From: Chloroflexota bacterium
GTDB lineage: Bacteria; Chloroflexota; Anaerolineae; UBA4142; SHND01
DNA: 49,145 nt
NCBI GenBank assembly: GCA_016209205.1
Contig: JACQWQ010000006.1
Location: forward strand, 1-49,145
Direction: 5' to 3'
Every line of letters begins with the position of its first letter. Position 1 is the stretch's first letter. Under the pieces are notes generated by a model. That model was not told the origin of the DNA and did not search any database. It saw only the letters and a list, made by a program, of their open reading frames with translations. Positions 1-49,145 of the stretch are shown one piece after another. A program made the translations under genes and the position numbers.

Positions 1-327
1 TCCGTTACCCTATCCGTAGGCAGCGCGTGCGCGGGGGAAGGACTGCCAACGGATGTGAAAAACGGATGAACGGATGGGCGCGTCCGTATCCGTTCATCCG
101 TTACAATATCCGTTGGCAGCGCGTGCGCGGGGGAAGGACTGCCAACGGATGTGAAAAACGGATGAACGGATGGGCGCGTTCGTATCCGTTCATCCGTTAC
201 CCTATCCGTTGGCAGCGCGTGCGCGGGGGAAGAGCTGCCAACGGATGTGAAAAACGGATGAACGGATGGACGCGTTCGTATCCGTTCATCCGTTACCTTA
301 TCCGTTGGCAGCGCGTGGGGTGCAACT
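1..327. repeat. 96-bp tandem repeat array with internal palindrome
   Basis: At least three near-identical 96-bp units run from the window edge; the anchor CAGCGCGTG recurs at 21, 117, 213 and 309. Each unit holds ACGGATGAACGGATGG, a short spacer, then TCCGTTCATCCGTTA, so every unit can fold into a hairpin, and the arms are themselves made of an 8-bp step (AACGGATG). An open frame through the array would give a repetitive protein, which I treat as spurious. The last unit ends 19 bases before the next gene's start codon. The array may continue left of the window. Confidence 0.9.
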
Positions 328-834
328 ATGCCGAGAGACAAGTCAAAACTGAATCCAGAAATCCCTTATCAGGACATTACTTATCGCATTATCGGCTGCG
401 CGATGCGTGTACATAATCGCTTGGGTCCGGGCTTGCGCGAAAAGATGTACCAACGCGCGTTGACGGCGGAAATGCGCACCGATGGACTGGAAGTGGATGA
501 AGAATACCGCGTGGATGTGTACGATGGCGAGGTTTGGATTGGCGTAACATGGCCTGACCATCTCGTTGATAAAAAGGTCGTCGTCGAAATCGAGGCATTC
601 CCCCATTTCTTGACCAAGCAAGAAGTGGCGCAAACGATTGGCTTTTTGGCGGCGCTGGACGCGCCCGTGGGTTTGCTCATCAATTTCGGAAGAAAACGGT
701 TAGATTATCAGCGCATCCTTCCGCCCGAAGATTTACAGGACTGGAAGAAAAACATTCGCCGCTTTTTGTGGCGACCACCGGGGCAAGCGCCGCCGCAGCG
801 CGCGCGGGATGAAACCAAGTCAACAGATGCGTAA
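328..834 (+). CDS. GxxExxY family protein
   Basis: 168 residues. The family signature appears as GLREKMY near residues 35-41, followed by a VVEIEAF strand and a LLINFGRKRLDYQRI-like C-terminal core, which is how GxxExxY proteins (PF13366) look. The family is distantly related to PD-(D/E)XK nuclease folds, but its biochemical role is not established. The start is the ATG just after the 96-bp repeat array, with a GGGGTG stretch upstream. The tail after about residue 150 is Pro/Arg-rich and extends toward the downstream ACGGATG repeat. These genes often occur singly next to repeats, as here. Family assignment is firm; function unknown. Confidence 0.85.
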   Translation: MPRDKSKLNPEIPYQDITYRIIGCAMRVHNRLGPGLREKMYQRALTAEMRTDGLEVDEEYRVDVYDGEVWIGVTWPDHLVDKKVVVEIEAFPHFLTKQEVAQTIGFLAALDAPVGLLINFGRKRLDYQRILPPEDLQDWKKNIRRFLWRPPGQAPPQRARDETKSTDA

Positions 835-970
835 ACGGATGAAGACGGACAACGGATGGGAAACGGATAAACGGATGCGCGCGCGCTTATCCGTTGTCCG
901 CGCGTGGGGATGACGCACAACGGATGGGTGCGTCCCTATCCGTTCATCCGTTCGGTATCCGTTGTCCGCG
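835..970. repeat. ACGGATG repeat, degenerate copies
   Basis: This gap carries further copies of the motif seen at the window start: AACGGATG steps facing CATCCGTT steps around 833-965, without the regular 96-bp period. The GxxExxY gene is therefore bracketed on both sides by the same repeat family. Confidence 0.75.
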
Positions 971-983
971 TACTGGAGGAACC

Positions 984-1169
984 ATGGCAGAAAATATTCG
1001 GCGCATCGTTTGTTGGAACTGCAAAAAAGTGTTTCGGGTGGATCTCGGAGAAATCGGCAACGAGGTCGTGGTGGTGTATCGCGGGCGCAAAAAAGAGGAA
1101 CAGACGCCCGTGAAAAAATTGATTGTCAAATGTCCCCACTGCGACAAAGAGAACGAGATTACGGTGTAA
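984..1169 (+). CDS. Small zinc-ribbon protein
   Basis: 61 residues starting MAENIRR. Two Cys pairs, CWNC near residue 10 and CPHC near residue 51, make a typical one-metal zinc ribbon, with a basic GRKKEEQ loop between them. The ATG at 984 is preceded by GGAGG at 976-980; longer upstream starts would translate repeat DNA and are rejected. It ends three bases before the next gene, so the two are probably co-transcribed. It could bind nucleic acid or a protein partner, but no specific function can be read from the sequence. Confidence 0.7.
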   Translation: MAENIRRIVCWNCKKVFRVDLGEIGNEVVVVYRGRKKEEQTPVKKLIVKCPHCDKENEITV

Positions 1170-1172
1170 CGT

Positions 1173-1634
1173 ATGACAGACGAAATCATTCACGGCAAAC
1201 CGCCCAGCAGCGAAAGCGTCAAATGGCTGGCGCTGATGGAAAGCGCGCGCGACAAATCGCTGGAAACGATTGACGAAGCCGCCAAGCAGTTGATCGGGCT
1301 GGACGGTCTCATCAGCGGCATTTATTTCGGCGCGGTAACGTTTGCCAATCTCAAACCGGCGGTGTTGAATCCGTTGAGCGGCGCGCTGCTGCTCGCGCCC
1401 ATCGGATTATGGTTCTTGAGTTTGATATTCGCCGTGCTGACCATTGCGCCGGGGAAATATCCGTACAATCCCCATTCGCCCGACGACGCGCGGCGGCAGT
1501 ATGAAAATATCGTCGAGCGCAAGTATCGCCGGTTGCAAATCGCGTTATGGCTCTTTGTCGCCAGCGTCGCGGCATTGGGCATCGCAATGACTGTTTATTT
1601 GGATTGGGTGTCCAAAGGTCAAATTACGAATTGA
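1173..1634 (+). CDS. Small membrane protein of unknown function
   Basis: 153 residues. A soluble N-terminal segment of about 40 residues (charged, helical) precedes hydrophobic segments near residues 42-58, 68-90 and 123-143, so it likely has two or three membrane spans. Between the second and third lies a polar stretch with NPHSPDDARRQYENIVERKYRRL, resembling the cytosolic loop of other small uncharacterised membrane proteins. It follows the zinc-ribbon gene by three bases and precedes the GlcF-like gene by ten, suggesting a short operon. I do not recognise a named family. Confidence 0.6.
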   Translation: MTDEIIHGKPPSSESVKWLALMESARDKSLETIDEAAKQLIGLDGLISGIYFGAVTFANLKPAVLNPLSGALLLAPIGLWFLSLIFAVLTIAPGKYPYNPHSPDDARRQYENIVERKYRRLQIALWLFVASVAALGIAMTVYLDWVSKGQITN

Positions 1635-1644
1635 GGTCGAGCCA

Positions 1645-3123
1645 ATGGCAGAGGAGCGGATTAAAGCGAAAGACATTCCAGTCCACGGTTTCACGATTCC
1701 CGATCCGCCGAGCGATGCGGATTTGTTGCGCTGCGTGCACTGCGGCTTGTGTCTCAACCACTGCCCGACGTATCGCTTGACAGGTCTTGAAACCGAGTCG
1801 CCGCGCGGCAGAATTTTCTTGATCAAGGAGCTCGCGGAAGGCAAGCAGGTTGTCAACGATACATTTGCCGAACACATTGACCTCTGTTTGATTTGCCGCA
1901 ATTGCGAAACGGTCTGCCCGAGCGGCGTGCGTTACGGCGTGTTGGTTGAAGCGGCGCGCGGGGAAATTGTGAAACAACGCGCGCAGGTGGGCGAGCCAAG
2001 TTTTGTGCGCCGCCTCGTGTTCCAACATCTTTTTCCGTATCCGAACCGTTTGAATTTTGTCGTCGGCGCGATGGGCTTGTATCAATGGCTCTTGCAGCCG
2101 CTCGTGCACAAAGCGGGCATTTTGAACTGGTTCGGACGGCTCGGCGAAATGGAAGCGCTGCTGCCGGAGGGGCGCAAGCTGCGCGCGTTCAAGACCTCAC
2201 CCCACACCTCACCCCCGACCCCTCTCCTAAAAGGAGAGGGGAGAAAGAGCCCACCCCCGACCCCTCTCCTAAAAGGAGAGGGGAGAAAAGAGGACAAGGG
2301 CGAGGGGAGAAAAGACGACACGGAGGGAAAAAAGGGCGAGGGGAGAAAGCATGTTGCGTTGTTTACGGGCTGCATCATGCGCGCGGGGTTTGCGAATATC
2401 CACGAAGCGACGGTGCGTGTGCTGGAACGCAACGGTTATGATGTGCGCGTGCCGGACGGACAGATTTGCTGCGCGGCGCTGCACGTGCACGCGGGCGAGC
2501 GCGACACGGCAAAAGAAATGGCAAAGAAAAACATAGATTTGTTCCTGCAAGAAAAATGGGACGCGATTGTGATTAACGCGGCGGGCTGCGGCGCACAGCT
2601 CAAGGATTATCCCGAACTCTTTCGCGACGATCCCGCGTATTTCCACAAAGCGGAAAAATTTTCCAAACGCGTCAAGGATGTGAGCGAATTGTTATATGAC
2701 TCGCCTCTCCTTTCGGCAGAGGGGTTGGGGGTGAGGGGAAACGCGGTGATGGACAAACCCGCGCTGAAAACCAAAACGCGCGTCACCTATCAAGACGCCT
2801 GCCACCTCGCGCACGCGCAAAAAATTCGCGTCCAACCGCGCGCCATCTTGAAACAAATCGGGAATCTCGAACTCGTCGAAATGCGCGCATCAGACCGCTG
2901 CTGCGGCAGCGCGGGCATTTACAACGTCGTGCATTCCGAAATGTCGGACCAACTCGTGGACGAAAAAATAGCAAACACACGCGATACCCAAGCCGAAATC
3001 GTCGTCACGGGCAACATCGGATGTTTGTTACAGCTCGAGTACGGAAAAAAACGCGCCGGGTGGAACGGACGCGTGATGCATTTGGTGGAATTGTTAGATG
3101 AAGCATACGAACAAGTGCAATAG
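1645..3123 (+). CDS. GlcF-like (Fe-S) oxidoreductase with translated palindromic repeats
   Basis: 492 residues. The N-terminus has two ferredoxin-type [4Fe-4S] motifs, CVHCGLCLNHCP and CLICRNCETVCP. The C-terminal half has two CCG (DUF3483/heterodisulfide-reductase-type) domains, seen as TGCIMR/CCAALHVHAG and ACHLAHAQ/RCCGSAG. This is the architecture of the glycolate oxidase iron-sulfur subunit and related lactate or glycerol-3-phosphate oxidoreductase subunits, which pass electrons from a flavoprotein partner to the quinone pool. No FAD-binding partner (GlcD/E) is visible nearby. Unusually, residues of about 190-235 are encoded by two 42-bp palindromic repeat units plus a degenerate G/A-rich tail, and a third repeat-like segment lies near residue 355. 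Both insertions fall between domains and keep the frame. Confidence 0.88.
   Translation: MAEERIKAKDIPVHGFTIPDPPSDADLLRCVHCGLCLNHCPTYRLTGLETESPRGRIFLIKELAEGKQVVNDTFAEHIDLCLICRNCETVCPSGVRYGVLVEAARGEIVKQRAQVGEPSFVRRLVFQHLFPYPNRLNFVVGAMGLYQWLLQPLVHKAGILNWFGRLGEMEALLPEGRKLRAFKTSPHTSPPTPLLKGEGRKSPPPTPLLKGEGRKEDKGEGRKDDTEGKKGEGRKHVALFTGCIMRAGFANIHEATVRVLERNGYDVRVPDGQICCAALHVHAGERDTAKEMAKKNIDLFLQEKWDAIVINAAGCGAQLKDYPELFRDDPAYFHKAEKFSKRVKDVSELLYDSPLLSAEGLGVRGNAVMDKPALKTKTRVTYQDACHLAHAQKIRVQPRAILKQIGNLELVEMRASDRCCGSAGIYNVVHSEMSDQLVDEKIANTRDTQAEIVVTGNIGCLLQLEYGKKRAGWNGRVMHLVELLDEAYEQVQ
2206..2290. repeat. Two 42-bp palindromic units inside the GlcF-like gene
   Basis: Perfect palindromes CCCCTCTCCT-AAA-AGGAGAGGGG lie at 2219-2241 and 2261-2283, exactly 42 bp apart. 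Because 42 is divisible by three, they are translated as two copies of a 14-residue PTPLLKGEGRK block. Degenerate GAGGGGAGAAA steps continue to about 2350. The same sequence type is usually intergenic. Confidence 0.9.
2701..2742. repeat. Second repeat-like insertion in the GlcF-like gene
   Basis: CGCCTCTCC followed by GCAGAGGGG and a GTTGGGGGTGAGGGG tail resembles the 2206-2290 repeat type in reduced form. It is read in frame as a Ser/Leu/Gly-rich linker just before the second CCG domain. Confidence 0.6.
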
Positions 3124-3190
3124 TGCGGTAGTGCAATAGTGCGATAGTTTCTCACTATCGCACTATCTCACGATTGCACTATCGCACTAT
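3121..3190. repeat. ATAGTGCG short-period inverted repeat between convergent genes
   Basis: Steps of ATAGTGCG/GTAGTGCA on the left face CGCACTAT/TGCACTAT steps on the right, giving a long imperfect hairpin centred near 3152. It fills the gap between two convergent genes and overlaps the last codons of the minus-strand one. It could act as a bidirectional terminator, though it has no T-tract. The same motif recurs at 45090-45115. Confidence 0.75.
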
Positions 3191-3822
3191 ACATAATTCT
3201 TGGTAAACGGATTCAACAATTTTTCTTCGCCAATCGTCGTCATGGGCCCGTGTCCCGAATAGACCTGTGTCGCATCGGGCAGCGTATACAGTTTCGTGCG
3301 AATCGAACGGAGCAATACTTCGGGCGAACCTCCGGGAAAATCCGTGCGCCCAATCGTGCCGCGCATCAACACATCGCCGACAAACACGATGGCATTGTCC
3401 GCGTTGTAAAGCGCAATCGAACCGGGGGAATGCCCTGGCACCTCGTACACTTGCAATTTGAAATTCCCTGCCTCTACCACATCGCCCTCGCTCAACCATC
3501 GTTCAGGGTCGGGCACGGGCGGCACCGCAATCCCAAACATTTCGCCCTGGCGCTCCACCGATTCCAACACGGGCTTTTCTTGCGCGCCTACCAGCAGCGG
3601 CGCGCCCGTCGCGCGTTTTAACGCCTCCACGCCCATCAAATGATCAAAATGCGCGTGCGTCAAAACAATGCCGCACACGCGCGCGCGTAGATTTTCGACG
3701 GTCGTGTTGATTTGTCGCGCATGCCCGCCCGGATCAATCACCACGACTTGACGCGTAGCATCATCGCCGACAATATAGCAATTTACACCCAACGGCCCCA
3801 CCTGCATTATTTGTAAAAGCAT
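3187..3822 (-). CDS. MBL-fold metallo-hydrolase (glyoxalase II-like)
   Basis: 211 residues from MLLQIMQVG. The metal-binding signature THAHFDH is present, followed by the later His of PGHSPGS, the Asp of FVGDVL and the terminal His of YSGHGP: the full metallo-beta-lactamase ligand set. The overall pattern (NCYIVG, IDPGG) matches the short glyoxalase II-like/YcbL group, which hydrolyse thioesters such as S-lactoylglutathione or similar substrates. I chose the ATG at 3822 because AGGAGG sits six bases upstream on the minus strand; a 14-codon upstream extension has no support. It is convergent with the GlcF-like gene. Exact substrate unknown. Confidence 0.85.
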   Translation of the reverse strand: MLLQIMQVGPLGVNCYIVGDDATRQVVVIDPGGHARQINTTVENLRARVCGIVLTHAHFDHLMGVEALKRATGAPLLVGAQEKPVLESVERQGEMFGIAVPPVPDPERWLSEGDVVEAGNFKLQVYEVPGHSPGSIALYNADNAIVFVGDVLMRGTIGRTDFPGGSPEVLLRSIRTKLYTLPDATQVYSGHGPMTTIGEEKLLNPFTKNYV

Positions 3823-3868
3823 AATGTCCTCCCTGTCGAGATTATACAACACGCGGCGCGACATAGAG

Positions 3869-3898
3869 TTGTGCCAACGCCGCGGAGGGAACTATAAT
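3869..3898 (+). promoter_or_regulatory. Possible sigma-70-type promoter
   Basis: TTGTGC at 3869-3874, 18 bases, then a perfect TATAAT at 3893-3898. It lies in the divergent gap and would read toward the nucleotidyltransferase gene at 4056. The -35 box is weak. Confidence 0.3.
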
Positions 3899-4001
3899 CT
3901 GTTTACAAATCTGCGCGAGAGTAGGAAAGAGTCAAATCGTAATGTACTGTGACAATATTCGCGGCTCACTACATCTATCTCAGAGTACACGGCGTAATAC
4001 A

Positions 4002-4093
4002 ATAGTGTAATGTTTCCAGTTCAAACTGCTTTATCCCTTCCCTCGCTATAGTGTAATGTTTCCAGTTCAAACTGCTTTATCCCTTCCCTCGCT
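4002..4093. repeat. Perfect 46-bp tandem duplication across a start codon
   Basis: Two identical 46-bp copies, 4002-4047 and 4048-4093. Each includes the ATG and first codons of the next gene. The first copy yields a 13-codon frame closed by TAG at the junction (46 is not a multiple of three); only the second copy opens into the gene. Confidence 0.95.
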
Positions 4094-5027
4094 CGACGGC
4101 GCACCCGTGCGCGACCGCGCCATCGTCGCGACATTGCTGTATTATGATCTTTTTGCGTTTCCCCTGCGCGCGGACGAGGTGGTACGTTTTGCGCATGGGC
4201 CCGCTGCCGACGCGCCATGGACCGCGCGCGAGTTGCCGCGCGGCGGGTTGTGGTGGGAATCGCGCGATGGCTTTTGGTTTCTCAAGGGACGCGAACAATG
4301 GATTGCGCGCCGCGTCGAACTACAGACCGCGTCGGCGCGCAAACTGCCGCGTGCCAGAAAATACGCGCGGCTGCTGCAATTGATTCCCGGCGTGCGATTT
4401 ATCGGCGTCACCGGCTCGCTGGCCATGGAATCTGCCGTGCCCGAAGATGACATTGATTTGCTCATCGTCGCCGCGCCAGACCGCTTGTGGCTCACCCGCG
4501 CGCTCGTGTTGTCCGCGTTACTCGCCTGGGGCGTGAAACGTCCCGACGACGCGCGCACGGCATATCCGGACCTGATTTGCGCCAACATTTTCTTGAGCGA
4601 ATGCGATTTGCAGCTCCCGGACGAAAATCTATTTATCGCGCACGAGCTTTGTCAAATGCTGCCGCTGCTAGGTAAAGCAACCTATCGGTCATTCCTCCAC
4701 GCGAATGCGTGGATAAAGAATTATTTGCCGCAATGGCAGCCCACGCATGCGCCATTTCAAGATCGCCCGCCTTGGCGGCGCATCCAGCGCGCCTTTGAAC
4801 TCGGCTTTGCCGACCCGCTCGGCGCGCGCCTCGAACGAGAGCTGGCGCGGCGGCAACTCGAACGCATTCACGGCAAACACGCGCGCGGGCACAATCCCAA
4901 CGTAAAAATTTCGCCGACGCAGCTGCGCTTTCACCCACGCGATTTGTCCGATTATGTAGTAAATACATTTAATGCGCGCTGGAACGCGCTTGCCTGTGAA
5001 CAGTCATCAGTGGTCAGTGATCAGTGA
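4056..5027 (+). CDS. Nucleotidyltransferase-domain protein
   Basis: 323 residues. A GVTGSLAM motif near residue 112 followed by DDIDLLIV gives the G-S-x(n)-D-x-D pattern of the polymerase-beta-type nucleotidyltransferase fold. About 50 N-terminal residues form a separate, probably helical domain. The product could transfer a nucleotide to a small molecule or protein; nothing in the sequence fixes the substrate. The start codon lies in the second copy of a 46-bp duplication. The last residues (EQSSVVSDQ) are encoded by the downstream CTGATGA repeat, so the natural C-terminus has probably been altered. It precedes a B12-type radical SAM gene in the same direction. Confidence 0.7.
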   Translation: MFPVQTALSLPSLDGAPVRDRAIVATLLYYDLFAFPLRADEVVRFAHGPAADAPWTARELPRGGLWWESRDGFWFLKGREQWIARRVELQTASARKLPRARKYARLLQLIPGVRFIGVTGSLAMESAVPEDDIDLLIVAAPDRLWLTRALVLSALLAWGVKRPDDARTAYPDLICANIFLSECDLQLPDENLFIAHELCQMLPLLGKATYRSFLHANAWIKNYLPQWQPTHAPFQDRPPWRRIQRAFELGFADPLGARLERELARRQLERIHGKHARGHNPNVKISPTQLRFHPRDLSDYVVNTFNARWNALACEQSSVVSDQ

Positions 5028-5115
5028 CCAGTAAGTCCCATCCACTGATGACTGATGACTGATGACTGATGACCGATAACTGATGACTGATGACTGATGA
5101 CAGATGACTGACGAC
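5000..5115. repeat. Heptanucleotide CTGATGA array
   Basis: More than a dozen imperfect copies of a 7-bp step (CTGATGA with variants such as CCGATAA and CAGATGA), in one orientation on the right and inverted (TCATCAG) at the left edge. It overlaps the 3' end of the nucleotidyltransferase gene and stops six bases before the next start codon. Related arrays lie at 21618-21665 and 39385-39475. Confidence 0.85.
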
Positions 5116-5120
5116 CATGT

Positions 5121-6620
5121 ATGTCTAAATTTCTCTTTGGTCAGTCTTATTATTTGCGTTTCGATGCGAAATTGTACGCCGAAATGAAACCGTATCCGCC
5201 GCTCGGCTCGCTGTACGCGGCGAGTTACGCGCGTGCGCTTGGCTACGACGTCGCGTTGTTCGACGCCATGCTCGCGCCATCCGAAGACGAATGGGCGCAC
5301 GCGCTCGAGACGCACCAGCCCAAGTACGCCATTTTGTTTGAAGACAATTTCAATTACCTGTCGAAAATGTGTTTGCTCAATATGCGCGCCGCCGCGTTCA
5401 AGATGATGGAAATGGCAAAGGCGCGCGGTTGTGTCGTCATCGTCAACGGCTCGGACGCGACCGATCATCTCGACGACTATTTCGCGCACGGCGCGGATTA
5501 TATTTTGTTGGGTGAAGGGGAAGTGACGTTGGGGGAATTGTTGGGGGCACTGGAGAAAAACGAGAAACGAGAATACGAGAGCATTCGCGGTCTGGGGTGG
5601 CGCGATGACAATGGAAATATTCAGCGCGCACCCAAGCGCGAATTCATCCGCGACCTGGATCGCCTGCCGTTTCCCGCGTGGGATTTGGTGGACATTGCGC
5701 GCTATCAAAAAATCTGGCGCGAGCGACACGGTTATTATTCCATGAACATGGTGACGACGCGCGGCTGTCCGTATTCGTGCAATTGGTGTGCGAAACCGAT
5801 TTACGGTCAGCGGTATAATGTGCGCTCGCCGGAAAACGTCGCGCAAGAATTGCGCTGGCTGCGCGAACATTTTCAACCCGACCATATTTGGTTCGCCGAC
5901 GATATTTTCGGCTTGAAACCGGGTTGGCTCGGACGGTTCGCGGATTTGGTCAACGCTTATGATTGCGCGACCCCGTTCAAATGTTTGCTGCGCGCGGATT
6001 TGGTGACGCCGCAAATTGCCAACGCGTTGCAGCGCGCGAAATGTCACACCGTCTGGATCGGCGCGGAAAGCGGCTCGCAAAAAATTCTCGACGCGATGGA
6101 CAAAGGCGCCACCGTCGAACAAATTTACACCGCGCGCAAGTTACTGGGCGACGCGGGCATTCGCGTCGGCTATTTCATCCAATACGGTTATCGCGGCGAA
6201 ACGCGCGCGGACATCGAACTCACACTGAAAATGATTCGCGAAACGGTGCCCGACGAAATCGGCATTTCAGTTTCCTATCCGCTGCCCGGCACAAAATTTT
6301 ACGAAAACGTGCGCGCTGAATTGGGCGCAAAACAAAATTGGACTGACAGCGACGATTTGGCAATGATGTATCAGGGCACGTATTCGACCGATTTTTATCG
6401 CATTCTCTATCGCGTCACGCACCACGAATTGCGCCGCCTACACGCGGAACGAAAATTGAAACGCGCGCTGCGTGCGCCGCAAACGATTCGCGGTGACACC
6501 ATACGCGCGTTGGGCGCGATCCCGCTGCAAACGCTGCGATTGGCGCGGGCAAGGAATGAGTTGAATGCGCGCGAAAGGCAAGCGCGCGAGCCGATTCGCC
6601 TGTCACCGGAAGCGCTCTAG
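5121..6620 (+). CDS. B12-binding-domain radical SAM protein
   Basis: 499 residues. The N-terminal ~170 residues form a cobalamin-binding-like Rossmann domain (YPPLGSLYAASYARALGYDV, HGADYILLGEGE). The radical SAM core follows with TTRGCPYSCNWC (Cys triad CxxxCxxC) near residue 215, then GAESGS and a PLPGT strand typical of the family. Such enzymes bind a [4Fe-4S] cluster and S-adenosylmethionine to start radical chemistry, commonly methylation of unactivated carbon or ring rearrangement. The substrate is unknown. The start has no clear ribosome binding site because the heptamer array occupies that space. A second member of the same family lies at 15288. Confidence 0.88.
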   Translation: MSKFLFGQSYYLRFDAKLYAEMKPYPPLGSLYAASYARALGYDVALFDAMLAPSEDEWAHALETHQPKYAILFEDNFNYLSKMCLLNMRAAAFKMMEMAKARGCVVIVNGSDATDHLDDYFAHGADYILLGEGEVTLGELLGALEKNEKREYESIRGLGWRDDNGNIQRAPKREFIRDLDRLPFPAWDLVDIARYQKIWRERHGYYSMNMVTTRGCPYSCNWCAKPIYGQRYNVRSPENVAQELRWLREHFQPDHIWFADDIFGLKPGWLGRFADLVNAYDCATPFKCLLRADLVTPQIANALQRAKCHTVWIGAESGSQKILDAMDKGATVEQIYTARKLLGDAGIRVGYFIQYGYRGETRADIELTLKMIRETVPDEIGISVSYPLPGTKFYENVRAELGAKQNWTDSDDLAMMYQGTYSTDFYRILYRVTHHELRRLHAERKLKRALRAPQTIRGDTIRALGAIPLQTLRLARARNELNARERQAREPIRLSPEAL

Positions 6621-6644
6621 TCAAAACGGAAAGGAGCACCCACA

Positions 6645-6908
6645 ATGAGCTCATCTATTGAACGCGAAAGAGTTATTGAGGAGATAAGACGCCTCCCGGA
6701 AAATCGTCTCGACGAGATTTATTCCTTGTTGCATTTTTTTCGGATCGGTCTGGAGACTTCACGTGACAAAATCAAGCCGATTATGCAATTCGCCGGTGCG
6801 TGGAGTGAAATGTCTGAAGATACATTTGCCGATTTTATGCGCAGCATAACCACACGCCGCCAAGAAGCATCTGCAGGGAGACGTATCCGTGAAACAAACA
6901 TTGATTGA
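6645..6908 (+). CDS. VapB-like antitoxin
   Basis: 87 residues, with AAGGAG ten bases upstream of the ATG. The N-terminal RERVIEEIRRLPENRLDEIYSLLHFFRIGLE pattern, followed by QFAGAWSEMSEDTFADFM, is the form seen in small antitoxins paired with PIN-domain VapC toxins in Chloroflexota and cyanobacteria. The C-terminus overlaps the following toxin frame by 20 bases, the usual arrangement. The partner toxin carries an internal stop codon, so this antitoxin may be an orphan. Confidence 0.7.
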   Translation: MSSSIERERVIEEIRRLPENRLDEIYSLLHFFRIGLETSRDKIKPIMQFAGAWSEMSEDTFADFMRSITTRRQEASAGRRIRETNID

Positions 6909-7293
6909 TACGGACATTCTATCCTTGTTTTTTCGCGGACATGCACGCGTCGTCGAAAAATTTCGGGAATAGGTCCAAGAATATGCGCAAGTCAATTTCA
7001 GTATTATCACGTACTATGAAATCACAAGCGGATTGAAACATCGAGACGCGCACAAACAGTTGTCGGTGTTTTTGGAATTTGCCACACAAAACAATATCCT
7101 TCCCTTGACAGAAAAGTCCGTTTTGTCCTCCGCCGAAATGTATGCCACCACACGCGCCAAGGGGACGCCTGTGGACAACATTGATTTATTGATCGCGGGG
7201 ACGGCGCGTGTGAAGGATTGGGTGTTGGTTACACACAATCGCAAACATTATGAAAAAATTGAGGATCTGGAAATTCAAGATTGGAGTGAGTAG
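6889..7293 (+). pseudogene. VapC-like PIN toxin broken by an in-frame TAG
   Basis: Read from GTG at 6889 the frame gives KQTLIDTDILSLFF, then TAG at 6970-6972, then continues in the same frame with NFSIITYYEITSGLK, VDNIDLLIAGTA and LVTHNRKHYEKI to the stop at 7291. These are the PIN-domain acidic residues (D in DTD, E in YYEI, D in VDNID) that would bind metal for RNA cleavage, all intact. One base change (probably CAG to TAG) is the only visible lesion. A downstream restart would lack the first catalytic Asp. Inactivated toxin or, less likely, a sequencing error. Confidence 0.8.
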
Positions 7294-7316
7294 CGAGAAC
7301 AACCTTTGACGAATTG

Positions 7317-8048
7317 ATGAACACCGCCCAAGCTGCCACCCTCGGCAAAGAAATCGCCGCGCACATCGCGCAAGGTGACATGCAACGCGCGTTGAAACAC
7401 CTCGCGCCCACGCTCGCCGCCAAAACCCCGTTCGCCATGCTCGACCGCATCGGCGCGCAGATTGGCACAGGCGAAATTGAAAGCACAAACGCGTTTTTGG
7501 ACGAGTTGGCGCAGGACGGCGCACTCGGCGTGTGGGCGATTCTCGGTTCGGCATTGACGCAGCAACTCGAACGCGATTTTCGCGGCGCGTTGAAACGCGG
7601 TCGCGCCTTTACGATCCATGGCGATGTGTGGTACGCCTGCGATGCGTTGGGCGAACGCGTGTTGGGGCGCGCATGGGTTGCGAAATTTGAAAAAACGAGG
7701 CAGGCGACCAGAGACTGGAGATTTGACGAAAACCGCTGGGTGCGGCGCAGCATTGGCGTCGGCATTCACGTGTGGGCAAAACGTTCGCGCGGGGAGGCAA
7801 AACACAACGCGCAGGCAAACGATTTGTTTGAATTTCTCGCACCCATGTTTTGTGAACGCGAAATGGATGCAGTCAAAGGGATCGGCTGGGCACTGAAAAC
7901 GTTGGGCAAATTTTACCCTGCGCGCGCGACAGAATGGTTGGGCGAAATGGTCGCGCGCGAATCGGATTATCGTGCGTTGATGCTGCGCAAAGCGACGACC
8001 TATTTGAACCAGACACAGCGCGCCGAGATATACAGAGCTGCATCATGA
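7317..8048 (+). CDS. AlkD-like DNA alkylation repair family protein (HEAT repeats)
   Basis: 243 residues. The middle segment DENRWVRRSIGVGIHVWAKR matches the conserved patch of HEAT-like-repeat DNA glycosylases of the AlkD/AlkC group, where Trp, Asp and Arg residues bind the lesion; the helical repeats are visible as MDAVKGIGWALKTLGKFYP. These enzymes remove alkylated purines such as 3- and 7-methyl adducts. The ATG at 7317 is preferred over an adjacent TTG. Members are usually about 230-240 residues, so this is full length. Some homologues are annotated only as DNA alkylation repair family, and activity is not proven here. Confidence 0.75.
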   Translation: MNTAQAATLGKEIAAHIAQGDMQRALKHLAPTLAAKTPFAMLDRIGAQIGTGEIESTNAFLDELAQDGALGVWAILGSALTQQLERDFRGALKRGRAFTIHGDVWYACDALGERVLGRAWVAKFEKTRQATRDWRFDENRWVRRSIGVGIHVWAKRSRGEAKHNAQANDLFEFLAPMFCEREMDAVKGIGWALKTLGKFYPARATEWLGEMVARESDYRALMLRKATTYLNQTQRAEIYRAAS

Positions 8049-8516
8049 TTGTCATTTCGAGATGCCCATCACGCGCGGGCTGCATGAGCCAAGGACTGTC
8101 ATATCGAACGTAGTGAGATATCTCGCTCCGCTCGATATGACAAGTTCTGAGCAGCCGTTCCTTTATTCTTCATGCGATGAACGGCATCGCCACACGTTTT
8201 GCGAGAAATCTTTTGTGCGGGCAAACCCGAGATTTCGGCGATGATTACATCGCACTCCGCCTGCTCAGAAACTTCCAGCGCACCGATTGAGTTATCGGGC
8301 GGAAAACGCGAATGCAAATCGCAAGCGATTTGAGCGCGAATCTTGACGAATCCCAAAAGATGTTCGCGTAGAACCTGCCGCCCCGAAGCACTGCGGGATT
8401 GGTTTAGATTCGCGTAGAACCTGTCCCGAAGAATTGAGGGAGTCGCGTTGGAAAAGTTTCTGTGGTTACACATACCAAAAGGTATGACCATCTCGAAATG
8501 ATATGCCCTTTCTTGA
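8049..8516. repeat. Gene-free gap filled by GTCATTTCGA-family repeats
   Basis: No supportable gene. The left half holds GTCATTTCGAGA and then a palindrome GTCATATCGAACG...GATATGAC at 8098-8141. The right part shares phrases with 20103-20340 (CCGAGATTTCGGCGATGA, GTCCCGAAGAATTGAGGGA). A 15-bp direct repeat TTCGCGTAGAACCTG occurs at 8362 and 8409. The frames that cross this gap are made of repeat DNA. Confidence 0.7.
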
Positions 8517-9560
8517 ATGAACCTTGCCTTTCACGAATACCGCGTCAAAAAAATCGTCAATGTCTATAAACACGTTGACGGGTGGTTTTGGAACAAGTAC
8601 AGCGCGCATCCGTACATCGGCTGTCGCAGCGGCTGTGAGTTTTGTTATTTGCGCGGCACGCGCAATTTGGGCAAGCGCGATCCCGAAACGTTCGACACCT
8701 TGATTCAGGTCAAAACGAACGCGGTCGAATTATTACGCAAAGAGCTTGGACGTTTACAGCCCGATGTCATCAACGCCGGAGATTGGCAGCAGCCCGCCGA
8801 AGAAAAATACCGTCTCTCGCGCGCCATGCTGGAGGTCGTGCATGAATTCAAATTTCCGCTGCTCGTCATCGAACGCTCGCCGTTTCTGTTGCGCGATTTG
8901 GATTTGCTCGACGCGATCAACAAGCAAACGTGGGTCGGCGTGCTTTTGAGTTTTAGCAACGTGGATGAAAAACTCAAGCGCGCCTTCGAGCCGCATAGTC
9001 CCGGAATCCAACGCCGTTTACAAATAATGGCGCAGCTCGCACAAAAAAATATCCGCGTCGGCGCGTCGCTCATGCCTATTCTGCCCATCGTCGGCGACGA
9101 CGAACCATGCATTGACGAAACCATTCGCGCGGTCAAGGATCACGGCGGCACATTCGTCGCGGCTTCAGGTTTGACGCTGGACGGCGTGCAGGCACAGCAC
9201 ACGCTCGCGGCTGTAGAAACATACGATGCGTCTGCGATCGGTCTCATGGTGCGCGAATTGTGCGCGAAACATGCCATCTCGGATCGGATGCCGCGTTATT
9301 GCGGCGCAGGCGCGTTGGCACTCAACAAATGCATCGCGGAACAGCTGCATCGCCAAGTGTACGAGCTGGAACTCGCACGCGCGTCAACGCCGCGCCTTTG
9401 GGCATATCGGCAAGCCGCGTGGTATGTAGATGAGACGAACGAAAATATCGCGGCGATTTTTGAAACGCAAGGCGAAGCGGGATTGCGCGCGCTGCCGGGC
9501 ATCGGACCGCGCATTGCCGCAGAAATTGCCGGTTGGCTCTCCACATCAACTCGAAAGTAG
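8517..9560 (+). CDS. SplB-type radical SAM protein with C-terminal helix-hairpin-helix
   Basis: 347 residues. The Cys triad GCRSGCEFCYLRG near residue 36 and the order of the following strands (VINAGDWQQPAE, LLVIERSPFLLRD, VGVLLSFSNVDE, ASLMPILP) match the spore photoproduct lyase-like radical SAM group (COG1533). The C-terminus carries LRALPGIGPRIAAEIAGWL, a classic helix-hairpin-helix of the DNA-binding type. A radical enzyme joined to a double-stranded-DNA-binding motif suggests action on DNA or a nucleoprotein, but most COG1533 members are uncharacterised. It is followed seven bases later by a membrane-anchored protein gene. Confidence 0.82.
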   Translation: MNLAFHEYRVKKIVNVYKHVDGWFWNKYSAHPYIGCRSGCEFCYLRGTRNLGKRDPETFDTLIQVKTNAVELLRKELGRLQPDVINAGDWQQPAEEKYRLSRAMLEVVHEFKFPLLVIERSPFLLRDLDLLDAINKQTWVGVLLSFSNVDEKLKRAFEPHSPGIQRRLQIMAQLAQKNIRVGASLMPILPIVGDDEPCIDETIRAVKDHGGTFVAASGLTLDGVQAQHTLAAVETYDASAIGLMVRELCAKHAISDRMPRYCGAGALALNKCIAEQLHRQVYELELARASTPRLWAYRQAAWYVDETNENIAAIFETQGEAGLRALPGIGPRIAAEIAGWLSTSTRK

Positions 9561-9566
9561 GCGTCT

Positions 9567-10121
9567 ATGGAAAACATTGTTGCACTTGTTGCCGTCACCG
9601 GCGGGCTACTCGGCGTGTTGGCATTCGTTTGGCAGGCGCTCACGACTTGGCGCAGCGAACTCCAGCTTCATGTCGCGGTGGAACGGAGCGGCGGAAAATC
9701 ATTCCCAATCACCGTGCGCACCTCACTCGAAAATGCGGGGCTTGGGCGCAAACGTCTCGATTACGCGATGTTGTTGATTGCGCCGGAACACGAATTGACC
9801 AATCAATCGCTGCTCCATTTTGCCCAGGACCCGGAACTCGGCGCGTGGGCGAATCTGAATTTATCAGAGATGCGGCGCGCGTTCGACAAGCCGCGCTATG
9901 CGCAGGACGAATCGCACGCGATCATTCCGCTGCCCTTTTATCATCGCGAACAACAGACCGTCGGGCGCCAGCACATTGCGTACCGGTGTGTTTTGGACGC
10001 GGCGCGGCTCAAGCCGGGACACGCGTATGCCGTCAAATTTTTTGTCTTGGAACAAGCGCCGCCTCTGCGGCGCCTGCGCGTGCACGTCACGCAAGATTTA
10101 TTGGCGCTCGAACGCGAATGA
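9567..10121 (+). CDS. Membrane-anchored protein of unknown function
   Basis: 184 residues. One N-terminal hydrophobic segment (residues 4-26, NIVALVAVTGGLLGVLAFVWQAL) would anchor it, and the rest is a soluble mixed alpha/beta domain with alternating strands (LQLHVAVERS, ITVRTSLENAG, YAVKFFVLEQ, LRVHVTQDLLAL) that may be an immunoglobulin-like or C2-like sandwich. It lies between a radical SAM gene and a run of methyltransferases. I do not recognise a named family. Confidence 0.6.
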   Translation: MENIVALVAVTGGLLGVLAFVWQALTTWRSELQLHVAVERSGGKSFPITVRTSLENAGLGRKRLDYAMLLIAPEHELTNQSLLHFAQDPELGAWANLNLSEMRRAFDKPRYAQDESHAIIPLPFYHREQQTVGRQHIAYRCVLDAARLKPGHAYAVKFFVLEQAPPLRRLRVHVTQDLLALERE

Positions 10122-10184
10122 CTCGGACCGACATTTCAGCACCGGGTAAAATCGTGTTGCGCCCTAGTACTAAATCCATTGATC

Positions 10185-11015
10185 ATGGCGAGTGAGACCA
10201 CACCCCAAGAATTACTGCAAATCGCAGAGACCGCGCGCGCGTTCGATTCCGTCGCGGCAGAATATGACGGTCCGAGCGGTAACAACGCGCTCGTCCAAAT
10301 CATGCGCGCGGAATTGCAGCGCGCGGTTTTGGAGCGCGTGCCGCGCGGCGCGCGCCTGCTTGACTTGGGCTGCGGCACGGGCATTGACGCGGCTTGGTTC
10401 GCGCAGCACGGTTACACGGTCACGGCGGTGGATGCGTCACGCGAAATGGTGCATCAAACGCGGCAGCGCGCCACACGCGCAAATTTGGAGGAACGCGTCC
10501 GGGTTCAATACATCGGCGCGCACGAACTCGAACGCCTTGGTACGGAGAGGTTCGACGCGATCTATTCCGATTTAGGTCCGCTGAATTGCGTCGCGGATTT
10601 ACGCGCCGTTTCGGAACAATGTGCGGCGCACTTGAATCCCGGCGGCATTTTGGTTTTTTCGGTCATGGCGCGCTATTGTCCGTGGGAAATGTTGTACCAT
10701 ACGTTGCGCGGCGATTTCAACGCGGCGCGGCGGCGTTTTCCGCGCGGCGCGCTTCCGGTCAAGTTAAACGATGGAATTGTATGGACGCGTTATTATTCGC
10801 CGCGCGAATTTTTTCAATTGTTTGAAAATGAATTTCAACTCGTCACGTACCGCGCGCTCAATCTCTTTTTGCCCCCGCCCTATCTCATCCGCTGGTACGA
10901 ACGCTTCCGCACACCGATGCGTTTGTTGTCACGGCTCGATTCCACTCTCGACGGCGTTCCGCTCTTGCGCGAGGCGGGCGATCATTTTTTAATAACCCTG
11001 CGTAGAAAAGCATGA
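10185..11015 (+). CDS. Class I SAM-dependent methyltransferase
   Basis: 276 residues. Motif I reads LLDLGCGTGIDAAWFA near residue 57, motif II acidic end VTAVDAS, and a YSDLGPLNC strand for motif IV, giving the seven-stranded Rossmann methyltransferase fold that binds S-adenosylmethionine. The substrate is unknown; the setting among glycosyltransferases and radical SAM enzymes suggests modification of a surface glycan or lipid carrier. The start could be the TTG at 10179 or the ATG at 10185; no clear ribosome site helps. Its stop overlaps the next start (ATGA), so the two are translationally coupled. Confidence 0.82.
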   Translation: MASETTPQELLQIAETARAFDSVAAEYDGPSGNNALVQIMRAELQRAVLERVPRGARLLDLGCGTGIDAAWFAQHGYTVTAVDASREMVHQTRQRATRANLEERVRVQYIGAHELERLGTERFDAIYSDLGPLNCVADLRAVSEQCAAHLNPGGILVFSVMARYCPWEMLYHTLRGDFNAARRRFPRGALPVKLNDGIVWTRYYSPREFFQLFENEFQLVTYRALNLFLPPPYLIRWYERFRTPMRLLSRLDSTLDGVPLLREAGDHFLITLRRKA

Positions 11016-11923
11016 CTGCGAATTCCGGCGTTTCGTGCAGCTTCATGCTCGCCTGTCCGACGGACCGCGCGCGTTTAGAAATCGAAGGCGACGCGGCGCG
11101 CTGTCCAATCTGCGGGTGCGTTTACGCGCGCACAAATCAGATCTGGCGTTTTGTGGATCACCGCCTGGCGCCGTACGAAAATTTTCTGGCAACCTATCGC
11201 GTCGTGCGCCGCGCCGAGGGTTGGGGTTCGCACGACGCCGCGTACTATTGCAATTTGCCGCAGACCTCGCGCGATGATCCACAAGCGGCAATCTGGCGCG
11301 TGCGCGCGGCTTCTTTCAAGAAACTTGTTGCGCTCGTCGAACCCGGCGCACGCCTCCTCGATGTCGGGGCGGGCAACGGTTGGTTGTCTTATCAATTCGC
11401 GCGGCGCGGGCACGCGGTCGCGGCGCTTGATTTGAACGACGACGCACGCGAGGGTCTGGGCGCGCAGAACTTTTATCCGCTGCCCTTGGATTGCTATCAA
11501 GCCGATTTCGATCATTTGCCTTTTGACGCGGCGCAATTTGACGTGGTAATCTTTAACGCGTCGCTGCACTATTCAAGAAACTTGACGCAGACGCTGAATG
11601 AAGCGTGGCGTGTGCTCAAACCAAACGACAAATTAATAGTGATGGATTCGCCGCTGTATCGGCAGCGCGCGAGCGGCAAAGCGATGCTGCGCGAAAAAGC
11701 GAACGAATTCCAATCGCGGTATGGACTCGAAATGGACCGGACGATGCGCGGCTTTTTGACGTTTGATGATTTTCAACAATCGGTGTGCGCGTGGCAATGG
11801 TATCCCACGCGTGTAGATTGGCGTTGGGCGCTGCGCCCGTTACGCGCACGCGCGCTGGGACAGCGCGAACCGGCGCAATTCGGCGTGACGGTGGGCAAGC
11901 CGCCCGCTGCGCGTTGGACTTGA
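11012..11923 (+). CDS. SAM-dependent methyltransferase with N-terminal zinc-binding segment
   Basis: 303 residues. The N-terminus carries CPTD and CPICGCVY, a Trm112-like zinc-binding segment, then a Methyltransf_11-type domain: LLDVGAGNGWLSYQFA (motif I), AALDLND (motif II), FDHLPFDAAQFDVVIFNASLHY (motifs III-IV) and EAWRVLKPNDKLIVMD. It starts inside the stop of the preceding methyltransferase (ATGA). The target is unknown. It is followed four bases later by a SPASM-type radical SAM gene, so the three probably act in one pathway. Confidence 0.82.
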   Translation: MTANSGVSCSFMLACPTDRARLEIEGDAARCPICGCVYARTNQIWRFVDHRLAPYENFLATYRVVRRAEGWGSHDAAYYCNLPQTSRDDPQAAIWRVRAASFKKLVALVEPGARLLDVGAGNGWLSYQFARRGHAVAALDLNDDAREGLGAQNFYPLPLDCYQADFDHLPFDAAQFDVVIFNASLHYSRNLTQTLNEAWRVLKPNDKLIVMDSPLYRQRASGKAMLREKANEFQSRYGLEMDRTMRGFLTFDDFQQSVCAWQWYPTRVDWRWALRPLRARALGQREPAQFGVTVGKPPAARWT

Positions 11924-11926
11924 TTT

Positions 11927-12961
11927 ATGCTTGGCACATTGACCGGCAACCTCGCCGTCAAATACAACGAGGCGACGAATCGAACTCTGGCGCTGCCGCT
12001 GTTGATTTTTTATCCGACGGCGCGCTGCAACTCGCGCTGCCTTTCGTGCGATTGGTGGAAAGCAGACGGTCGAGATGATTTGACATGCGAGGAAATCCGC
12101 GCGCTCGCGGCGCAACTGCCCGCGCTGGGTGTACGCGTGATTGTGTTTTCCGGCGGCGAACCGTTATTGCGGCGCGAAGTATTTGAAATCGCGGCTTTGT
12201 TTCGCGCGCACAATCTCAAGTTGCAATTGCTCACCGCCGGTCTGTTTTTGGAGCGCGACGCGGAAAAAATCGCGCAGCATTTTGAACAAGTGACGATTTC
12301 GCTCGATGGACCGACCAACGCGTTGTATCAAGCCATCCGCGGGGTGGACGCCTTGGCGTTGGTCGAACGCGGCGCGAAAAAATTCCGGTGCGTCGCGCCG
12401 CACCTTCCGCTGCGCGCGCGGAGCACGTTGCATCGTCACAATTTTCGCGCGCTGCCGCAATTGATTGACAAGGCGCGGACGATGGGTTTGGAGCAAATCT
12501 CATTTCTTGCGACGGATGTGACGAGCGAAGCGTTTGGACGGGCGCGGGGAGAACATCCGATACGCGAATTGTTGTTGGAGGAAAAGGAAATAAGGGAATT
12601 CGAGCAAGTCGTCGAGCAAACGATTATGTCACACGCGCGCGATTTTGAAACGCGCTTCGTCGCGGAATCTCCAGACAAATTGCGCCGCTTGCCGCGTTAT
12701 TATGCCGCACAGTTGGGATTGGGCGCGTTCCCGCCGATTGCGTGCAATGCGCCGTGGGTCAGCGCGGTGATTGAAGCGGACGGCGCAGTGCGCCCGTGTT
12801 ATTTTCACAACGCGGTGGGAGATGTGCGGGAAAAAAGTTTGCGCGACATTTTGCAGGACGCGATGCCCGCGTTTCGCGCGACGCTCGACGTGCAAGCCAA
12901 CGCCGTGTGTAAAAAATGTGTCTGCACGCTCAAAGTGGGGATGCGGACAAGACTATGGTAG
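11927..12961 (+). CDS. Radical SAM protein with SPASM-like C-terminus
   Basis: 344 residues. The radical SAM cluster motif is PTARCNSRCLSCDWW near residue 30 (CxxxCxxC), followed by VFSGGEPLLRREVFE and TISLDGP, hallmarks of the family. The C-terminus has CNAPWVSAVIEADGAVRPCYFH and CKKCVC, a SPASM/twitch-type second Fe-S cluster. Relatives include heme- and peptide-maturation enzymes as well as surface-glycan enzymes. It completes a three-gene run with two methyltransferases. A REP-transposase block lies directly downstream, starting four bases before its stop codon ends. Confidence 0.82.
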   Translation: MLGTLTGNLAVKYNEATNRTLALPLLIFYPTARCNSRCLSCDWWKADGRDDLTCEEIRALAAQLPALGVRVIVFSGGEPLLRREVFEIAALFRAHNLKLQLLTAGLFLERDAEKIAQHFEQVTISLDGPTNALYQAIRGVDALALVERGAKKFRCVAPHLPLRARSTLHRHNFRALPQLIDKARTMGLEQISFLATDVTSEAFGRARGEHPIRELLLEEKEIREFEQVVEQTIMSHARDFETRFVAESPDKLRRLPRYYAAQLGLGAFPPIACNAPWVSAVIEADGAVRPCYFHNAVGDVREKSLRDILQDAMPAFRATLDVQANAVCKKCVCTLKVGMRTRLW

Positions 12962-13096
12962 TGACGATTTCAATCGTTTCCCCTATGCAAACAAACCATG
13001 AACGATTAAAATCGTTACTGCCTTTACCACACGTCCGTCGTAGTGACGATTTCAATCGTCAGTAAACAAACAAAGAACGATTAAAATCGTAACTAC
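12958..13096. repeat. Two BIME-like palindromic units upstream of the RAYT gene
   Basis: Units at 12958-13020 and 13040-13096. Each begins GTAGTGACGATTTCAATCGT and ends with the inverted, slightly diverged arm ACGATTAAAATCGT plus TACTRC. Each arm alone can fold (ACGATT facing AATCGT), with GTAG at the outer foot, which is the layout of paired REP sequences. Confidence 0.9.
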
Positions 13097-13110
13097 TCCA
13101 AGCTGCGCCT

Positions 13111-13710
13111 ATGTTCTACCAATATCGCCAAATGACGCCCGAAGAACGCGCCCAAGTTGTGCAGCAGCGCCGCGAACGTGGCTTTCCGTTACACGCGCCG
13201 CCACACCCATTTCGTCATGCCGGTAATTATTTCATTACCGTTGTCAATTATGAGCACAAGCCCATCATGGCAGAACCCGCGCGCCGCAGCGAAATCGAAG
13301 CGCGACTCCTCGACGAGCTGCGCCCTTTCGAGGTAGATGTAAACGCGTGGGTCGTTTTGCCGAATCATTATCATACGCTCGTCAGCGTCAAGCACCTCGA
13401 TTTGTTATCGGCGGCATTGAAACAAATACATGGCGCTACGGCGCGGGCGTGGAATTTGCAGGATGGATTGACGAATCAACGACGTGTCTGGTACAAGTTT
13501 CGAGATCGAATGATTCGCGACGAAGCGCATTTCTATCACGCGCTGAATTACATTCATATAAATCCCGTCAAGCACGGCTATGTCCAAGACCCGTACGAAT
13601 GGCCATGGACAAGTTTGGAAAATTATCGCATGACATGGGGACGAGATTGGCTAAACGAAAAGTGGACAGCGTACCCGCCCGGCGATTTCGGCAAGGGGTG
13701 GGATGATTAG
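13111..13710 (+). mobile_element. REP-associated tyrosine transposase (RAYT, TnpA_REP)
   Basis: 199 residues, a single-domain HUH/Y1 transposase of the IS200-like superfamily in its REP-associated form. The metal-binding HxH is in LPNHYHTLV near residue 89, and a Tyr followed by HALNYIHINPVKHGY near residues 147-162 supplies the catalytic tyrosine region; the ending PYEWPWTSL is characteristic of RAYTs. RAYTs are single-copy domesticated transposases that bind and nick GTAG-footed REP hairpins and are thought to spread them. Here two such hairpin pairs lie directly upstream and at least three downstream. It is inserted between a radical SAM gene and a methyltransferase gene. Confidence 0.93.
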
Positions 13711-13723
13711 CCGTAGCGACGGC

Positions 13724-14002
13724 GTAGTGACGATTTCAATCGTTTCCCCAGCGCAAATACACAGCGAACGATTAAAATCGTTACTACGTCTCGTGCGCGC
13801 TTGGGTCTGGCGTAGTGACGATTTCAATCGTCGAATCTGCGCAAGTCAACCATGAACGATTGAAATCGTTACTACGTCTAGCGCGCGCTTGGGTCTGGCG
13901 TAGTGACGATTTCAATCGTCGAATCTGCGCAAGTCAACCATGAACGATTGAAATCGTTACTACGTCTAGCGCGCGCTTGGGAACGAATGAATTCGTTACT
14001 AC
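13724..14002. repeat. 88-bp tandem array of BIME-like units downstream of the RAYT gene
   Basis: Units start at 13724, 13812 and 13900, exactly 88 bp apart; the second and third are virtually identical. Each is a 64-bp pair of facing REPs (GTAGTGACGATTTCAATCGT ... AATCGTTACTAC) plus a 24-bp spacer. A sixth half-unit at 13983-14002 has a different stem (ACGAAT facing ATTCGT) but keeps the CTAC foot, and contains the likely start codon of the next gene. Confidence 0.92.
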
Positions 14003-14682
14003 TCCGCTCGCTGCACCGCAAGTTTTTGATGCTGCAACGCCAATGGTGGCGCGTAGATTTGAAGCGCGCGCGCTTGCATCATGTTCACGGCACACCGCTG
14101 ATCATTTTGCCGGATGTGTTCGATGGGGTGTTGACGCGCACGGGCGTATTTTTAGTCGAGACGCTGCACGATTTGGATTTACACAACGCGCGCGTGCTCG
14201 ATCTCGGCTGTGGTTCGGGCATCGGCGCGGTGTTTGCCGCGCAACGCGGAGCGCGCGTAATGGCTGTGGATGTGAATCCCGACGCGACGCGTAATGCGCA
14301 GTTGAACGCGCTGTTATCCCATCTCGAAAACCAAATTGACACGCGGACCGGCGATTTGTTTGAAACCGTGCGCGACGAGCGCTTTGATTTGATTCTGTTC
14401 AATCCGCCGTACTATCACGGCGCGCCGCGTGACGCTGCCGATGCCGCCTGGCGCAGCCGCGACACGTTCGAACGCTTTCTGGATCAATTTCCAAAACAGC
14501 TCGCGCCGCACGGGCGCGCCCGCATCGTCCTTTCGAGCGACGGCGATATTGAAGCGTCACTGGCCGCCGCCGCCGCGCATTTGAAAACAAACCTTGTACG
14601 CCGTCATGATTTTCACAACGAAATCCTCACGGTGTACGATTTATATCCACTATGTCGGAAACAAAGTTTCCGACAGGATTAA
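13987..14682 (+). CDS. Class I SAM-dependent methyltransferase (HemK/RsmC-like NPPY motif)
   Basis: About 231 residues. Motif I is VLDLGCGSGIGAVFA, motif II VMAVDVNPDA, and motif IV LILFNPPYYHGAPRD, where NPPY is typical of methyltransferases acting on planar nitrogen (Gln, adenine or guanine of RNA/DNA). The start is uncertain: the ATG at 13987 lies inside a REP hairpin, longer frames translate REP DNA, and an ATG at 14029 is possible. The repeat insertion may have replaced the original 5' end. The last codons overlap a perfect hairpin at 14653-14675, so both ends of this gene touch repeats. Confidence 0.78.
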   Translation: MNSLLLRSLHRKFLMLQRQWWRVDLKRARLHHVHGTPLIILPDVFDGVLTRTGVFLVETLHDLDLHNARVLDLGCGSGIGAVFAAQRGARVMAVDVNPDATRNAQLNALLSHLENQIDTRTGDLFETVRDERFDLILFNPPYYHGAPRDAADAAWRSRDTFERFLDQFPKQLAPHGRARIVLSSDGDIEASLAAAAAHLKTNLVRRHDFHNEILTVYDLYPLCRKQSFRQD

Positions 14683-14720
14683 CAGGATTGACAGGATTGG
14701 TCTCGGATTCAAGTTCAAAA
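14653..14720. repeat. Perfect hairpin and ACAGGATT short-period repeat
   Basis: TGTCGGAAAC-AAA-GTTTCCGACA forms a perfect 10-bp stem at 14653-14675 within the last codons of the methyltransferase gene. It runs into ACAGGATTAACAGGATTGACAGGATT, another short-period repeat. There is no T-tract, so it is not a clear intrinsic terminator. Confidence 0.75.
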
Positions 14721-14748
14721 ATCCTGTCTATTCCAAATAAAATCCGCT

Positions 14749-15291
14749 ATGAAACCATGGAAAACACTGGCACGCGAAACGATCCTCGATCAAGGCAAAT
14801 ATCTGGTCGTGGAAAATCACACGATTGAACTGCCCGACGGGCGCATTCTGCCGAATTGGGCGTGGCTCATTACGCCCGCGTATATCAACGCGATGGTGCT
14901 GACAGACGACGATCATTTTTTGTGTTTTCGGCAAACCAAATACGGCATCGCCGGTACATCGCTCGCGCCGCTCGGCGGTTACCTCGAGCCCGGCGAAGAA
15001 CCGCTGGCGTGCGCGCAGCGTGAATTATTGGAAGAGATGGGCTGCGTCGCCGACGAATGGATCAAGCTCGGAACGTATTGTGTGGACGGGAATCGCGGCG
15101 CGGGGACGGCGCATTTGTTTTTCGCGCGCGGCGCGCGCAGGGTGCAAGCGCCCGACGCGGACGATTTGGAAGAACAAGAACTCGTGCGCTTGACGCGCGT
15201 ACAAGTGTCTAACGCGCTGGCGCGCGGCGATTTCCGGGTGCTCGCCTGGGCGGCCGTCGCGGCGCTCACGCTTGCGTGTGTGAATCCATGA
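14749..15291 (+). CDS. Nudix hydrolase (ADP-ribose pyrophosphatase-like)
   Basis: 180 residues. The Nudix box is complete: GGYLEPGEEPLACAQRELLEEMGC, matching G-x5-E-x7-R-E-U-x-E-E-x-G-U. The N-terminal strand pattern (LVVENHTIELPDGR, NAMVLTDDDHFLCFRQTKYG) fits the ADP-ribose/sugar-nucleotide pyrophosphatase group. Such enzymes hydrolyse nucleoside diphosphates linked to another moiety, here perhaps a sugar nucleotide given the surrounding glycan genes. Its stop overlaps the start of the following radical SAM gene (ATGA), implying coupled translation. Confidence 0.87.
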   Translation: MKPWKTLARETILDQGKYLVVENHTIELPDGRILPNWAWLITPAYINAMVLTDDDHFLCFRQTKYGIAGTSLAPLGGYLEPGEEPLACAQRELLEEMGCVADEWIKLGTYCVDGNRGAGTAHLFFARGARRVQAPDADDLEEQELVRLTRVQVSNALARGDFRVLAWAAVAALTLACVNP

Positions 15292-16766
15292 AACCAAAAA
15301 TTGTGTTTTACAATCCCGCGAGCAACGCGTCCGGCAAAAAAATTTTGCCCATGTCGCTGCTTGCGCTCGGCGCGGTGCTCGAAGGGAAATATACCTACAG
15401 CATCGTAGACGGCAATGTGGAACGCGATGTCTCGAGCGCGCTGCGCCGCGAAATTCAAAACGGCGCGAATGTGTTGGCAATCACGGTGATGCCCGGTCCA
15501 CAGTTGAAACGCGCGGCGCCGCACTCGCGCGCGTTGAAACAAGAATTTCCGAATTTGAAAATCGTGTGGGGCGGATATTTTCCAACGCAGCACGCGGAAA
15601 CAGTGTTGAAAGACGCCGCGATTGATTTTGTCGTGCGCGGTCACGGCGAAATGGTGTTTTTGAATTTACTCGACGCCTTGGCGGATGAAACCGCGTTCAA
15701 CCCCATTGAGGGACTGGCGTTTCGCGACGCGGACGGGCGCATCGTGCAAAACAAACTCGCGCCGCTGCCGCACCCCGAACAATTGCCCGCGTGGCGTTAC
15801 GAACGCGTGGACGTGCCGCAATACCTTCGCCCGACCTTTCTCGGCTCGCGCACGCTGCCCCATCATTCGTCGTACGGCTGCCCGTTCTTTTGCAATTTTT
15901 GCGCGGTGGTGAACATGGTGAACGGGCGCTGGCTGCCGCAAAGCGCGGCGCGTGTCGCGGAAATCGCGCGGCGATACGTTGAGGATTGGGGCGTGAATGC
16001 AATCGAGTTTTACGACAATAATTTCTTTACGCACGAAGCGCGCACCGCCGAATTTGCCGAACGCGTGCTGGATTTGAATATTCACTGGTGGGGCGAAGCG
16101 CGCATTGATGCGCTGCTCAAGTACTCGGAGCGCAGCTGGCAGTTGATGCGCGATGCGGGATTGAAAATGGTTTTCATGGGCGCGGAATCGGGTTCGCTCG
16201 AAACACTGAAACGAATGGACAAAGGTGGTACCATGTCGCCGGCCAAGACGCTCGAAATCGCGCACAAGATGGAGCGGTACGGCATCGTTCCCGAATTTTC
16301 ATTCGTGCTCGGCAGTCCACCCGACCCCGAAAGCGACGTGCGCGACACGATTGAATTCATTCGCCGCGTCAAGACGGTCAACCCGCGCAGTGAAATCATC
16401 ATGTACAATTACACGCCCGTACCCCTCGCCGGCGATTTGTACGACGCCGCGCAAGCGCAAGGATTTCGCTTTCCCGAAACGCTGGATGAATGGCTCAGCG
16501 ACGCGTGGATGAATTTTTCGCAGCGCTACAGCGATGTGATGCCGTGGCTGAAACCGGCATTGAAACAACGCGTCCGCAATTTTGAACGCGTGTTGAATGC
16601 GTACTATCCCACTTCAACCGACCGTCGCCTGTCGGGCGGAATGCGTACGCTGCTGCGCGGCGCGAGCGCGTGGCGCTACCATACACGCCTGTACAGTTTC
16701 CCTATCGAACTCCGCGCCCTGCAAAAGGTGGTGCACTATCAACGTCCCGAAACCAGCGGCTTTTGA
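15288..16766 (+). CDS. B12-binding-domain radical SAM protein
   Basis: 492 residues from the ATG at 15288, which overlaps the Nudix stop; a GTG four codons upstream is possible. The N-terminal cobalamin-type domain (LPMSLLALGAVLE, LKIVWGGYFPTQHAE, IDFVVRGHGEMVF) is followed by the radical SAM motif SSYGCPFFCNFCAVV near residue 197, then IEFYDNNFF, FMGAESGS and EFSFVLGSPPD. This is the common anaerobic layout seen in BchE- and hopanoid-methylase-like enzymes, but the substrate cannot be told. It shares family with 5121-6620. The GT87-like gene follows in another frame. Confidence 0.88.
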   Translation: MKPKIVFYNPASNASGKKILPMSLLALGAVLEGKYTYSIVDGNVERDVSSALRREIQNGANVLAITVMPGPQLKRAAPHSRALKQEFPNLKIVWGGYFPTQHAETVLKDAAIDFVVRGHGEMVFLNLLDALADETAFNPIEGLAFRDADGRIVQNKLAPLPHPEQLPAWRYERVDVPQYLRPTFLGSRTLPHHSSYGCPFFCNFCAVVNMVNGRWLPQSAARVAEIARRYVEDWGVNAIEFYDNNFFTHEARTAEFAERVLDLNIHWWGEARIDALLKYSERSWQLMRDAGLKMVFMGAESGSLETLKRMDKGGTMSPAKTLEIAHKMERYGIVPEFSFVLGSPPDPESDVRDTIEFIRRVKTVNPRSEIIMYNYTPVPLAGDLYDAAQAQGFRFPETLDEWLSDAWMNFSQRYSDVMPWLKPALKQRVRNFERVLNAYYPTSTDRRLSGGMRTLLRGASAWRYHTRLYSFPIELRALQKVVHYQRPETSGF

Positions 16767-16809
16767 ATCGAGTCGCCATTCAAGCTGGCGATTGTGGGGC
16801 GTATGGGTG

Positions 16810-18018
16810 ATGGCGGGTATCGCCGCCGCGCTGTTTCTGGTTCGCGTTCTCGTCCCCGCGTTTTCCAACGAAACCTACGGCTTCCCCGCCTACTATACGG
16901 CGGCGCGTTTGGTGCTGGACGGCAAATGGAGCACGCAAATTTTTCAGGGCGAATGGTTTACCGAGCAAGTCCGCGCGCAAACGAACGGTCACATCACCGA
17001 ATATTTTTCGGGACATCCGCCCGTCACGTCACTGCTCGTTTTGCCGCTGGCAGCGTTGCCGCTCGACACGGCGCGGATGGTGTGGGCGCTGGCGAATTTA
17101 TTTTTTCTCATTACGGCGCTGTGGTTCATCCAGGACAGTTTGCGTGCCAATCCGTTTTTTTTCGCGCTGCTCACGCTCACCGCGTTCCTGTTCGCGCCGG
17201 TTGCCGACAACATTCGCATCGGACAATCGTACGTATGGCAGCTGTGGTTGTTTTCAATCGCCTTATGGGGGCTGCAACGCGAACGCGTCGCCGCCACGGC
17301 GTTCGGTTTGGGCGCCGCCGCGATTTTCAAATTGAGCGGCGCGCCAGTCTGGTTACTGCTGCTTGCCAAGAAACGTTGGCGCGAGTTAAGCGCGAGTCTT
17401 GGAGTTATCGCCGTGTGGGTGCTGCTGGGCGCCATGGTCTTGGGCTGGGACAGTTGGTATCACTTTTTCATCATGTTCCCTTCACGGCTTGTCTTTGAGG
17501 GGTGGCAGACGGTTGTGGCGTACCAAACCACCCCGAGTTTTTTTCTACACCTGTTCGTTTTTGACGCGCAATGGAACCCGCAGCCCTTGTTGCACGCCCC
17601 CCCCCTCGCCGCGGTTTTCACAATCATTGTGGGCGCTGCAACACTTTTTATAACCTTGCGTACGAGTCAACATGCGCCCATGGACTTGGGTTTCGCAGCG
17701 GCGATCACGCTGAGCGTGATTTTGTTTCCGCAAGCCGAAGAATATCACTACAGTTTGCTTTTGCTGCCGTTTGCGGTCGCGGGTGCGCATTTGCTGCAAA
17801 TGCAGTCCGACACCTTGTTGGGCATTTTGTTTTTCAGCGCGCTGCTGCTGATTGCCCTGCCGATTCCTTACAAACAATTGGGCTGGGACGACGGGATGCG
17901 CGCGCTGCTGACATATCCGCGCTTGTACGGTGGGTGGTTGTTGTGGCTGGTCCTCTTGCGACAAATGCAAACAACGCCTCAAGAAATCTTGAGCGCGCGC
18001 GTGGTGACGACACCATGA
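16810..18018 (+). CDS. GT87-like (DUF2029) membrane mannosyltransferase-type protein
   Basis: About 402 residues with roughly ten membrane spans. A luminal first loop with Tyr-rich text after the first span (NETYGFPAYYTAARLVLDGK) and the following GHPPVTSLLVLPLA region match glycosyltransferase family 87, the polyprenyl-phosphate-mannose-dependent alpha-mannosyltransferases and relatives. The start is uncertain: ATG at 16810, GTG at 16807 and TTG at 16792 are all in frame just before or inside the first hydrophobic segment. The stop overlaps the next start (ATGA). Likely adds a sugar to a lipid-linked glycan on the outer face of the membrane. Confidence 0.75.
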   Translation: MAGIAAALFLVRVLVPAFSNETYGFPAYYTAARLVLDGKWSTQIFQGEWFTEQVRAQTNGHITEYFSGHPPVTSLLVLPLAALPLDTARMVWALANLFFLITALWFIQDSLRANPFFFALLTLTAFLFAPVADNIRIGQSYVWQLWLFSIALWGLQRERVAATAFGLGAAAIFKLSGAPVWLLLLAKKRWRELSASLGVIAVWVLLGAMVLGWDSWYHFFIMFPSRLVFEGWQTVVAYQTTPSFFLHLFVFDAQWNPQPLLHAPPLAAVFTIIVGAATLFITLRTSQHAPMDLGFAAAITLSVILFPQAEEYHYSLLLLPFAVAGAHLLQMQSDTLLGILFFSALLLIALPIPYKQLGWDDGMRALLTYPRLYGGWLLWLVLLRQMQTTPQEILSARVVTTP

Positions 18019-19274
18019 ATCGGCTCGCGTTCAATTCGCTCGTGCTCGTCATTGCCAATTTCAGCAATGCGGCATTGGGCTTTGTGCTCGCGGTCATGAT
18101 CGGGCGCGTGCTCGGCGTCGAGGACCTGGGGCGTTACACGCTCGCGCTGTCGTGGGCGCTGGGTTTGAGCATGCTCGCCGATCTGGGCTTGAGCACACTG
18201 CTCACGCGCGAGGTCGCGCGACAGGCAGAAGAAACATCGCGCTATCTCACCGCCGCCGTCCTGATCAAAACTGTAATTTCATTCGCGCTCATGTTTTTTC
18301 TTTATGTTGCCGCGCCAATTTTGAGCGCGGACGCCGCGAGCGCGACGGCAATGCGCATCGCCGCACCCTTTTTATATTTGAACGCGCTGTATACCTCGTT
18401 CACCGCGATTTTTCGCGCGTTTCAACGCATGACGCCCATTCTCGTCCTCAACACCGGCGGACTGGTCATTCAAATCGGCGCGGCGTGGTGGCTCCTTGCG
18501 AACGGCAGACGCGCGTTGGAATTGACTGCGCTCGCCGTCGCTATTCAACTGATTCAAGTGATCGCGGCGTACGTGATTTATCGCGCGCATTATCGGCCGC
18601 ACCTGCCGCGCCGCGCGCTCGATGCAAGCTTTTTCAAAACGATCGGACGCGCCGCCTTTCCCTTTGCCGTCGCGGGATTGCTGGGCGCGGCTCAATTGCG
18701 CGCCAACGTATTGTTATTGGGTTCGTTGTTGGACGCGCGCGCGGTGGGTCTGTTTGGCGCGGCTTCGCGCTGGACGGAAGCGACGAAAATGATTCCGTCG
18801 GGATTTTTCGGCGCGTTGTTTCCCGCGTTGTCGGCGCAGACAAATCAGCCCGAAGCACTGGAGCGCACGTTTCAGCGCGCCGAGCGCGTCGTACTGCTTT
18901 TTGGCGTCGCTGCCGCGCTGCTGCTCACGCTTGCCGCGTCCCCGCTGCTTGGTTTCACCTTTGGCGAAGCATTCGCGCCCGCCGCGCCCGTTCTCCAAAC
19001 TCTCGGTTGGGCGCTGCTGCCTTGGTTGTGGAACGGCGTAATGGGTTTGTATCTGTATGCGTTGGGCGACGAGCATTTTGTAAATTGGATCAGCGCGGCG
19101 GGTCTCGTGGTTTTGCTGGGCGCAGGAACCGTGTGCATGGCGCAGTGGGGCGCGACGGGCGCCGCGATCGCCGCGCTGGCAAGTGAATGCTGTATGACCA
19201 TACTGTACCATCGGCGCTGTGAAATCCTGCGCCGTCGCCGGATGACATGGAACACACTCGGCTCGATGCAATAG
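18015..19274 (+). CDS. Wzx-like polysaccharide flippase
   Basis: 419 residues with about 12 membrane helices. The opening NSLVLVIANFSNAALGFVLAVMIGRVLGVEDLGRYTLALSWA, with the GRxLGxxxxGxY motif, is diagnostic of the polysaccharide transporter family in the MOP superfamily. It would flip undecaprenyl-linked oligosaccharide across the membrane. It starts inside the stop of the GT87-like gene and its 3' end overlaps the next methyltransferase by 28 bases, so the three form a tight operon. The C-terminal basic tail (RRRCEILRRRR-like) is cytoplasmic. Confidence 0.88.
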   Translation: MNRLAFNSLVLVIANFSNAALGFVLAVMIGRVLGVEDLGRYTLALSWALGLSMLADLGLSTLLTREVARQAEETSRYLTAAVLIKTVISFALMFFLYVAAPILSADAASATAMRIAAPFLYLNALYTSFTAIFRAFQRMTPILVLNTGGLVIQIGAAWWLLANGRRALELTALAVAIQLIQVIAAYVIYRAHYRPHLPRRALDASFFKTIGRAAFPFAVAGLLGAAQLRANVLLLGSLLDARAVGLFGAASRWTEATKMIPSGFFGALFPALSAQTNQPEALERTFQRAERVVLLFGVAAALLLTLAASPLLGFTFGEAFAPAAPVLQTLGWALLPWLWNGVMGLYLYALGDEHFVNWISAAGLVVLLGAGTVCMAQWGATGAAIAALASECCMTILYHRRCEILRRRRMTWNTLGSMQ

Positions 19275-20020
19275 CGCGCGCACACGACACACTCGCCCCG
19301 ACCTACGATGCGACACTGGCGCGAAATCCGGTCGCGTCGTGGATGCGCGAACGGTTGTGGGAACATTACGCGCGCGTGATCCCGCCTCACGCGCGGGTGT
19401 TGGATTTTACAGCGGGCACCGGCGCCGACGCGTTGTTTTTGGCAAAACGCGGGGCGCAGGTTGTGGCGCTGGATGTGTCACCGGGCATGTTGGAGGAATT
19501 GAACCGCCGCGCCCAAGAAGCACGCGTCCCGATCGAAACGCACGTCCTCGCCGCAGAATATCTGGACCGGCTCGACGCCTCTGATTTCGACGCTGCCATT
19601 TCCAGTTTTGCCGGACTGGGCACAATTGAGAATGTGCCCCGGCTCGCGCACACTCTGGCGCGCCTGCTCGAACCGCGCGGACGACTCATCGTGCATACGC
19701 TCAATTCATTTTGTCTGTGGGAAACGTCGAATCAAATCGCGCATCTGCGCGCGCCGCACGCGCGTTCTACGCATCCACAAATCGGCGGCGAATTCATCGG
19801 CACACGATTTTACAAGCCGCGTGATTTGTATCGAGACGCGTTCGCGTCCCATTTTGCGTTGCGCGAACTCTATGCGCTTTCGGTCATTGCCGCGCCGACG
19901 TGGGTGACGCGTTGGAAACCCATTGCGCCGGTGATTTTTAGAATGGACCGCGCCTTGGGGCGTCTCTTTCCGGCGGCGGGCGATTTTTTTGTCATGGGTT
20001 TAGAAAAGCGGTCCGCATGA
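19247..20020 (+). CDS. Class I SAM-dependent methyltransferase
   Basis: 257 residues. Motif I VLDFTAGTGADALFLAKRG, motif II VVALDVSPGM and motif IV FDAAISSFAGLGTIEN define the fold. It resembles the methyltransferase at 10185 in length and in its C-terminal half (Tyr/Phe-rich strand after the motifs), so the two may be paralogues acting on related substrates. The start overlaps the flippase gene by 28 bases. No ribosome site can be judged independently because of the overlap. Confidence 0.82.
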   Translation: MEHTRLDAIARAHDTLAPTYDATLARNPVASWMRERLWEHYARVIPPHARVLDFTAGTGADALFLAKRGAQVVALDVSPGMLEELNRRAQEARVPIETHVLAAEYLDRLDASDFDAAISSFAGLGTIENVPRLAHTLARLLEPRGRLIVHTLNSFCLWETSNQIAHLRAPHARSTHPQIGGEFIGTRFYKPRDLYRDAFASHFALRELYALSVIAAPTWVTRWKPIAPVIFRMDRALGRLFPAAGDFFVMGLEKRSA

Positions 20021-20365
20021 TGAAACCTGATAAACTGAATCCCGCCGCACCGACGTATCTCTATGTGGACACGAACAAGGTCACTACTCACCTTGCGCAG
20101 TAAATGTCATTTCGAGACCCCCATCACGCGCGGGCGTGATGTTTAGGGCGATGACGTTGTCATTTCGAACGGAGTGAGAAATCTCGGTTTTGGCAACAAC
20201 GTCATGAGCAGCGGTTTTTGCTCACGCGGAGTTCGCGTGCGAAATCTCGTTCGGCTAAAACCGAGATTTCGGCGATGAACTACATCGCATCGCAAGAAAC
20301 CGCTCCTCGAAAACTTGTCCCGAAGGATTGAGGGATGACAGTGCGTAACATGAGTTACTACATAA
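20021..20365. repeat. Gene-free gap filled by GTCATTTCGA-family repeats
   Basis: GTCATTTCGAGACC at 20106 and GTCATTTCGAACGGAGTGAGAAATCTCGG near 20158 start a set of nested inverted repeats; AAAACCGAGATTTCGGCGATGA near 20260 pairs with the second. The end GTCCCGAAGGATTGAGGGATGACA repeats the right end of the 8049-8516 gap. No gene is supportable. Confidence 0.75.
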
Positions 20366-21499
20366 ATGAACCTAGCATTCGTCGTACCCGGCTTTGCGGC
20401 AGCGGAAAAGGACTGGTGCATTCCCGCGCACACGGAGATTGTGCGCGCGCTCGCGGCAGAACATGACGTGCACGTGTTTACCTTGCGTTATCCGCATCGC
20501 GCCGACACATATCGCATCGGCAACGCAACGGTGCACAGTTTTGGCGGCGCGGACGTGCGCGGCATTGCAACCGCGCAGTTGTGGCAGCGCGTGGCGCGCG
20601 AAATCGCACGCGAGCACGCGCGTAACGCATTCGACGTCATTCACGCGATTTTTGGCGGCGAAGCGGGATGTCTCGCGGTGTTGAGCGGTAAATTTTTGCG
20701 TGCGCCGTCGGTGGTGTGGTTGGTGAACGGCGAGTTGGTTGGGCTGCGCGAGATTGGGTACGGCGCGGCATTGAATGCGCCTTTGCGATGGATGAACGAA
20801 ATCGTTTTGCGGTATGCCGATTCTATTTTGTGCGGATGTGAGGCGATGGTGGCAAGTGCAGAGGCGCGGGTTGACGAGACGCGGCGCGCGCGGGTGGAGC
20901 TGTTGCCGTTGGGTGTAGACACGACGCGCTTTAACCCCTCACCCCCTGCGCCTCTCCGAAAAGGAAATGGGGCAAGTCAGTTTGTAAACGTTGGTTCGCT
21001 GCTGCCGGTCAAGGATCAGGCGACGCTGCTGCGCGCGTTTGCTTTGGTGCGACGAGAAATGCCGGACGCGCACCTCACGATTGCAGGAACGGGTCCATTG
21101 GAAAATGCTTTGCGCGCGCTCGCCGCAGATTTACAGATTGATTCGTGCGTCACGTTTGCGGGAAATGTGCCATACGAAAAATTGCCCGCGCTGTGCCGGT
21201 CCGCCGATGTATTCGTGCAAGCATCGCGGCACGAAGGACAGGGCATGGCATTGCTCGAAGCGGCGGCGTGCGGCTGCGCGGTGTGCGGAACGAAGGTAGG
21301 CGCACTGCGCGATTTGGCGCGACGTGACGCGGCAATCGCGGCGGCGGTGGGCGATACGGCTGCGCTGGCGGATGCGATGCAGTACGCGTTTGCCGAGCGC
21401 GCGCGGCTCAGCGCGCAAAGCCAGCAAATCACCGACCGTGAGTATAATTTGAAACACATTGCCAAACGCCTGGTCGCGCTGTATGCACACTTGATCTGA
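20366..21499 (+). CDS. Family 4 glycosyltransferase with a translated repeat
   Basis: 377 residues, GT-B fold. N-terminal acceptor domain FVVPGFAAAEKDW to the linker VELLPLGVDTTRF; C-terminal nucleotide-sugar domain with NVGSLLPVKDQATLLRAF, LTIAGTGPL, and the donor-binding HEGQGMALLEAAACG (the EX7E motif). It would transfer a hexose from a nucleotide sugar to a lipid-linked acceptor in the cytoplasm. Between the two domains a short insertion (NPSPPAPLRKGNGA) is encoded by a CCTCACCCCCT...TCTCCGAAAAGG repeat like those in the GlcF-like gene. Function is probably retained since the insertion sits in the interdomain linker. Confidence 0.87.
   Translation: MNLAFVVPGFAAAEKDWCIPAHTEIVRALAAEHDVHVFTLRYPHRADTYRIGNATVHSFGGADVRGIATAQLWQRVAREIAREHARNAFDVIHAIFGGEAGCLAVLSGKFLRAPSVVWLVNGELVGLREIGYGAALNAPLRWMNEIVLRYADSILCGCEAMVASAEARVDETRRARVELLPLGVDTTRFNPSPPAPLRKGNGASQFVNVGSLLPVKDQATLLRAFALVRREMPDAHLTIAGTGPLENALRALAADLQIDSCVTFAGNVPYEKLPALCRSADVFVQASRHEGQGMALLEAAACGCAVCGTKVGALRDLARRDAAIAAAVGDTAALADAMQYAFAERARLSAQSQQITDREYNLKHIAKRLVALYAHLI
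20934..20976. repeat. In-frame repeat inside the GT4 gene
   Basis: AACCCCTCACCCCCTGCGCC followed by TCTCCGAAAAGGAAATGGGG. It is a weaker copy of the palindromic unit at 2206-2290 and sits exactly at the junction of the two GT-B domains. Confidence 0.65.
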
Positions 21500-21617
21500 A
21501 CTGACAGAGTACATCACGATTTTGGACACAGATTGCTGCGACAGAGTTCGTCGCCGATGACGCAGATTGGCGCGTATTCTACCGAAATAAATCCTTGCGC
21601 CGCTTACGTTCTCGGCA

Positions 21618-21665
21618 AACTGATCACTGATCACTGATGACGGATGACCGATCACTGATGACTTA
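21618..21665. repeat. Heptanucleotide CTGATGA/CTGATCA array
   Basis: Six or seven imperfect copies of the 7-bp step also seen at 5000-5115, running directly into the start of the polymerase/ligase gene. Both candidate ATG codons at 21637 and 21658 are made by the repeat itself. Confidence 0.8.
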
Positions 21666-23097
21666 TGCCGACTTGACTGAGGTTAGTTTGAACCACACCC
21701 TCACACCCCGCGCCCGCGCCGCCGCGCTCATGACGCGGGCAACGCAATTGGCTTTTGCCGCCTTGTTGTTTACATCACCGTGGATGCTGCAATGGCTCGA
21801 CGTACAACGCCGCGTCGAGCCGGTGTTTGCGGGCTATACCGATTTTTTTGTCTATCCGAGTGATTTGTTTTTGGGACTGACCGTCGGGTTGGGTTTACTC
21901 CGACCGTTCGTTGAAGGCCCCCGGTTCAAGCGTGGTCCGTGGTATTTCTTTTTTCCGTTGGTCGCGCTCGTCGCTTTGGGCTTGGCCAGCACACTGGTGA
22001 GCGTGGATCCCGCGTTGACACTCTATCATTCGGTGCGTTTGCTGTTTTTTTTCGGATTGTATCTGGCGCTGGTCAATACGCCGCTGCGCGCGGAATGGGT
22101 TGCAGTGCCGTTGGCGCTCGCAGTCCTGATTCAAAGCAGTGTCGCCATTTTACAATTCGCCAAACAAGCCTCTATCGGCTTGCAGGCGTTGGGCGAATTG
22201 AGTTTGAATCCTGCCGAAACGGGGCTCGGCATTCTGCGTTATGACGACGTACGAATCCTGCGCGCGTACGGTTTGACGGATCATCCGAACTTGTTGGGCG
22301 GTTTCATCGCTTTTGCATTGGTCTATATTCTGGGTTATTATTTGCATCCCGCACATGGTCGTGCGCGTTATCTCTTCCTCGCCCCGCTGGCACTCGGCAT
22401 CGTCGCCCTTTTTTTCACATTTTCGCGTTCGGCAGAGCTGGCGTTTGGCATTGCCGCCGCGCTCATGGTCCTCGCGCTGCTGCGCGACCAAGCCACGCGC
22501 CGTCTCCGCACGCGCGATGTGGGCATTGCCGTCGCGTTGTGCGCGCTGCTTTTGATTCTGCCGGTCGTCGGCAATCAACGGCTGTTGGCGCAGCGCGTCG
22601 GGTTAGCGAATGCCTTTGTCGAAAATTTCAACGAAGCGCGGTCGCTCGGGGAACGCGATGAATTGATGGAATCTGCCAATCGCATTTTTTACCAGCGGCA
22701 GCTGTTGGGGGTCGGGAACGGCGCGTTGGCGTTGGGCATGTTTTATCTCGACAATGAATTTCCGCGCGACCAATACTTTATCCAACCCGCGCACTTGGTG
22801 GTGCTCGACGTCGCGGCGGAATTTGGCATCTTGGGCGGATTCGTTTGGTTTTGGCTGATGCTTGCCCCGCTCGCGGTAATGTGGCAAAAACGCGCGGGCT
22901 TGATGTCCAATGCGTGGTGCGCGGCAATTGCGGCAGCCGTCGTCGTTACGCTCGTCGTCGGCTTGTTTGATTATTACACATGGTTCTGGCAGTCCGGACG
23001 CATTTGGCAGTGGAGCGCGTGGGGACTGTTTGCGGCAGTGTTCGCAAATCCCGCAGTGTCAACGAATAATGCGATTGAACTGCATCGCGACGAATAA
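21658..23097 (+). CDS. O-antigen ligase/polymerase-like membrane protein
   Basis: About 479 residues with ten or more membrane spans. The Wzy_C-type signatures are present: GLTDHPNLLGGFIAF and FFTFSRSAELAF, followed by a large external loop (NEARSLGERDELMESANRIFYQRQLLGVGNGAL) with the conserved Arg/Gly-rich segment found in O-antigen ligases and polymerases. It would join lipid-linked glycans at the outer membrane face, either polymerising them or attaching them to an acceptor. The start is unsure: 21637, 21658 (both inside the heptamer array) or 21730 just before the first span. Confidence 0.82.
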   Translation: MTYADLTEVSLNHTLTPRARAAALMTRATQLAFAALLFTSPWMLQWLDVQRRVEPVFAGYTDFFVYPSDLFLGLTVGLGLLRPFVEGPRFKRGPWYFFFPLVALVALGLASTLVSVDPALTLYHSVRLLFFFGLYLALVNTPLRAEWVAVPLALAVLIQSSVAILQFAKQASIGLQALGELSLNPAETGLGILRYDDVRILRAYGLTDHPNLLGGFIAFALVYILGYYLHPAHGRARYLFLAPLALGIVALFFTFSRSAELAFGIAAALMVLALLRDQATRRLRTRDVGIAVALCALLLILPVVGNQRLLAQRVGLANAFVENFNEARSLGERDELMESANRIFYQRQLLGVGNGALALGMFYLDNEFPRDQYFIQPAHLVVLDVAAEFGILGGFVWFWLMLAPLAVMWQKRAGLMSNAWCAAIAAAVVVTLVVGLFDYYTWFWQSGRIWQWSAWGLFAAVFANPAVSTNNAIELHRDE

Positions 23098-23163
23098 ACG
23101 AATCGCCTCAATCGCGCTATTCGTTGACTCTGCGGATCAGGATTATTCCGTCAAGAGGTGTAA

Positions 23164-24672
23164 ATGAGTAGTTTGCTCTTTATCTTTGCCATCCTCATCT
23201 ATGGCATTGTGCTCGTCATCTTGTTTGCTTTTGGCATGAATTTTTTATATCTCGCGTTTCTGGCGCTGCGCCAAGGTCAACGCGAGCCGGTCGCGCCGCC
23301 CCTGCGCGAAATGCCTTTGGTCAGTGTTCAGCTGCCCATCTTTAATGAATTGTATGTGGCGGAGCGCTTGATCGATGCCGTGGCGCGTTTTGACTGGGCG
23401 CCCGAGCGGCTGGAAATCCTCGTGCTCGACGATTCGACCGACGAGACCCGCGCGATTGTGCAACAGGCGGTCGAACGTTGGCGCGCGCACGGCGTGAACA
23501 TTCAGCACATCCATCGCGCCGACCGCACAGGTTTCAAAGCGGGCGCGCTCGCGTTGGGCATGACGGAAACGCAAGCCGAATACATTGCGTACTTTGACGC
23601 GGATTTTGTGCCGCCCCGCGATTTTCTGCGCCAGACGATGCCGCACATGGCAGACGACAAGGTTGCGTTCATCCAAACGCGTTGGGGGCACGTCAACCGC
23701 AATTATTCGCTGCTCACTTTTTTACAGTCACTCGCCATAGATGCGCATTTCATGGTCGAACAATTCGCGCGGGCGCGGGCAGGGTATTGGTTCAATTTCA
23801 ACGGCACCGCGGGCGTCTGGCGGCGCGCGGCGATAGAGCACGCGGGCGGGTGGAAACAAGATACGCTCACCGAAGATTTGGACTTGTCGTATCGCGCGTT
23901 CTTGAACGGCTGGAAGGCATTGTACCTGCGCGATGTAGTGACGCCGGCGGAGTTGCCCGTGACCTTTGGCGCGTATCAACGGCAACAGCATCGCTGGGCG
24001 AAAGGTTCGCTCGAATGCGCCCTCGAACTTTTGCCGCAAGTATGGCGCGCGCCGATTTCGTTGAGCCACAAACTCGAAGGCACGTTTCACCTCACGGGTT
24101 ATTCGATCCACCTGTTCATGTTCGCGCTGATGCTCGTGTATCCCGCCGTCATTTTTTACGCGCCCCAATTTCCGGAACTGCTCGCATTGTACGGTGTGGG
24201 CGCGTTGTTCAATTTGTCCGCCCTCGCGCCGACCATGTATTTCACGCTCGCGCAAAAAGAGTTGGGCAAAGATTGGTGGCAGAAGATTCCGGCGATCCTG
24301 TTCATCATGGCGCTCGGCGCGGGCATGATGCCCAATACGGTTCGTGCGGCGTGGCAAATCCTCATCGGGCGCAACAAAGATTTTGAACGTACGCCCAAAT
24401 TTGGCGTGGCGCGCCGCGACGACGCGTGGGTCACGAAACGTTACCAACTGCGGATTGATTTGTGGATTCTGTTCGAACTTGCGATGGCGGGGTGGAACTT
24501 GGGGACGTTGATCTATGCGTGGGAAATGCGCAATTGGATCATTGCCTTTTATGCGGGCATTTTTTTCGTCGGCGCAGTTTTTGTGACCGGGCTTTCACTT
24601 GCGCAAACCTTCGCCGTGTGGCAATATCGTAAAAAGCAAGTCGAAACGCGGAGGGTGACGGATGTGGCATAG
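23164..24672 (+). CDS. Processive family 2 glycosyltransferase (cellulose-synthase-like)
   Basis: 502 residues. One N-terminal membrane helix, then a cytosolic GT2 domain with all processive-enzyme motifs: LVLDDSTDE (D1), YFDADFVPP (DxD), LTEDLDLSYR (TED) and QQHRWAKG (QxxRW), followed by five or so C-terminal helices. This layout belongs to the cellulose synthase/CsbB-like and glucomannan synthase type, which polymerise and export a beta-linked glycan. AAGAGGTG precedes the ATG. It is directly followed by a secreted protein gene and a lipoprotein glycoside hydrolase, a set typical of exopolysaccharide loci. Confidence 0.9.
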   Translation: MSSLLFIFAILIYGIVLVILFAFGMNFLYLAFLALRQGQREPVAPPLREMPLVSVQLPIFNELYVAERLIDAVARFDWAPERLEILVLDDSTDETRAIVQQAVERWRAHGVNIQHIHRADRTGFKAGALALGMTETQAEYIAYFDADFVPPRDFLRQTMPHMADDKVAFIQTRWGHVNRNYSLLTFLQSLAIDAHFMVEQFARARAGYWFNFNGTAGVWRRAAIEHAGGWKQDTLTEDLDLSYRAFLNGWKALYLRDVVTPAELPVTFGAYQRQQHRWAKGSLECALELLPQVWRAPISLSHKLEGTFHLTGYSIHLFMFALMLVYPAVIFYAPQFPELLALYGVGALFNLSALAPTMYFTLAQKELGKDWWQKIPAILFIMALGAGMMPNTVRAAWQILIGRNKDFERTPKFGVARRDDAWVTKRYQLRIDLWILFELAMAGWNLGTLIYAWEMRNWIIAFYAGIFFVGAVFVTGLSLAQTFAVWQYRKKQVETRRVTDVA

Positions 24673-24690
24673 GATAGCGCCGGAGGTTTT

Positions 24691-25182
24691 TTGTTGGTGT
24701 TGAAATTCATCGCCGTGATGACGCTGCTCTTGGGGGTTGTTTGCACGCCCAGCGCATTCGCCGCGCCCGCACGCGCGCAAGCATCGCGCACAGCCAAATT
24801 GCCCATCGCGCCGGATGTCGCCGCGCTCTCGGCAGAACGCTGCGAAGTGCCCGTAATCTGGTGGATGCGCGCAGGCAATCAGCTGCTGCCCAAAAAGTGC
24901 AGCCCGCAACGACACGAGCAAGGCACGCTGCGCGTGCGCGCGGCGATTGACCGCGACCGACCGATGGGCTTGATCGTCGAATGGCAAATTCTGGTGCGAG
25001 GTAAAATCAAATTCCGCTGCACGGGTCCCATCGCGCTTTATTACGACTCGGATAACAACACCGACCGCTTTTTCAAGTGGAATGTTAAACCGAATCAAGA
25101 CCTTCAGGCGGCGAACCTGTATGTCACGGTGGACGGTTGGTCGGCGTTGGAGTGGGATGCCGCCAGCCGCTGTGTCAAATAA
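24691..25182 (+). CDS. Secreted protein of unknown function
   Basis: 163 residues or slightly fewer. An N-terminal signal peptide (LKFIAVMTLLLGVVCTPSAFA, cleavage after AFA) is clear. The start is a non-ATG codon: TTG at 24691, TTG 24694 or GTG 24697, with CGGAGG at 24681-24686 upstream; the GTG has the best spacing. The mature part has four Cys in two spaced pairs that could form disulfides and looks like a small all-beta domain. It sits between a processive glycosyltransferase and a glycoside hydrolase and may bind the exported glycan. Confidence 0.6.
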   Translation: MLVLKFIAVMTLLLGVVCTPSAFAAPARAQASRTAKLPIAPDVAALSAERCEVPVIWWMRAGNQLLPKKCSPQRHEQGTLRVRAAIDRDRPMGLIVEWQILVRGKIKFRCTGPIALYYDSDNNTDRFFKWNVKPNQDLQAANLYVTVDGWSALEWDAASRCVK

Positions 25183-25185
25183 AGC

Positions 25186-26643
25186 ATGAACCAAGATTTT
25201 CCGACGCGCGTGCGCGCCATCACAAGCTGTCTATTCATCGCCGTTGCCGGTTTGCTGGCAGCGTGCGGCGGCGCGACGATGCCCGCTTTGCCGACGCCGA
25301 ATGCCGAACAAGCACGCGCGCAAACCATGATTGCGCAAGGCACCTCTGCAAGTTATCTGGGCACCAAAGTCGCGCGGCCCGAAGTTACGGCTACGCCAGA
25401 AGAGAGTGGCGATGGTAACAGCACGCAAGAGACGCCAAACGCGACGCGCAGCGCGCGGCAAACGCGTCTCGCACAAAACAAACCGACCGCCAAAGCAACC
25501 AAGCCGCCGTCGAAAAAAGCGACGCCGCTGCCGGATGATTTTGAACCGACCGCGACGCCCCCTCCCCTTCCGCCCCAGAAAAGCGCGACGCTGAAATCGC
25601 CCGAGTATTCGATTCAAGTATTCGCCTGGTATCGTCCCGAAATCGCCGACCGTGACATGGATCAAATCAAGGCAATGGGCTTTACGTGGGTCAAGCAGCA
25701 GTTTGCGTGGCGCGACATCGAAGGCGCGAAAAAAGGCGCGTTCGATTGGAGTCGTCCCGACGAAATCATTTATCGCGCGAATGTAAAAGGGTTGGACGTG
25801 CTGGCGCGCATGGACAACGCGCCCGATTGGGCAGCGCCCGGTTGTTTCGATCCCGCGACCGCGTCAATGGGTCCCGCGCGCAACGTCAAGGATTGGACGG
25901 ATTTCCTCATTGCATTCGCGACACGGTACAAGGGCCGCGTGCGCGCGTATCAGATTTGGAATGAGCCGAATCTCGCGCGCGAATGGTGCAAGCGCCCGCC
26001 AAATCCCGAACAGTACGCGCAATTGTTGAAGGCGTCGTATCAAGCCATCAAAAGCGTTGACCCGGACGCGTTGATCGTCAGCGGCGGTTTGACGCCGACG
26101 ACGGCGGATTACGATCAGGCGATGCCCGACCTGAAATTTTTCGCGCGGCTGTATGACGCGATGGGCAACCAGAGCGCCGGGTATTTTGATTTGCTCGGCG
26201 TGCACGCGGCCGGATTCAAAGCCGACCCCGAAGCCGACCCCGGCGTTGTCGCCCAAGACGCGGCGTTGACGAACGGCGATCCGAGTCCCACTGAAGCGAA
26301 ACGCATTTATTCGTTCCGGCACGTCGAAGATGTGCGCCAATTGATGGTGCAGCGCGGGGACGGCGGCAAGCAGATCGCGATTTTGGAATTTGGCTGGACG
26401 AGCGATCAAGTGAACCCCGCGTATTCGTGGTTCCGCGTGAGCGAAGAAGAAAAAGCGAATCGCATCACGCGCGCGTTTCAATATGCCAAACAAAATTGGG
26501 CGCCGTGGATTGGCGTGATGAGTTTGATTTATATGGCGAACGCGGATTGGCAAGGCAACGAAGAACAGTACTGGTGGGCAATCACGAATCCCGACGGCAC
26601 GCCAAGACCCGCGTATAACGCGCTCAAGCAGATGCCGAAATAA
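25186..26643 (+). CDS. Lipoprotein glycoside hydrolase (PslG/GH39-like TIM barrel)
   Basis: 485 residues. A lipobox LLAACGG near residue 27 marks a lipoprotein, followed by a 100-residue Ala/Thr/Pro/Lys linker, then a TIM-barrel glycosidase domain from about residue 140. The acid/base Glu is in YQIWNEPNLA and the nucleophile Glu in IAILEFGWTS, the clan GH-A pattern closest to GH39/GH5. In Psl-type exopolysaccharide loci a similar secreted or membrane-tethered hydrolase trims or releases the polymer, and that is the likely job here given the adjacent processive synthase. Specificity not determinable. Confidence 0.82.
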   Translation: MNQDFPTRVRAITSCLFIAVAGLLAACGGATMPALPTPNAEQARAQTMIAQGTSASYLGTKVARPEVTATPEESGDGNSTQETPNATRSARQTRLAQNKPTAKATKPPSKKATPLPDDFEPTATPPPLPPQKSATLKSPEYSIQVFAWYRPEIADRDMDQIKAMGFTWVKQQFAWRDIEGAKKGAFDWSRPDEIIYRANVKGLDVLARMDNAPDWAAPGCFDPATASMGPARNVKDWTDFLIAFATRYKGRVRAYQIWNEPNLAREWCKRPPNPEQYAQLLKASYQAIKSVDPDALIVSGGLTPTTADYDQAMPDLKFFARLYDAMGNQSAGYFDLLGVHAAGFKADPEADPGVVAQDAALTNGDPSPTEAKRIYSFRHVEDVRQLMVQRGDGGKQIAILEFGWTSDQVNPAYSWFRVSEEEKANRITRAFQYAKQNWAPWIGVMSLIYMANADWQGNEEQYWWAITNPDGTPRPAYNALKQMPK

Positions 26644-26686
26644 AAAAATGTAGAGACGTTACGGCGTAACGTCTCTACATTTTTTT
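26644..26686. terminator. Bidirectional intrinsic terminator
   Basis: A near-perfect stem GTAGAGACGTTAC-GGC-GTAACGTCTCTAC with AAAAAA before and TTTTTTT after, between the convergent glycoside hydrolase and the membrane-anchored protein genes. The A and T runs let it work on both strands. Confidence 0.92.
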
Positions 26687-27383
26687 ATTGCTGTACAAAG
26701 TCCACGCGCGTCGGACAATTCCCCGTGCCTGACCACGGTTGCCCCACTGAAACTTGAAAGGGCGCGCTTCGCAGGGTGTCTTTTCTGCCCATAATTTCAA
26801 CCGTCCAGACACCGCTGCCGACAGGGATATCATAAATCCCCGGACGGTCGGGCGGTCCTTTGGAATCTTTTTCACCCGCATTTCCGCCTGCATCACGGAA
26901 ATGAATTTTGATGCCGGGCATGCCCTGCCCGTTTCGGTCAAGCACAAAGCCCCAAATTAAATTGGACGGACAGGGGTTGCCGCCCGGCGCGCCGGGGTCG
27001 GCGGGTCCGAGGCGCGGGCAAAACTCGGCGCCGCAGCCGACAGGCGTCGCCGATGCTTCGGGCGTCGCCGTAAATTCGGGTGTGGCAACCGTGGGAATAA
27101 AGTCAAGCGTGGGACCGCGCGTCGCTTGGGGCGGGAGTGTCGGTTGATAGCCAATCGGGGTTTCGGTCGGCGGGAGAGGTGTGTTCGTTGGCGGCGCGGG
27201 TGTTTCCGTCGGAATTTCGATGGTGACGCCCACGGTCGGCGTCGCGGTCACGTTGCCGAAACTGAGCGTCAGTCCTTCAGGATTTGCGTTCGTAAATCCG
27301 CTGACGGCGACATACGCGCCAATACAACAGATACCGAGAATAATAAAAATTGCCGCCGCATAGGCGCGGTCTTGCATCGTCAT
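26685..27383 (-). CDS. Membrane-anchored protein with Thr/Pro linker and C-terminal beta domain
   Basis: 232 residues from MTMQDRAY. One N-terminal membrane anchor (residues 8-30), then a low-complexity linker of repeated PTETP/TATPE steps to about residue 130, then a C-terminal domain IWGFVLDRNGQGMPGIKIHF...GIYDIPVGSGVWTVEIM that looks like a carboxypeptidase-regulatory or Cna-B-type beta sandwich. GGAGA lies 11 bases upstream of the chosen ATG; upstream extensions translate the AAGTGTTTT repeat and are rejected. It would be displayed on the cell surface, perhaps binding glycan or protein. Function unknown. Confidence 0.65.
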   Translation of the reverse strand: MTMQDRAYAAAIFIILGICCIGAYVAVSGFTNANPEGLTLSFGNVTATPTVGVTIEIPTETPAPPTNTPLPPTETPIGYQPTLPPQATRGPTLDFIPTVATPEFTATPEASATPVGCGAEFCPRLGPADPGAPGGNPCPSNLIWGFVLDRNGQGMPGIKIHFRDAGGNAGEKDSKGPPDRPGIYDIPVGSGVWTVEIMGRKDTLRSAPFQVSVGQPWSGTGNCPTRVDFVQQ

Positions 27384-27455
27384 AGGTGATCGGTTCTCCG
27401 TCGCAGGATTATACCCGCGACGCAAGTTGGCGCAATCTTCGCCCCTACACCAGGC

Positions 27456-27606
27456 CCCCAAGTGTTTTGCGACGACGCTGCCCATCGCGTCGCGCTGCGC
27501 GTGGAAAACACTTGGGGTCTTACATCTTCGCCATCCAGACCCCAAGTGTTTTGCGACGACGCTGCCCATCGCGTCGCGCCGCGTGGCAGAAACACTTGGA
27601 GTCTTG
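27456..27606. repeat. Two copies of a CCCAAGTGTTTT palindromic element
   Basis: Copies at about 27456-27521 and 27536-27606, each opening CCCAAGTGTTTTGCGACGAC and closing AAACACTTGG(G)GTCTT, so the ends are inverted repeats. The middle (CCCATCGCGTCGCG) is itself near-palindromic. A third, more diverged copy is at 35900-35972. Confidence 0.9.
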
Positions 27607-27637
27607 CTCGTCAGCGCAGAATTTGAGTTGACAACTG

Positions 27638-27761
27638 TGCTATAATAGACCTGTCAGAGAAGAAACTCGGCTCCATGCCGTGTGAGAATTGGGGATTTTT
27701 CCCCGAGAATCCTATATCTCTGGCGGTTCTGGTAGTGCCGCTATTTTTAGCGGCTTTTTTT
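27638..27761 (+). ncRNA. Candidate small RNA with extended -10 promoter and intrinsic terminator
   Basis: An extended -10 element (TGC-TATAAT, ending 27646) is followed about 90 bases later by a textbook intrinsic terminator: GCCGCTA-TTTT-TAGCGGC at 27737-27754 then seven T. Between them lie two smaller hairpins, CUCGGC/GCCGUG around 27664-27682 and GGGGA/TTTTCCCC around 27693-27704. No convincing protein frame ends before the terminator. The predicted transcript is about 110 nt and its last 50 nt are antisense to the 3' end of the DUF3800 gene. No known RNA family is recognised. Confidence 0.45.
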
Positions 27762-28548
27762 GCGTATAGTACACACCGTATTTTGCCTTTCGGGTATCGT
27801 CCAAATCACGCACCAGAGAAAACGACTCCCACAACAATTCCACATAGCGGTCTTCGCGTCGTTCATAAAACCGCTGTAATGCCCACAAAAAATAATCGGT
27901 CACCTGAAGCCCCGGCGATTCCGGCGGCGAACTCGCCTGAATATGAATCGTTGCCGCGCTGGTGATTCTCCACTTGCGATAGAATGTATCCTGTGCTTCT
28001 GCCAACGCCGTGCGTAATGCTGCTGTGCGATCGGAATTGCCGCGTCGCGCAAAACAAATCTTGTATTCGTCATCCTTGTGCAGACGTTCCACAAAAAGGC
28101 AGCGCACCATAAAATCATACAATTCATTCGGGTTGTACCGATATGCGGGGTCTTGGCGATTGCGCTGCAAAACGTAATCCAGCAAGGCCTGTTTAGTACG
28201 CACGGCGGCGAAAAATCGAATCGTGTATCTTGCCAAGAGCCGAAACACTTCCCGCCGCACTTCTGGCAAATCATCTTTGGCGTGAAACGCAAGCGCGGTC
28301 TTTTTTTGCGCGGGCTGCATCGAAGGCACGTTCTTGAAATAAGGGTCTGCCAACAAATCTTGGCGCAGCTGTTGTAATTCTTGCGCGATGCTCTCTGGCT
28401 GTGGCAAATCTACCAAGCCCAGAATGAAAAAGCGTGACGTTCCTTGTTTGCCTATCAGGGCACGTCCCTTTTCGTCGAACAGCGTGCCGTCCCCCGCTTC
28501 ATCCACGAAATAATGTCGGATGGATGGCTTTCGCTTTGCCGTTTTCAT
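27712..28548 (-). CDS. DUF3800 domain protein
   Basis: 278 residues. The N-terminal HYFVDEAGDGTLF matches the DUF3800 opening with its conserved Asp/Glu, and LQVTDYFLWALQRFYER near residue 220 matches the conserved C-terminal Asp helix. DUF3800 is an RNase H-like fold of unknown activity often found in mobile or defence settings. GAGGA lies seven bases before the ATG. The last codons overlap a plus-strand intrinsic terminator, so the C-terminal KKPLKIAALPEPPEI may be an accidental extension. No partner gene is adjacent. Confidence 0.78.
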   Translation of the reverse strand: MKTAKRKPSIRHYFVDEAGDGTLFDEKGRALIGKQGTSRFFILGLVDLPQPESIAQELQQLRQDLLADPYFKNVPSMQPAQKKTALAFHAKDDLPEVRREVFRLLARYTIRFFAAVRTKQALLDYVLQRNRQDPAYRYNPNELYDFMVRCLFVERLHKDDEYKICFARRGNSDRTAALRTALAEAQDTFYRKWRITSAATIHIQASSPPESPGLQVTDYFLWALQRFYERREDRYVELLWESFSLVRDLDDTRKAKYGVYYTQKKPLKIAALPEPPEI

Positions 28549-28576
28549 TGCGTTGTCCTCAACGCGGCTTGAATCC

Positions 28577-28686
28577 GGTGATTATCCACAAATGTTCAAA
28601 GGCAGCGGCAATGCAAGCGCATTGCATACTGCCGTAGGGCGACGCGCAGTCCAACTGTGCTTGAACAAGATGTGGGTAATCACCAG
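28577..28686. repeat. Palindromic MITE-like element, copy 1
   Basis: About 110 bp with terminal inverted repeats GGTGATTATCCACA / TGTGGGTAATCACC. It shares long blocks (CGACGCGCAGT, CAACTG, AACAAGAT) with the element at 31017-31110 in the opposite orientation. The two copies bracket the ABC exporter operon. Confidence 0.85.
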
Positions 28687-28824
28687 ATTGAATCTCTTGC
28701 CGGATTTCTGCAATGTGCTGATCTTTTTCAAGAATGTCAGTGGCGCTGCGGTTTGAGAAATTGGTGCGCCTCGACAAGCCGCGCGTGCCGCACGCGGGTG
28801 ATCCACGTTACGTAAAGGGTTTCG

Positions 28825-29991
28825 TTATGACTGCAAATGGAATCGTTTGAACAACCAAACCCCAACGGCAAAGTACAGCACCGATAAAAGGATTAATGCG
28901 CTCAGTTCAAAGACTACTTGGTCCAGCTGAGTACCGAGGGTGAGTATCTTGTTGAGCGCCGCTACCGCATGGGTGGGCGGCAGGAAATCGTACAGCCCGA
29001 TCTCATGCCCGAAAAGATGGAACAGCGTCACTTTCGGGAGAGGATAGATGACGCCGGAAAAGAACATCATCAACCCGAGGGGAAAGTTGGCGACGACAAA
29101 GGCGTGCGAGACCGTGCGCGTAAAACTGGCAACCACCATGCCGAGTCCGATCACCGACAGGCAGGTGACTGCGCCCACGAGAATCGCCGCCCATAACGGA
29201 CCTTGGCTCCGAAAACCGACGATGAGCGCGACGACAAACGCGAGACCAAACGCGGCAGTTCCAATTAAAACGAGCGCAGCCGTAATCCCGCCCAGCAGCT
29301 CCATTGAAGTCATCGGCGTCAGTTGCAAGCGGCGCAAGGTGCCCGTCTCGATCTCGCGTGCCACGGTCATGGATGCCAGAAAGATGAGCAGGATCACGGC
29401 AAAGACGAGCGTCCCCGGCACATAGGTCTTGAATTCGGTGCGCGCCGCCGACGCACCCAATGGCTCCTCGGTGTATTGAATGAGTGGTTGTTGACCTGTG
29501 GCTTGCAACACGTAACCGTCTATGGCAGTTAGACTCAGGTTTACGCCGACCATGTAATACGGGTTGGAGACATCGCCCCCGAAAATGATTTGGGTCGTCG
29601 CCGAGCGATTGCCGCTTTGCAGGTTCTGGATCATCTGCGAAAAATTTTCGGGAATGAGGATGAAAGCGGCTGCCCCGCGATTCCGCAGGATCGGTTCCGC
29701 CTCAGCGCGGTTGGCGGCGGGAAGGGGTTTCAAGATGGGCTGTCCGTCGCCATAGGTAACGCGCTTGAGAGCTGCAACCGCCTTCTGTCCCGCGTTGAAC
29801 CTTGTTCCGTCGGCGAGTTGAATTCCCTTGTCGTTATTGATCGTCAAAATGGTATAGGTGGTCGAACCGCCCGCGGTGATTAGCCAATACAGCAAAACAA
29901 AGAACGGTGCAAAAGCCACCGTGAGTCCGAGCATCCACTTGTCGCGGGACATTTCGCGCAGAGTTTTTCGAAAGACAGCAAAGAATTTCAT
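28825..29991 (-). CDS. ABC-2 type transporter permease
   Basis: 388 residues. One N-terminal helix near residues 20-40, a large extracytoplasmic domain of about 150 residues, then five helices from about residue 195 on (VFAVILLIFLASMTVAREIETGTLRRLQLTPM and onward). The ARE.E.GTL.RL...P loop after the second helix is the ABC-2 signature seen in NatB/YhaP/DrrB-like exporters. Together with the ATPase directly upstream it would form a drug-, sodium- or lipid-type exporter. The start overlaps the ATPase stop by four bases. Confidence 0.88.
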   Translation of the reverse strand: MKFFAVFRKTLREMSRDKWMLGLTVAFAPFFVLLYWLITAGGSTTYTILTINNDKGIQLADGTRFNAGQKAVAALKRVTYGDGQPILKPLPAANRAEAEPILRNRGAAAFILIPENFSQMIQNLQSGNRSATTQIIFGGDVSNPYYMVGVNLSLTAIDGYVLQATGQQPLIQYTEEPLGASAARTEFKTYVPGTLVFAVILLIFLASMTVAREIETGTLRRLQLTPMTSMELLGGITAALVLIGTAAFGLAFVVALIVGFRSQGPLWAAILVGAVTCLSVIGLGMVVASFTRTVSHAFVVANFPLGLMMFFSGVIYPLPKVTLFHLFGHEIGLYDFLPPTHAVAALNKILTLGTQLDQVVFELSALILLSVLYFAVGVWLFKRFHLQS

Positions 29992-30923
29992 TCGCGCAGT
30001 CTCCTTCCCGTCAGCGAAATGAACACATCTTCCAGTGTATTGGCACGAAGGCGCACTTCGCCCGGATGCACATCCACCACAGAAAGCGCATCCAAAATGG
30101 CTGGCAGGAGTTCCACCACTCCGCGGGCGCGAATGACCAGCGTGTGATTCGAGGTCGAAACTTGGGGCACGAGTTGGGAGAGGGCCGACAGCGCGCGTCC
30201 CGCCGCCCCGTCAGGGGTTTCGATTTCGAGAACGTCGCCCTCGCCGACCGTTCGTTTCAACGCTTCGGGCGTATCGAGTGTGAGCAATTTGCCGTGATCC
30301 ACAATGGCAACGCGGTCTGCCATGCGCTCGGCTTCGTCCATGTTATGGGTGGTCAGGATGATGGTCTTGAACCGCGCCAGGGATTTGACGTACTCGCGCA
30401 CCAGCACGCGGCTTTGAGGATCCAGCCCCGCTTCGGGTTCGTCCAACACTAAAATTTCAGGGTCGTGGACGAGCGCCATCGCCAGGTTTAACCGCCGCTG
30501 CATTCCTCCTGACAGAGTACGGGCGGGTTTGTCCCGTTTCTCGCTGAGGTCAAGTTCTTGAAGAAGTTGCGTGCCGCGTTGGCGGGCAGTCGTCCCTTTC
30601 AAGCCATACATTTCGCCAATGAATTGCAATTGCTCGAGGCAGGTCAATTGGCTCCACAAGACGATGTTCTGCGGGCAAACGCCCACCCGGGCGCGGACAT
30701 CCGCATCTCCATTAGCGATGGGTCTCCCACGAACAAGGACTTGGCCGGAACCCGGTTTCAGCAAACCAACCATCATGTTGATCGAGGTGGTTTTCCCTGC
30801 CCCGTTCGGTCCGAGCAAGCCAAAGACCTCACCCTCGAAAATTTCCAACGAGAGATTGTCAACGGCGGTCAATGACCCATAGCGTTTGGTCAATGATTGG
30901 GTTTGAAGGACAGTGGTGGACAT
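29988..30923 (-). CDS. ABC transporter ATP-binding protein
   Basis: 311 residues of the DrrA/NatA type. Walker A GPNGAGKT near residue 39, signature LSGGMQRRL, Walker B LVLDEPEAGLD (where most have T or G after P, here E), and switch His in TTHNMDEAE. A C-terminal DUF4162-like domain (VEIETPDG...LRANTLEDVFISLTGRRLRE) follows, as in NatA. AGGAAAC lies six bases upstream of the ATG. It powers the adjacent permease. Confidence 0.93.
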   Translation of the reverse strand: MSTTVLQTQSLTKRYGSLTAVDNLSLEIFEGEVFGLLGPNGAGKTTSINMMVGLLKPGSGQVLVRGRPIANGDADVRARVGVCPQNIVLWSQLTCLEQLQFIGEMYGLKGTTARQRGTQLLQELDLSEKRDKPARTLSGGMQRRLNLAMALVHDPEILVLDEPEAGLDPQSRVLVREYVKSLARFKTIILTTHNMDEAERMADRVAIVDHGKLLTLDTPEALKRTVGEGDVLEIETPDGAAGRALSALSQLVPQVSTSNHTLVIRARGVVELLPAILDALSVVDVHPGEVRLRANTLEDVFISLTGRRLRE

Positions 30924-31016
30924 AGTGTTTCCTGTTCACGGTGTTGTCAACTCTTTGCACACAACGTATGGGCGCGATTATATGCGGACGTTTCGCGTTA
31001 TGCAAGGGGTTTTGTA

Positions 31017-31110
31017 CTGGTGATTACCCAGATCTTGTTAAAGCGCAGTTGCACTGCGCGTCGTCCTGCGGCAGTGCAACTGCCTCCTAACATTTGTGGG
31101 TCATCACCAG
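31017..31110. repeat. Palindromic MITE-like element, copy 2 (inverted)
   Basis: 94 bp, CTGGTGATTACCCA ... TGGGTCATCACCAG. On the reverse strand it aligns with the 28577-28686 element apart from a roughly 16-bp internal difference. Confidence 0.85.
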
Positions 31111-31154
31111 GTTTTGTAGGATTGCTCCCAAAGCGCCGCTACCCAAATTTCCTC

Positions 31155-31182
31155 TTGACCCCCGCGCGCGGGGTGCTATAAT
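31155..31182 (+). promoter_or_regulatory. Strong sigma-70-like promoter without an obvious gene
   Basis: TTGACC, 16 bases, then TATAAT at 31177-31182 with an extended TGC before it. No convincing gene starts before the tRNA 350 bases downstream; the transcript would run through the 31221-31352 palindrome. The rest of the 30924-31539 gap holds no gene I can support. Confidence 0.55.
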
Positions 31183-31220
31183 TTGGGTAACTCATTCGGG
31201 CAAGCATTTGCCACTAGGGC

Positions 31221-31352
31221 GTTTGCAAAGTCGCTTGACAGGTAAATGTCATTTCGAACGGAGCGGATGCGGAGTGAGAAATCTTGCTTGTGCCCACGCG
31301 GTGAGATTTCTCACTCCGTTCGAAATGACAGCTGCCCCGACTTTGCAAAAGC
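31221..31352. repeat. Large palindrome of the GTCATTTCGA family
   Basis: Core GTCATTTCGAACGGAG ... CTCCGTTCGAAATGAC at 31248-31329 with inner arms GTGAGAAATCT / AGATTTCTCAC, extended by TTTGCAAAGTCG / CGACTTTGCAAA. It is the most symmetrical copy of this family in the window. Confidence 0.88.
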
Positions 31353-31499
31353 CGTGCATTCGCCACAAATGTCCCAGAAAAAGCGACTCATCGCCCTGAA
31401 AATCTGCGATTGCTTTGCCCCAATTGTCACGCGCTCACGGATACGTATGGCGCATTAAATCGCGGGAACGGCAAACGCCCGCATCACAAGGGTGGGTAT

Positions 31500-31527
31500 T
31501 TGACACCAAAAGACTAAGAGATAAAAT
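31500..31527 (+). promoter_or_regulatory. tRNA-Val promoter
   Basis: TTGACA at 31500-31505, 16 bases, TAAAAT at 31522-31527. The expected transcription start falls about six bases before the first tRNA base. Confidence 0.75.
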
Positions 31528-31539
31528 AGCGACCATCAA

Positions 31540-31612
31540 GGGCGGTTAGTTCAGTTGGTGGAACGCACGCTTCACATGCGTGAAGTCATAGGTTCGAGCC
31601 CTATACCGCCCA
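31540..31612 (+). tRNA. tRNA-Val (CAC)
   Basis: 73-base cloverleaf. Acceptor GGGCGGT pairs with ACCGCCC and the discriminator is A. D stem GTTC/GAAC, anticodon stem CACGC/GCGTG with loop TTCACAT giving anticodon CAC (reads GUG, valine), T stem ATAGG/CCTAT with loop TTCGAGC. The 3' CCA is not encoded. Confidence 0.96.
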
Positions 31613-31618
31613 CTCTTT

Positions 31619-31671
31619 ACGGTTTCTGCTAGAACCGTGGTCGCAGCAACTATCGCGCCACGGTTTTTTTT
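31619..31671 (+). terminator. Terminator after tRNA-Val with an alternative hairpin
   Basis: Stem AACCGTGG (31633-31640) with CCACGGTT (31658-31665) followed by a T8 run: an intrinsic terminator. Its left arm can instead pair with ACGGTT at 31619-31624, so two mutually exclusive hairpins exist. The kinase start codon is five bases past the T-tract. Confidence 0.8.
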
Positions 31672-31675
31672 GAAT

Positions 31676-33502
31676 ATGTCCATTTTGGTAGACGAATCCT
31701 CTTTTCCCCTCACCTCACGCGCTTCGCGTCCCGTGGATGGTGCGCTGGTCAATTTGCGCTGGGCGGTCATTGTACTGGCGTGGCTGGTCGTATTCCTCGT
31801 CACCGGAAATCCCATTCCGGAAAATTATCCCTTGCTGTGGATCGTAACCTATGCCACGTTCAACGCCTTGCTGCTCATCGGCGTACACTATCAACGTCTG
31901 CCGGAACGCTTGCCGATTCTCGGACTCGTCGGCGACATACTCTTTACGAGCATTCTCCCACTCTTGCCCGGCGTCAACAGCTCGTTTCTAAGTCTCTTTA
32001 CCATCTTTCCCACGTTGGTCGCCGCCATGCGCTTTGGCATTACCAAGGGTGCACTCGTCGCCGTCCTCGTCTTGCTGCCGTACGAAGCCGCCGCCGTCGT
32101 GCAATTCTTGCCTGAGAATGTCCGCGTGTTGGTGCCCCTGCACTTTGAAACCGACATTAATTTTTTCGCCGCGCTGCTGCCGATTCTTGCCGTGATGAGC
32201 GCGGTGGTCGTGGTCGGCTATTTGACCGAACGCGAACGCGAAGCCGCGATTGGCGCGGCGCACGTCGAACTGGCAGAGCTGCGGCAAGCCATTTCGAGCG
32301 CACGCCTGTTTTACGAATCGGCGGACTCGCTCAACGGCACGTCCAACTATGTCCAAATTTTGGACGTGATGCTGCAAGCAGGCGTGAATGGGATGCCGCG
32401 CGGTCACTTTGATCAAGGCGCGCCGGTGGGGATTGCGTTTGTGTTCGGCGATGTCACCGAAAGCGGCGACAAGCCCCTGCTCATTGCCGCCTCGCGCGGG
32501 CTGGACCGCAACGACGCGCAGCGCAGCTTGCCCGGCGAACAGGGAGTGATTGCCCAAGCGATCAAGACCGGCGATCCGATTCCCTTTAGCAAGGTAACGC
32601 AGGACCCGGAACTCGCCCATTTCGCGTCGCTGCGCCGCGCGCACAACGGCGTGTGCTATCCACTCCAGTCGGGTCTGGAAGTGTATGGCGCGGTCATCCT
32701 CGCGTCGCCGAGCGCGCAAAAACCCTCCGAGCAGCATCTCCGTCTCATGCGGGCGTTTATCAATCAAGCCGCGATTGCGTTTCAAAACGCGCAGCTCTAT
32801 CAAAACCTGCGCGCCGAACGCGATCACATTATCGAAGCCGAAGCCGCCGCACGCGCGAAACTCGCGCGCGATTTACACGACGGTCCGACGCAATCCATGG
32901 CCGCGCTGGCAATGCGGCTCGACTTTATCCGCTTGCTGCTCGACCGCGACGCCGCACAGGCAAAACAAGAATTGGAACAAGCACGCGAGGCGGTCATGCG
33001 CGTCGGCAAAGATTTGCGCGGCTTGCTCTTTACGCTGCGCCCGCTCACGTTGGAAACACAGGGGCTTTCGGCGGCATTGAAGCAATACGAGCAGCGCCTG
33101 CGCGACAATGACAATGTGCCGATTGACATTCAACCCGGCAACCTGGGCAATGAATTGGACACGAATATCGCGGCGACCGTTTTTGCGGTCATCGAAGAAG
33201 CCGTCAACAATGCGCGCAAACATGCGCGCGGCGCGCCCATCCACGTGAACGTGCAGCAGCAAAGCACGGCAATCATTGCAACGGTCGCCGACGAGGGTCC
33301 CGGATTCGACATGAGCGCGGTGGATACGAATTACAATGCCCGTGGCTCACTCGGCATGGTCAACATGCGCGACCGGGCGCGGCTGGTGGAAGGTCATCTC
33401 ACCGTCGAGTCGGCGCCGGGGCGCGGCACGCGCATCACGCTGCGTGTGCCCCTTCATGCTCAATCCACCACGGCGCGCACCGCTGCGTCCAAGCACACCT
33501 AG
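31676..33502 (+). CDS. Membrane sensor histidine kinase (NarL/DegS-type, HisKA_3)
   Basis: 608 residues. Six or so N-terminal membrane helices (residues about 25-190), a coiled linker, a GAF domain (about 215-390), then a HisKA_3 dimerisation box LARDLHDGPTQSMAALA with the phospho-accepting His near residue 400, and an HATPase_c domain with N box FAVIEEAVNNARKHA, G1 VADEGPGFDMS and G2 GSLGMVNMRDRA. The ATG at 31676 follows the terminator T-tract with no clear ribosome site, and a GTG upstream would translate the terminator. No response regulator gene lies in the window, so it is an orphan kinase. Confidence 0.88.
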   Translation: MSILVDESSFPLTSRASRPVDGALVNLRWAVIVLAWLVVFLVTGNPIPENYPLLWIVTYATFNALLLIGVHYQRLPERLPILGLVGDILFTSILPLLPGVNSSFLSLFTIFPTLVAAMRFGITKGALVAVLVLLPYEAAAVVQFLPENVRVLVPLHFETDINFFAALLPILAVMSAVVVVGYLTEREREAAIGAAHVELAELRQAISSARLFYESADSLNGTSNYVQILDVMLQAGVNGMPRGHFDQGAPVGIAFVFGDVTESGDKPLLIAASRGLDRNDAQRSLPGEQGVIAQAIKTGDPIPFSKVTQDPELAHFASLRRAHNGVCYPLQSGLEVYGAVILASPSAQKPSEQHLRLMRAFINQAAIAFQNAQLYQNLRAERDHIIEAEAAARAKLARDLHDGPTQSMAALAMRLDFIRLLLDRDAAQAKQELEQAREAVMRVGKDLRGLLFTLRPLTLETQGLSAALKQYEQRLRDNDNVPIDIQPGNLGNELDTNIAATVFAVIEEAVNNARKHARGAPIHVNVQQQSTAIIATVADEGPGFDMSAVDTNYNARGSLGMVNMRDRARLVEGHLTVESAPGRGTRITLRVPLHAQSTTARTAASKHT

Positions 33503-33528
33503 CCACTTTACGGGATTCTCCAATTTTG

Positions 33529-34395
33529 ATGGAACTTTTCTTTGCGCTTCTCGAAAATAGTCGCGGCTGGAATGCCGTGGCGCTCGCGCTCGTCTCGTTC
33601 GCGCTCTATGTCCTGGCGGCAAATTTTGCATGGGGCATCGCCAATGCGCCCGCTTCCGCGACGGCAAAACTATTGCGTACGCTCGCCGCACCGCGCGGGA
33701 TGCTCGCGCTGTATGAAAGCTTGCGTCTCGGGTTCTACATCGGCATCCCGTTCACGGCGTTGTATTTCGGTTGGATTGATTTGCGCGCCGTTGGCTTGGG
33801 CTGGCAAGACCTGGATTGGGCGGACGGCACGCGGTGGGCAATTGTGATTTTGCTCGCGGCATGGCTTGTACTGATGCTCATCTGGCTACCATATTTGCGC
33901 GCGACGCTGGACGTTCTCGCGTCGCCCGAAACACAACATCCTCTTCCGCGCCGCCTCGTCGAATTGATCTATATGCAGGCGCATTGGGCATTTTATCGCG
34001 CCGCCGCTGTTGGCATCCTCACGGGCGTGCTCCCCGATGCGTTGTATTGGGGCGCCGCAGCCGGTTTGGGCTTGACCTTGCTCGAAGCGTTTTTGAACCC
34101 ACGCGTGCGCGCCCGGCTCGGACACATTGGCGAGGCGGACGCGCTGGTGTGGAGCATGGGACAGGCGTTTATCAACGCATTGGCATTTCTCGTCACGCGC
34201 AATTTGTATTTGCTGGCGCTGATCCAACTTGTGCTCGAAATCACCGTTCCGCATTTGCGTCCGATGCGCGAACCCCAACGCGCCGCTGCCCCCCCCCTCC
34301 CAACGTACGCCGCGCGTCATCTGTACGCGAATAAAAAAACTCTGCGGTCCAAAACCGCAGAGTTCTTTGGTTCTTTGGGAAAAAAATGTTGGTAA
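33529..34395 (+). CDS. Multi-spanning membrane protein of unknown function
   Basis: 288 residues with about six membrane helices (near 15-35, 66-85, 103-123, 150-172, and two more to residue 235). The polar C-terminus (about 260 on) reads through a hairpin at 34338-34364 and looks accidental. It begins 27 bases after the histidine kinase stop and probably shares its transcript. Not recognised; some resemblance to CPBP-type protease membrane regions in length and topology, but the EExxxR motif is absent. Confidence 0.6.
   Translation: MELFFALLENSRGWNAVALALVSFALYVLAANFAWGIANAPASATAKLLRTLAAPRGMLALYESLRLGFYIGIPFTALYFGWIDLRAVGLGWQDLDWADGTRWAIVILLAAWLVLMLIWLPYLRATLDVLASPETQHPLPRRLVELIYMQAHWAFYRAAAVGILTGVLPDALYWGAAAGLGLTLLEAFLNPRVRARLGHIGEADALVWSMGQAFINALAFLVTRNLYLLALIQLVLEITVPHLRPMREPQRAAAPPLPTYAARHLYANKKTLRSKTAEFFGSLGKKCW
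34330..34366 (-). terminator. Intrinsic terminator for the minus-strand gene
   Basis: Stem AACTCTGCGGT / ACCGCAGAGTT at 34338-34364 with an A-run at 34333-34339, which is a U-tract on the minus strand. It would end transcripts from the small membrane protein gene at 34548. On the plus strand it lies inside the last codons of the membrane protein gene. Confidence 0.7.
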
Positions 34396-34419
34396 ATGAG
34401 TTGCACTCACTTACCCGCA

Positions 34420-34530
34420 AGCGAGCGGAGTTGAACTCCGAAACCTTGCGGCACAGCAGTCCAACCATGTGGTGAGCCCTTCGACTGCGCTCAGGGTAAA
34501 CTCCGTCGAACCATGCTGCACCAACAAGAA
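34420..34530. repeat. Palindromic intergenic sequence with GAGCCCTTCGACTGCGCTC motif
   Basis: Contains CGGAGTTGAACTCCG (perfect short palindrome) and GAGCCCTTCGACTGCGCTCAGGG, a sequence type common as a dispersed repeat in environmental genomes. No gene seen. Confidence 0.5.
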
Positions 34531-34547
34531 ATGCGAGGGGTTATAGG

Positions 34548-34847
34548 TCATTGATTCAATACGAACGCGAGCGCGACCATGATTCCAAGACATAACACCG
34601 CCAGCAACGCGATGCGCCGCAAGTCCGCATACACATAGCCGTAATCAAAATCCGATTCGGCGCTCGCCGGAATCGCGTGCTGCGCCCGACCTCGCCGCGC
34701 GGCGGCGCTCGGCATGCTCGTCGTCAATCCAAACTCTGCATCCGGCGCAGGCGTTTCCATCGGCGGAGGTGCAACGGGCGCGCGGTATTGTCCCATCGCG
34801 CGACGCTGAGCCGCGCGTTCTTTTTCTCGACGCGTTTTCTGTGGCAT
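34548..34847 (-). CDS. Small C-tail membrane protein
   Basis: 99 residues. A basic N-terminus (PQKTRREKERAAQRRA), a Pro/Ala-rich middle, and a single membrane helix at the very C-terminus (IALLAVLCLGIMVALAFVL). AGGAG lies eight bases before the ATG. It precedes no gene closely on its own strand but follows a sortase gene by 88 bases in the same direction. Unknown function; the layout suggests a tail-anchored protein. Confidence 0.65.
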   Translation of the reverse strand: MPQKTRREKERAAQRRAMGQYRAPVAPPPMETPAPDAEFGLTTSMPSAAARRGRAQHAIPASAESDFDYGYVYADLRRIALLAVLCLGIMVALAFVLNQ

Positions 34848-34888
34848 GAATAAAACTCCTCTAGGTAAAGGATGAAGGCAGAAGGCGC

Positions 34889-34925
34889 AAGTGCCTGTCC
34901 TTCACTCTGTTCAGGACAGGCACTT
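34889..34925. terminator. Hairpin after the sortase gene
   Basis: Perfect 12-bp stem AAGTGCCTGTCC / GGACAGGCACTT with a 13-base loop, ten bases past the sortase stop on the minus strand. No T-tract, so either a rho-dependent site or another dispersed repeat. Confidence 0.5.
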
Positions 34926-34935
34926 CCGCCTTTGA

Positions 34936-35844
34936 TTATGGTATCAATTGCGCGATCACCACCAACCGGTGCGTGTCCACGCGGTACGGATGGCAGGTAA
35001 TCAAAGTTACCACTGGTTCGCGGGTCGGCAGCAAGACCGATAATTCATTCGGCGAGACAATGCGTTTGGCGCGCACTTGATACTTGAAGCTGCGCCCTCC
35101 GGCATACACTTGAATTTCGTCGCCGTCTTTCAGCACTTCCAAGTCCTTGAATACTTCGCCAAAGACATCATTGTGGCCCGACAAAATCATATTGCCCCGT
35201 TCGCCGGGATTTGCCGACCCGCTATGATGCCCGACGCCGCGTTTCAATTCTTCCCAACCGTCACCCGGCACAATGGGCCAGTCCACCCCAATCGCGGGAA
35301 TCACAATGCGCGTCGGCGATTGCAGTCCGGGTGTCGGCGGCGGCAGCGCGGGCGCGGGCTGAACATTCACGCCAATCGAAGCTGGCAGCGCGTCGGGCGG
35401 CGCAGAAGCGCCCGGTAGTTCAGCCGACGCGGCGGGCGGAAACGACGAGCCCGGCAGTTCGCCCACTGGTTGGACTGGCGCAGCGGCAACGTTCGTCACC
35501 GGCTGCGCATCCTGTGTCTGCGGCGACGTGCGCAGTGATTGCGCAAATTCCAGATTCAACGCTTGCAGATTGCCGAATGCGACGGCGATAATGCCGAGCA
35601 AGCCAAGCACCGCCGCGACTTCGACGAGCAGCAAGATTTTGTCGCGCCACCCGCGGCGGCGGCGCGGTTTGCGCGGCGCGGCGCCGGGTTCGATCGTGAT
35701 GGGATTGAAACGTCGCGTCTCGTCCGCTTCCACAAACGCACGCGCCCGTTCGATCCGCTTGCGCTCCGCGACGATACTTTCCAATTCTTCGAGCGACAAA
35801 TCACTCACGCGTCGCTCGTCGTCCGCATGATTTGATCTTGCCAT
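34936..35844 (-). CDS. Sortase (class D/E-like)
   Basis: 302 residues. A cytoplasmic N-terminus, one membrane helix (about 70-90), a Pro/Ala-rich stalk to about 165, then the sortase beta-barrel with catalytic His in SGHNDVFGE, Cys in TLITCHP and Arg in YRVDTHRLVV. Class D enzymes carry the TLxTC form seen here. Sortases cleave surface-protein sorting signals and join them to peptidoglycan or pili, which supports a monoderm-type envelope. No LPxTG-type substrate is encoded next to it. MurJ lies immediately upstream. Confidence 0.87.
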   Translation of the reverse strand: MARSNHADDERRVSDLSLEELESIVAERKRIERARAFVEADETRRFNPITIEPGAAPRKPRRRRGWRDKILLLVEVAAVLGLLGIIAVAFGNLQALNLEFAQSLRTSPQTQDAQPVTNVAAAPVQPVGELPGSSFPPAASAELPGASAPPDALPASIGVNVQPAPALPPPTPGLQSPTRIVIPAIGVDWPIVPGDGWEELKRGVGHHSGSANPGERGNMILSGHNDVFGEVFKDLEVLKDGDEIQVYAGGRSFKYQVRAKRIVSPNELSVLLPTREPVVTLITCHPYRVDTHRLVVIAQLIP

Positions 35845-35899
35845 GAGCGCAGAGCATTATAACGCGCCCGCGCTCAAGGACAAAACGTTCGTTGGGACA

Positions 35900-35972
35900 C
35901 CAAGACCCCAAGTGTTTTTCGACATCACGGCTCTCGTGTCGCGCACGGTGGCGAAAACACTTGGGGTCTTGG
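35900..35972. repeat. CCCAAGTGTTTT palindromic element, third copy
   Basis: CCAAGACCCCAAGTGTTTTTC ends, after a divergent middle, with GAAAACACTTGGGGTCTTGG. The 20-base ends are nearly perfect inverted repeats. It matches the pair at 27456-27606. Confidence 0.88.
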
Positions 35973-35974
35973 TC

Positions 35975-37555
35975 TCAACCGCGCCCGCGCCGCGCGCGCC
36001 TCTGCAATACACCGACCAGTTGATCCAATTCACGGACGCGCAGCACTTTTAAAACAATCACGTAAACAATCCCGCCCAGCAACGCCGGAACAAGGACGCG
36101 TCCGATTTCCAGAACAACTCCACTCGCAAAATCGAGCGGCGGCACAAAAAACATTGCCGCGCCCATCGCCGCGCTCGCAAGCAATAATTTTAGCGTCGTC
36201 GTACCCACACCCTCGCCGCCGATGCCGCCCAGACGCGTGCGCGTGAACCAAAGCATCACCACCGCGTGTCCTGCCAACTGCGCGGAATTCGCCAGCACCA
36301 GGCCGAGATAACCGAGCGGTTGAATCAGGGCAAATGCGACGACGAGATAAATGCCCAACGCGACGACCGCGACGAGGTTGGGCAGCAGCGTATTTTTGCG
36401 CGCGTAAAACGCAAAGACCAACGGTTGGTCAATTGCCGCGAACGCGGTACCGAAAAGATAAAATTGTAACGCACGCGCCGTCGCCGCCGTATCGCTTGCC
36501 GTAAACGCGCCGTGTTGAAACACCAATTCCACGACTGGCGTCGCCAAAACGAACAGTCCGACGACGGCAGGCAAAATCAACAGCAGCACCAGTTTCAAAC
36601 CAAAGGCGAGCAGTTTGCGGAACTCTGCTGCGTTTCCCGCGCGCGAGAGCGTCGGCAGAATCGCGAACGAAATCGCGGTCGTCACTAAACCGAGCGGCAA
36701 TTGCACGAGATACGTCGCCGCTTGCATCCACGCGAGCGATTGGTCGCCCGTGCGCGAAGTGAGATTGCGATCAATCGCGACGCCGATGAGCGCGATGGTC
36801 AGCCCACCCAACACGGGCACGTACAAACGCCCAATCTGTTTTAACGCGGGATGGCGCAAATCGAACCTGACGCGCAGCGACGCATTTCGCAAACCAATCG
36901 CTTGCAAAACAACCTGCGACGCCGCGCCGACGACCACGCCCAGCACCGCGCTCGTGATGCCCAAGACAGGCGTCAGCGCCAGCGCGCAGACGATGATGCT
37001 CAAATTGAACGCGGCAGTAATAAACGCGGGCAGCGTAAAATTTTTCAGCGCAAAGAGGACGCCCGACAGCACACCCGCCATGCCGATAAAAAATACGGCG
37101 GGCAAAATCAGACGAATCATTTGCACGCCCACCGCGCGCAACTGTTCATCGTACCCCGCGCCGAGAATTACAAACAACGGCTCTGCAAGCAATTCCAATC
37201 CGAGCACCGCCAGGGCGAGCAGCAGCGCAATGACGCTCAAAACGGTGCTGACCAAATTCCAAAACTCGCGGCGGCGACTTGGATCGGCGGCGTATTCGCT
37301 CAAGACCGGCACGAGCGCCGCCGTGATCAGTCCGCCGACGAGAAAATCGTACAGCGTAATGACGAGTGTGGATGCGACTTTTAGAACACTGACATAGCCC
37401 GTCGCGCCGAACAAGTCATAAATCACGATTTCGCGCCCCAAACCCAACACGCGCGACGCGATATTGCCCGCCGCCAAAATCGTCGCCGCGCCGACAATGC
37501 CGCGCGTGGAGGATTCCGGGGCGGGTTGTGCGATGGAATCGGTTTCAACAGACAT
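35975..37555 (-). CDS. murJ: Lipid II flippase MurJ
   Basis: 526 residues with 14 predicted helices. Family text is clear: AAGNIASRVLGLGREIVIYDLFG at the N-terminus, a GGLITAALVPVLSEY segment, GMAGVLSGVLFALKNFTLPAF, and the central VIDRNLTSRTG-like loop with RNLTSRTGDQSLAWMQAA, each recurring in MurJ/MviN proteins. It flips undecaprenyl-linked peptidoglycan precursor to the outer membrane face. The last codons abut the palindromic element at 35900-35972. The basic N- and C-terminal tails are cytoplasmic. Confidence 0.93.
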   Translation of the reverse strand: MSVETDSIAQPAPESSTRGIVGAATILAAGNIASRVLGLGREIVIYDLFGATGYVSVLKVASTLVITLYDFLVGGLITAALVPVLSEYAADPSRRREFWNLVSTVLSVIALLLALAVLGLELLAEPLFVILGAGYDEQLRAVGVQMIRLILPAVFFIGMAGVLSGVLFALKNFTLPAFITAAFNLSIIVCALALTPVLGITSAVLGVVVGAASQVVLQAIGLRNASLRVRFDLRHPALKQIGRLYVPVLGGLTIALIGVAIDRNLTSRTGDQSLAWMQAATYLVQLPLGLVTTAISFAILPTLSRAGNAAEFRKLLAFGLKLVLLLILPAVVGLFVLATPVVELVFQHGAFTASDTAATARALQFYLFGTAFAAIDQPLVFAFYARKNTLLPNLVAVVALGIYLVVAFALIQPLGYLGLVLANSAQLAGHAVVMLWFTRTRLGGIGGEGVGTTTLKLLLASAAMGAAMFFVPPLDFASGVVLEIGRVLVPALLGGIVYVIVLKVLRVRELDQLVGVLQRRARRGRG

Positions 37556-37570
37556 GCGGGGAATTATTTA

Positions 37571-37912
37571 TCAAAGCGCAAAGAGCTGCTTCAACTTGGC
37601 TGCCACTTCGTTCTGCAAAGCGGGCGACAATTCACCCAGTTCGCGTTGAATGAGCGTCGTCGTTACGGTCAACAAACGGTGCAGCCGCAGCGCCGAAGCC
37701 ACGCGCAAACCTGTCTTGGCGAAATCAGGATGGCTCGCTTGCAGAATGAGGTCCGATTCAAGGGGATTCGTCGGCAATTGGCTTGTGATGAACGCAATGA
37801 CAATATGCCGATGCGCGCCAATCGGATCGGTCAATACGACAGCAGGGCGCACTTTGGACGAGGATAAATCATCAAACGGAAAAGGAACGAGAACGACTTT
37901 ACCCTCGATCAT
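37571..37912 (-). CDS. MazF/PemK-type toxin
   Basis: 113 residues from MIEGKVVLVPFPF. The opening GxVVLVPFPFDDLSSSKVRPAVVL holds the conserved RP-A-V-V loop, and IVIAFITSQLP the second strand, both typical of MazF endoribonucleases, which cleave mRNA at short specific sequences. The preferred start overlaps the upstream antitoxin gene by 14 bases. Full length for the family, with no visible lesion, unlike the other toxins in this window. Confidence 0.85.
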   Translation of the reverse strand: MIEGKVVLVPFPFDDLSSSKVRPAVVLTDPIGAHRHIVIAFITSQLPTNPLESDLILQASHPDFAKTGLRVASALRLHRLLTVTTTLIQRELGELSPALQNEVAAKLKQLFAL

Positions 37913-38150
37913 GGAATGGTTTCCCGTCACTCACAGTGTAAATATCTTCGCGCGCGTCGTTGAGAAAAGCGAGCGACGGACTCGATGCCGCCGCGCGCAA
38001 CCATTCGCCTTCTTCGATTTCAGAGTCGTCGGCGAGCAAAATAATGACGCGTACGTGTCGCACCATATTGGCAGGCAGCGGCTGATCCAACACAAGATGC
38101 CGTTCATCATCAACGGTTGCGGTCGTTTCGATGGCGCGTAAAGTGTCCAT
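37899..38150 (-). CDS. Antitoxin paired with the MazF-like toxin
   Basis: 83 residues. It opens with TLRAIETTATVDDERHLVLDQPLP, a short beta-rich DNA-binding-type start like MazE/AbrB-related or DUF2281-type antitoxins, and ends in an acidic stretch (FLNDAREDIYTVSDGKPF) fit for covering the toxin. A strong AGGAAAGGAAA lies upstream of its ATG. It overlaps the toxin by 14 bases, as usual for such pairs. Family is assigned mainly from position. Confidence 0.72.
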   Translation of the reverse strand: MDTLRAIETTATVDDERHLVLDQPLPANMVRHVRVIILLADDSEIEEGEWLRAAASSPSLAFLNDAREDIYTVSDGKPFHDRG

Positions 38151-38165
38151 AACACATTTCCTTTC

Positions 38166-38345
38166 CTATTGTCCCGGTGTATCCGCCTCTTGGTTGAATT
38201 CCAACGCTTCACGCAGAGTGACGCGCAGTGTTTCGAGTAACTCCTCTCGCGAGGGTTCTTGGCAATTCACTCCGGGAATTTCTTCGATCCAACCAATCCA
38301 CCACTTGCCGTCTTGGCGAATTACTGCCGTATAGGTGTTGTTCAT
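38166..38345 (-). CDS. HicB-like small protein without a HicA partner
   Basis: 59 residues: an opening YTAVIRQDGKWWIGWIEEIPGVNCQEPSREELLETL with the Trp-Ile-x-x-x-EIPG core of HicB-type antitoxins, and a helix LRVTLREALEF. AGGAGG lies six bases upstream of the ATG. No HicA (double-stranded RNA-binding-fold toxin) gene is adjacent; the next gene 15 bases downstream is the MazE-like antitoxin. It may be an orphan or a second antitoxin in the MazEF operon. Confidence 0.72.
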   Translation of the reverse strand: MNNTYTAVIRQDGKWWIGWIEEIPGVNCQEPSREELLETLRVTLREALEFNQEADTPGQ

Positions 38346-38353
38346 TTCCCCTC

Positions 38354-39382
38354 CTACAATCCCGACACATCTACTGATTCCGCCACGCGCGCTTCCACAT
38401 CGTCAAATTCATCTTGGCCGCGCACAGGAATCGCGTCGGCGGAAATCACCGCGCTCTGTGCTGAGGTAATGTTCCACATGCGACAGAATGCGCAGCGCCC
38501 CGGCGCGGTGGTCGGCTGACCGCACACTTCGCACGCGTGCAATTCGGTTTTGTCCGCGGGCGCTTGGAAAAAACCTTCGGCGCGCGCTTTCAAGAATTGA
38601 ATATAGAACTGCAATTTCGCGCCGGGCGATTCGTTCTCGAGTTGATTCAACAGCGTCTTGTAGAAATTGGTGAGATTGCCGACGGCATGCGGACATTCGT
38701 CATAGACGTAATCAATCCCGCGCACCAGCGCGTAGGTCGCCGTCTCGCGTTCGTAAAAACGGCAAAACGGTTTCACTTTGCGCGCCAAGCCGTCGCTGGC
38801 TTCGAGCACCGGCGCTTGACGCGCGAGATAGCCGGTTTGCCAGTGCAGTGTGTTTTGCATCAACACTGCCGCTTCGTCGTCAAGATTGTGCCCGGTAGCC
38901 AGAACCGTGTATCCGCGTTCCGCCGCGAGCCGGTTCATCACGTACCGCTTGGTGAGTCCGCACGCGGCGCACGGCTTGCCGTGCCCGCGCGTATTTTCGC
39001 GCGCGATTTGGGGAATCGTTTTGCCATAAGTTTCTTGAATATCCACAACGTGCAGCGTCGCAGCAGGCACAACTTTTTCTTGGAATTCGCGAATGCGCGC
39101 GAGCGACTGGTCGGAATACGCAATGTCGCCTTGAATGCCCAAGCCGATGTACAAACCATCGCTGGTGTAGCCGAGCCGCGTCAATACATCCCACAGCGCG
39201 AGCGAATCCTTTCCGCCGCTGACCGCGACGAGAATCCGCGCGTCGCGGTCAAACATCTTGTATTTTTCAATCGCCCGCTGCGTCGAATCCACAAACCACT
39301 CGCCATAATGCTCGCCGCACAACGCGAGCTTGTGATGACGCATGTTGATCACGGCGGACGAGTTACACTTTCGACAGCGCAT
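38354..39382 (-). CDS. TtuA-type tRNA thiolase
   Basis: 342 residues. The PP-loop SGGKDSL near residue 55 binds ATP for adenylation of the tRNA base. The N-terminal CRKC with a later C..H pair and the C-terminal CEVCGQP and CAFCRMW give the two zinc fingers of the TtuA/Ncs6 (rather than TtcA) group, and CAACG plus the RFYERE region supply the Fe-S cluster ligands. In thermophiles this enzyme makes 2-thio-ribothymidine at position 54 using a ubiquitin-like sulfur carrier, which here lies directly upstream. The heptamer array occupies the leader and leaves no clear ribosome binding site. Confidence 0.85.
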   Translation of the reverse strand: MRCRKCNSSAVINMRHHKLALCGEHYGEWFVDSTQRAIEKYKMFDRDARILVAVSGGKDSLALWDVLTRLGYTSDGLYIGLGIQGDIAYSDQSLARIREFQEKVVPAATLHVVDIQETYGKTIPQIARENTRGHGKPCAACGLTKRYVMNRLAAERGYTVLATGHNLDDEAAVLMQNTLHWQTGYLARQAPVLEASDGLARKVKPFCRFYERETATYALVRGIDYVYDECPHAVGNLTNFYKTLLNQLENESPGAKLQFYIQFLKARAEGFFQAPADKTELHACEVCGQPTTAPGRCAFCRMWNITSAQSAVISADAIPVRGQDEFDDVEARVAESVDVSGL

Positions 39383-39384
39383 TG

Positions 39385-39475
39385 CCAGTGAACAGTAATC
39401 AGTAATCAGTAATCAGTTATCAGTTATCATTCACACATCTGATGACTGGTCACTGATGACTGATTACTGGTTACT
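39385..39475. repeat. Heptanucleotide CAGTAAT/CTGATGA array
   Basis: About a dozen imperfect copies of the 7-bp step between the TtuA- and TtuB-like genes. It supplies the leader of the first and the last three codons plus stop of the second. Same family as 5000-5115 and 21618-21665. Confidence 0.85.
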
Positions 39476-39664
39476 TCCTCCCGACACCACTGCCACCAAT
39501 TTCACTTCATCACCTTGCCGCAGTACCACATCGTCAGTCACGAGTTTGCGGTTGACGGTAATCAAAACGCTTTCGGGGTCAATGCCGATTTTTTTCAACG
39601 CATCGCGCGCGGTGATATTGTCCTTGACCTCGAATTTTTTGTTGCGAAACGTGATTTGAATCAT
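39464..39664 (-). CDS. TtuB/ThiS/MoaD-like sulfur carrier with extended tail
   Basis: 66 residues with a beta-grasp fold: ITFRNKKFEVKDNITARDALKKIGI, then VLITVNRKLVTDDVVLRQGDEVKLVAVVSGG. These carriers must end in Gly-Gly for activation and thiocarboxylate formation. Here GG is followed by SNQ and a stop, all made by the heptamer repeat that abuts the gene. The sulfur carrier and the thiolase at 38354 form an operon. The extra residues may need trimming by a JAMM-type protease, or the protein may be impaired. Confidence 0.82.
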   Translation of the reverse strand: MIQITFRNKKFEVKDNITARDALKKIGIDPESVLITVNRKLVTDDVVLRQGDEVKLVAVVSGGSNQ

Positions 39665-39770
39665 GGCGCGTCATTCTAACGCATTCGGCAGATTGGTCAA
39701 GACAACCACGTGATTCGCGCGTTTGATGCTAGAATTGAGTCCACACCAGACTCGATCAAGGAGGCAAAGG

Positions 39771-40313
39771 ATGTCGAACCAAATCCACATTCACATTCAA
39801 GTGAAACACTTGGTAATTCTTGTACTCGTGCTATTTCTCATCGCGGTGGGCGCAGTGAGCGTGTTCGCGTCCGATGTGGACAATCGAGTCGCAAACACGG
39901 TGTTAGACGCCTTTCGCCCGTCAGGACAAATCCGCCTCGCGCGCGCCTTTGAAAATAGTGTTGTCAGCTGTGGCTATTTCGCGAGCTGCCCTCCAGCCGC
40001 CAATATCACCTTTTCCGTACCAAAGGGACTCAGAGCCGACATCGTCGTGACGTTCACGGGCACGGCGGATACGACCGGCGCGTGCAACGTTCACCCGTTG
40101 TTGGACGGCAGCGGGACGGCTTTTTCAAGCGACCCCTATGTTTTTGTTTTGCCCGACACGGTGGGCGGACACACCAACACGGTCCATTGGACGCTGAACA
40201 ATGTTCCGGCGGGAACCCACACGGTGGGAGTAGGATATTTTGAATCGGTCAGTCCCAGCGGTTCTTGCAGTTTTATGAGCCGTTATCTCACCGTTCTCGC
40301 AAATCTTCATTGA
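39771..40313 (+). CDS. Secreted or membrane-anchored protein of unknown function
   Basis: 180 residues from MSNQIHIHIQ, with AAGGAGG six bases upstream. One N-terminal hydrophobic segment (residues 11-32) may be a signal peptide or anchor. The mature part has four Cys (CGYFASC, GACN, GSC) that may form disulfides and several beta strands (ADIVVTFTGTADTTG, NTVHWTLNNVPAGTHTVGVGYF) suggesting a beta-sandwich. It is divergent from the sulfur carrier gene. No family recognised. Confidence 0.65.
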   Translation: MSNQIHIHIQVKHLVILVLVLFLIAVGAVSVFASDVDNRVANTVLDAFRPSGQIRLARAFENSVVSCGYFASCPPAANITFSVPKGLRADIVVTFTGTADTTGACNVHPLLDGSGTAFSSDPYVFVLPDTVGGHTNTVHWTLNNVPAGTHTVGVGYFESVSPSGSCSFMSRYLTVLANLH

Positions 40314-40330
40314 GCGCGCGCCCGTACAAG

Positions 40331-40360
40331 AAAAAACCCCTGTCCGCGCGGACAGGGGTT
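40331..40360. terminator. Intrinsic terminator
   Basis: Perfect stem AACCCCTGTCC-GCGC-GGACAGGGGTT with an A6 run on the left, so it terminates minus-strand transcription from the gene at 40373. The plus-strand gene ends 18 bases before it and may use it as well. Confidence 0.85.
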
Positions 40361-40372
40361 GAGATACATCGT

Positions 40373-41344
40373 TCACGGATACAGCCGCTCGACCGTTCCA
40401 AAGTACGAGAACCGCTGCCATTTCGTGACGTGCGATTTCCAGCCGTACGCGGCGACCACGTAGCCGCCGTATTGCCAGCTCGGCAGGATGTTGACGCGAT
40501 AATACACGTTGCCGCCGCCGGTCGCGTTCACGATCGCCGCCGCTTGCGTCGCGCCGTTCGGCAGACCCACCCAGATCGAAACTTGTTCGCCGGATGAAAA
40601 ACCGCCTTGCCAAAAATCAAAGTACGGCGCGGGCTTGGTAATCGGATTGTTGGCGCGCACGTCGCTCACAGTGCGAAAGAAACTGAACGTGATGTAATCG
40701 GTCGTGCCGGAACGCGTACCGCGTCCAACCAGTTGATAGCCGCCGTACATCCAGTTCGACGGGACGGTAAAGTTGAACGCGAGATTGCCCCACGCATCGG
40801 CATAAAAATCGCGATAACCGGTTACAACACCATTCGGCGCGCGATACCACGTATTGACCAGCTCACCGGCTTGATAGCTCCTGCCGCTGAACTGCACGGT
40901 GCGTTCCGACACCGGCGCAATCGTCACCACTTGAGTCGTTTTCGCGGGATTCGACGGTTTATCTTGCGGCGGTGCAACGACATTGAATTTTGCCGAAACG
41001 CGTCCCGAGACGCGCCCATTTGCCACCGCAATATATTCGCCGCCGCCCTGGCTCGTCTTGGGTTTGAACGACCAGCTCACCCTGCCTGCATCGTCGGCGC
41101 GCAGCGCGCCGGTGTTCACAGCCGAAAGATTGGGCAAGCCCACCCACGTGTCAACGATTTCATTGCGTTGAAAGCCGTTGGCTTGAAACGTATAGGTCGT
41201 GTCAAAATTGCCGTAGGTCGGATTTGCCGAGATCCCTGCGGCAACGACCGGCGCTGCCGAGAGCAACATCGCAAAAAACGCAACGGCGGCAAAGCCGAAC
41301 GCAACCCAACGTGCACCAGTGAAACGAATATGGTTCCGCTTCAT
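40373..41344 (-). CDS. Secreted protein with three tandem Ig-like repeats
   Basis: 323 residues from MKRNHIRF with GGAGGTGG upstream. A signal peptide (to about residue 37, ending PVVAAG) precedes three repeats of about 95 residues. Each carries a V-x-x-W-x-x-L/A-PNG turn (WVGLPNLSAV, WYRAPNGVVT, WVGLPNGATQ), a strand with F/Y-x-V-N/P and a YGGYxLV/YIAV ending. The repeats resemble bacterial Ig-like or carbohydrate-binding modules. Probably a surface or extracellular structural or adhesive protein; no catalytic motif is visible. Confidence 0.75.
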   Translation of the reverse strand: MKRNHIRFTGARWVAFGFAAVAFFAMLLSAAPVVAAGISANPTYGNFDTTYTFQANGFQRNEIVDTWVGLPNLSAVNTGALRADDAGRVSWSFKPKTSQGGGEYIAVANGRVSGRVSAKFNVVAPPQDKPSNPAKTTQVVTIAPVSERTVQFSGRSYQAGELVNTWYRAPNGVVTGYRDFYADAWGNLAFNFTVPSNWMYGGYQLVGRGTRSGTTDYITFSFFRTVSDVRANNPITKPAPYFDFWQGGFSSGEQVSIWVGLPNGATQAAAIVNATGGGNVYYRVNILPSWQYGGYVVAAYGWKSHVTKWQRFSYFGTVERLYP

Positions 41345-41560
41345 TTTGCCACCTCCACTAAAAGCAAGGCAATTTGCCAAATCGCCCTGCATCGCAAGGC
41401 GCATGGCAAACTCCTGTAAAAATTAGAACTCCCCCTTGGAATTCATCCTCGTCAAAAACCCGTTATCTCACAAGCGTCGCCAAGAAAACGGGATTTTTAA
41501 CAAAGGTATGGGGATGTCAAAAGTAATGACGCCTCACTCGCACGAAAGGTTCCGCGCAAA

Positions 41561-41602
41561 AAAAAACCTTCGCGGTCAGCGAGACCGCGAAGGTTTTTTT
41601 GA
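41561..41602. terminator. Bidirectional intrinsic terminator
   Basis: Stem AACCTTCGCGGTC-AGCGA-GACCGCGAAGGTT flanked by an A-run and a T7 run, three bases past the stop of the isocitrate dehydrogenase gene on the minus strand. The rest of the 41345-41605 gap holds no gene. Confidence 0.93.
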
Positions 41603-41605
41603 ATT

Positions 41606-42694
41606 CTATTTGCCCTGCAATTTTGCAATCACCGCATCCGCCATCTGGCTCGTTCCTACGGCGGTCGGATCGTTGCGGTCGGCTTTCATGTCATACGTGA
41701 CCGACTTGCCTTCGGCGATGACTGCCGCAATCGCTTTTTCGAGGCGATTTGCCGCGTCTTGTTCGTCGAGATAGCGCAGCATCAGCATCCCCGACAAAAT
41801 CACGGCGGTCGGATTCACCTTATTCTGCCCTTTGTATTTTGGCGCAGAACCATGGACCGCTTCAAACATCGCGCCGTGGTCGCCGATGTTGGCGCCGGGC
41901 GCGACGCCGAGACCGCCGACCAAGCCCGCGCACAGATCGCTCAAAATGTCGCCGTACAAATTCGGCATCACCAACACGTCATACAATTCGGGCTTTTGGA
42001 CAAGCTGCATGCACATGTTGTCCACCAACATTTCTTCGTACACGATGCCCGGATAATTTGTCGCGACTTTACGCGCCACCGCATAAAAAAGCCCATCGGT
42101 AAATTTCATAATGTTGGCTTTGGAAACCGCCGTCACTTTTTTGCGATTGTTTTTGACCGCGTATTCGAATGCGAACTTGACGATACGTTCCGTGCCGGGA
42201 ATCGAAATCGGTTTGATAGAAATACCGACCGGTTCGCGGATCGTCGCTTTGGGCTGCTTGCTGCGAATCCAGTTGACGAGTTCGATCGTTTCCGGTGTGC
42301 CTTGTTCGAACTCGATGCCCGCGTAGAGGTCTTCGGTGTTTTCGCGCACCATCACGAGGTCAATGTTTTCGTACTTGCTGCGCACGCCCTTGTAGGTCTT
42401 CGCGGGCCGCACGTTCGCGTACAGATCAAATTCCTTGCGAAACGCGACGTTCACGCTGCGAAAGCCGGTGCCAATCGGCGTCGTAATCGGCGCTTTCCAC
42501 GCCACGTGCGTGCGGCGCATGGATTCGAGAACGTTTTCCGGCAGCGGCGTGCCGTATTGTTCCATTGCATCCACGCCTGCCTCGACCACGTCCCAATCGA
42601 ACTGCACGCCCGTGGCTTCGACCACGCGTCGCGCGTTCTCGATCAATTCGGGTCCGGTCCCGTCCCCGCGAATCAGTGTTACTTGATGTGCCAT
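41606..42694 (-). CDS. NAD-type isocitrate dehydrogenase
   Basis: 362 residues. The fold and motifs of the beta-decarboxylating dehydrogenases are complete: [10 protein letters not shown], the substrate loop STRxR-type [21 protein letters not shown], catalytic Tyr and Lys in ENTEDLYAG and [10 protein letters not shown], the metal-binding [10 protein letters not shown], and the cofactor loop [20 protein letters not shown]. The last favours NAD and isocitrate over isopropylmalate. It converts isocitrate to 2-oxoglutarate in the citric acid cycle. GGAG is five bases upstream of the ATG. Confidence 0.9.
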
Positions 42695-42726
42695 AAAGAC
42701 TCCGTTGAAATTGGTTTTTGTGTCTT

Positions 42727-42875
42727 GTCATTTCGAGATATCCAGCCCACGCGGGCTGCGTGACTTGCAGAAACTGTCATGCTGAGGGACGAAGCATCTC
42801 TGGTTTAGCGCAGAGATTCTTCAGTCCCTTCAGAATGACAGCTGGAAGTTTCTGTGCAGCGGAGCGAGAAATGAC
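42727..42875. repeat. GTCATTTCGA-family repeat
   Basis: Opens GTCATTTCGAGATATCCAGC and ends CGGAGCGAGAAATGAC, so its ends are inverted repeats. The middle carries TGTCATGCTGAGGGACGAAG, a phrase seen widely in environmental genomes. It fills the leader of the isocitrate dehydrogenase gene. Confidence 0.8.
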
Positions 42876-42882
42876 AATTTAC

Positions 42883-43440
42883 TCACTCTGCGCGGCGGCG
42901 CATCGTCAGCACCAGTCCGCCGACAATCCCTGCCGCAATGCCAAACACCAGCGCCGCGCGCGTGTCAAACAACGCGCGCACATTGCCGCTCACTTGCCGC
43001 GCCAAAATCAAACCGACAAAAGAATTGTTTACTTCGATTTTCGACGCGATCATCGCGCCCGCGCCGCCTTGATCCACTTGAATCGAATTACGCGCAATCA
43101 TCCACTGCGCGCCGCCCGCTTCTACTTGAATGTTGGTCGCCAGTATGCCCATCGCGCCCCCGGCGGTGATGTTGACCTGATCGCCGCGCGCCAGCAGGAT
43201 GCCGCCTTGCACCACTTCGACCGAGCCGCCTTCGGCTTGCAAGATGCCGCCTTGTTTGACCGTCACCGATTCGGCGCTCACGTTTTGCGCGCCGCCCTGT
43301 TTGATGGTCACGCTTTGCGCGTCGATATTTTGCGCGCCGCCCTGCGTAATGTTCACCACCTCGCCGTGAAGCGTATCGCCTAATTCATTCATCGTTTCGT
43401 CATCAGATTCTTTTGCGGTATCAATCATCGGTTCGTCCAT
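42883..43440 (-). CDS. Beta-helix (bactofilin-like) membrane-tail protein
   Basis: 185 residues. From residue 28 to about 150 the sequence repeats a 13-16-residue step with QGGAQNI/QGGILQA turns every coil (VNITQGGAQNIDAQSVTIKQGGAQNV...), the mark of a right-handed beta-helix like bactofilins or polymer-forming cytoskeletal proteins. A single membrane helix (FGIAAGIVGGLVLTM) is at the C-terminus with a basic end. AGGGGG lies before the ATG; a second ATG at codon 5 is possible. Likely self-assembles at the inner face of the membrane. Function unknown. Confidence 0.75.
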   Translation of the reverse strand: MDEPMIDTAKESDDETMNELGDTLHGEVVNITQGGAQNIDAQSVTIKQGGAQNVSAESVTVKQGGILQAEGGSVEVVQGGILLARGDQVNITAGGAMGILATNIQVEAGGAQWMIARNSIQVDQGGAGAMIASKIEVNNSFVGLILARQVSGNVRALFDTRAALVFGIAAGIVGGLVLTMRRRAE

Positions 43441-43453
43441 AATGCCCCCTTAG

Positions 43454-43756
43454 CTATGCCGCTTTGCGTCGCGCCAATAACCACTTTTTAATAGAGGTCG
43501 AACTTTCCGTACTCCTGCGTCCCGCCAAAAGTCCTTCCACACTAACGTGTTCGTCAAGCTCGGGCCATTCAATGGCATACCCATTTCCTAGCAATCGCCA
43601 ATTCTTGCGCTCGCGCGCGGTACCGTGCATCAAACGGGGGTACCAAGTAACAGGCACAACAAGGGCGCGCCCGTCTGCGAGCACCACGGCAAATGAATCG
43701 CGGCGCAGAATCACATCCGCTATGCGGGGCTCACGCTCAAGTTCCAAAGTGATCAT
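43454..43756 (-). CDS. DUF2442 protein
   Basis: 100 residues. Text such as FAVVLADGRALVVPVTWYPRL, RKNWRLLGNGYAIEWPELDEHVSVEGLLAG is the DUF2442 signature. This family pairs with DUF4160 in putative toxin-antitoxin-like cassettes. Its usual partner overlaps the start by 20 bases, and here only the last 25 or so codons of that partner remain. The C-terminal RRSTESSTSIKKWLLARRKAA is longer than in the other two copies. Function unknown. Confidence 0.8.
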   Translation of the reverse strand: MITLELEREPRIADVILRRDSFAVVLADGRALVVPVTWYPRLMHGTARERKNWRLLGNGYAIEWPELDEHVSVEGLLAGRRSTESSTSIKKWLLARRKAA

Positions 43757-43815
43757 GCCATGCCTCCACTAATTCATCGTGATGCTTGATAACTAGCTGA
43801 ATTTCCTTGTCACGA
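43737..43815 (-). pseudogene. Remnant of a DUF4160 gene
   Basis: In a frame different from both neighbours the minus strand reads LHIRDKEIQLVIKHHDELVEAWHDHFGT then TGA at 43737-43739. This matches the C-terminal third of DUF4160 proteins (compare residues 45-75 of the intact copy at 45414). The upstream part is missing and the remnant joins the 3' end of the M16 gene at about 43812. The 20-base overlap with the DUF2442 start is preserved exactly as in the intact pair. Confidence 0.75.
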
Positions 43816-45078
43816 ATGTGCAGGTCCCGCCGTCACAATCACTGCGTCTTCCAAACGCGCATATTTGCCCACCGCTTCCAAAATTTGTTCGCGCGTGACG
43901 CTGCGGAACAATTCCTCATAGCGCACGATGTAATCCATGCCCAAACCGTACAATTCCATATCCGCGAGCGTCGTCGCCACACCGTCGTTCGTTTCCAAAC
44001 GCAGCGCGAGCGAACCGGTCAGGAAATCTTGCGCGTGCGCCAACTCGTCCGCCGTCACCCCTTCCGCGCGCAAGCGACGAATTTCATCTCCAATCGCTTC
44101 GATTGCCAAATCTACGTTGCGCGGGTTCACGCCCGTGCCGATCATCCACGCGCCCGCGCCGATGCCCGCATTGAGCGTGCTATAGACGTCATAACACAGC
44201 CCCATTTTATCACGCACGGTCTCGCCCAAACGCCCGGACAAACCCAGCTGTCCAAATATCAAATCGGCAGTGCGCAGCGCATAGAAATCGCGGTCATTGC
44301 GCTTGATGCCGGGATAGCCCATCACGACATCCGCCTGGATTTTACCTTCCATGGGAGCGTCATGGCGGACGGCACGCGTCGCGAACGGGGCATCGGGAAT
44401 GACGAACGGCACATTCTTTTTGCCTTTCCAACCGCCGAAATGTTTGGCGATCAAATCAATCGCCTTTTGCGCCTCGATGTCCCCGACAATCACAAAGATC
44501 GCGCCTTCGGGACGAAAGTATTTCGCGTGGAAATCCGCGAGTTTGGCGCGCGTCAATTTTTTGACCGTGGCTTCTGTGCCATCCGAAGAACGATGATACG
44601 GATGTCCCGGCGGAAACGCAAGCTCCTCGAATTTCGTCCACGCTACATAGCGCGTGTCATCCTGCGCCTCGCGCAAGCCCGTGACGATTTGCCCGCGCAG
44701 TTTTTCAATTTCGGCGGCGGGAAACGTCGGGTGCAGCAGCACTTGTTCGGCAATGCCCAACAGCGCCTCAAAATCTTCGGTCAATGCTTTGCCGCCGAAC
44801 GTCGCGGTTTCGGTGCCCGCCGACGCGCCGAACGACATGCCCGCGCTGTCGTACAAATCATTCAACTTTTGAAACGTGTATTTTTTCGTCCCGCGCTGGA
44901 GCGCCGAGCCGGTAAACGAAGCCAGCCCCGCCGTCGCATCCGTTTCATACATCCCGCCCGCGCGCAAACGTCCGCGCAGGGAGATCGAAGCGTTCGTATG
45001 ATTCTCTTTGACGAGCACCGTGATGCCGTTCGAGAGTTCCGCGCGCGTTACGTTTTCGGGGGTGATGGGATGAGTCAT
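43810..45078 (-). CDS. M16 peptidase family protein, inactive subunit
   Basis: 422 residues from MTHPITPENV. The first M16 domain lacks the HxxEH zinc motif: at the expected place it reads GLASFTGSALQRGT. The second domain and the R/Y-type glycine-rich end (NAGIGAGAWMIGTGVNPRNV) are normal. Such non-catalytic subunits pair with an HxxEH-bearing partner, like the alpha subunit of mitochondrial processing peptidase. The active partner is at 45667. A DUF4160/DUF2442 cassette lies between them. Start chosen after the GATACGCG repeat, which a longer frame would translate. Confidence 0.88.
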   Translation of the reverse strand: MTHPITPENVTRAELSNGITVLVKENHTNASISLRGRLRAGGMYETDATAGLASFTGSALQRGTKKYTFQKLNDLYDSAGMSFGASAGTETATFGGKALTEDFEALLGIAEQVLLHPTFPAAEIEKLRGQIVTGLREAQDDTRYVAWTKFEELAFPPGHPYHRSSDGTEATVKKLTRAKLADFHAKYFRPEGAIFVIVGDIEAQKAIDLIAKHFGGWKGKKNVPFVIPDAPFATRAVRHDAPMEGKIQADVVMGYPGIKRNDRDFYALRTADLIFGQLGLSGRLGETVRDKMGLCYDVYSTLNAGIGAGAWMIGTGVNPRNVDLAIEAIGDEIRRLRAEGVTADELAHAQDFLTGSLALRLETNDGVATTLADMELYGLGMDYIVRYEELFRSVTREQILEAVGKYARLEDAVIVTAGPAHS

Positions 45079-45086
45079 GGGATTTT

Positions 45087-45166
45087 GGATAGTGCGATAG
45101 TGCGGTAGTGCGATTTGCGATACGCGATTCGCGATACGCGACACGCGATTCGCGATACGCGAGTCT
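45087..45166. repeat. ATAGTGCG and GATACGCGATTC short-period repeats
   Basis: ATAGTGCGATAGTGCGGTAGTGCGAT at 45090-45115 matches the family at 3121-3190. It runs into copies of CGATACGCGATTCG to 45163. The block fills the gap between the inactive M16 gene and the DUF2442 gene. Confidence 0.8.
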
Positions 45167-45433
45167 TTAACTCAAAGCGTAAAGTGACAGCACGTGTTCG
45201 ATTTCTATCCCGTCGTCGAGTTCGTCCCAATAAATTGCAAAGCCATTCGGCTCGAGCGACCAGTGTGCGCGCTGTTCGGGCGTAGCGTGTGCCAGCCATT
45301 GCAACCAATCATATTTCCCCAGCGGCACAACGAGTTCACGCCCATCACTAAGGATAATGACGAGGTTATTGTTCTCGAAACGGACATTGGTCGCCACAAC
45401 CTGTTGTTGCAGCTTATCGTCGAAAGTAATCAT
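45167..45433 (-). CDS. DUF2442 protein
   Basis: 88 residues from MITFDDKLQ. NNNLVIILSDGRELVVPLGKYDWLQWL, WSLEPNGFAIYWDELDDGIEIEHVLS is the DUF2442 pattern. The start overlaps the DUF4160 gene by 20 bases, so the two are coupled. Whether these pairs are true toxin-antitoxin systems is unproven. Second of three copies in the window. Confidence 0.85.
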   Translation of the reverse strand: MITFDDKLQQQVVATNVRFENNNLVIILSDGRELVVPLGKYDWLQWLAHATPEQRAHWSLEPNGFAIYWDELDDGIEIEHVLSLYALS

Positions 45434-45647
45434 TCCAGACCTCCAGCAAAAGATCATGGTTCTCACGTGTCAATCGCACGATCTTGTTTAGTTCTGCATC
45501 TCGATAGCCGATATTGCGCTCAACGATAAATGATGCCAGCCAGATTTTGGCGACTTTGTTATCGCGCAGGACGTGATAATGCGGCGGCTCGCGAATGTCG
45601 GTCGAATAGAAACGAAACTTGTAGCCCTCAATGATGACAGTCGGCAT
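45414..45647 (-). CDS. DUF4160 protein
   Basis: 77 residues from MPTVIIEGYKFRFYS, the typical opening with EPPHYHVL and the IWLASFI strand, and a C-terminal helix ending EVWNDYF. A longer frame would translate the 15-bp repeat of the upstream M16 gene and is rejected. Complete. It begins 19 bases after the stop of the active M16 gene. It forms a pair with the DUF2442 protein. Confidence 0.87.
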   Translation of the reverse strand: MPTVIIEGYKFRFYSTDIREPPHYHVLRDNKVAKIWLASFIVERNIGYRDAELNKIVRLTRENHDLLLEVWNDYFRR

Positions 45648-45666
45648 TGTCTCACACCCTCGACGG

Positions 45667-47097
45667 CTAACGTTTGCTTCTTGCTGCTTTCGCGCCAACC
45701 GTTTTTTTCTTGCGGCTCTTGTGCGCCGTGGCGCCTTTGCCGTTGCTTGCCGTTGGGTGCCCGCTGCCGTTCGTGGTCCCACCATTCGTGGTCCCACTAT
45801 TCGTGGTCCCACTATTCGTGGTCCCACTACTCGTGGGAATAAACCAACCGATGGTGCGATTCGTTTCGGCGAGGTATTTTTTCGCCACGCGCTGCACATC
45901 GTCTTTGGTCACATTTTCCAAATTTTCCAAAAACGTTTCATACATCCGCCACGACGCGACCACGTCCAACATGCCGAGACGATAGCCGTGATTGCCCACG
46001 CCGTCTTCGGCATACACGTACTGCGCGCGCGTTTGTTTCAGCACCTTTTCAAATTCCTGATCGGTGATGGGCTGGTTGCTGATGATTTCCAACTCGTCCA
46101 AAATCGCGCGTTCGATTTTTTCCAACGCGACGCCGGGGCGCGCCGTCGCGCTCACTTGAAACAAGTACGGGTCGAGCATCGGGCGATAATAGCAGCCAAT
46201 GTCGGCGGTTAATGCTTTTTCGACCAACGCGCGATAGAGGCGCGAGGAACGCCCCGGGCTCGTGCGGCCCATCGCCAAGCCGCTCCCGCCGCCGAGCACT
46301 CCCGCCAACATCATCACCGGATAAAAATCTGGCTCGGAGGCACGCGGCGTTTTGTACGCCGTGACGAAATACGGCGCAGCGCCCGGACGCCGCACCGTGA
46401 CGCGCCGCTCCCCCGCCTGTTCTGGTTCTTCGATCGTCAACGCGGGAATATCTGCCCCGCGCGGGATTTTGCCGAACGTCGCGTTCAATTTCTCCAAAAG
46501 TTGGTCGCTCTCGAAATCGCCCACGGCGACCACCGTCGCGTTGTTGGGCACATAATACTTGATGTAAAAATTGTACAGGTCGTCGCGCGTCATCCGCTGC
46601 AAGTCCACTTTCCAACCAATCGTCTCGTGATGGTACGGATGCACTTTGAACGCGGTCGCTTGCACTTCTTCGGCGAGCCAAAAGCCCGGATCGTTTTCGT
46701 GCCCTTCGCGTTCCGAAATAATCACCGTGCGCTCGGACGCCACTTCGTCCGGGTCGAAACGCGCGTTCACCATACGGTCGGCTTCGATTTGAATGGCAAT
46801 GTCGAGCCGGTCGCTCGGCAACGTTTCATAGTACGCGGTAAAATCGAGCCACGTAAACGCGTTGTTGCTGCCGCCGTTGCGCGTGACCAATTTGAACACG
46901 TCGCCTTTGCCGAGCCGCGCGGTGCCCTTGAACATCATGTGCTCGACCCAGTGCGCCGCGCCGGTAATGCCGAGCGCCTCATTGCGCGAGCCGACGCGAT
47001 ACCACACCCAAAACGTCGCCACGGGCGCGTTGTGCAATTCACGCGTCAAGATTTTCAGACCGTTCTCAAAATGTGTTTCGCGTACGCCGCTGTCCAT
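45667..47097 (-). CDS. M16 zinc peptidase, active subunit
   Basis: 476 residues. The zinc-binding HWVEH near residue 49 with the downstream Glu in ERTVIISEREG gives the inverted HxxEH...E motif of M16 metallopeptidases. The second domain is also complete (YFVTAYKTPRA, GRSSRLYRALVEKALTADIG). The C-terminus ends in a basic tail after a Ser/Gly/Thr/Asn block built from a 15-bp tandem repeat (SGTTN x3-4). It probably works with the inactive subunit at 43810 to degrade small peptides or process proteins. No ribosome site is visible upstream, where repeats begin. Confidence 0.9.
   Translation of the reverse strand: MDSGVRETHFENGLKILTRELHNAPVATFWVWYRVGSRNEALGITGAAHWVEHMMFKGTARLGKGDVFKLVTRNGGSNNAFTWLDFTAYYETLPSDRLDIAIQIEADRMVNARFDPDEVASERTVIISEREGHENDPGFWLAEEVQATAFKVHPYHHETIGWKVDLQRMTRDDLYNFYIKYYVPNNATVVAVGDFESDQLLEKLNATFGKIPRGADIPALTIEEPEQAGERRVTVRRPGAAPYFVTAYKTPRASEPDFYPVMMLAGVLGGGSGLAMGRTSPGRSSRLYRALVEKALTADIGCYYRPMLDPYLFQVSATARPGVALEKIERAILDELEIISNQPITDQEFEKVLKQTRAQYVYAEDGVGNHGYRLGMLDVVASWRMYETFLENLENVTKDDVQRVAKKYLAETNRTIGWFIPTSSGTTNSGTTNSGTTNGGTTNGSGHPTASNGKGATAHKSRKKKTVGAKAARSKR
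45770..45837. repeat. 15-bp tandem repeat coding the M16 tail
   Basis: Four to five copies of CGTGGTCCCACTATT, one with a C for T and one ending ACT. On the minus strand this codes repeated SGTTN residues. Confidence 0.9.
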
Positions 47098-47233
47098 GAT
47101 TTGGAGGTTGGAAGTTGGAAGTTAGAAATTGGAAATTGGAAATTGGAAATTGGAAATTGGAAGCCGACTTCCAACCACCAACCTCTGATCTCCAATCACC
47201 AACCTCTAACCTCTAACCTCAAATTTCTAATTT
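47098..47233. repeat. GAAATTGG short-period array
   Basis: Five or more copies of the 8-bp step GAAATTGG plus variants (GGAAGTTG, GGAAGTTA), then inverted relatives (CCAACCTC, CTAACCTC). It joins the leader of the active M16 gene to the mdh 3' fragment at 47234. A shorter relative (CAATCTCTAATCTCCAATCTC) lies at 48203-48229. Confidence 0.82.
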
Positions 47234-47341
47234 CTAAATCCCCATCACCTTTAACACTTCGCGCACCGCCGTCGCCGACTTGTGCAGCTCCGCCAATACA
47301 CTCTCGCTCAATTTCCATTCGACGATTTTCTCAACTGCCTT
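47234..47341 (-). pseudogene. Duplicated 3' end of a malate dehydrogenase gene
   Basis: On the minus strand it reads VEKIVEWKLSESVLAELHK then SATAVREVLKVMGI and a TAG stop. The mdh gene at 48230-48963 ends with nearly the same residues, at roughly 90 percent nucleotide identity over about 105 bases. Nothing upstream of it resembles mdh. Confidence 0.85.
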
Positions 47342-47388
47342 CCGGCGCATTTTGAAATTGATGCCAAGACGATTCCGAAAGTATCGTG

Positions 47389-47723
47389 CTACATGTATTC
47401 CACATGATTCACCATTTCTTGCGGTTCCATCACCTGATAAATCAAATCGAGTGCGGCGACCATTTCCCCGATGCTGCGCGAACCCTGCTTACAATAGGCA
47501 ATCCCAAAGTGGTGGTCACCTCGATCGTGCTTTGCCAAAAAGTCAGCATCCTGTGTCACTATGACGCGCTTTTCACGCAAAGCGATTGCGAAATGATCCT
47601 CATCTTGCGCTTCCCTCAGACCCGCTTCTTGCGCTCGCAGCACATCAAGCCACGACGCCGGAGACCCAACGCGACGCGACGCGAAATGTGTTCATCCAGA
47701 TAAAAACGGATCGGCTCAGCCAC
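47389..47723 (-). pseudogene. DUF5615 PIN-like toxin with a one-base frameshift
   Basis: From GTG at 47723 the frame reads AEPIRFYLDEHISRRVALGLRRRGL and then runs out of phase; in the next frame VLRAQEAGLREAQDEDHFAIALREKRVIVTQDADFL, YCKQGSRSIGEM and VEYM continue to the stop at 47389. Together they make a typical 110-residue DUF5615 protein (Mut7-C/PIN-like RNase). One base is missing near 47646-47650. The partner antitoxin is the DUF433 gene at 47868. Mutated toxin or a sequencing error. Confidence 0.82.
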
Positions 47724-47867
47724 GTTGCTTTTTCAGTTTTGCTTGCAACCGTGAAGGATTACGCCGCCTTAGGACTCGTCCATAAATAAGTTGAGCACTT
47801 TTCCACAAAAAGCCGGCATGAAATCGTTTACAATGGCGATTCTTGGGGCACTTTAATGGCAAACTGC

Positions 47868-48167
47868 TCAAGTTATTGTTGGACGAATCCTTAGACTTTC
47901 CGCAAGCTTGTGATCGCGCTCGATGTCGCGCTGGATCTCTTGCCGGTGATCGAAATAATATGCGAGCGCAGCATGTACCTCCCCCAAAGTCAACCCAAAT
48001 TGGTCCGCCATCTCATCAGGCGTCATCCCCATGCTTTCGTACCACACGGCAACGTCTTGTACGCGAATTCGATGCCCCGCGATTCGCGGTCGTCCATGCG
48101 CGACACCGGGCGTCGCAACAATATGTGCCTGTACACTGTCCAGCAATTTAATATTTCGCGCTGCCAT
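47868..48167 (-). CDS. DUF433 antitoxin
   Basis: 99 residues from MAARNIKLL. The text AHIVATPGVAHGRPRIAGHRIRVQDVAVWYESMGMTPDEMADQFGLTLGEVHAALAYYFDHR is a standard DUF433 protein, a winged-helix-type antitoxin normally paired with a DUF5615 toxin. The toxin gene follows on the same strand after a 144-base gap, longer than usual. Longer frames in phase translate repeat DNA and mdh antisense and are rejected. Confidence 0.88.
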   Translation of the reverse strand: MAARNIKLLDSVQAHIVATPGVAHGRPRIAGHRIRVQDVAVWYESMGMTPDEMADQFGLTLGEVHAALAYYFDHRQEIQRDIERDHKLAESLRIRPTIT

Positions 48168-48229
48168 AACACATCTATAGAGATAGAGACTAGAGATTTC
48201 CCCAATCTCTAATCTCCAATCTCCAATTT

Positions 48230-48963
48230 CTAAATCCCCATCACCTTTAACACTTCGCGCACCGCCGCCGCCGATTTGTGCAAGTCCGCCAACTCGCTCG
48301 CGCTCAATTTCCACTCGACGATTTTTTCGACGCCTTGCGCGCCGAGTTGGACGGGCACGCCTGCGAAAACGCCGTCCATGCCGTACTCGCCTTGAAGCAG
48401 AACGGTGCAAGGAATAATCTTTTTCTTGTCGTAAACGATCGCGTCGGTCATTTCCGCGAGCGCGGCGCTGGGCGCATAAAACGCGGAACCGGTTTTCAAG
48501 AATTTCACAATTTCCGCGCCGCCATCGCGTGTGCGCTGCACGATTTCCGCGAGGCGTTCAGGCGCAATCAATTCGGTGACGGGAATACCCGCGACGGTGG
48601 TGGCAAGATGGATTTGGGAGCGTACGTCTTGATGGCTTCCGCCCAACCGTGCATGATTTTCTGATTCGTCGTCACCAAATCATCGCGGCTCATGTTCGGT
48701 TTGCGCGCAATGCCCGCCGTCATAATGACAATGTCCGACCCCGCGAGCGCTTCGTACCCCGCGCCCTCTTTCACCGTGACGCCGGTGACATTGGAATCGA
48801 AACCGAGAATCGGACCCGATTGTAACAGGTCGAGCGCCTCACCTTCGGCGAGTCCTTCGATCACGTCAAACAAAACAATATCGGCATAATTGCGTTCGGC
48901 AAGCCGCTGCGCGGTCGTCGCGCCCGTCTTGCCCGCGCCGATCACAGAAATTTTGCGTCGCAT
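48230..48963 (-). pseudogene. mdh: Malate dehydrogenase with internal deletion and frameshift
   Basis: The N-terminal 118 or so residues are normal: RRKISVIGAGKTGATTAQRLAER (NAD-binding GxGxxG), DLLQSGPILGFDSNVTG, ITAGIARKPNMSRDD. After KTYAPKSI the frame jumps and resumes in another phase at TTVAGIPVTELI, ending VREVLKVMGI. About 65 residues are missing compared with standard 310-residue enzymes, including the substrate-binding Arg of the AGVLDSAR segment and the catalytic His of GGHGDTMV. As read, the enzyme cannot work. Either a true deletion or an assembly error; malate dehydrogenase is normally a core enzyme. Confidence 0.88.
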
Positions 48964-48982
48964 TGTATGCTCCGTAATGGAT

Positions 48983-49145
48983 TCAGGTTGTGCGGGAATC
49001 ACTACCCGCCAAAAGGTTTGCTACGGACAAGTCTTCGTCCAGCTCCTCCCAGTGCAAGCTGCTACCGCCGCCGCCAATTTCATATCGCGCGCGCTGCGCC
49101 GGCGTCGCCTCGTGCAGCAAGGGAAACCACAAAATCGGCACACTA
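48983..49145 (-). CDS. DUF2442 protein, cut by the window edge
   Basis: The last 53 or so residues, PILWFPLLHEATPAQRARYEI and HWEELDEDLSVANLLAG, are a DUF2442 C-terminus. It ends 19 bases upstream of the mdh start and continues beyond the window. Third copy of this family in 6 kb. Confidence 0.82.
   Translation of the reverse strand, partial: SVPILWFPLLHEATPAQRARYEIGGGGSSLHWEELDEDLSVANLLAGSDSRTT

Follow-up and report, generated by a model that had tools for sequence, protein, structure and literature searches.

In the literature that we covered, REP-associated tyrosine transposases (RAYTs) have been studied in vitro from Escherichia coli, Stenotrophomonas and the gammaproteobacterium Marinomonas. 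These enzymes bind the REP as a folded single strand and are inactive on the complement. They cut at CT, a site chosen with the aid of GTAG; the Marinomonas enzyme also cuts at CA (PMC8266576). The same paper gives the Mb REP of Marinomonas sp. MWYL1 (group 3) as GTAG, two bases and a perfect 5-bp stem closed by the loop TTTA, of which T12, T13 and A15 are needed and N14 is free. REPs of group 3, or subclass 2.5, are short and perfect, and in some of them the foot lies 1–2 nt from the stem; in the corresponding proteins E100 is replaced by Asp and H101 sometimes by Arg, with Q95 well conserved (PMC6006769). That paper also states the replacements E100 to Asp and H101 to Arg for subclass 2.7. 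GTAG-tagged palindromes have already been reported in the Chloroflexi phylum (Di Nocera 2013, PMC3733652); in the main text of that paper none of six Chloroflexi genus or species words was found. Palindrome counts for three Chloroflexota species are given in PMC12306157, the main text of which does not contain the word RAYT. Among the papers listed by our literature search, which left most subscription journals and bioRxiv preprints uncovered, none concerned the RAYT clade treated here or its TTNA format in Chloroflexota. REPtrons, REP pairs, GTAG feet, single-copy RAYTs and GTAG repeats in Chloroflexi are all known already.

The locus described here lies in the window, by which we mean the whole 49,145-nucleotide stretch of DNA that was analysed. 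It is very probably a REPtron, with a single-copy domesticated IS200/IS605-like HUH transposase (RAYT) among presumably cognate REPs. A sequence-only reading had proposed a complete REPtron at this place, and its components are present: a RAYT equivalog, flanking GTAG REPs and the same REPs dispersed in the genome. The reading also stressed the non-proteobacterial setting. The host is indeed a member of the Chloroflexota, but this setting is less surprising than was held, because GTAG repeats in Chloroflexi are already in print (PMC3733652). The features of the locus are:

11927-12961, plus strand: radical SAM/SPASM protein gene, upstream neighbour and left edge of the empty site described below (Pfam PF04055, PF13186)
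12958-13021, no strand assigned: REP pair 1, 64 nt; a unit made of GTAG, TG, ACGAT, TTCA and ATCGT, then an inverted unit ending in CTGC (decayed foot)
13040-13096, no strand assigned: REP pair 2, 57 nt, GTAG...CTAC
13111-13710, plus strand: RAYT/TnpA-REP gene (NF047646, 4er8_A, conserved columns); HUH is H86-Y87-H88, Tyr is Y147
13724-13787, no strand assigned: REP pair 3, 64 nt, the first downstream of the RAYT gene
13812-13875, no strand assigned: REP pair 4, 64 nt, exact repeat of pair 5 (99-bp identity at offset 88; fold)
13900-13963, no strand assigned: REP pair 5, 64 nt
13981-14002, minus strand: single REP (half-unit) of the other stem family, GTAGTAACGAATTCATTCGTTC
13987-14682, plus strand: HemK/PrmC-like methyltransferase gene, downstream neighbour and right edge (PF05175); start codon uncertain, 13987 probable

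The RAYT ORF (199 aa) stands between the radical SAM/SPASM gene and the methyltransferase gene, surrounded by five REP/inverted-REP pairs and one half-unit in direct and inverted orientation. This map agrees with the two upstream and at least three downstream paired hairpins of the sequence-only reading. The radical SAM gene uses the foot TAG of pair 1 (12959-12961) as its stop codon, and the in-frame ATG at 13987, inside the half-unit, is a usable start of the methyltransferase gene. A promoter and terminator scan gave counts within the spread of shuffles.

The five plus-strand units at the locus are identical (GTAGTGACGATTTCAATCGT), and the minus-strand units vary slightly. Each plus-strand unit is laid out as a foot GTAG, TG, a stem ACGAT, a loop TTCA and ATCGT. 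Folded as single-stranded DNA, the 20-mer unit gives ......(((((....))))), that is, six free bases, a 5-bp stem and a 4-nt loop, and the four pairs folded in this way (pair 5 equals pair 4) form long hairpins with z-scores of -4.5 to -7.0. With its short perfect stem and a foot two bases away, the unit has the format of group 3/subclass 2.5 in this DNA fold. It also fits the layout and the loop rule of Marinomonas Mb, a likeness that concerns the REPs. The Sm system of Stenotrophomonas maltophilia (group 3) is similar in its perfect short stem, loop-dependent recognition and need of GTAG for cutting, but the Sm REP has an 8-bp stem and a 3-nt loop, GCT (PMC8266576). The statement that all units start with GTAG and end with CTAC holds for 10 of the 11 feet at the locus, the exception being CTGC at 13018-13021, where pair 1 ends. 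Likewise, the array reported downstream as an exact 88-bp tandem repeats without a mismatch only from the second downstream pair to the third (pairs 4 and 5), where 99 bases are identical (13795-13893 = 13883-13981); between the first copy and the second, 73 of 88 positions agree. The simplest explanation of the repeat is that a REP pair and its linker were duplicated in tandem. As the reading had noted, the half-unit keeps the CTAC foot on a different stem (ACGAA instead of ACGAT); it keeps the loop TTCA too. In the five pairs at the locus, like stem is joined with like.

The protein scores 100.1 bits against NCBIfam NF047646 (equivalog, REP-associated tyrosine transposase; cut-off 80) and falls below the cut-off of the general Pfam model Y1_Tnp. 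Its best solved relative is E. coli TnpA-REP (PDB 4ER8; phmmer, 4er8_A, E 4.8e-12). Y147 aligns with the catalytic Tyr of the E. coli enzyme, residue 115 of the 4ER8 chain (position counted from the alignment). The assignment of an HUH RAYT starting at 13111 is borne out by the NF047646 score and the 4ER8 alignment. Absence of the conserved HUH and Tyr residues on proper alignment had been named as evidence that would speak against it; among the 23 RAYTs of the clade defined below, H86 is kept in 22, H88 in all 23 and Y147 in 22, the Tyr lying within the motif NYIHxNPVKHG. An AlphaFold2 model built from a two-row alignment had a mean pLDDT of 40 and was too poor to use.

Residues E100, H101 and Q95 of E. 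coli TnpA-REP correspond to D132, R133 and Y128 here (alignment read by eye). Within the clade, D132 is found in 23/23 and R133 in 21/23 proteins; the position of Q95, which is well conserved in group 3/subclass 2.5, is Tyr in 22/23 and Phe in one. Since the same replacements are stated for subclass 2.7, D132 and R133 are not specific for group 3. On membership in group 3 these residues point both ways: D132 and R133 agree with it (as with subclass 2.7) and Y128 does not. A protein tree placed the E. coli, P. aeruginosa and cyanobacterial RAYTs and another Chloroflexota plasmid RAYT outside the clade, with a weak dividing branch (71/65) in a set whose eight outside rows came from the plasmid collection only, held no group-3 reference and included an E. 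coli row that was 45% filled.

The ratio dN/dS is about 0.03-0.08 in four pairs of RAYT genes, with dS near saturation (0.06 at dS 1.74 for the RAYTs of the window and of G005, a genome of the same genus), which indicates that the gene is under purifying selection. Some members of the clade are decaying while their REPs persist: the RAYT of locus L086 has N-Y-H in place of H-Y-H and those of L088 and L090 contain stops. The window's genome (6.38 Mb, 93.9% complete) holds one close RAYT copy; as the genome is incomplete, a second could be missing from the bin. The single copy and the low dN/dS accord with the housekeeping-like character of RAYT genes. Near its five other Y1_Tnp-like or distant RAYT-like genes, no REP lies closer than 1.15 kb in the stretches examined, and the C238 contig has none at all.

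The REPs of the locus recur throughout this genome, as the sequence-only reading would require. With GTAGTGACGATTTCAATCGT as a seed and up to 3 mismatches allowed, we found 237 occurrences in 6.38 Mb and 0 for the backwards pattern; the degenerate pattern GTAGTNNCGNNTTYANNCGY gave 276 matches and its reversed control 0. The seed counts together with the fold z-scores argue that the units are not chance. In 12 stretches chosen without regard to REPs (163 kb) there are 7 strict units, or 43 per Mb, near the pattern-based whole-genome density. Two stem families share the common foot and loop, ACGAT (68/135 strict units) and ACGAA (65/135). A scan that left the loop free (GTAG, two bases, 5-bp stem, 4-nt loop) returned TTNA in 153 of 156 cases, overlapping loci being counted repeatedly. 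We examined 85 REP clusters from stretches partly chosen by seed similarity and so biased to close matches; the proposed count of single against paired units gave 45 single units and 40 clusters with two or more. Neighbouring units no more than 100 bp apart are mostly convergent (GTAG...CTAC, 40), with 14 divergent and 16 direct. Beyond the window, 28 of 35 convergent pairs combine the two stems, where 52% would be expected (p 0.0005, assuming independent pairs, which tandem copies are not).

This organization is like that of the E. coli REPtron (group 2), where an HUH-Tyr enzyme in single copy occurs with GTAG-footed, opposed REPs of slightly different kinds. The kinds are y, z1 and z2 in E. 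coli, and GTAGTA/GTAGTG and ACGAT/ACGAA in the window's genome. The E. coli REPs differ in being longer and in having a bulge (PMC8266576). In contrast to Marinomonas Mb, two stem families go here with one RAYT.

A search of 298 genomes of the class, with a match at E <= 1e-50 defining a clade RAYT, found 23 carriers, and in each of them a single match reaches 43% identity. Flanking GTAG-footed hairpins occur at 22 of the 23 clade RAYTs and at none of 11 more distant homologues examined (29-38% identity; L046-L049, L051, L052 and L098-L102, with one flank of L049 and L051 shortened by the contig end). Beside the one remaining clade RAYT, L044, the GTAG/CTAC arrays consist of a different and longer palindrome. 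Hairpins of the strict layout lie beside 21 of the 23 clade RAYTs, again against 0/11; L044 and L045 lack them, and the REPs of L045 have a 3-nt spacer. A want of linkage between REPs and RAYT genes in relatives, the other finding named as contrary evidence, is therefore not what these loci display. RAYT flanks are shared across at least the pairs window/G005, L071/L087 and L092/L095.

These hairpins allow the constancy of foot, loop and stem to be compared. The loop is TTNA (TTCA, TTTA or TTGA) in 124 of 127 strict hairpins near clade RAYTs. At 137 GTAG-N7-TTNA sites collected there without requiring a stem, all five positions pair in 124 and four of five in 10; conversely, when no foot is required, GTAG precedes 124 of 143 TTNA hairpins. 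Stems interchange by paired changes, as in ACGAC/GTCGT, ACGGC/GCCGT, AGCGC/GCGCT and GCCAC/GTGGC. The pairing counts and the frequency of GTAG thus indicate that across the clade the stem covaries while foot GTAG and loop TTNA stay constant. The proposal that the foot and not the stem sequence is constrained stands as far as the fixed foot and covarying stem are concerned; the foot is not alone, however, since the loop is constrained nearly as strictly.

All 13 genomes whose RAYT is at least 55% identical contain 10 or more matches to the REP pattern, as do 21 of 285 others (Fisher p 5e-14, tally by eye), and the reversed pattern has at most 4 matches in every class genome (read by eye). Within the window's genus, the two carriers of a clade RAYT have 276 and 120 matches, and four non-carriers have 2 to 7 (reversed control 0 to 2). 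Only two (G163, G193) of the ten less similar carriers (43-49% identity) reach 10 matches; about the other eight the pattern says little, because the stems beside most of them do not fit it. Among the 21 exceptions, 19 are rich in REPs without a clade RAYT at E <= 1e-50, including G031 (128 matches), G119 (141), G255 (105) and G279. Five of these 19 (G072, G077, G132, G144, G273) have only a more distant homologue (E <= 1e-15). Gene loss, incomplete bins or another enzyme could account for such genomes.

Related genomes also provide the empty site that the sequence-only reading had asked for. In G002, which belongs to the same genus and has no clade RAYT, a B12 radical SAM gene begins 56 bases past the stop of the radical SAM orthologue (78%), and the interval contains no REP. 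In G018 and G013, both genomes of the same taxonomic order, about 60 bp separate the radical SAM gene from the methyltransferase gene behind it, an arrangement like that of the window minus the block; G018 carries its own clade RAYT elsewhere. On the evidence of gene order, the RAYT-REP block is absent at the orthologous place in all three genomes. It was either gained in the window lineage or lost from the related genomes, loss from G002 being the alternative to gain. The radical SAM proteins of the window (RLW*) and of G002 (KLW*) terminate at the same residue, both reading TGG TAG. Since G002 has a native GTAG at this stop, the GTAG at the left edge may have been present before the block. 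In G005, the RAYT gene adjoins a B12 radical SAM gene 93% identical to that of G002, and the radical SAM/SPASM gene is cut by the contig end; the site is likely common to G005 and the window. The window's own B12 radical SAM gene is more similar to those of another family (70-74%) than to its counterparts within the genus (50-51%), which indicates that the right flank was either exchanged or kept differently.

An insertion relative to three genomes (or a loss from them) that is bounded by REPs on both sides would also suit an autonomous IS200/IS605-type transposon, with the REP hairpins as its ends and the whole block moving as a unit. Such an element is expected in multiple near-identical mobile copies, and one close copy was found. 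That single copy, and the one match of at least 43% identity per carrier, contrast with repeats that number hundreds; the gene is under purifying selection, and it scores above the cut-off of the RAYT equivalog but below that of Y1_Tnp. We therefore regard an autonomous transposon as improbable and retain the REPtron assignment.

The 85 clusters are placed between called ORFs in 40 cases, overlap an ORF end in 25 and lie inside a called ORF in 20, as seen with a crude ORF caller at sites partly chosen by the seed. Among 47 gene 3' ends that face a foot-bearing edge of a cluster, the stop codon is the TAG of the foot itself in 12, and 11 more lie within 10 nt; every other distance is represented by at most 3 genes. 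Of these 12 stop-foot ORFs, C151 and C9:86702 look spurious. GTAG REPs have been described as often providing a stop codon (Di Nocera 2013, PMC3733652). Compared with their orthologues, the radical SAM and C256 stop-foot genes end at the same residue or within one, and the C9 gene exceeds 11 of 12 orthologues by 1-2 residues. That the foot may be taken from the target stays a suggestion because, among the five stop-foot genes compared (these three, C116 and C277), native GTAG at the stop occurs only in G002 (radical SAM) and G018 (C277). We claim no target rule, since insertions into coding tails would, in one of three frames, also give such a peak and since 20 clusters lie inside ORFs.

Another idea is that the REPs are retained because they mark transcript ends, as terminators or mRNA stabilisers, and that the RAYT is incidental. 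It would suit these gene-end positions and the strong RNA folds of three REP pairs (z -7.0 to -9.1), but is improbable given that REP presence tracks the RAYT clade, that GTAG units flank the RAYT at 22/23 loci, that one single unit folds weakly as RNA (z -0.75) and that 12700-14300 has no Rfam match at gathering score. A secondary transcript-end role beside the RAYT-linked one is possible.

For the REPtron, the Marinomonas, Stenotrophomonas and E. coli enzymes suggest how the locus may work. By analogy with them, the RAYT would bind the single-stranded REP, not its complement, and would read foot and loop, the role of the stem being only structural. Y147 would act as the nucleophile together with H86, H88 and a metal ion, and would cut near a CT (or CA) step that GTAG selects by pairing. 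Joining of the ends by the RAYT would then allow GTAG...CTAC pairs (REPIN/BIME units) to be copied or transferred elsewhere, in many cases to positions at or immediately after stop codons. The 88-bp repeat would have arisen by replication slippage or by recombination between units, not by a transposition step. A more tentative proposal, which we consider possible rather than probable, is that the Chloroflexota RAYT clade and the gammaproteobacterial enzyme share a single recognition code, made up of foot GTAG and loop TTNA, with the stem important for its structure alone. With such a code, two REP stem families, whose members preferentially combine with one another, could be served by the same enzyme; new units would settle at a stop-codon GTAG, so that the target may supply part of the foot.

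The clade provides natural variation that separates a constant foot and loop from a changing stem, and this pattern matches the in vitro result from a distant bacterium. A genus with carriers, non-carriers and an empty site would be a good setting for dating the gain or loss of a REP population.

REPs also occur inside open reading frames. In the window's own genome, an etf-like open reading frame (L156, contig C71, position 30409) contains a REP pair in frame. An amidase-like frame of the congeneric genome G005 (L199, contig C70, position 15310) holds one single REP, and its orthologue in the window's genome (L151) is without one. L199 and L151 are the filled and empty members of a pair within a gene. 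Both gene names were read from the translations of the frames.

Three RAYTs are in decay: at L086, the H-Y-H motif is replaced by N-Y-H, and the genes at L088 and L090 both carry in-frame stops. REPs are still present in the genomes of all three. Genomes G031, G119, G255, and G279 gave no RAYT match at E ≤ 1e-15 and contain 68–141 matches to the degenerate REP pattern. At L044 (genome G018), a longer GTAG...CTACGAAC palindrome is arrayed upstream of a clade RAYT, in contrast to the TTNA format at the other clade RAYT loci.

Two features lie to the right of the block:
14655-14735, repeated CAGGATT-like heptamer that also has an inverted copy, located between the methyltransferase gene and the NUDIX gene
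15276-16766, B12 radical SAM gene

The heptamer repeat bears no relation to the REPs. The B12 radical SAM gene was compared with L115–L117, L068, and L187, and shows 70–74% to the genes of another family versus 50–51% to those of its genus mates. Given this greater proximity to another family, the right flank has been either exchanged or differentially retained.
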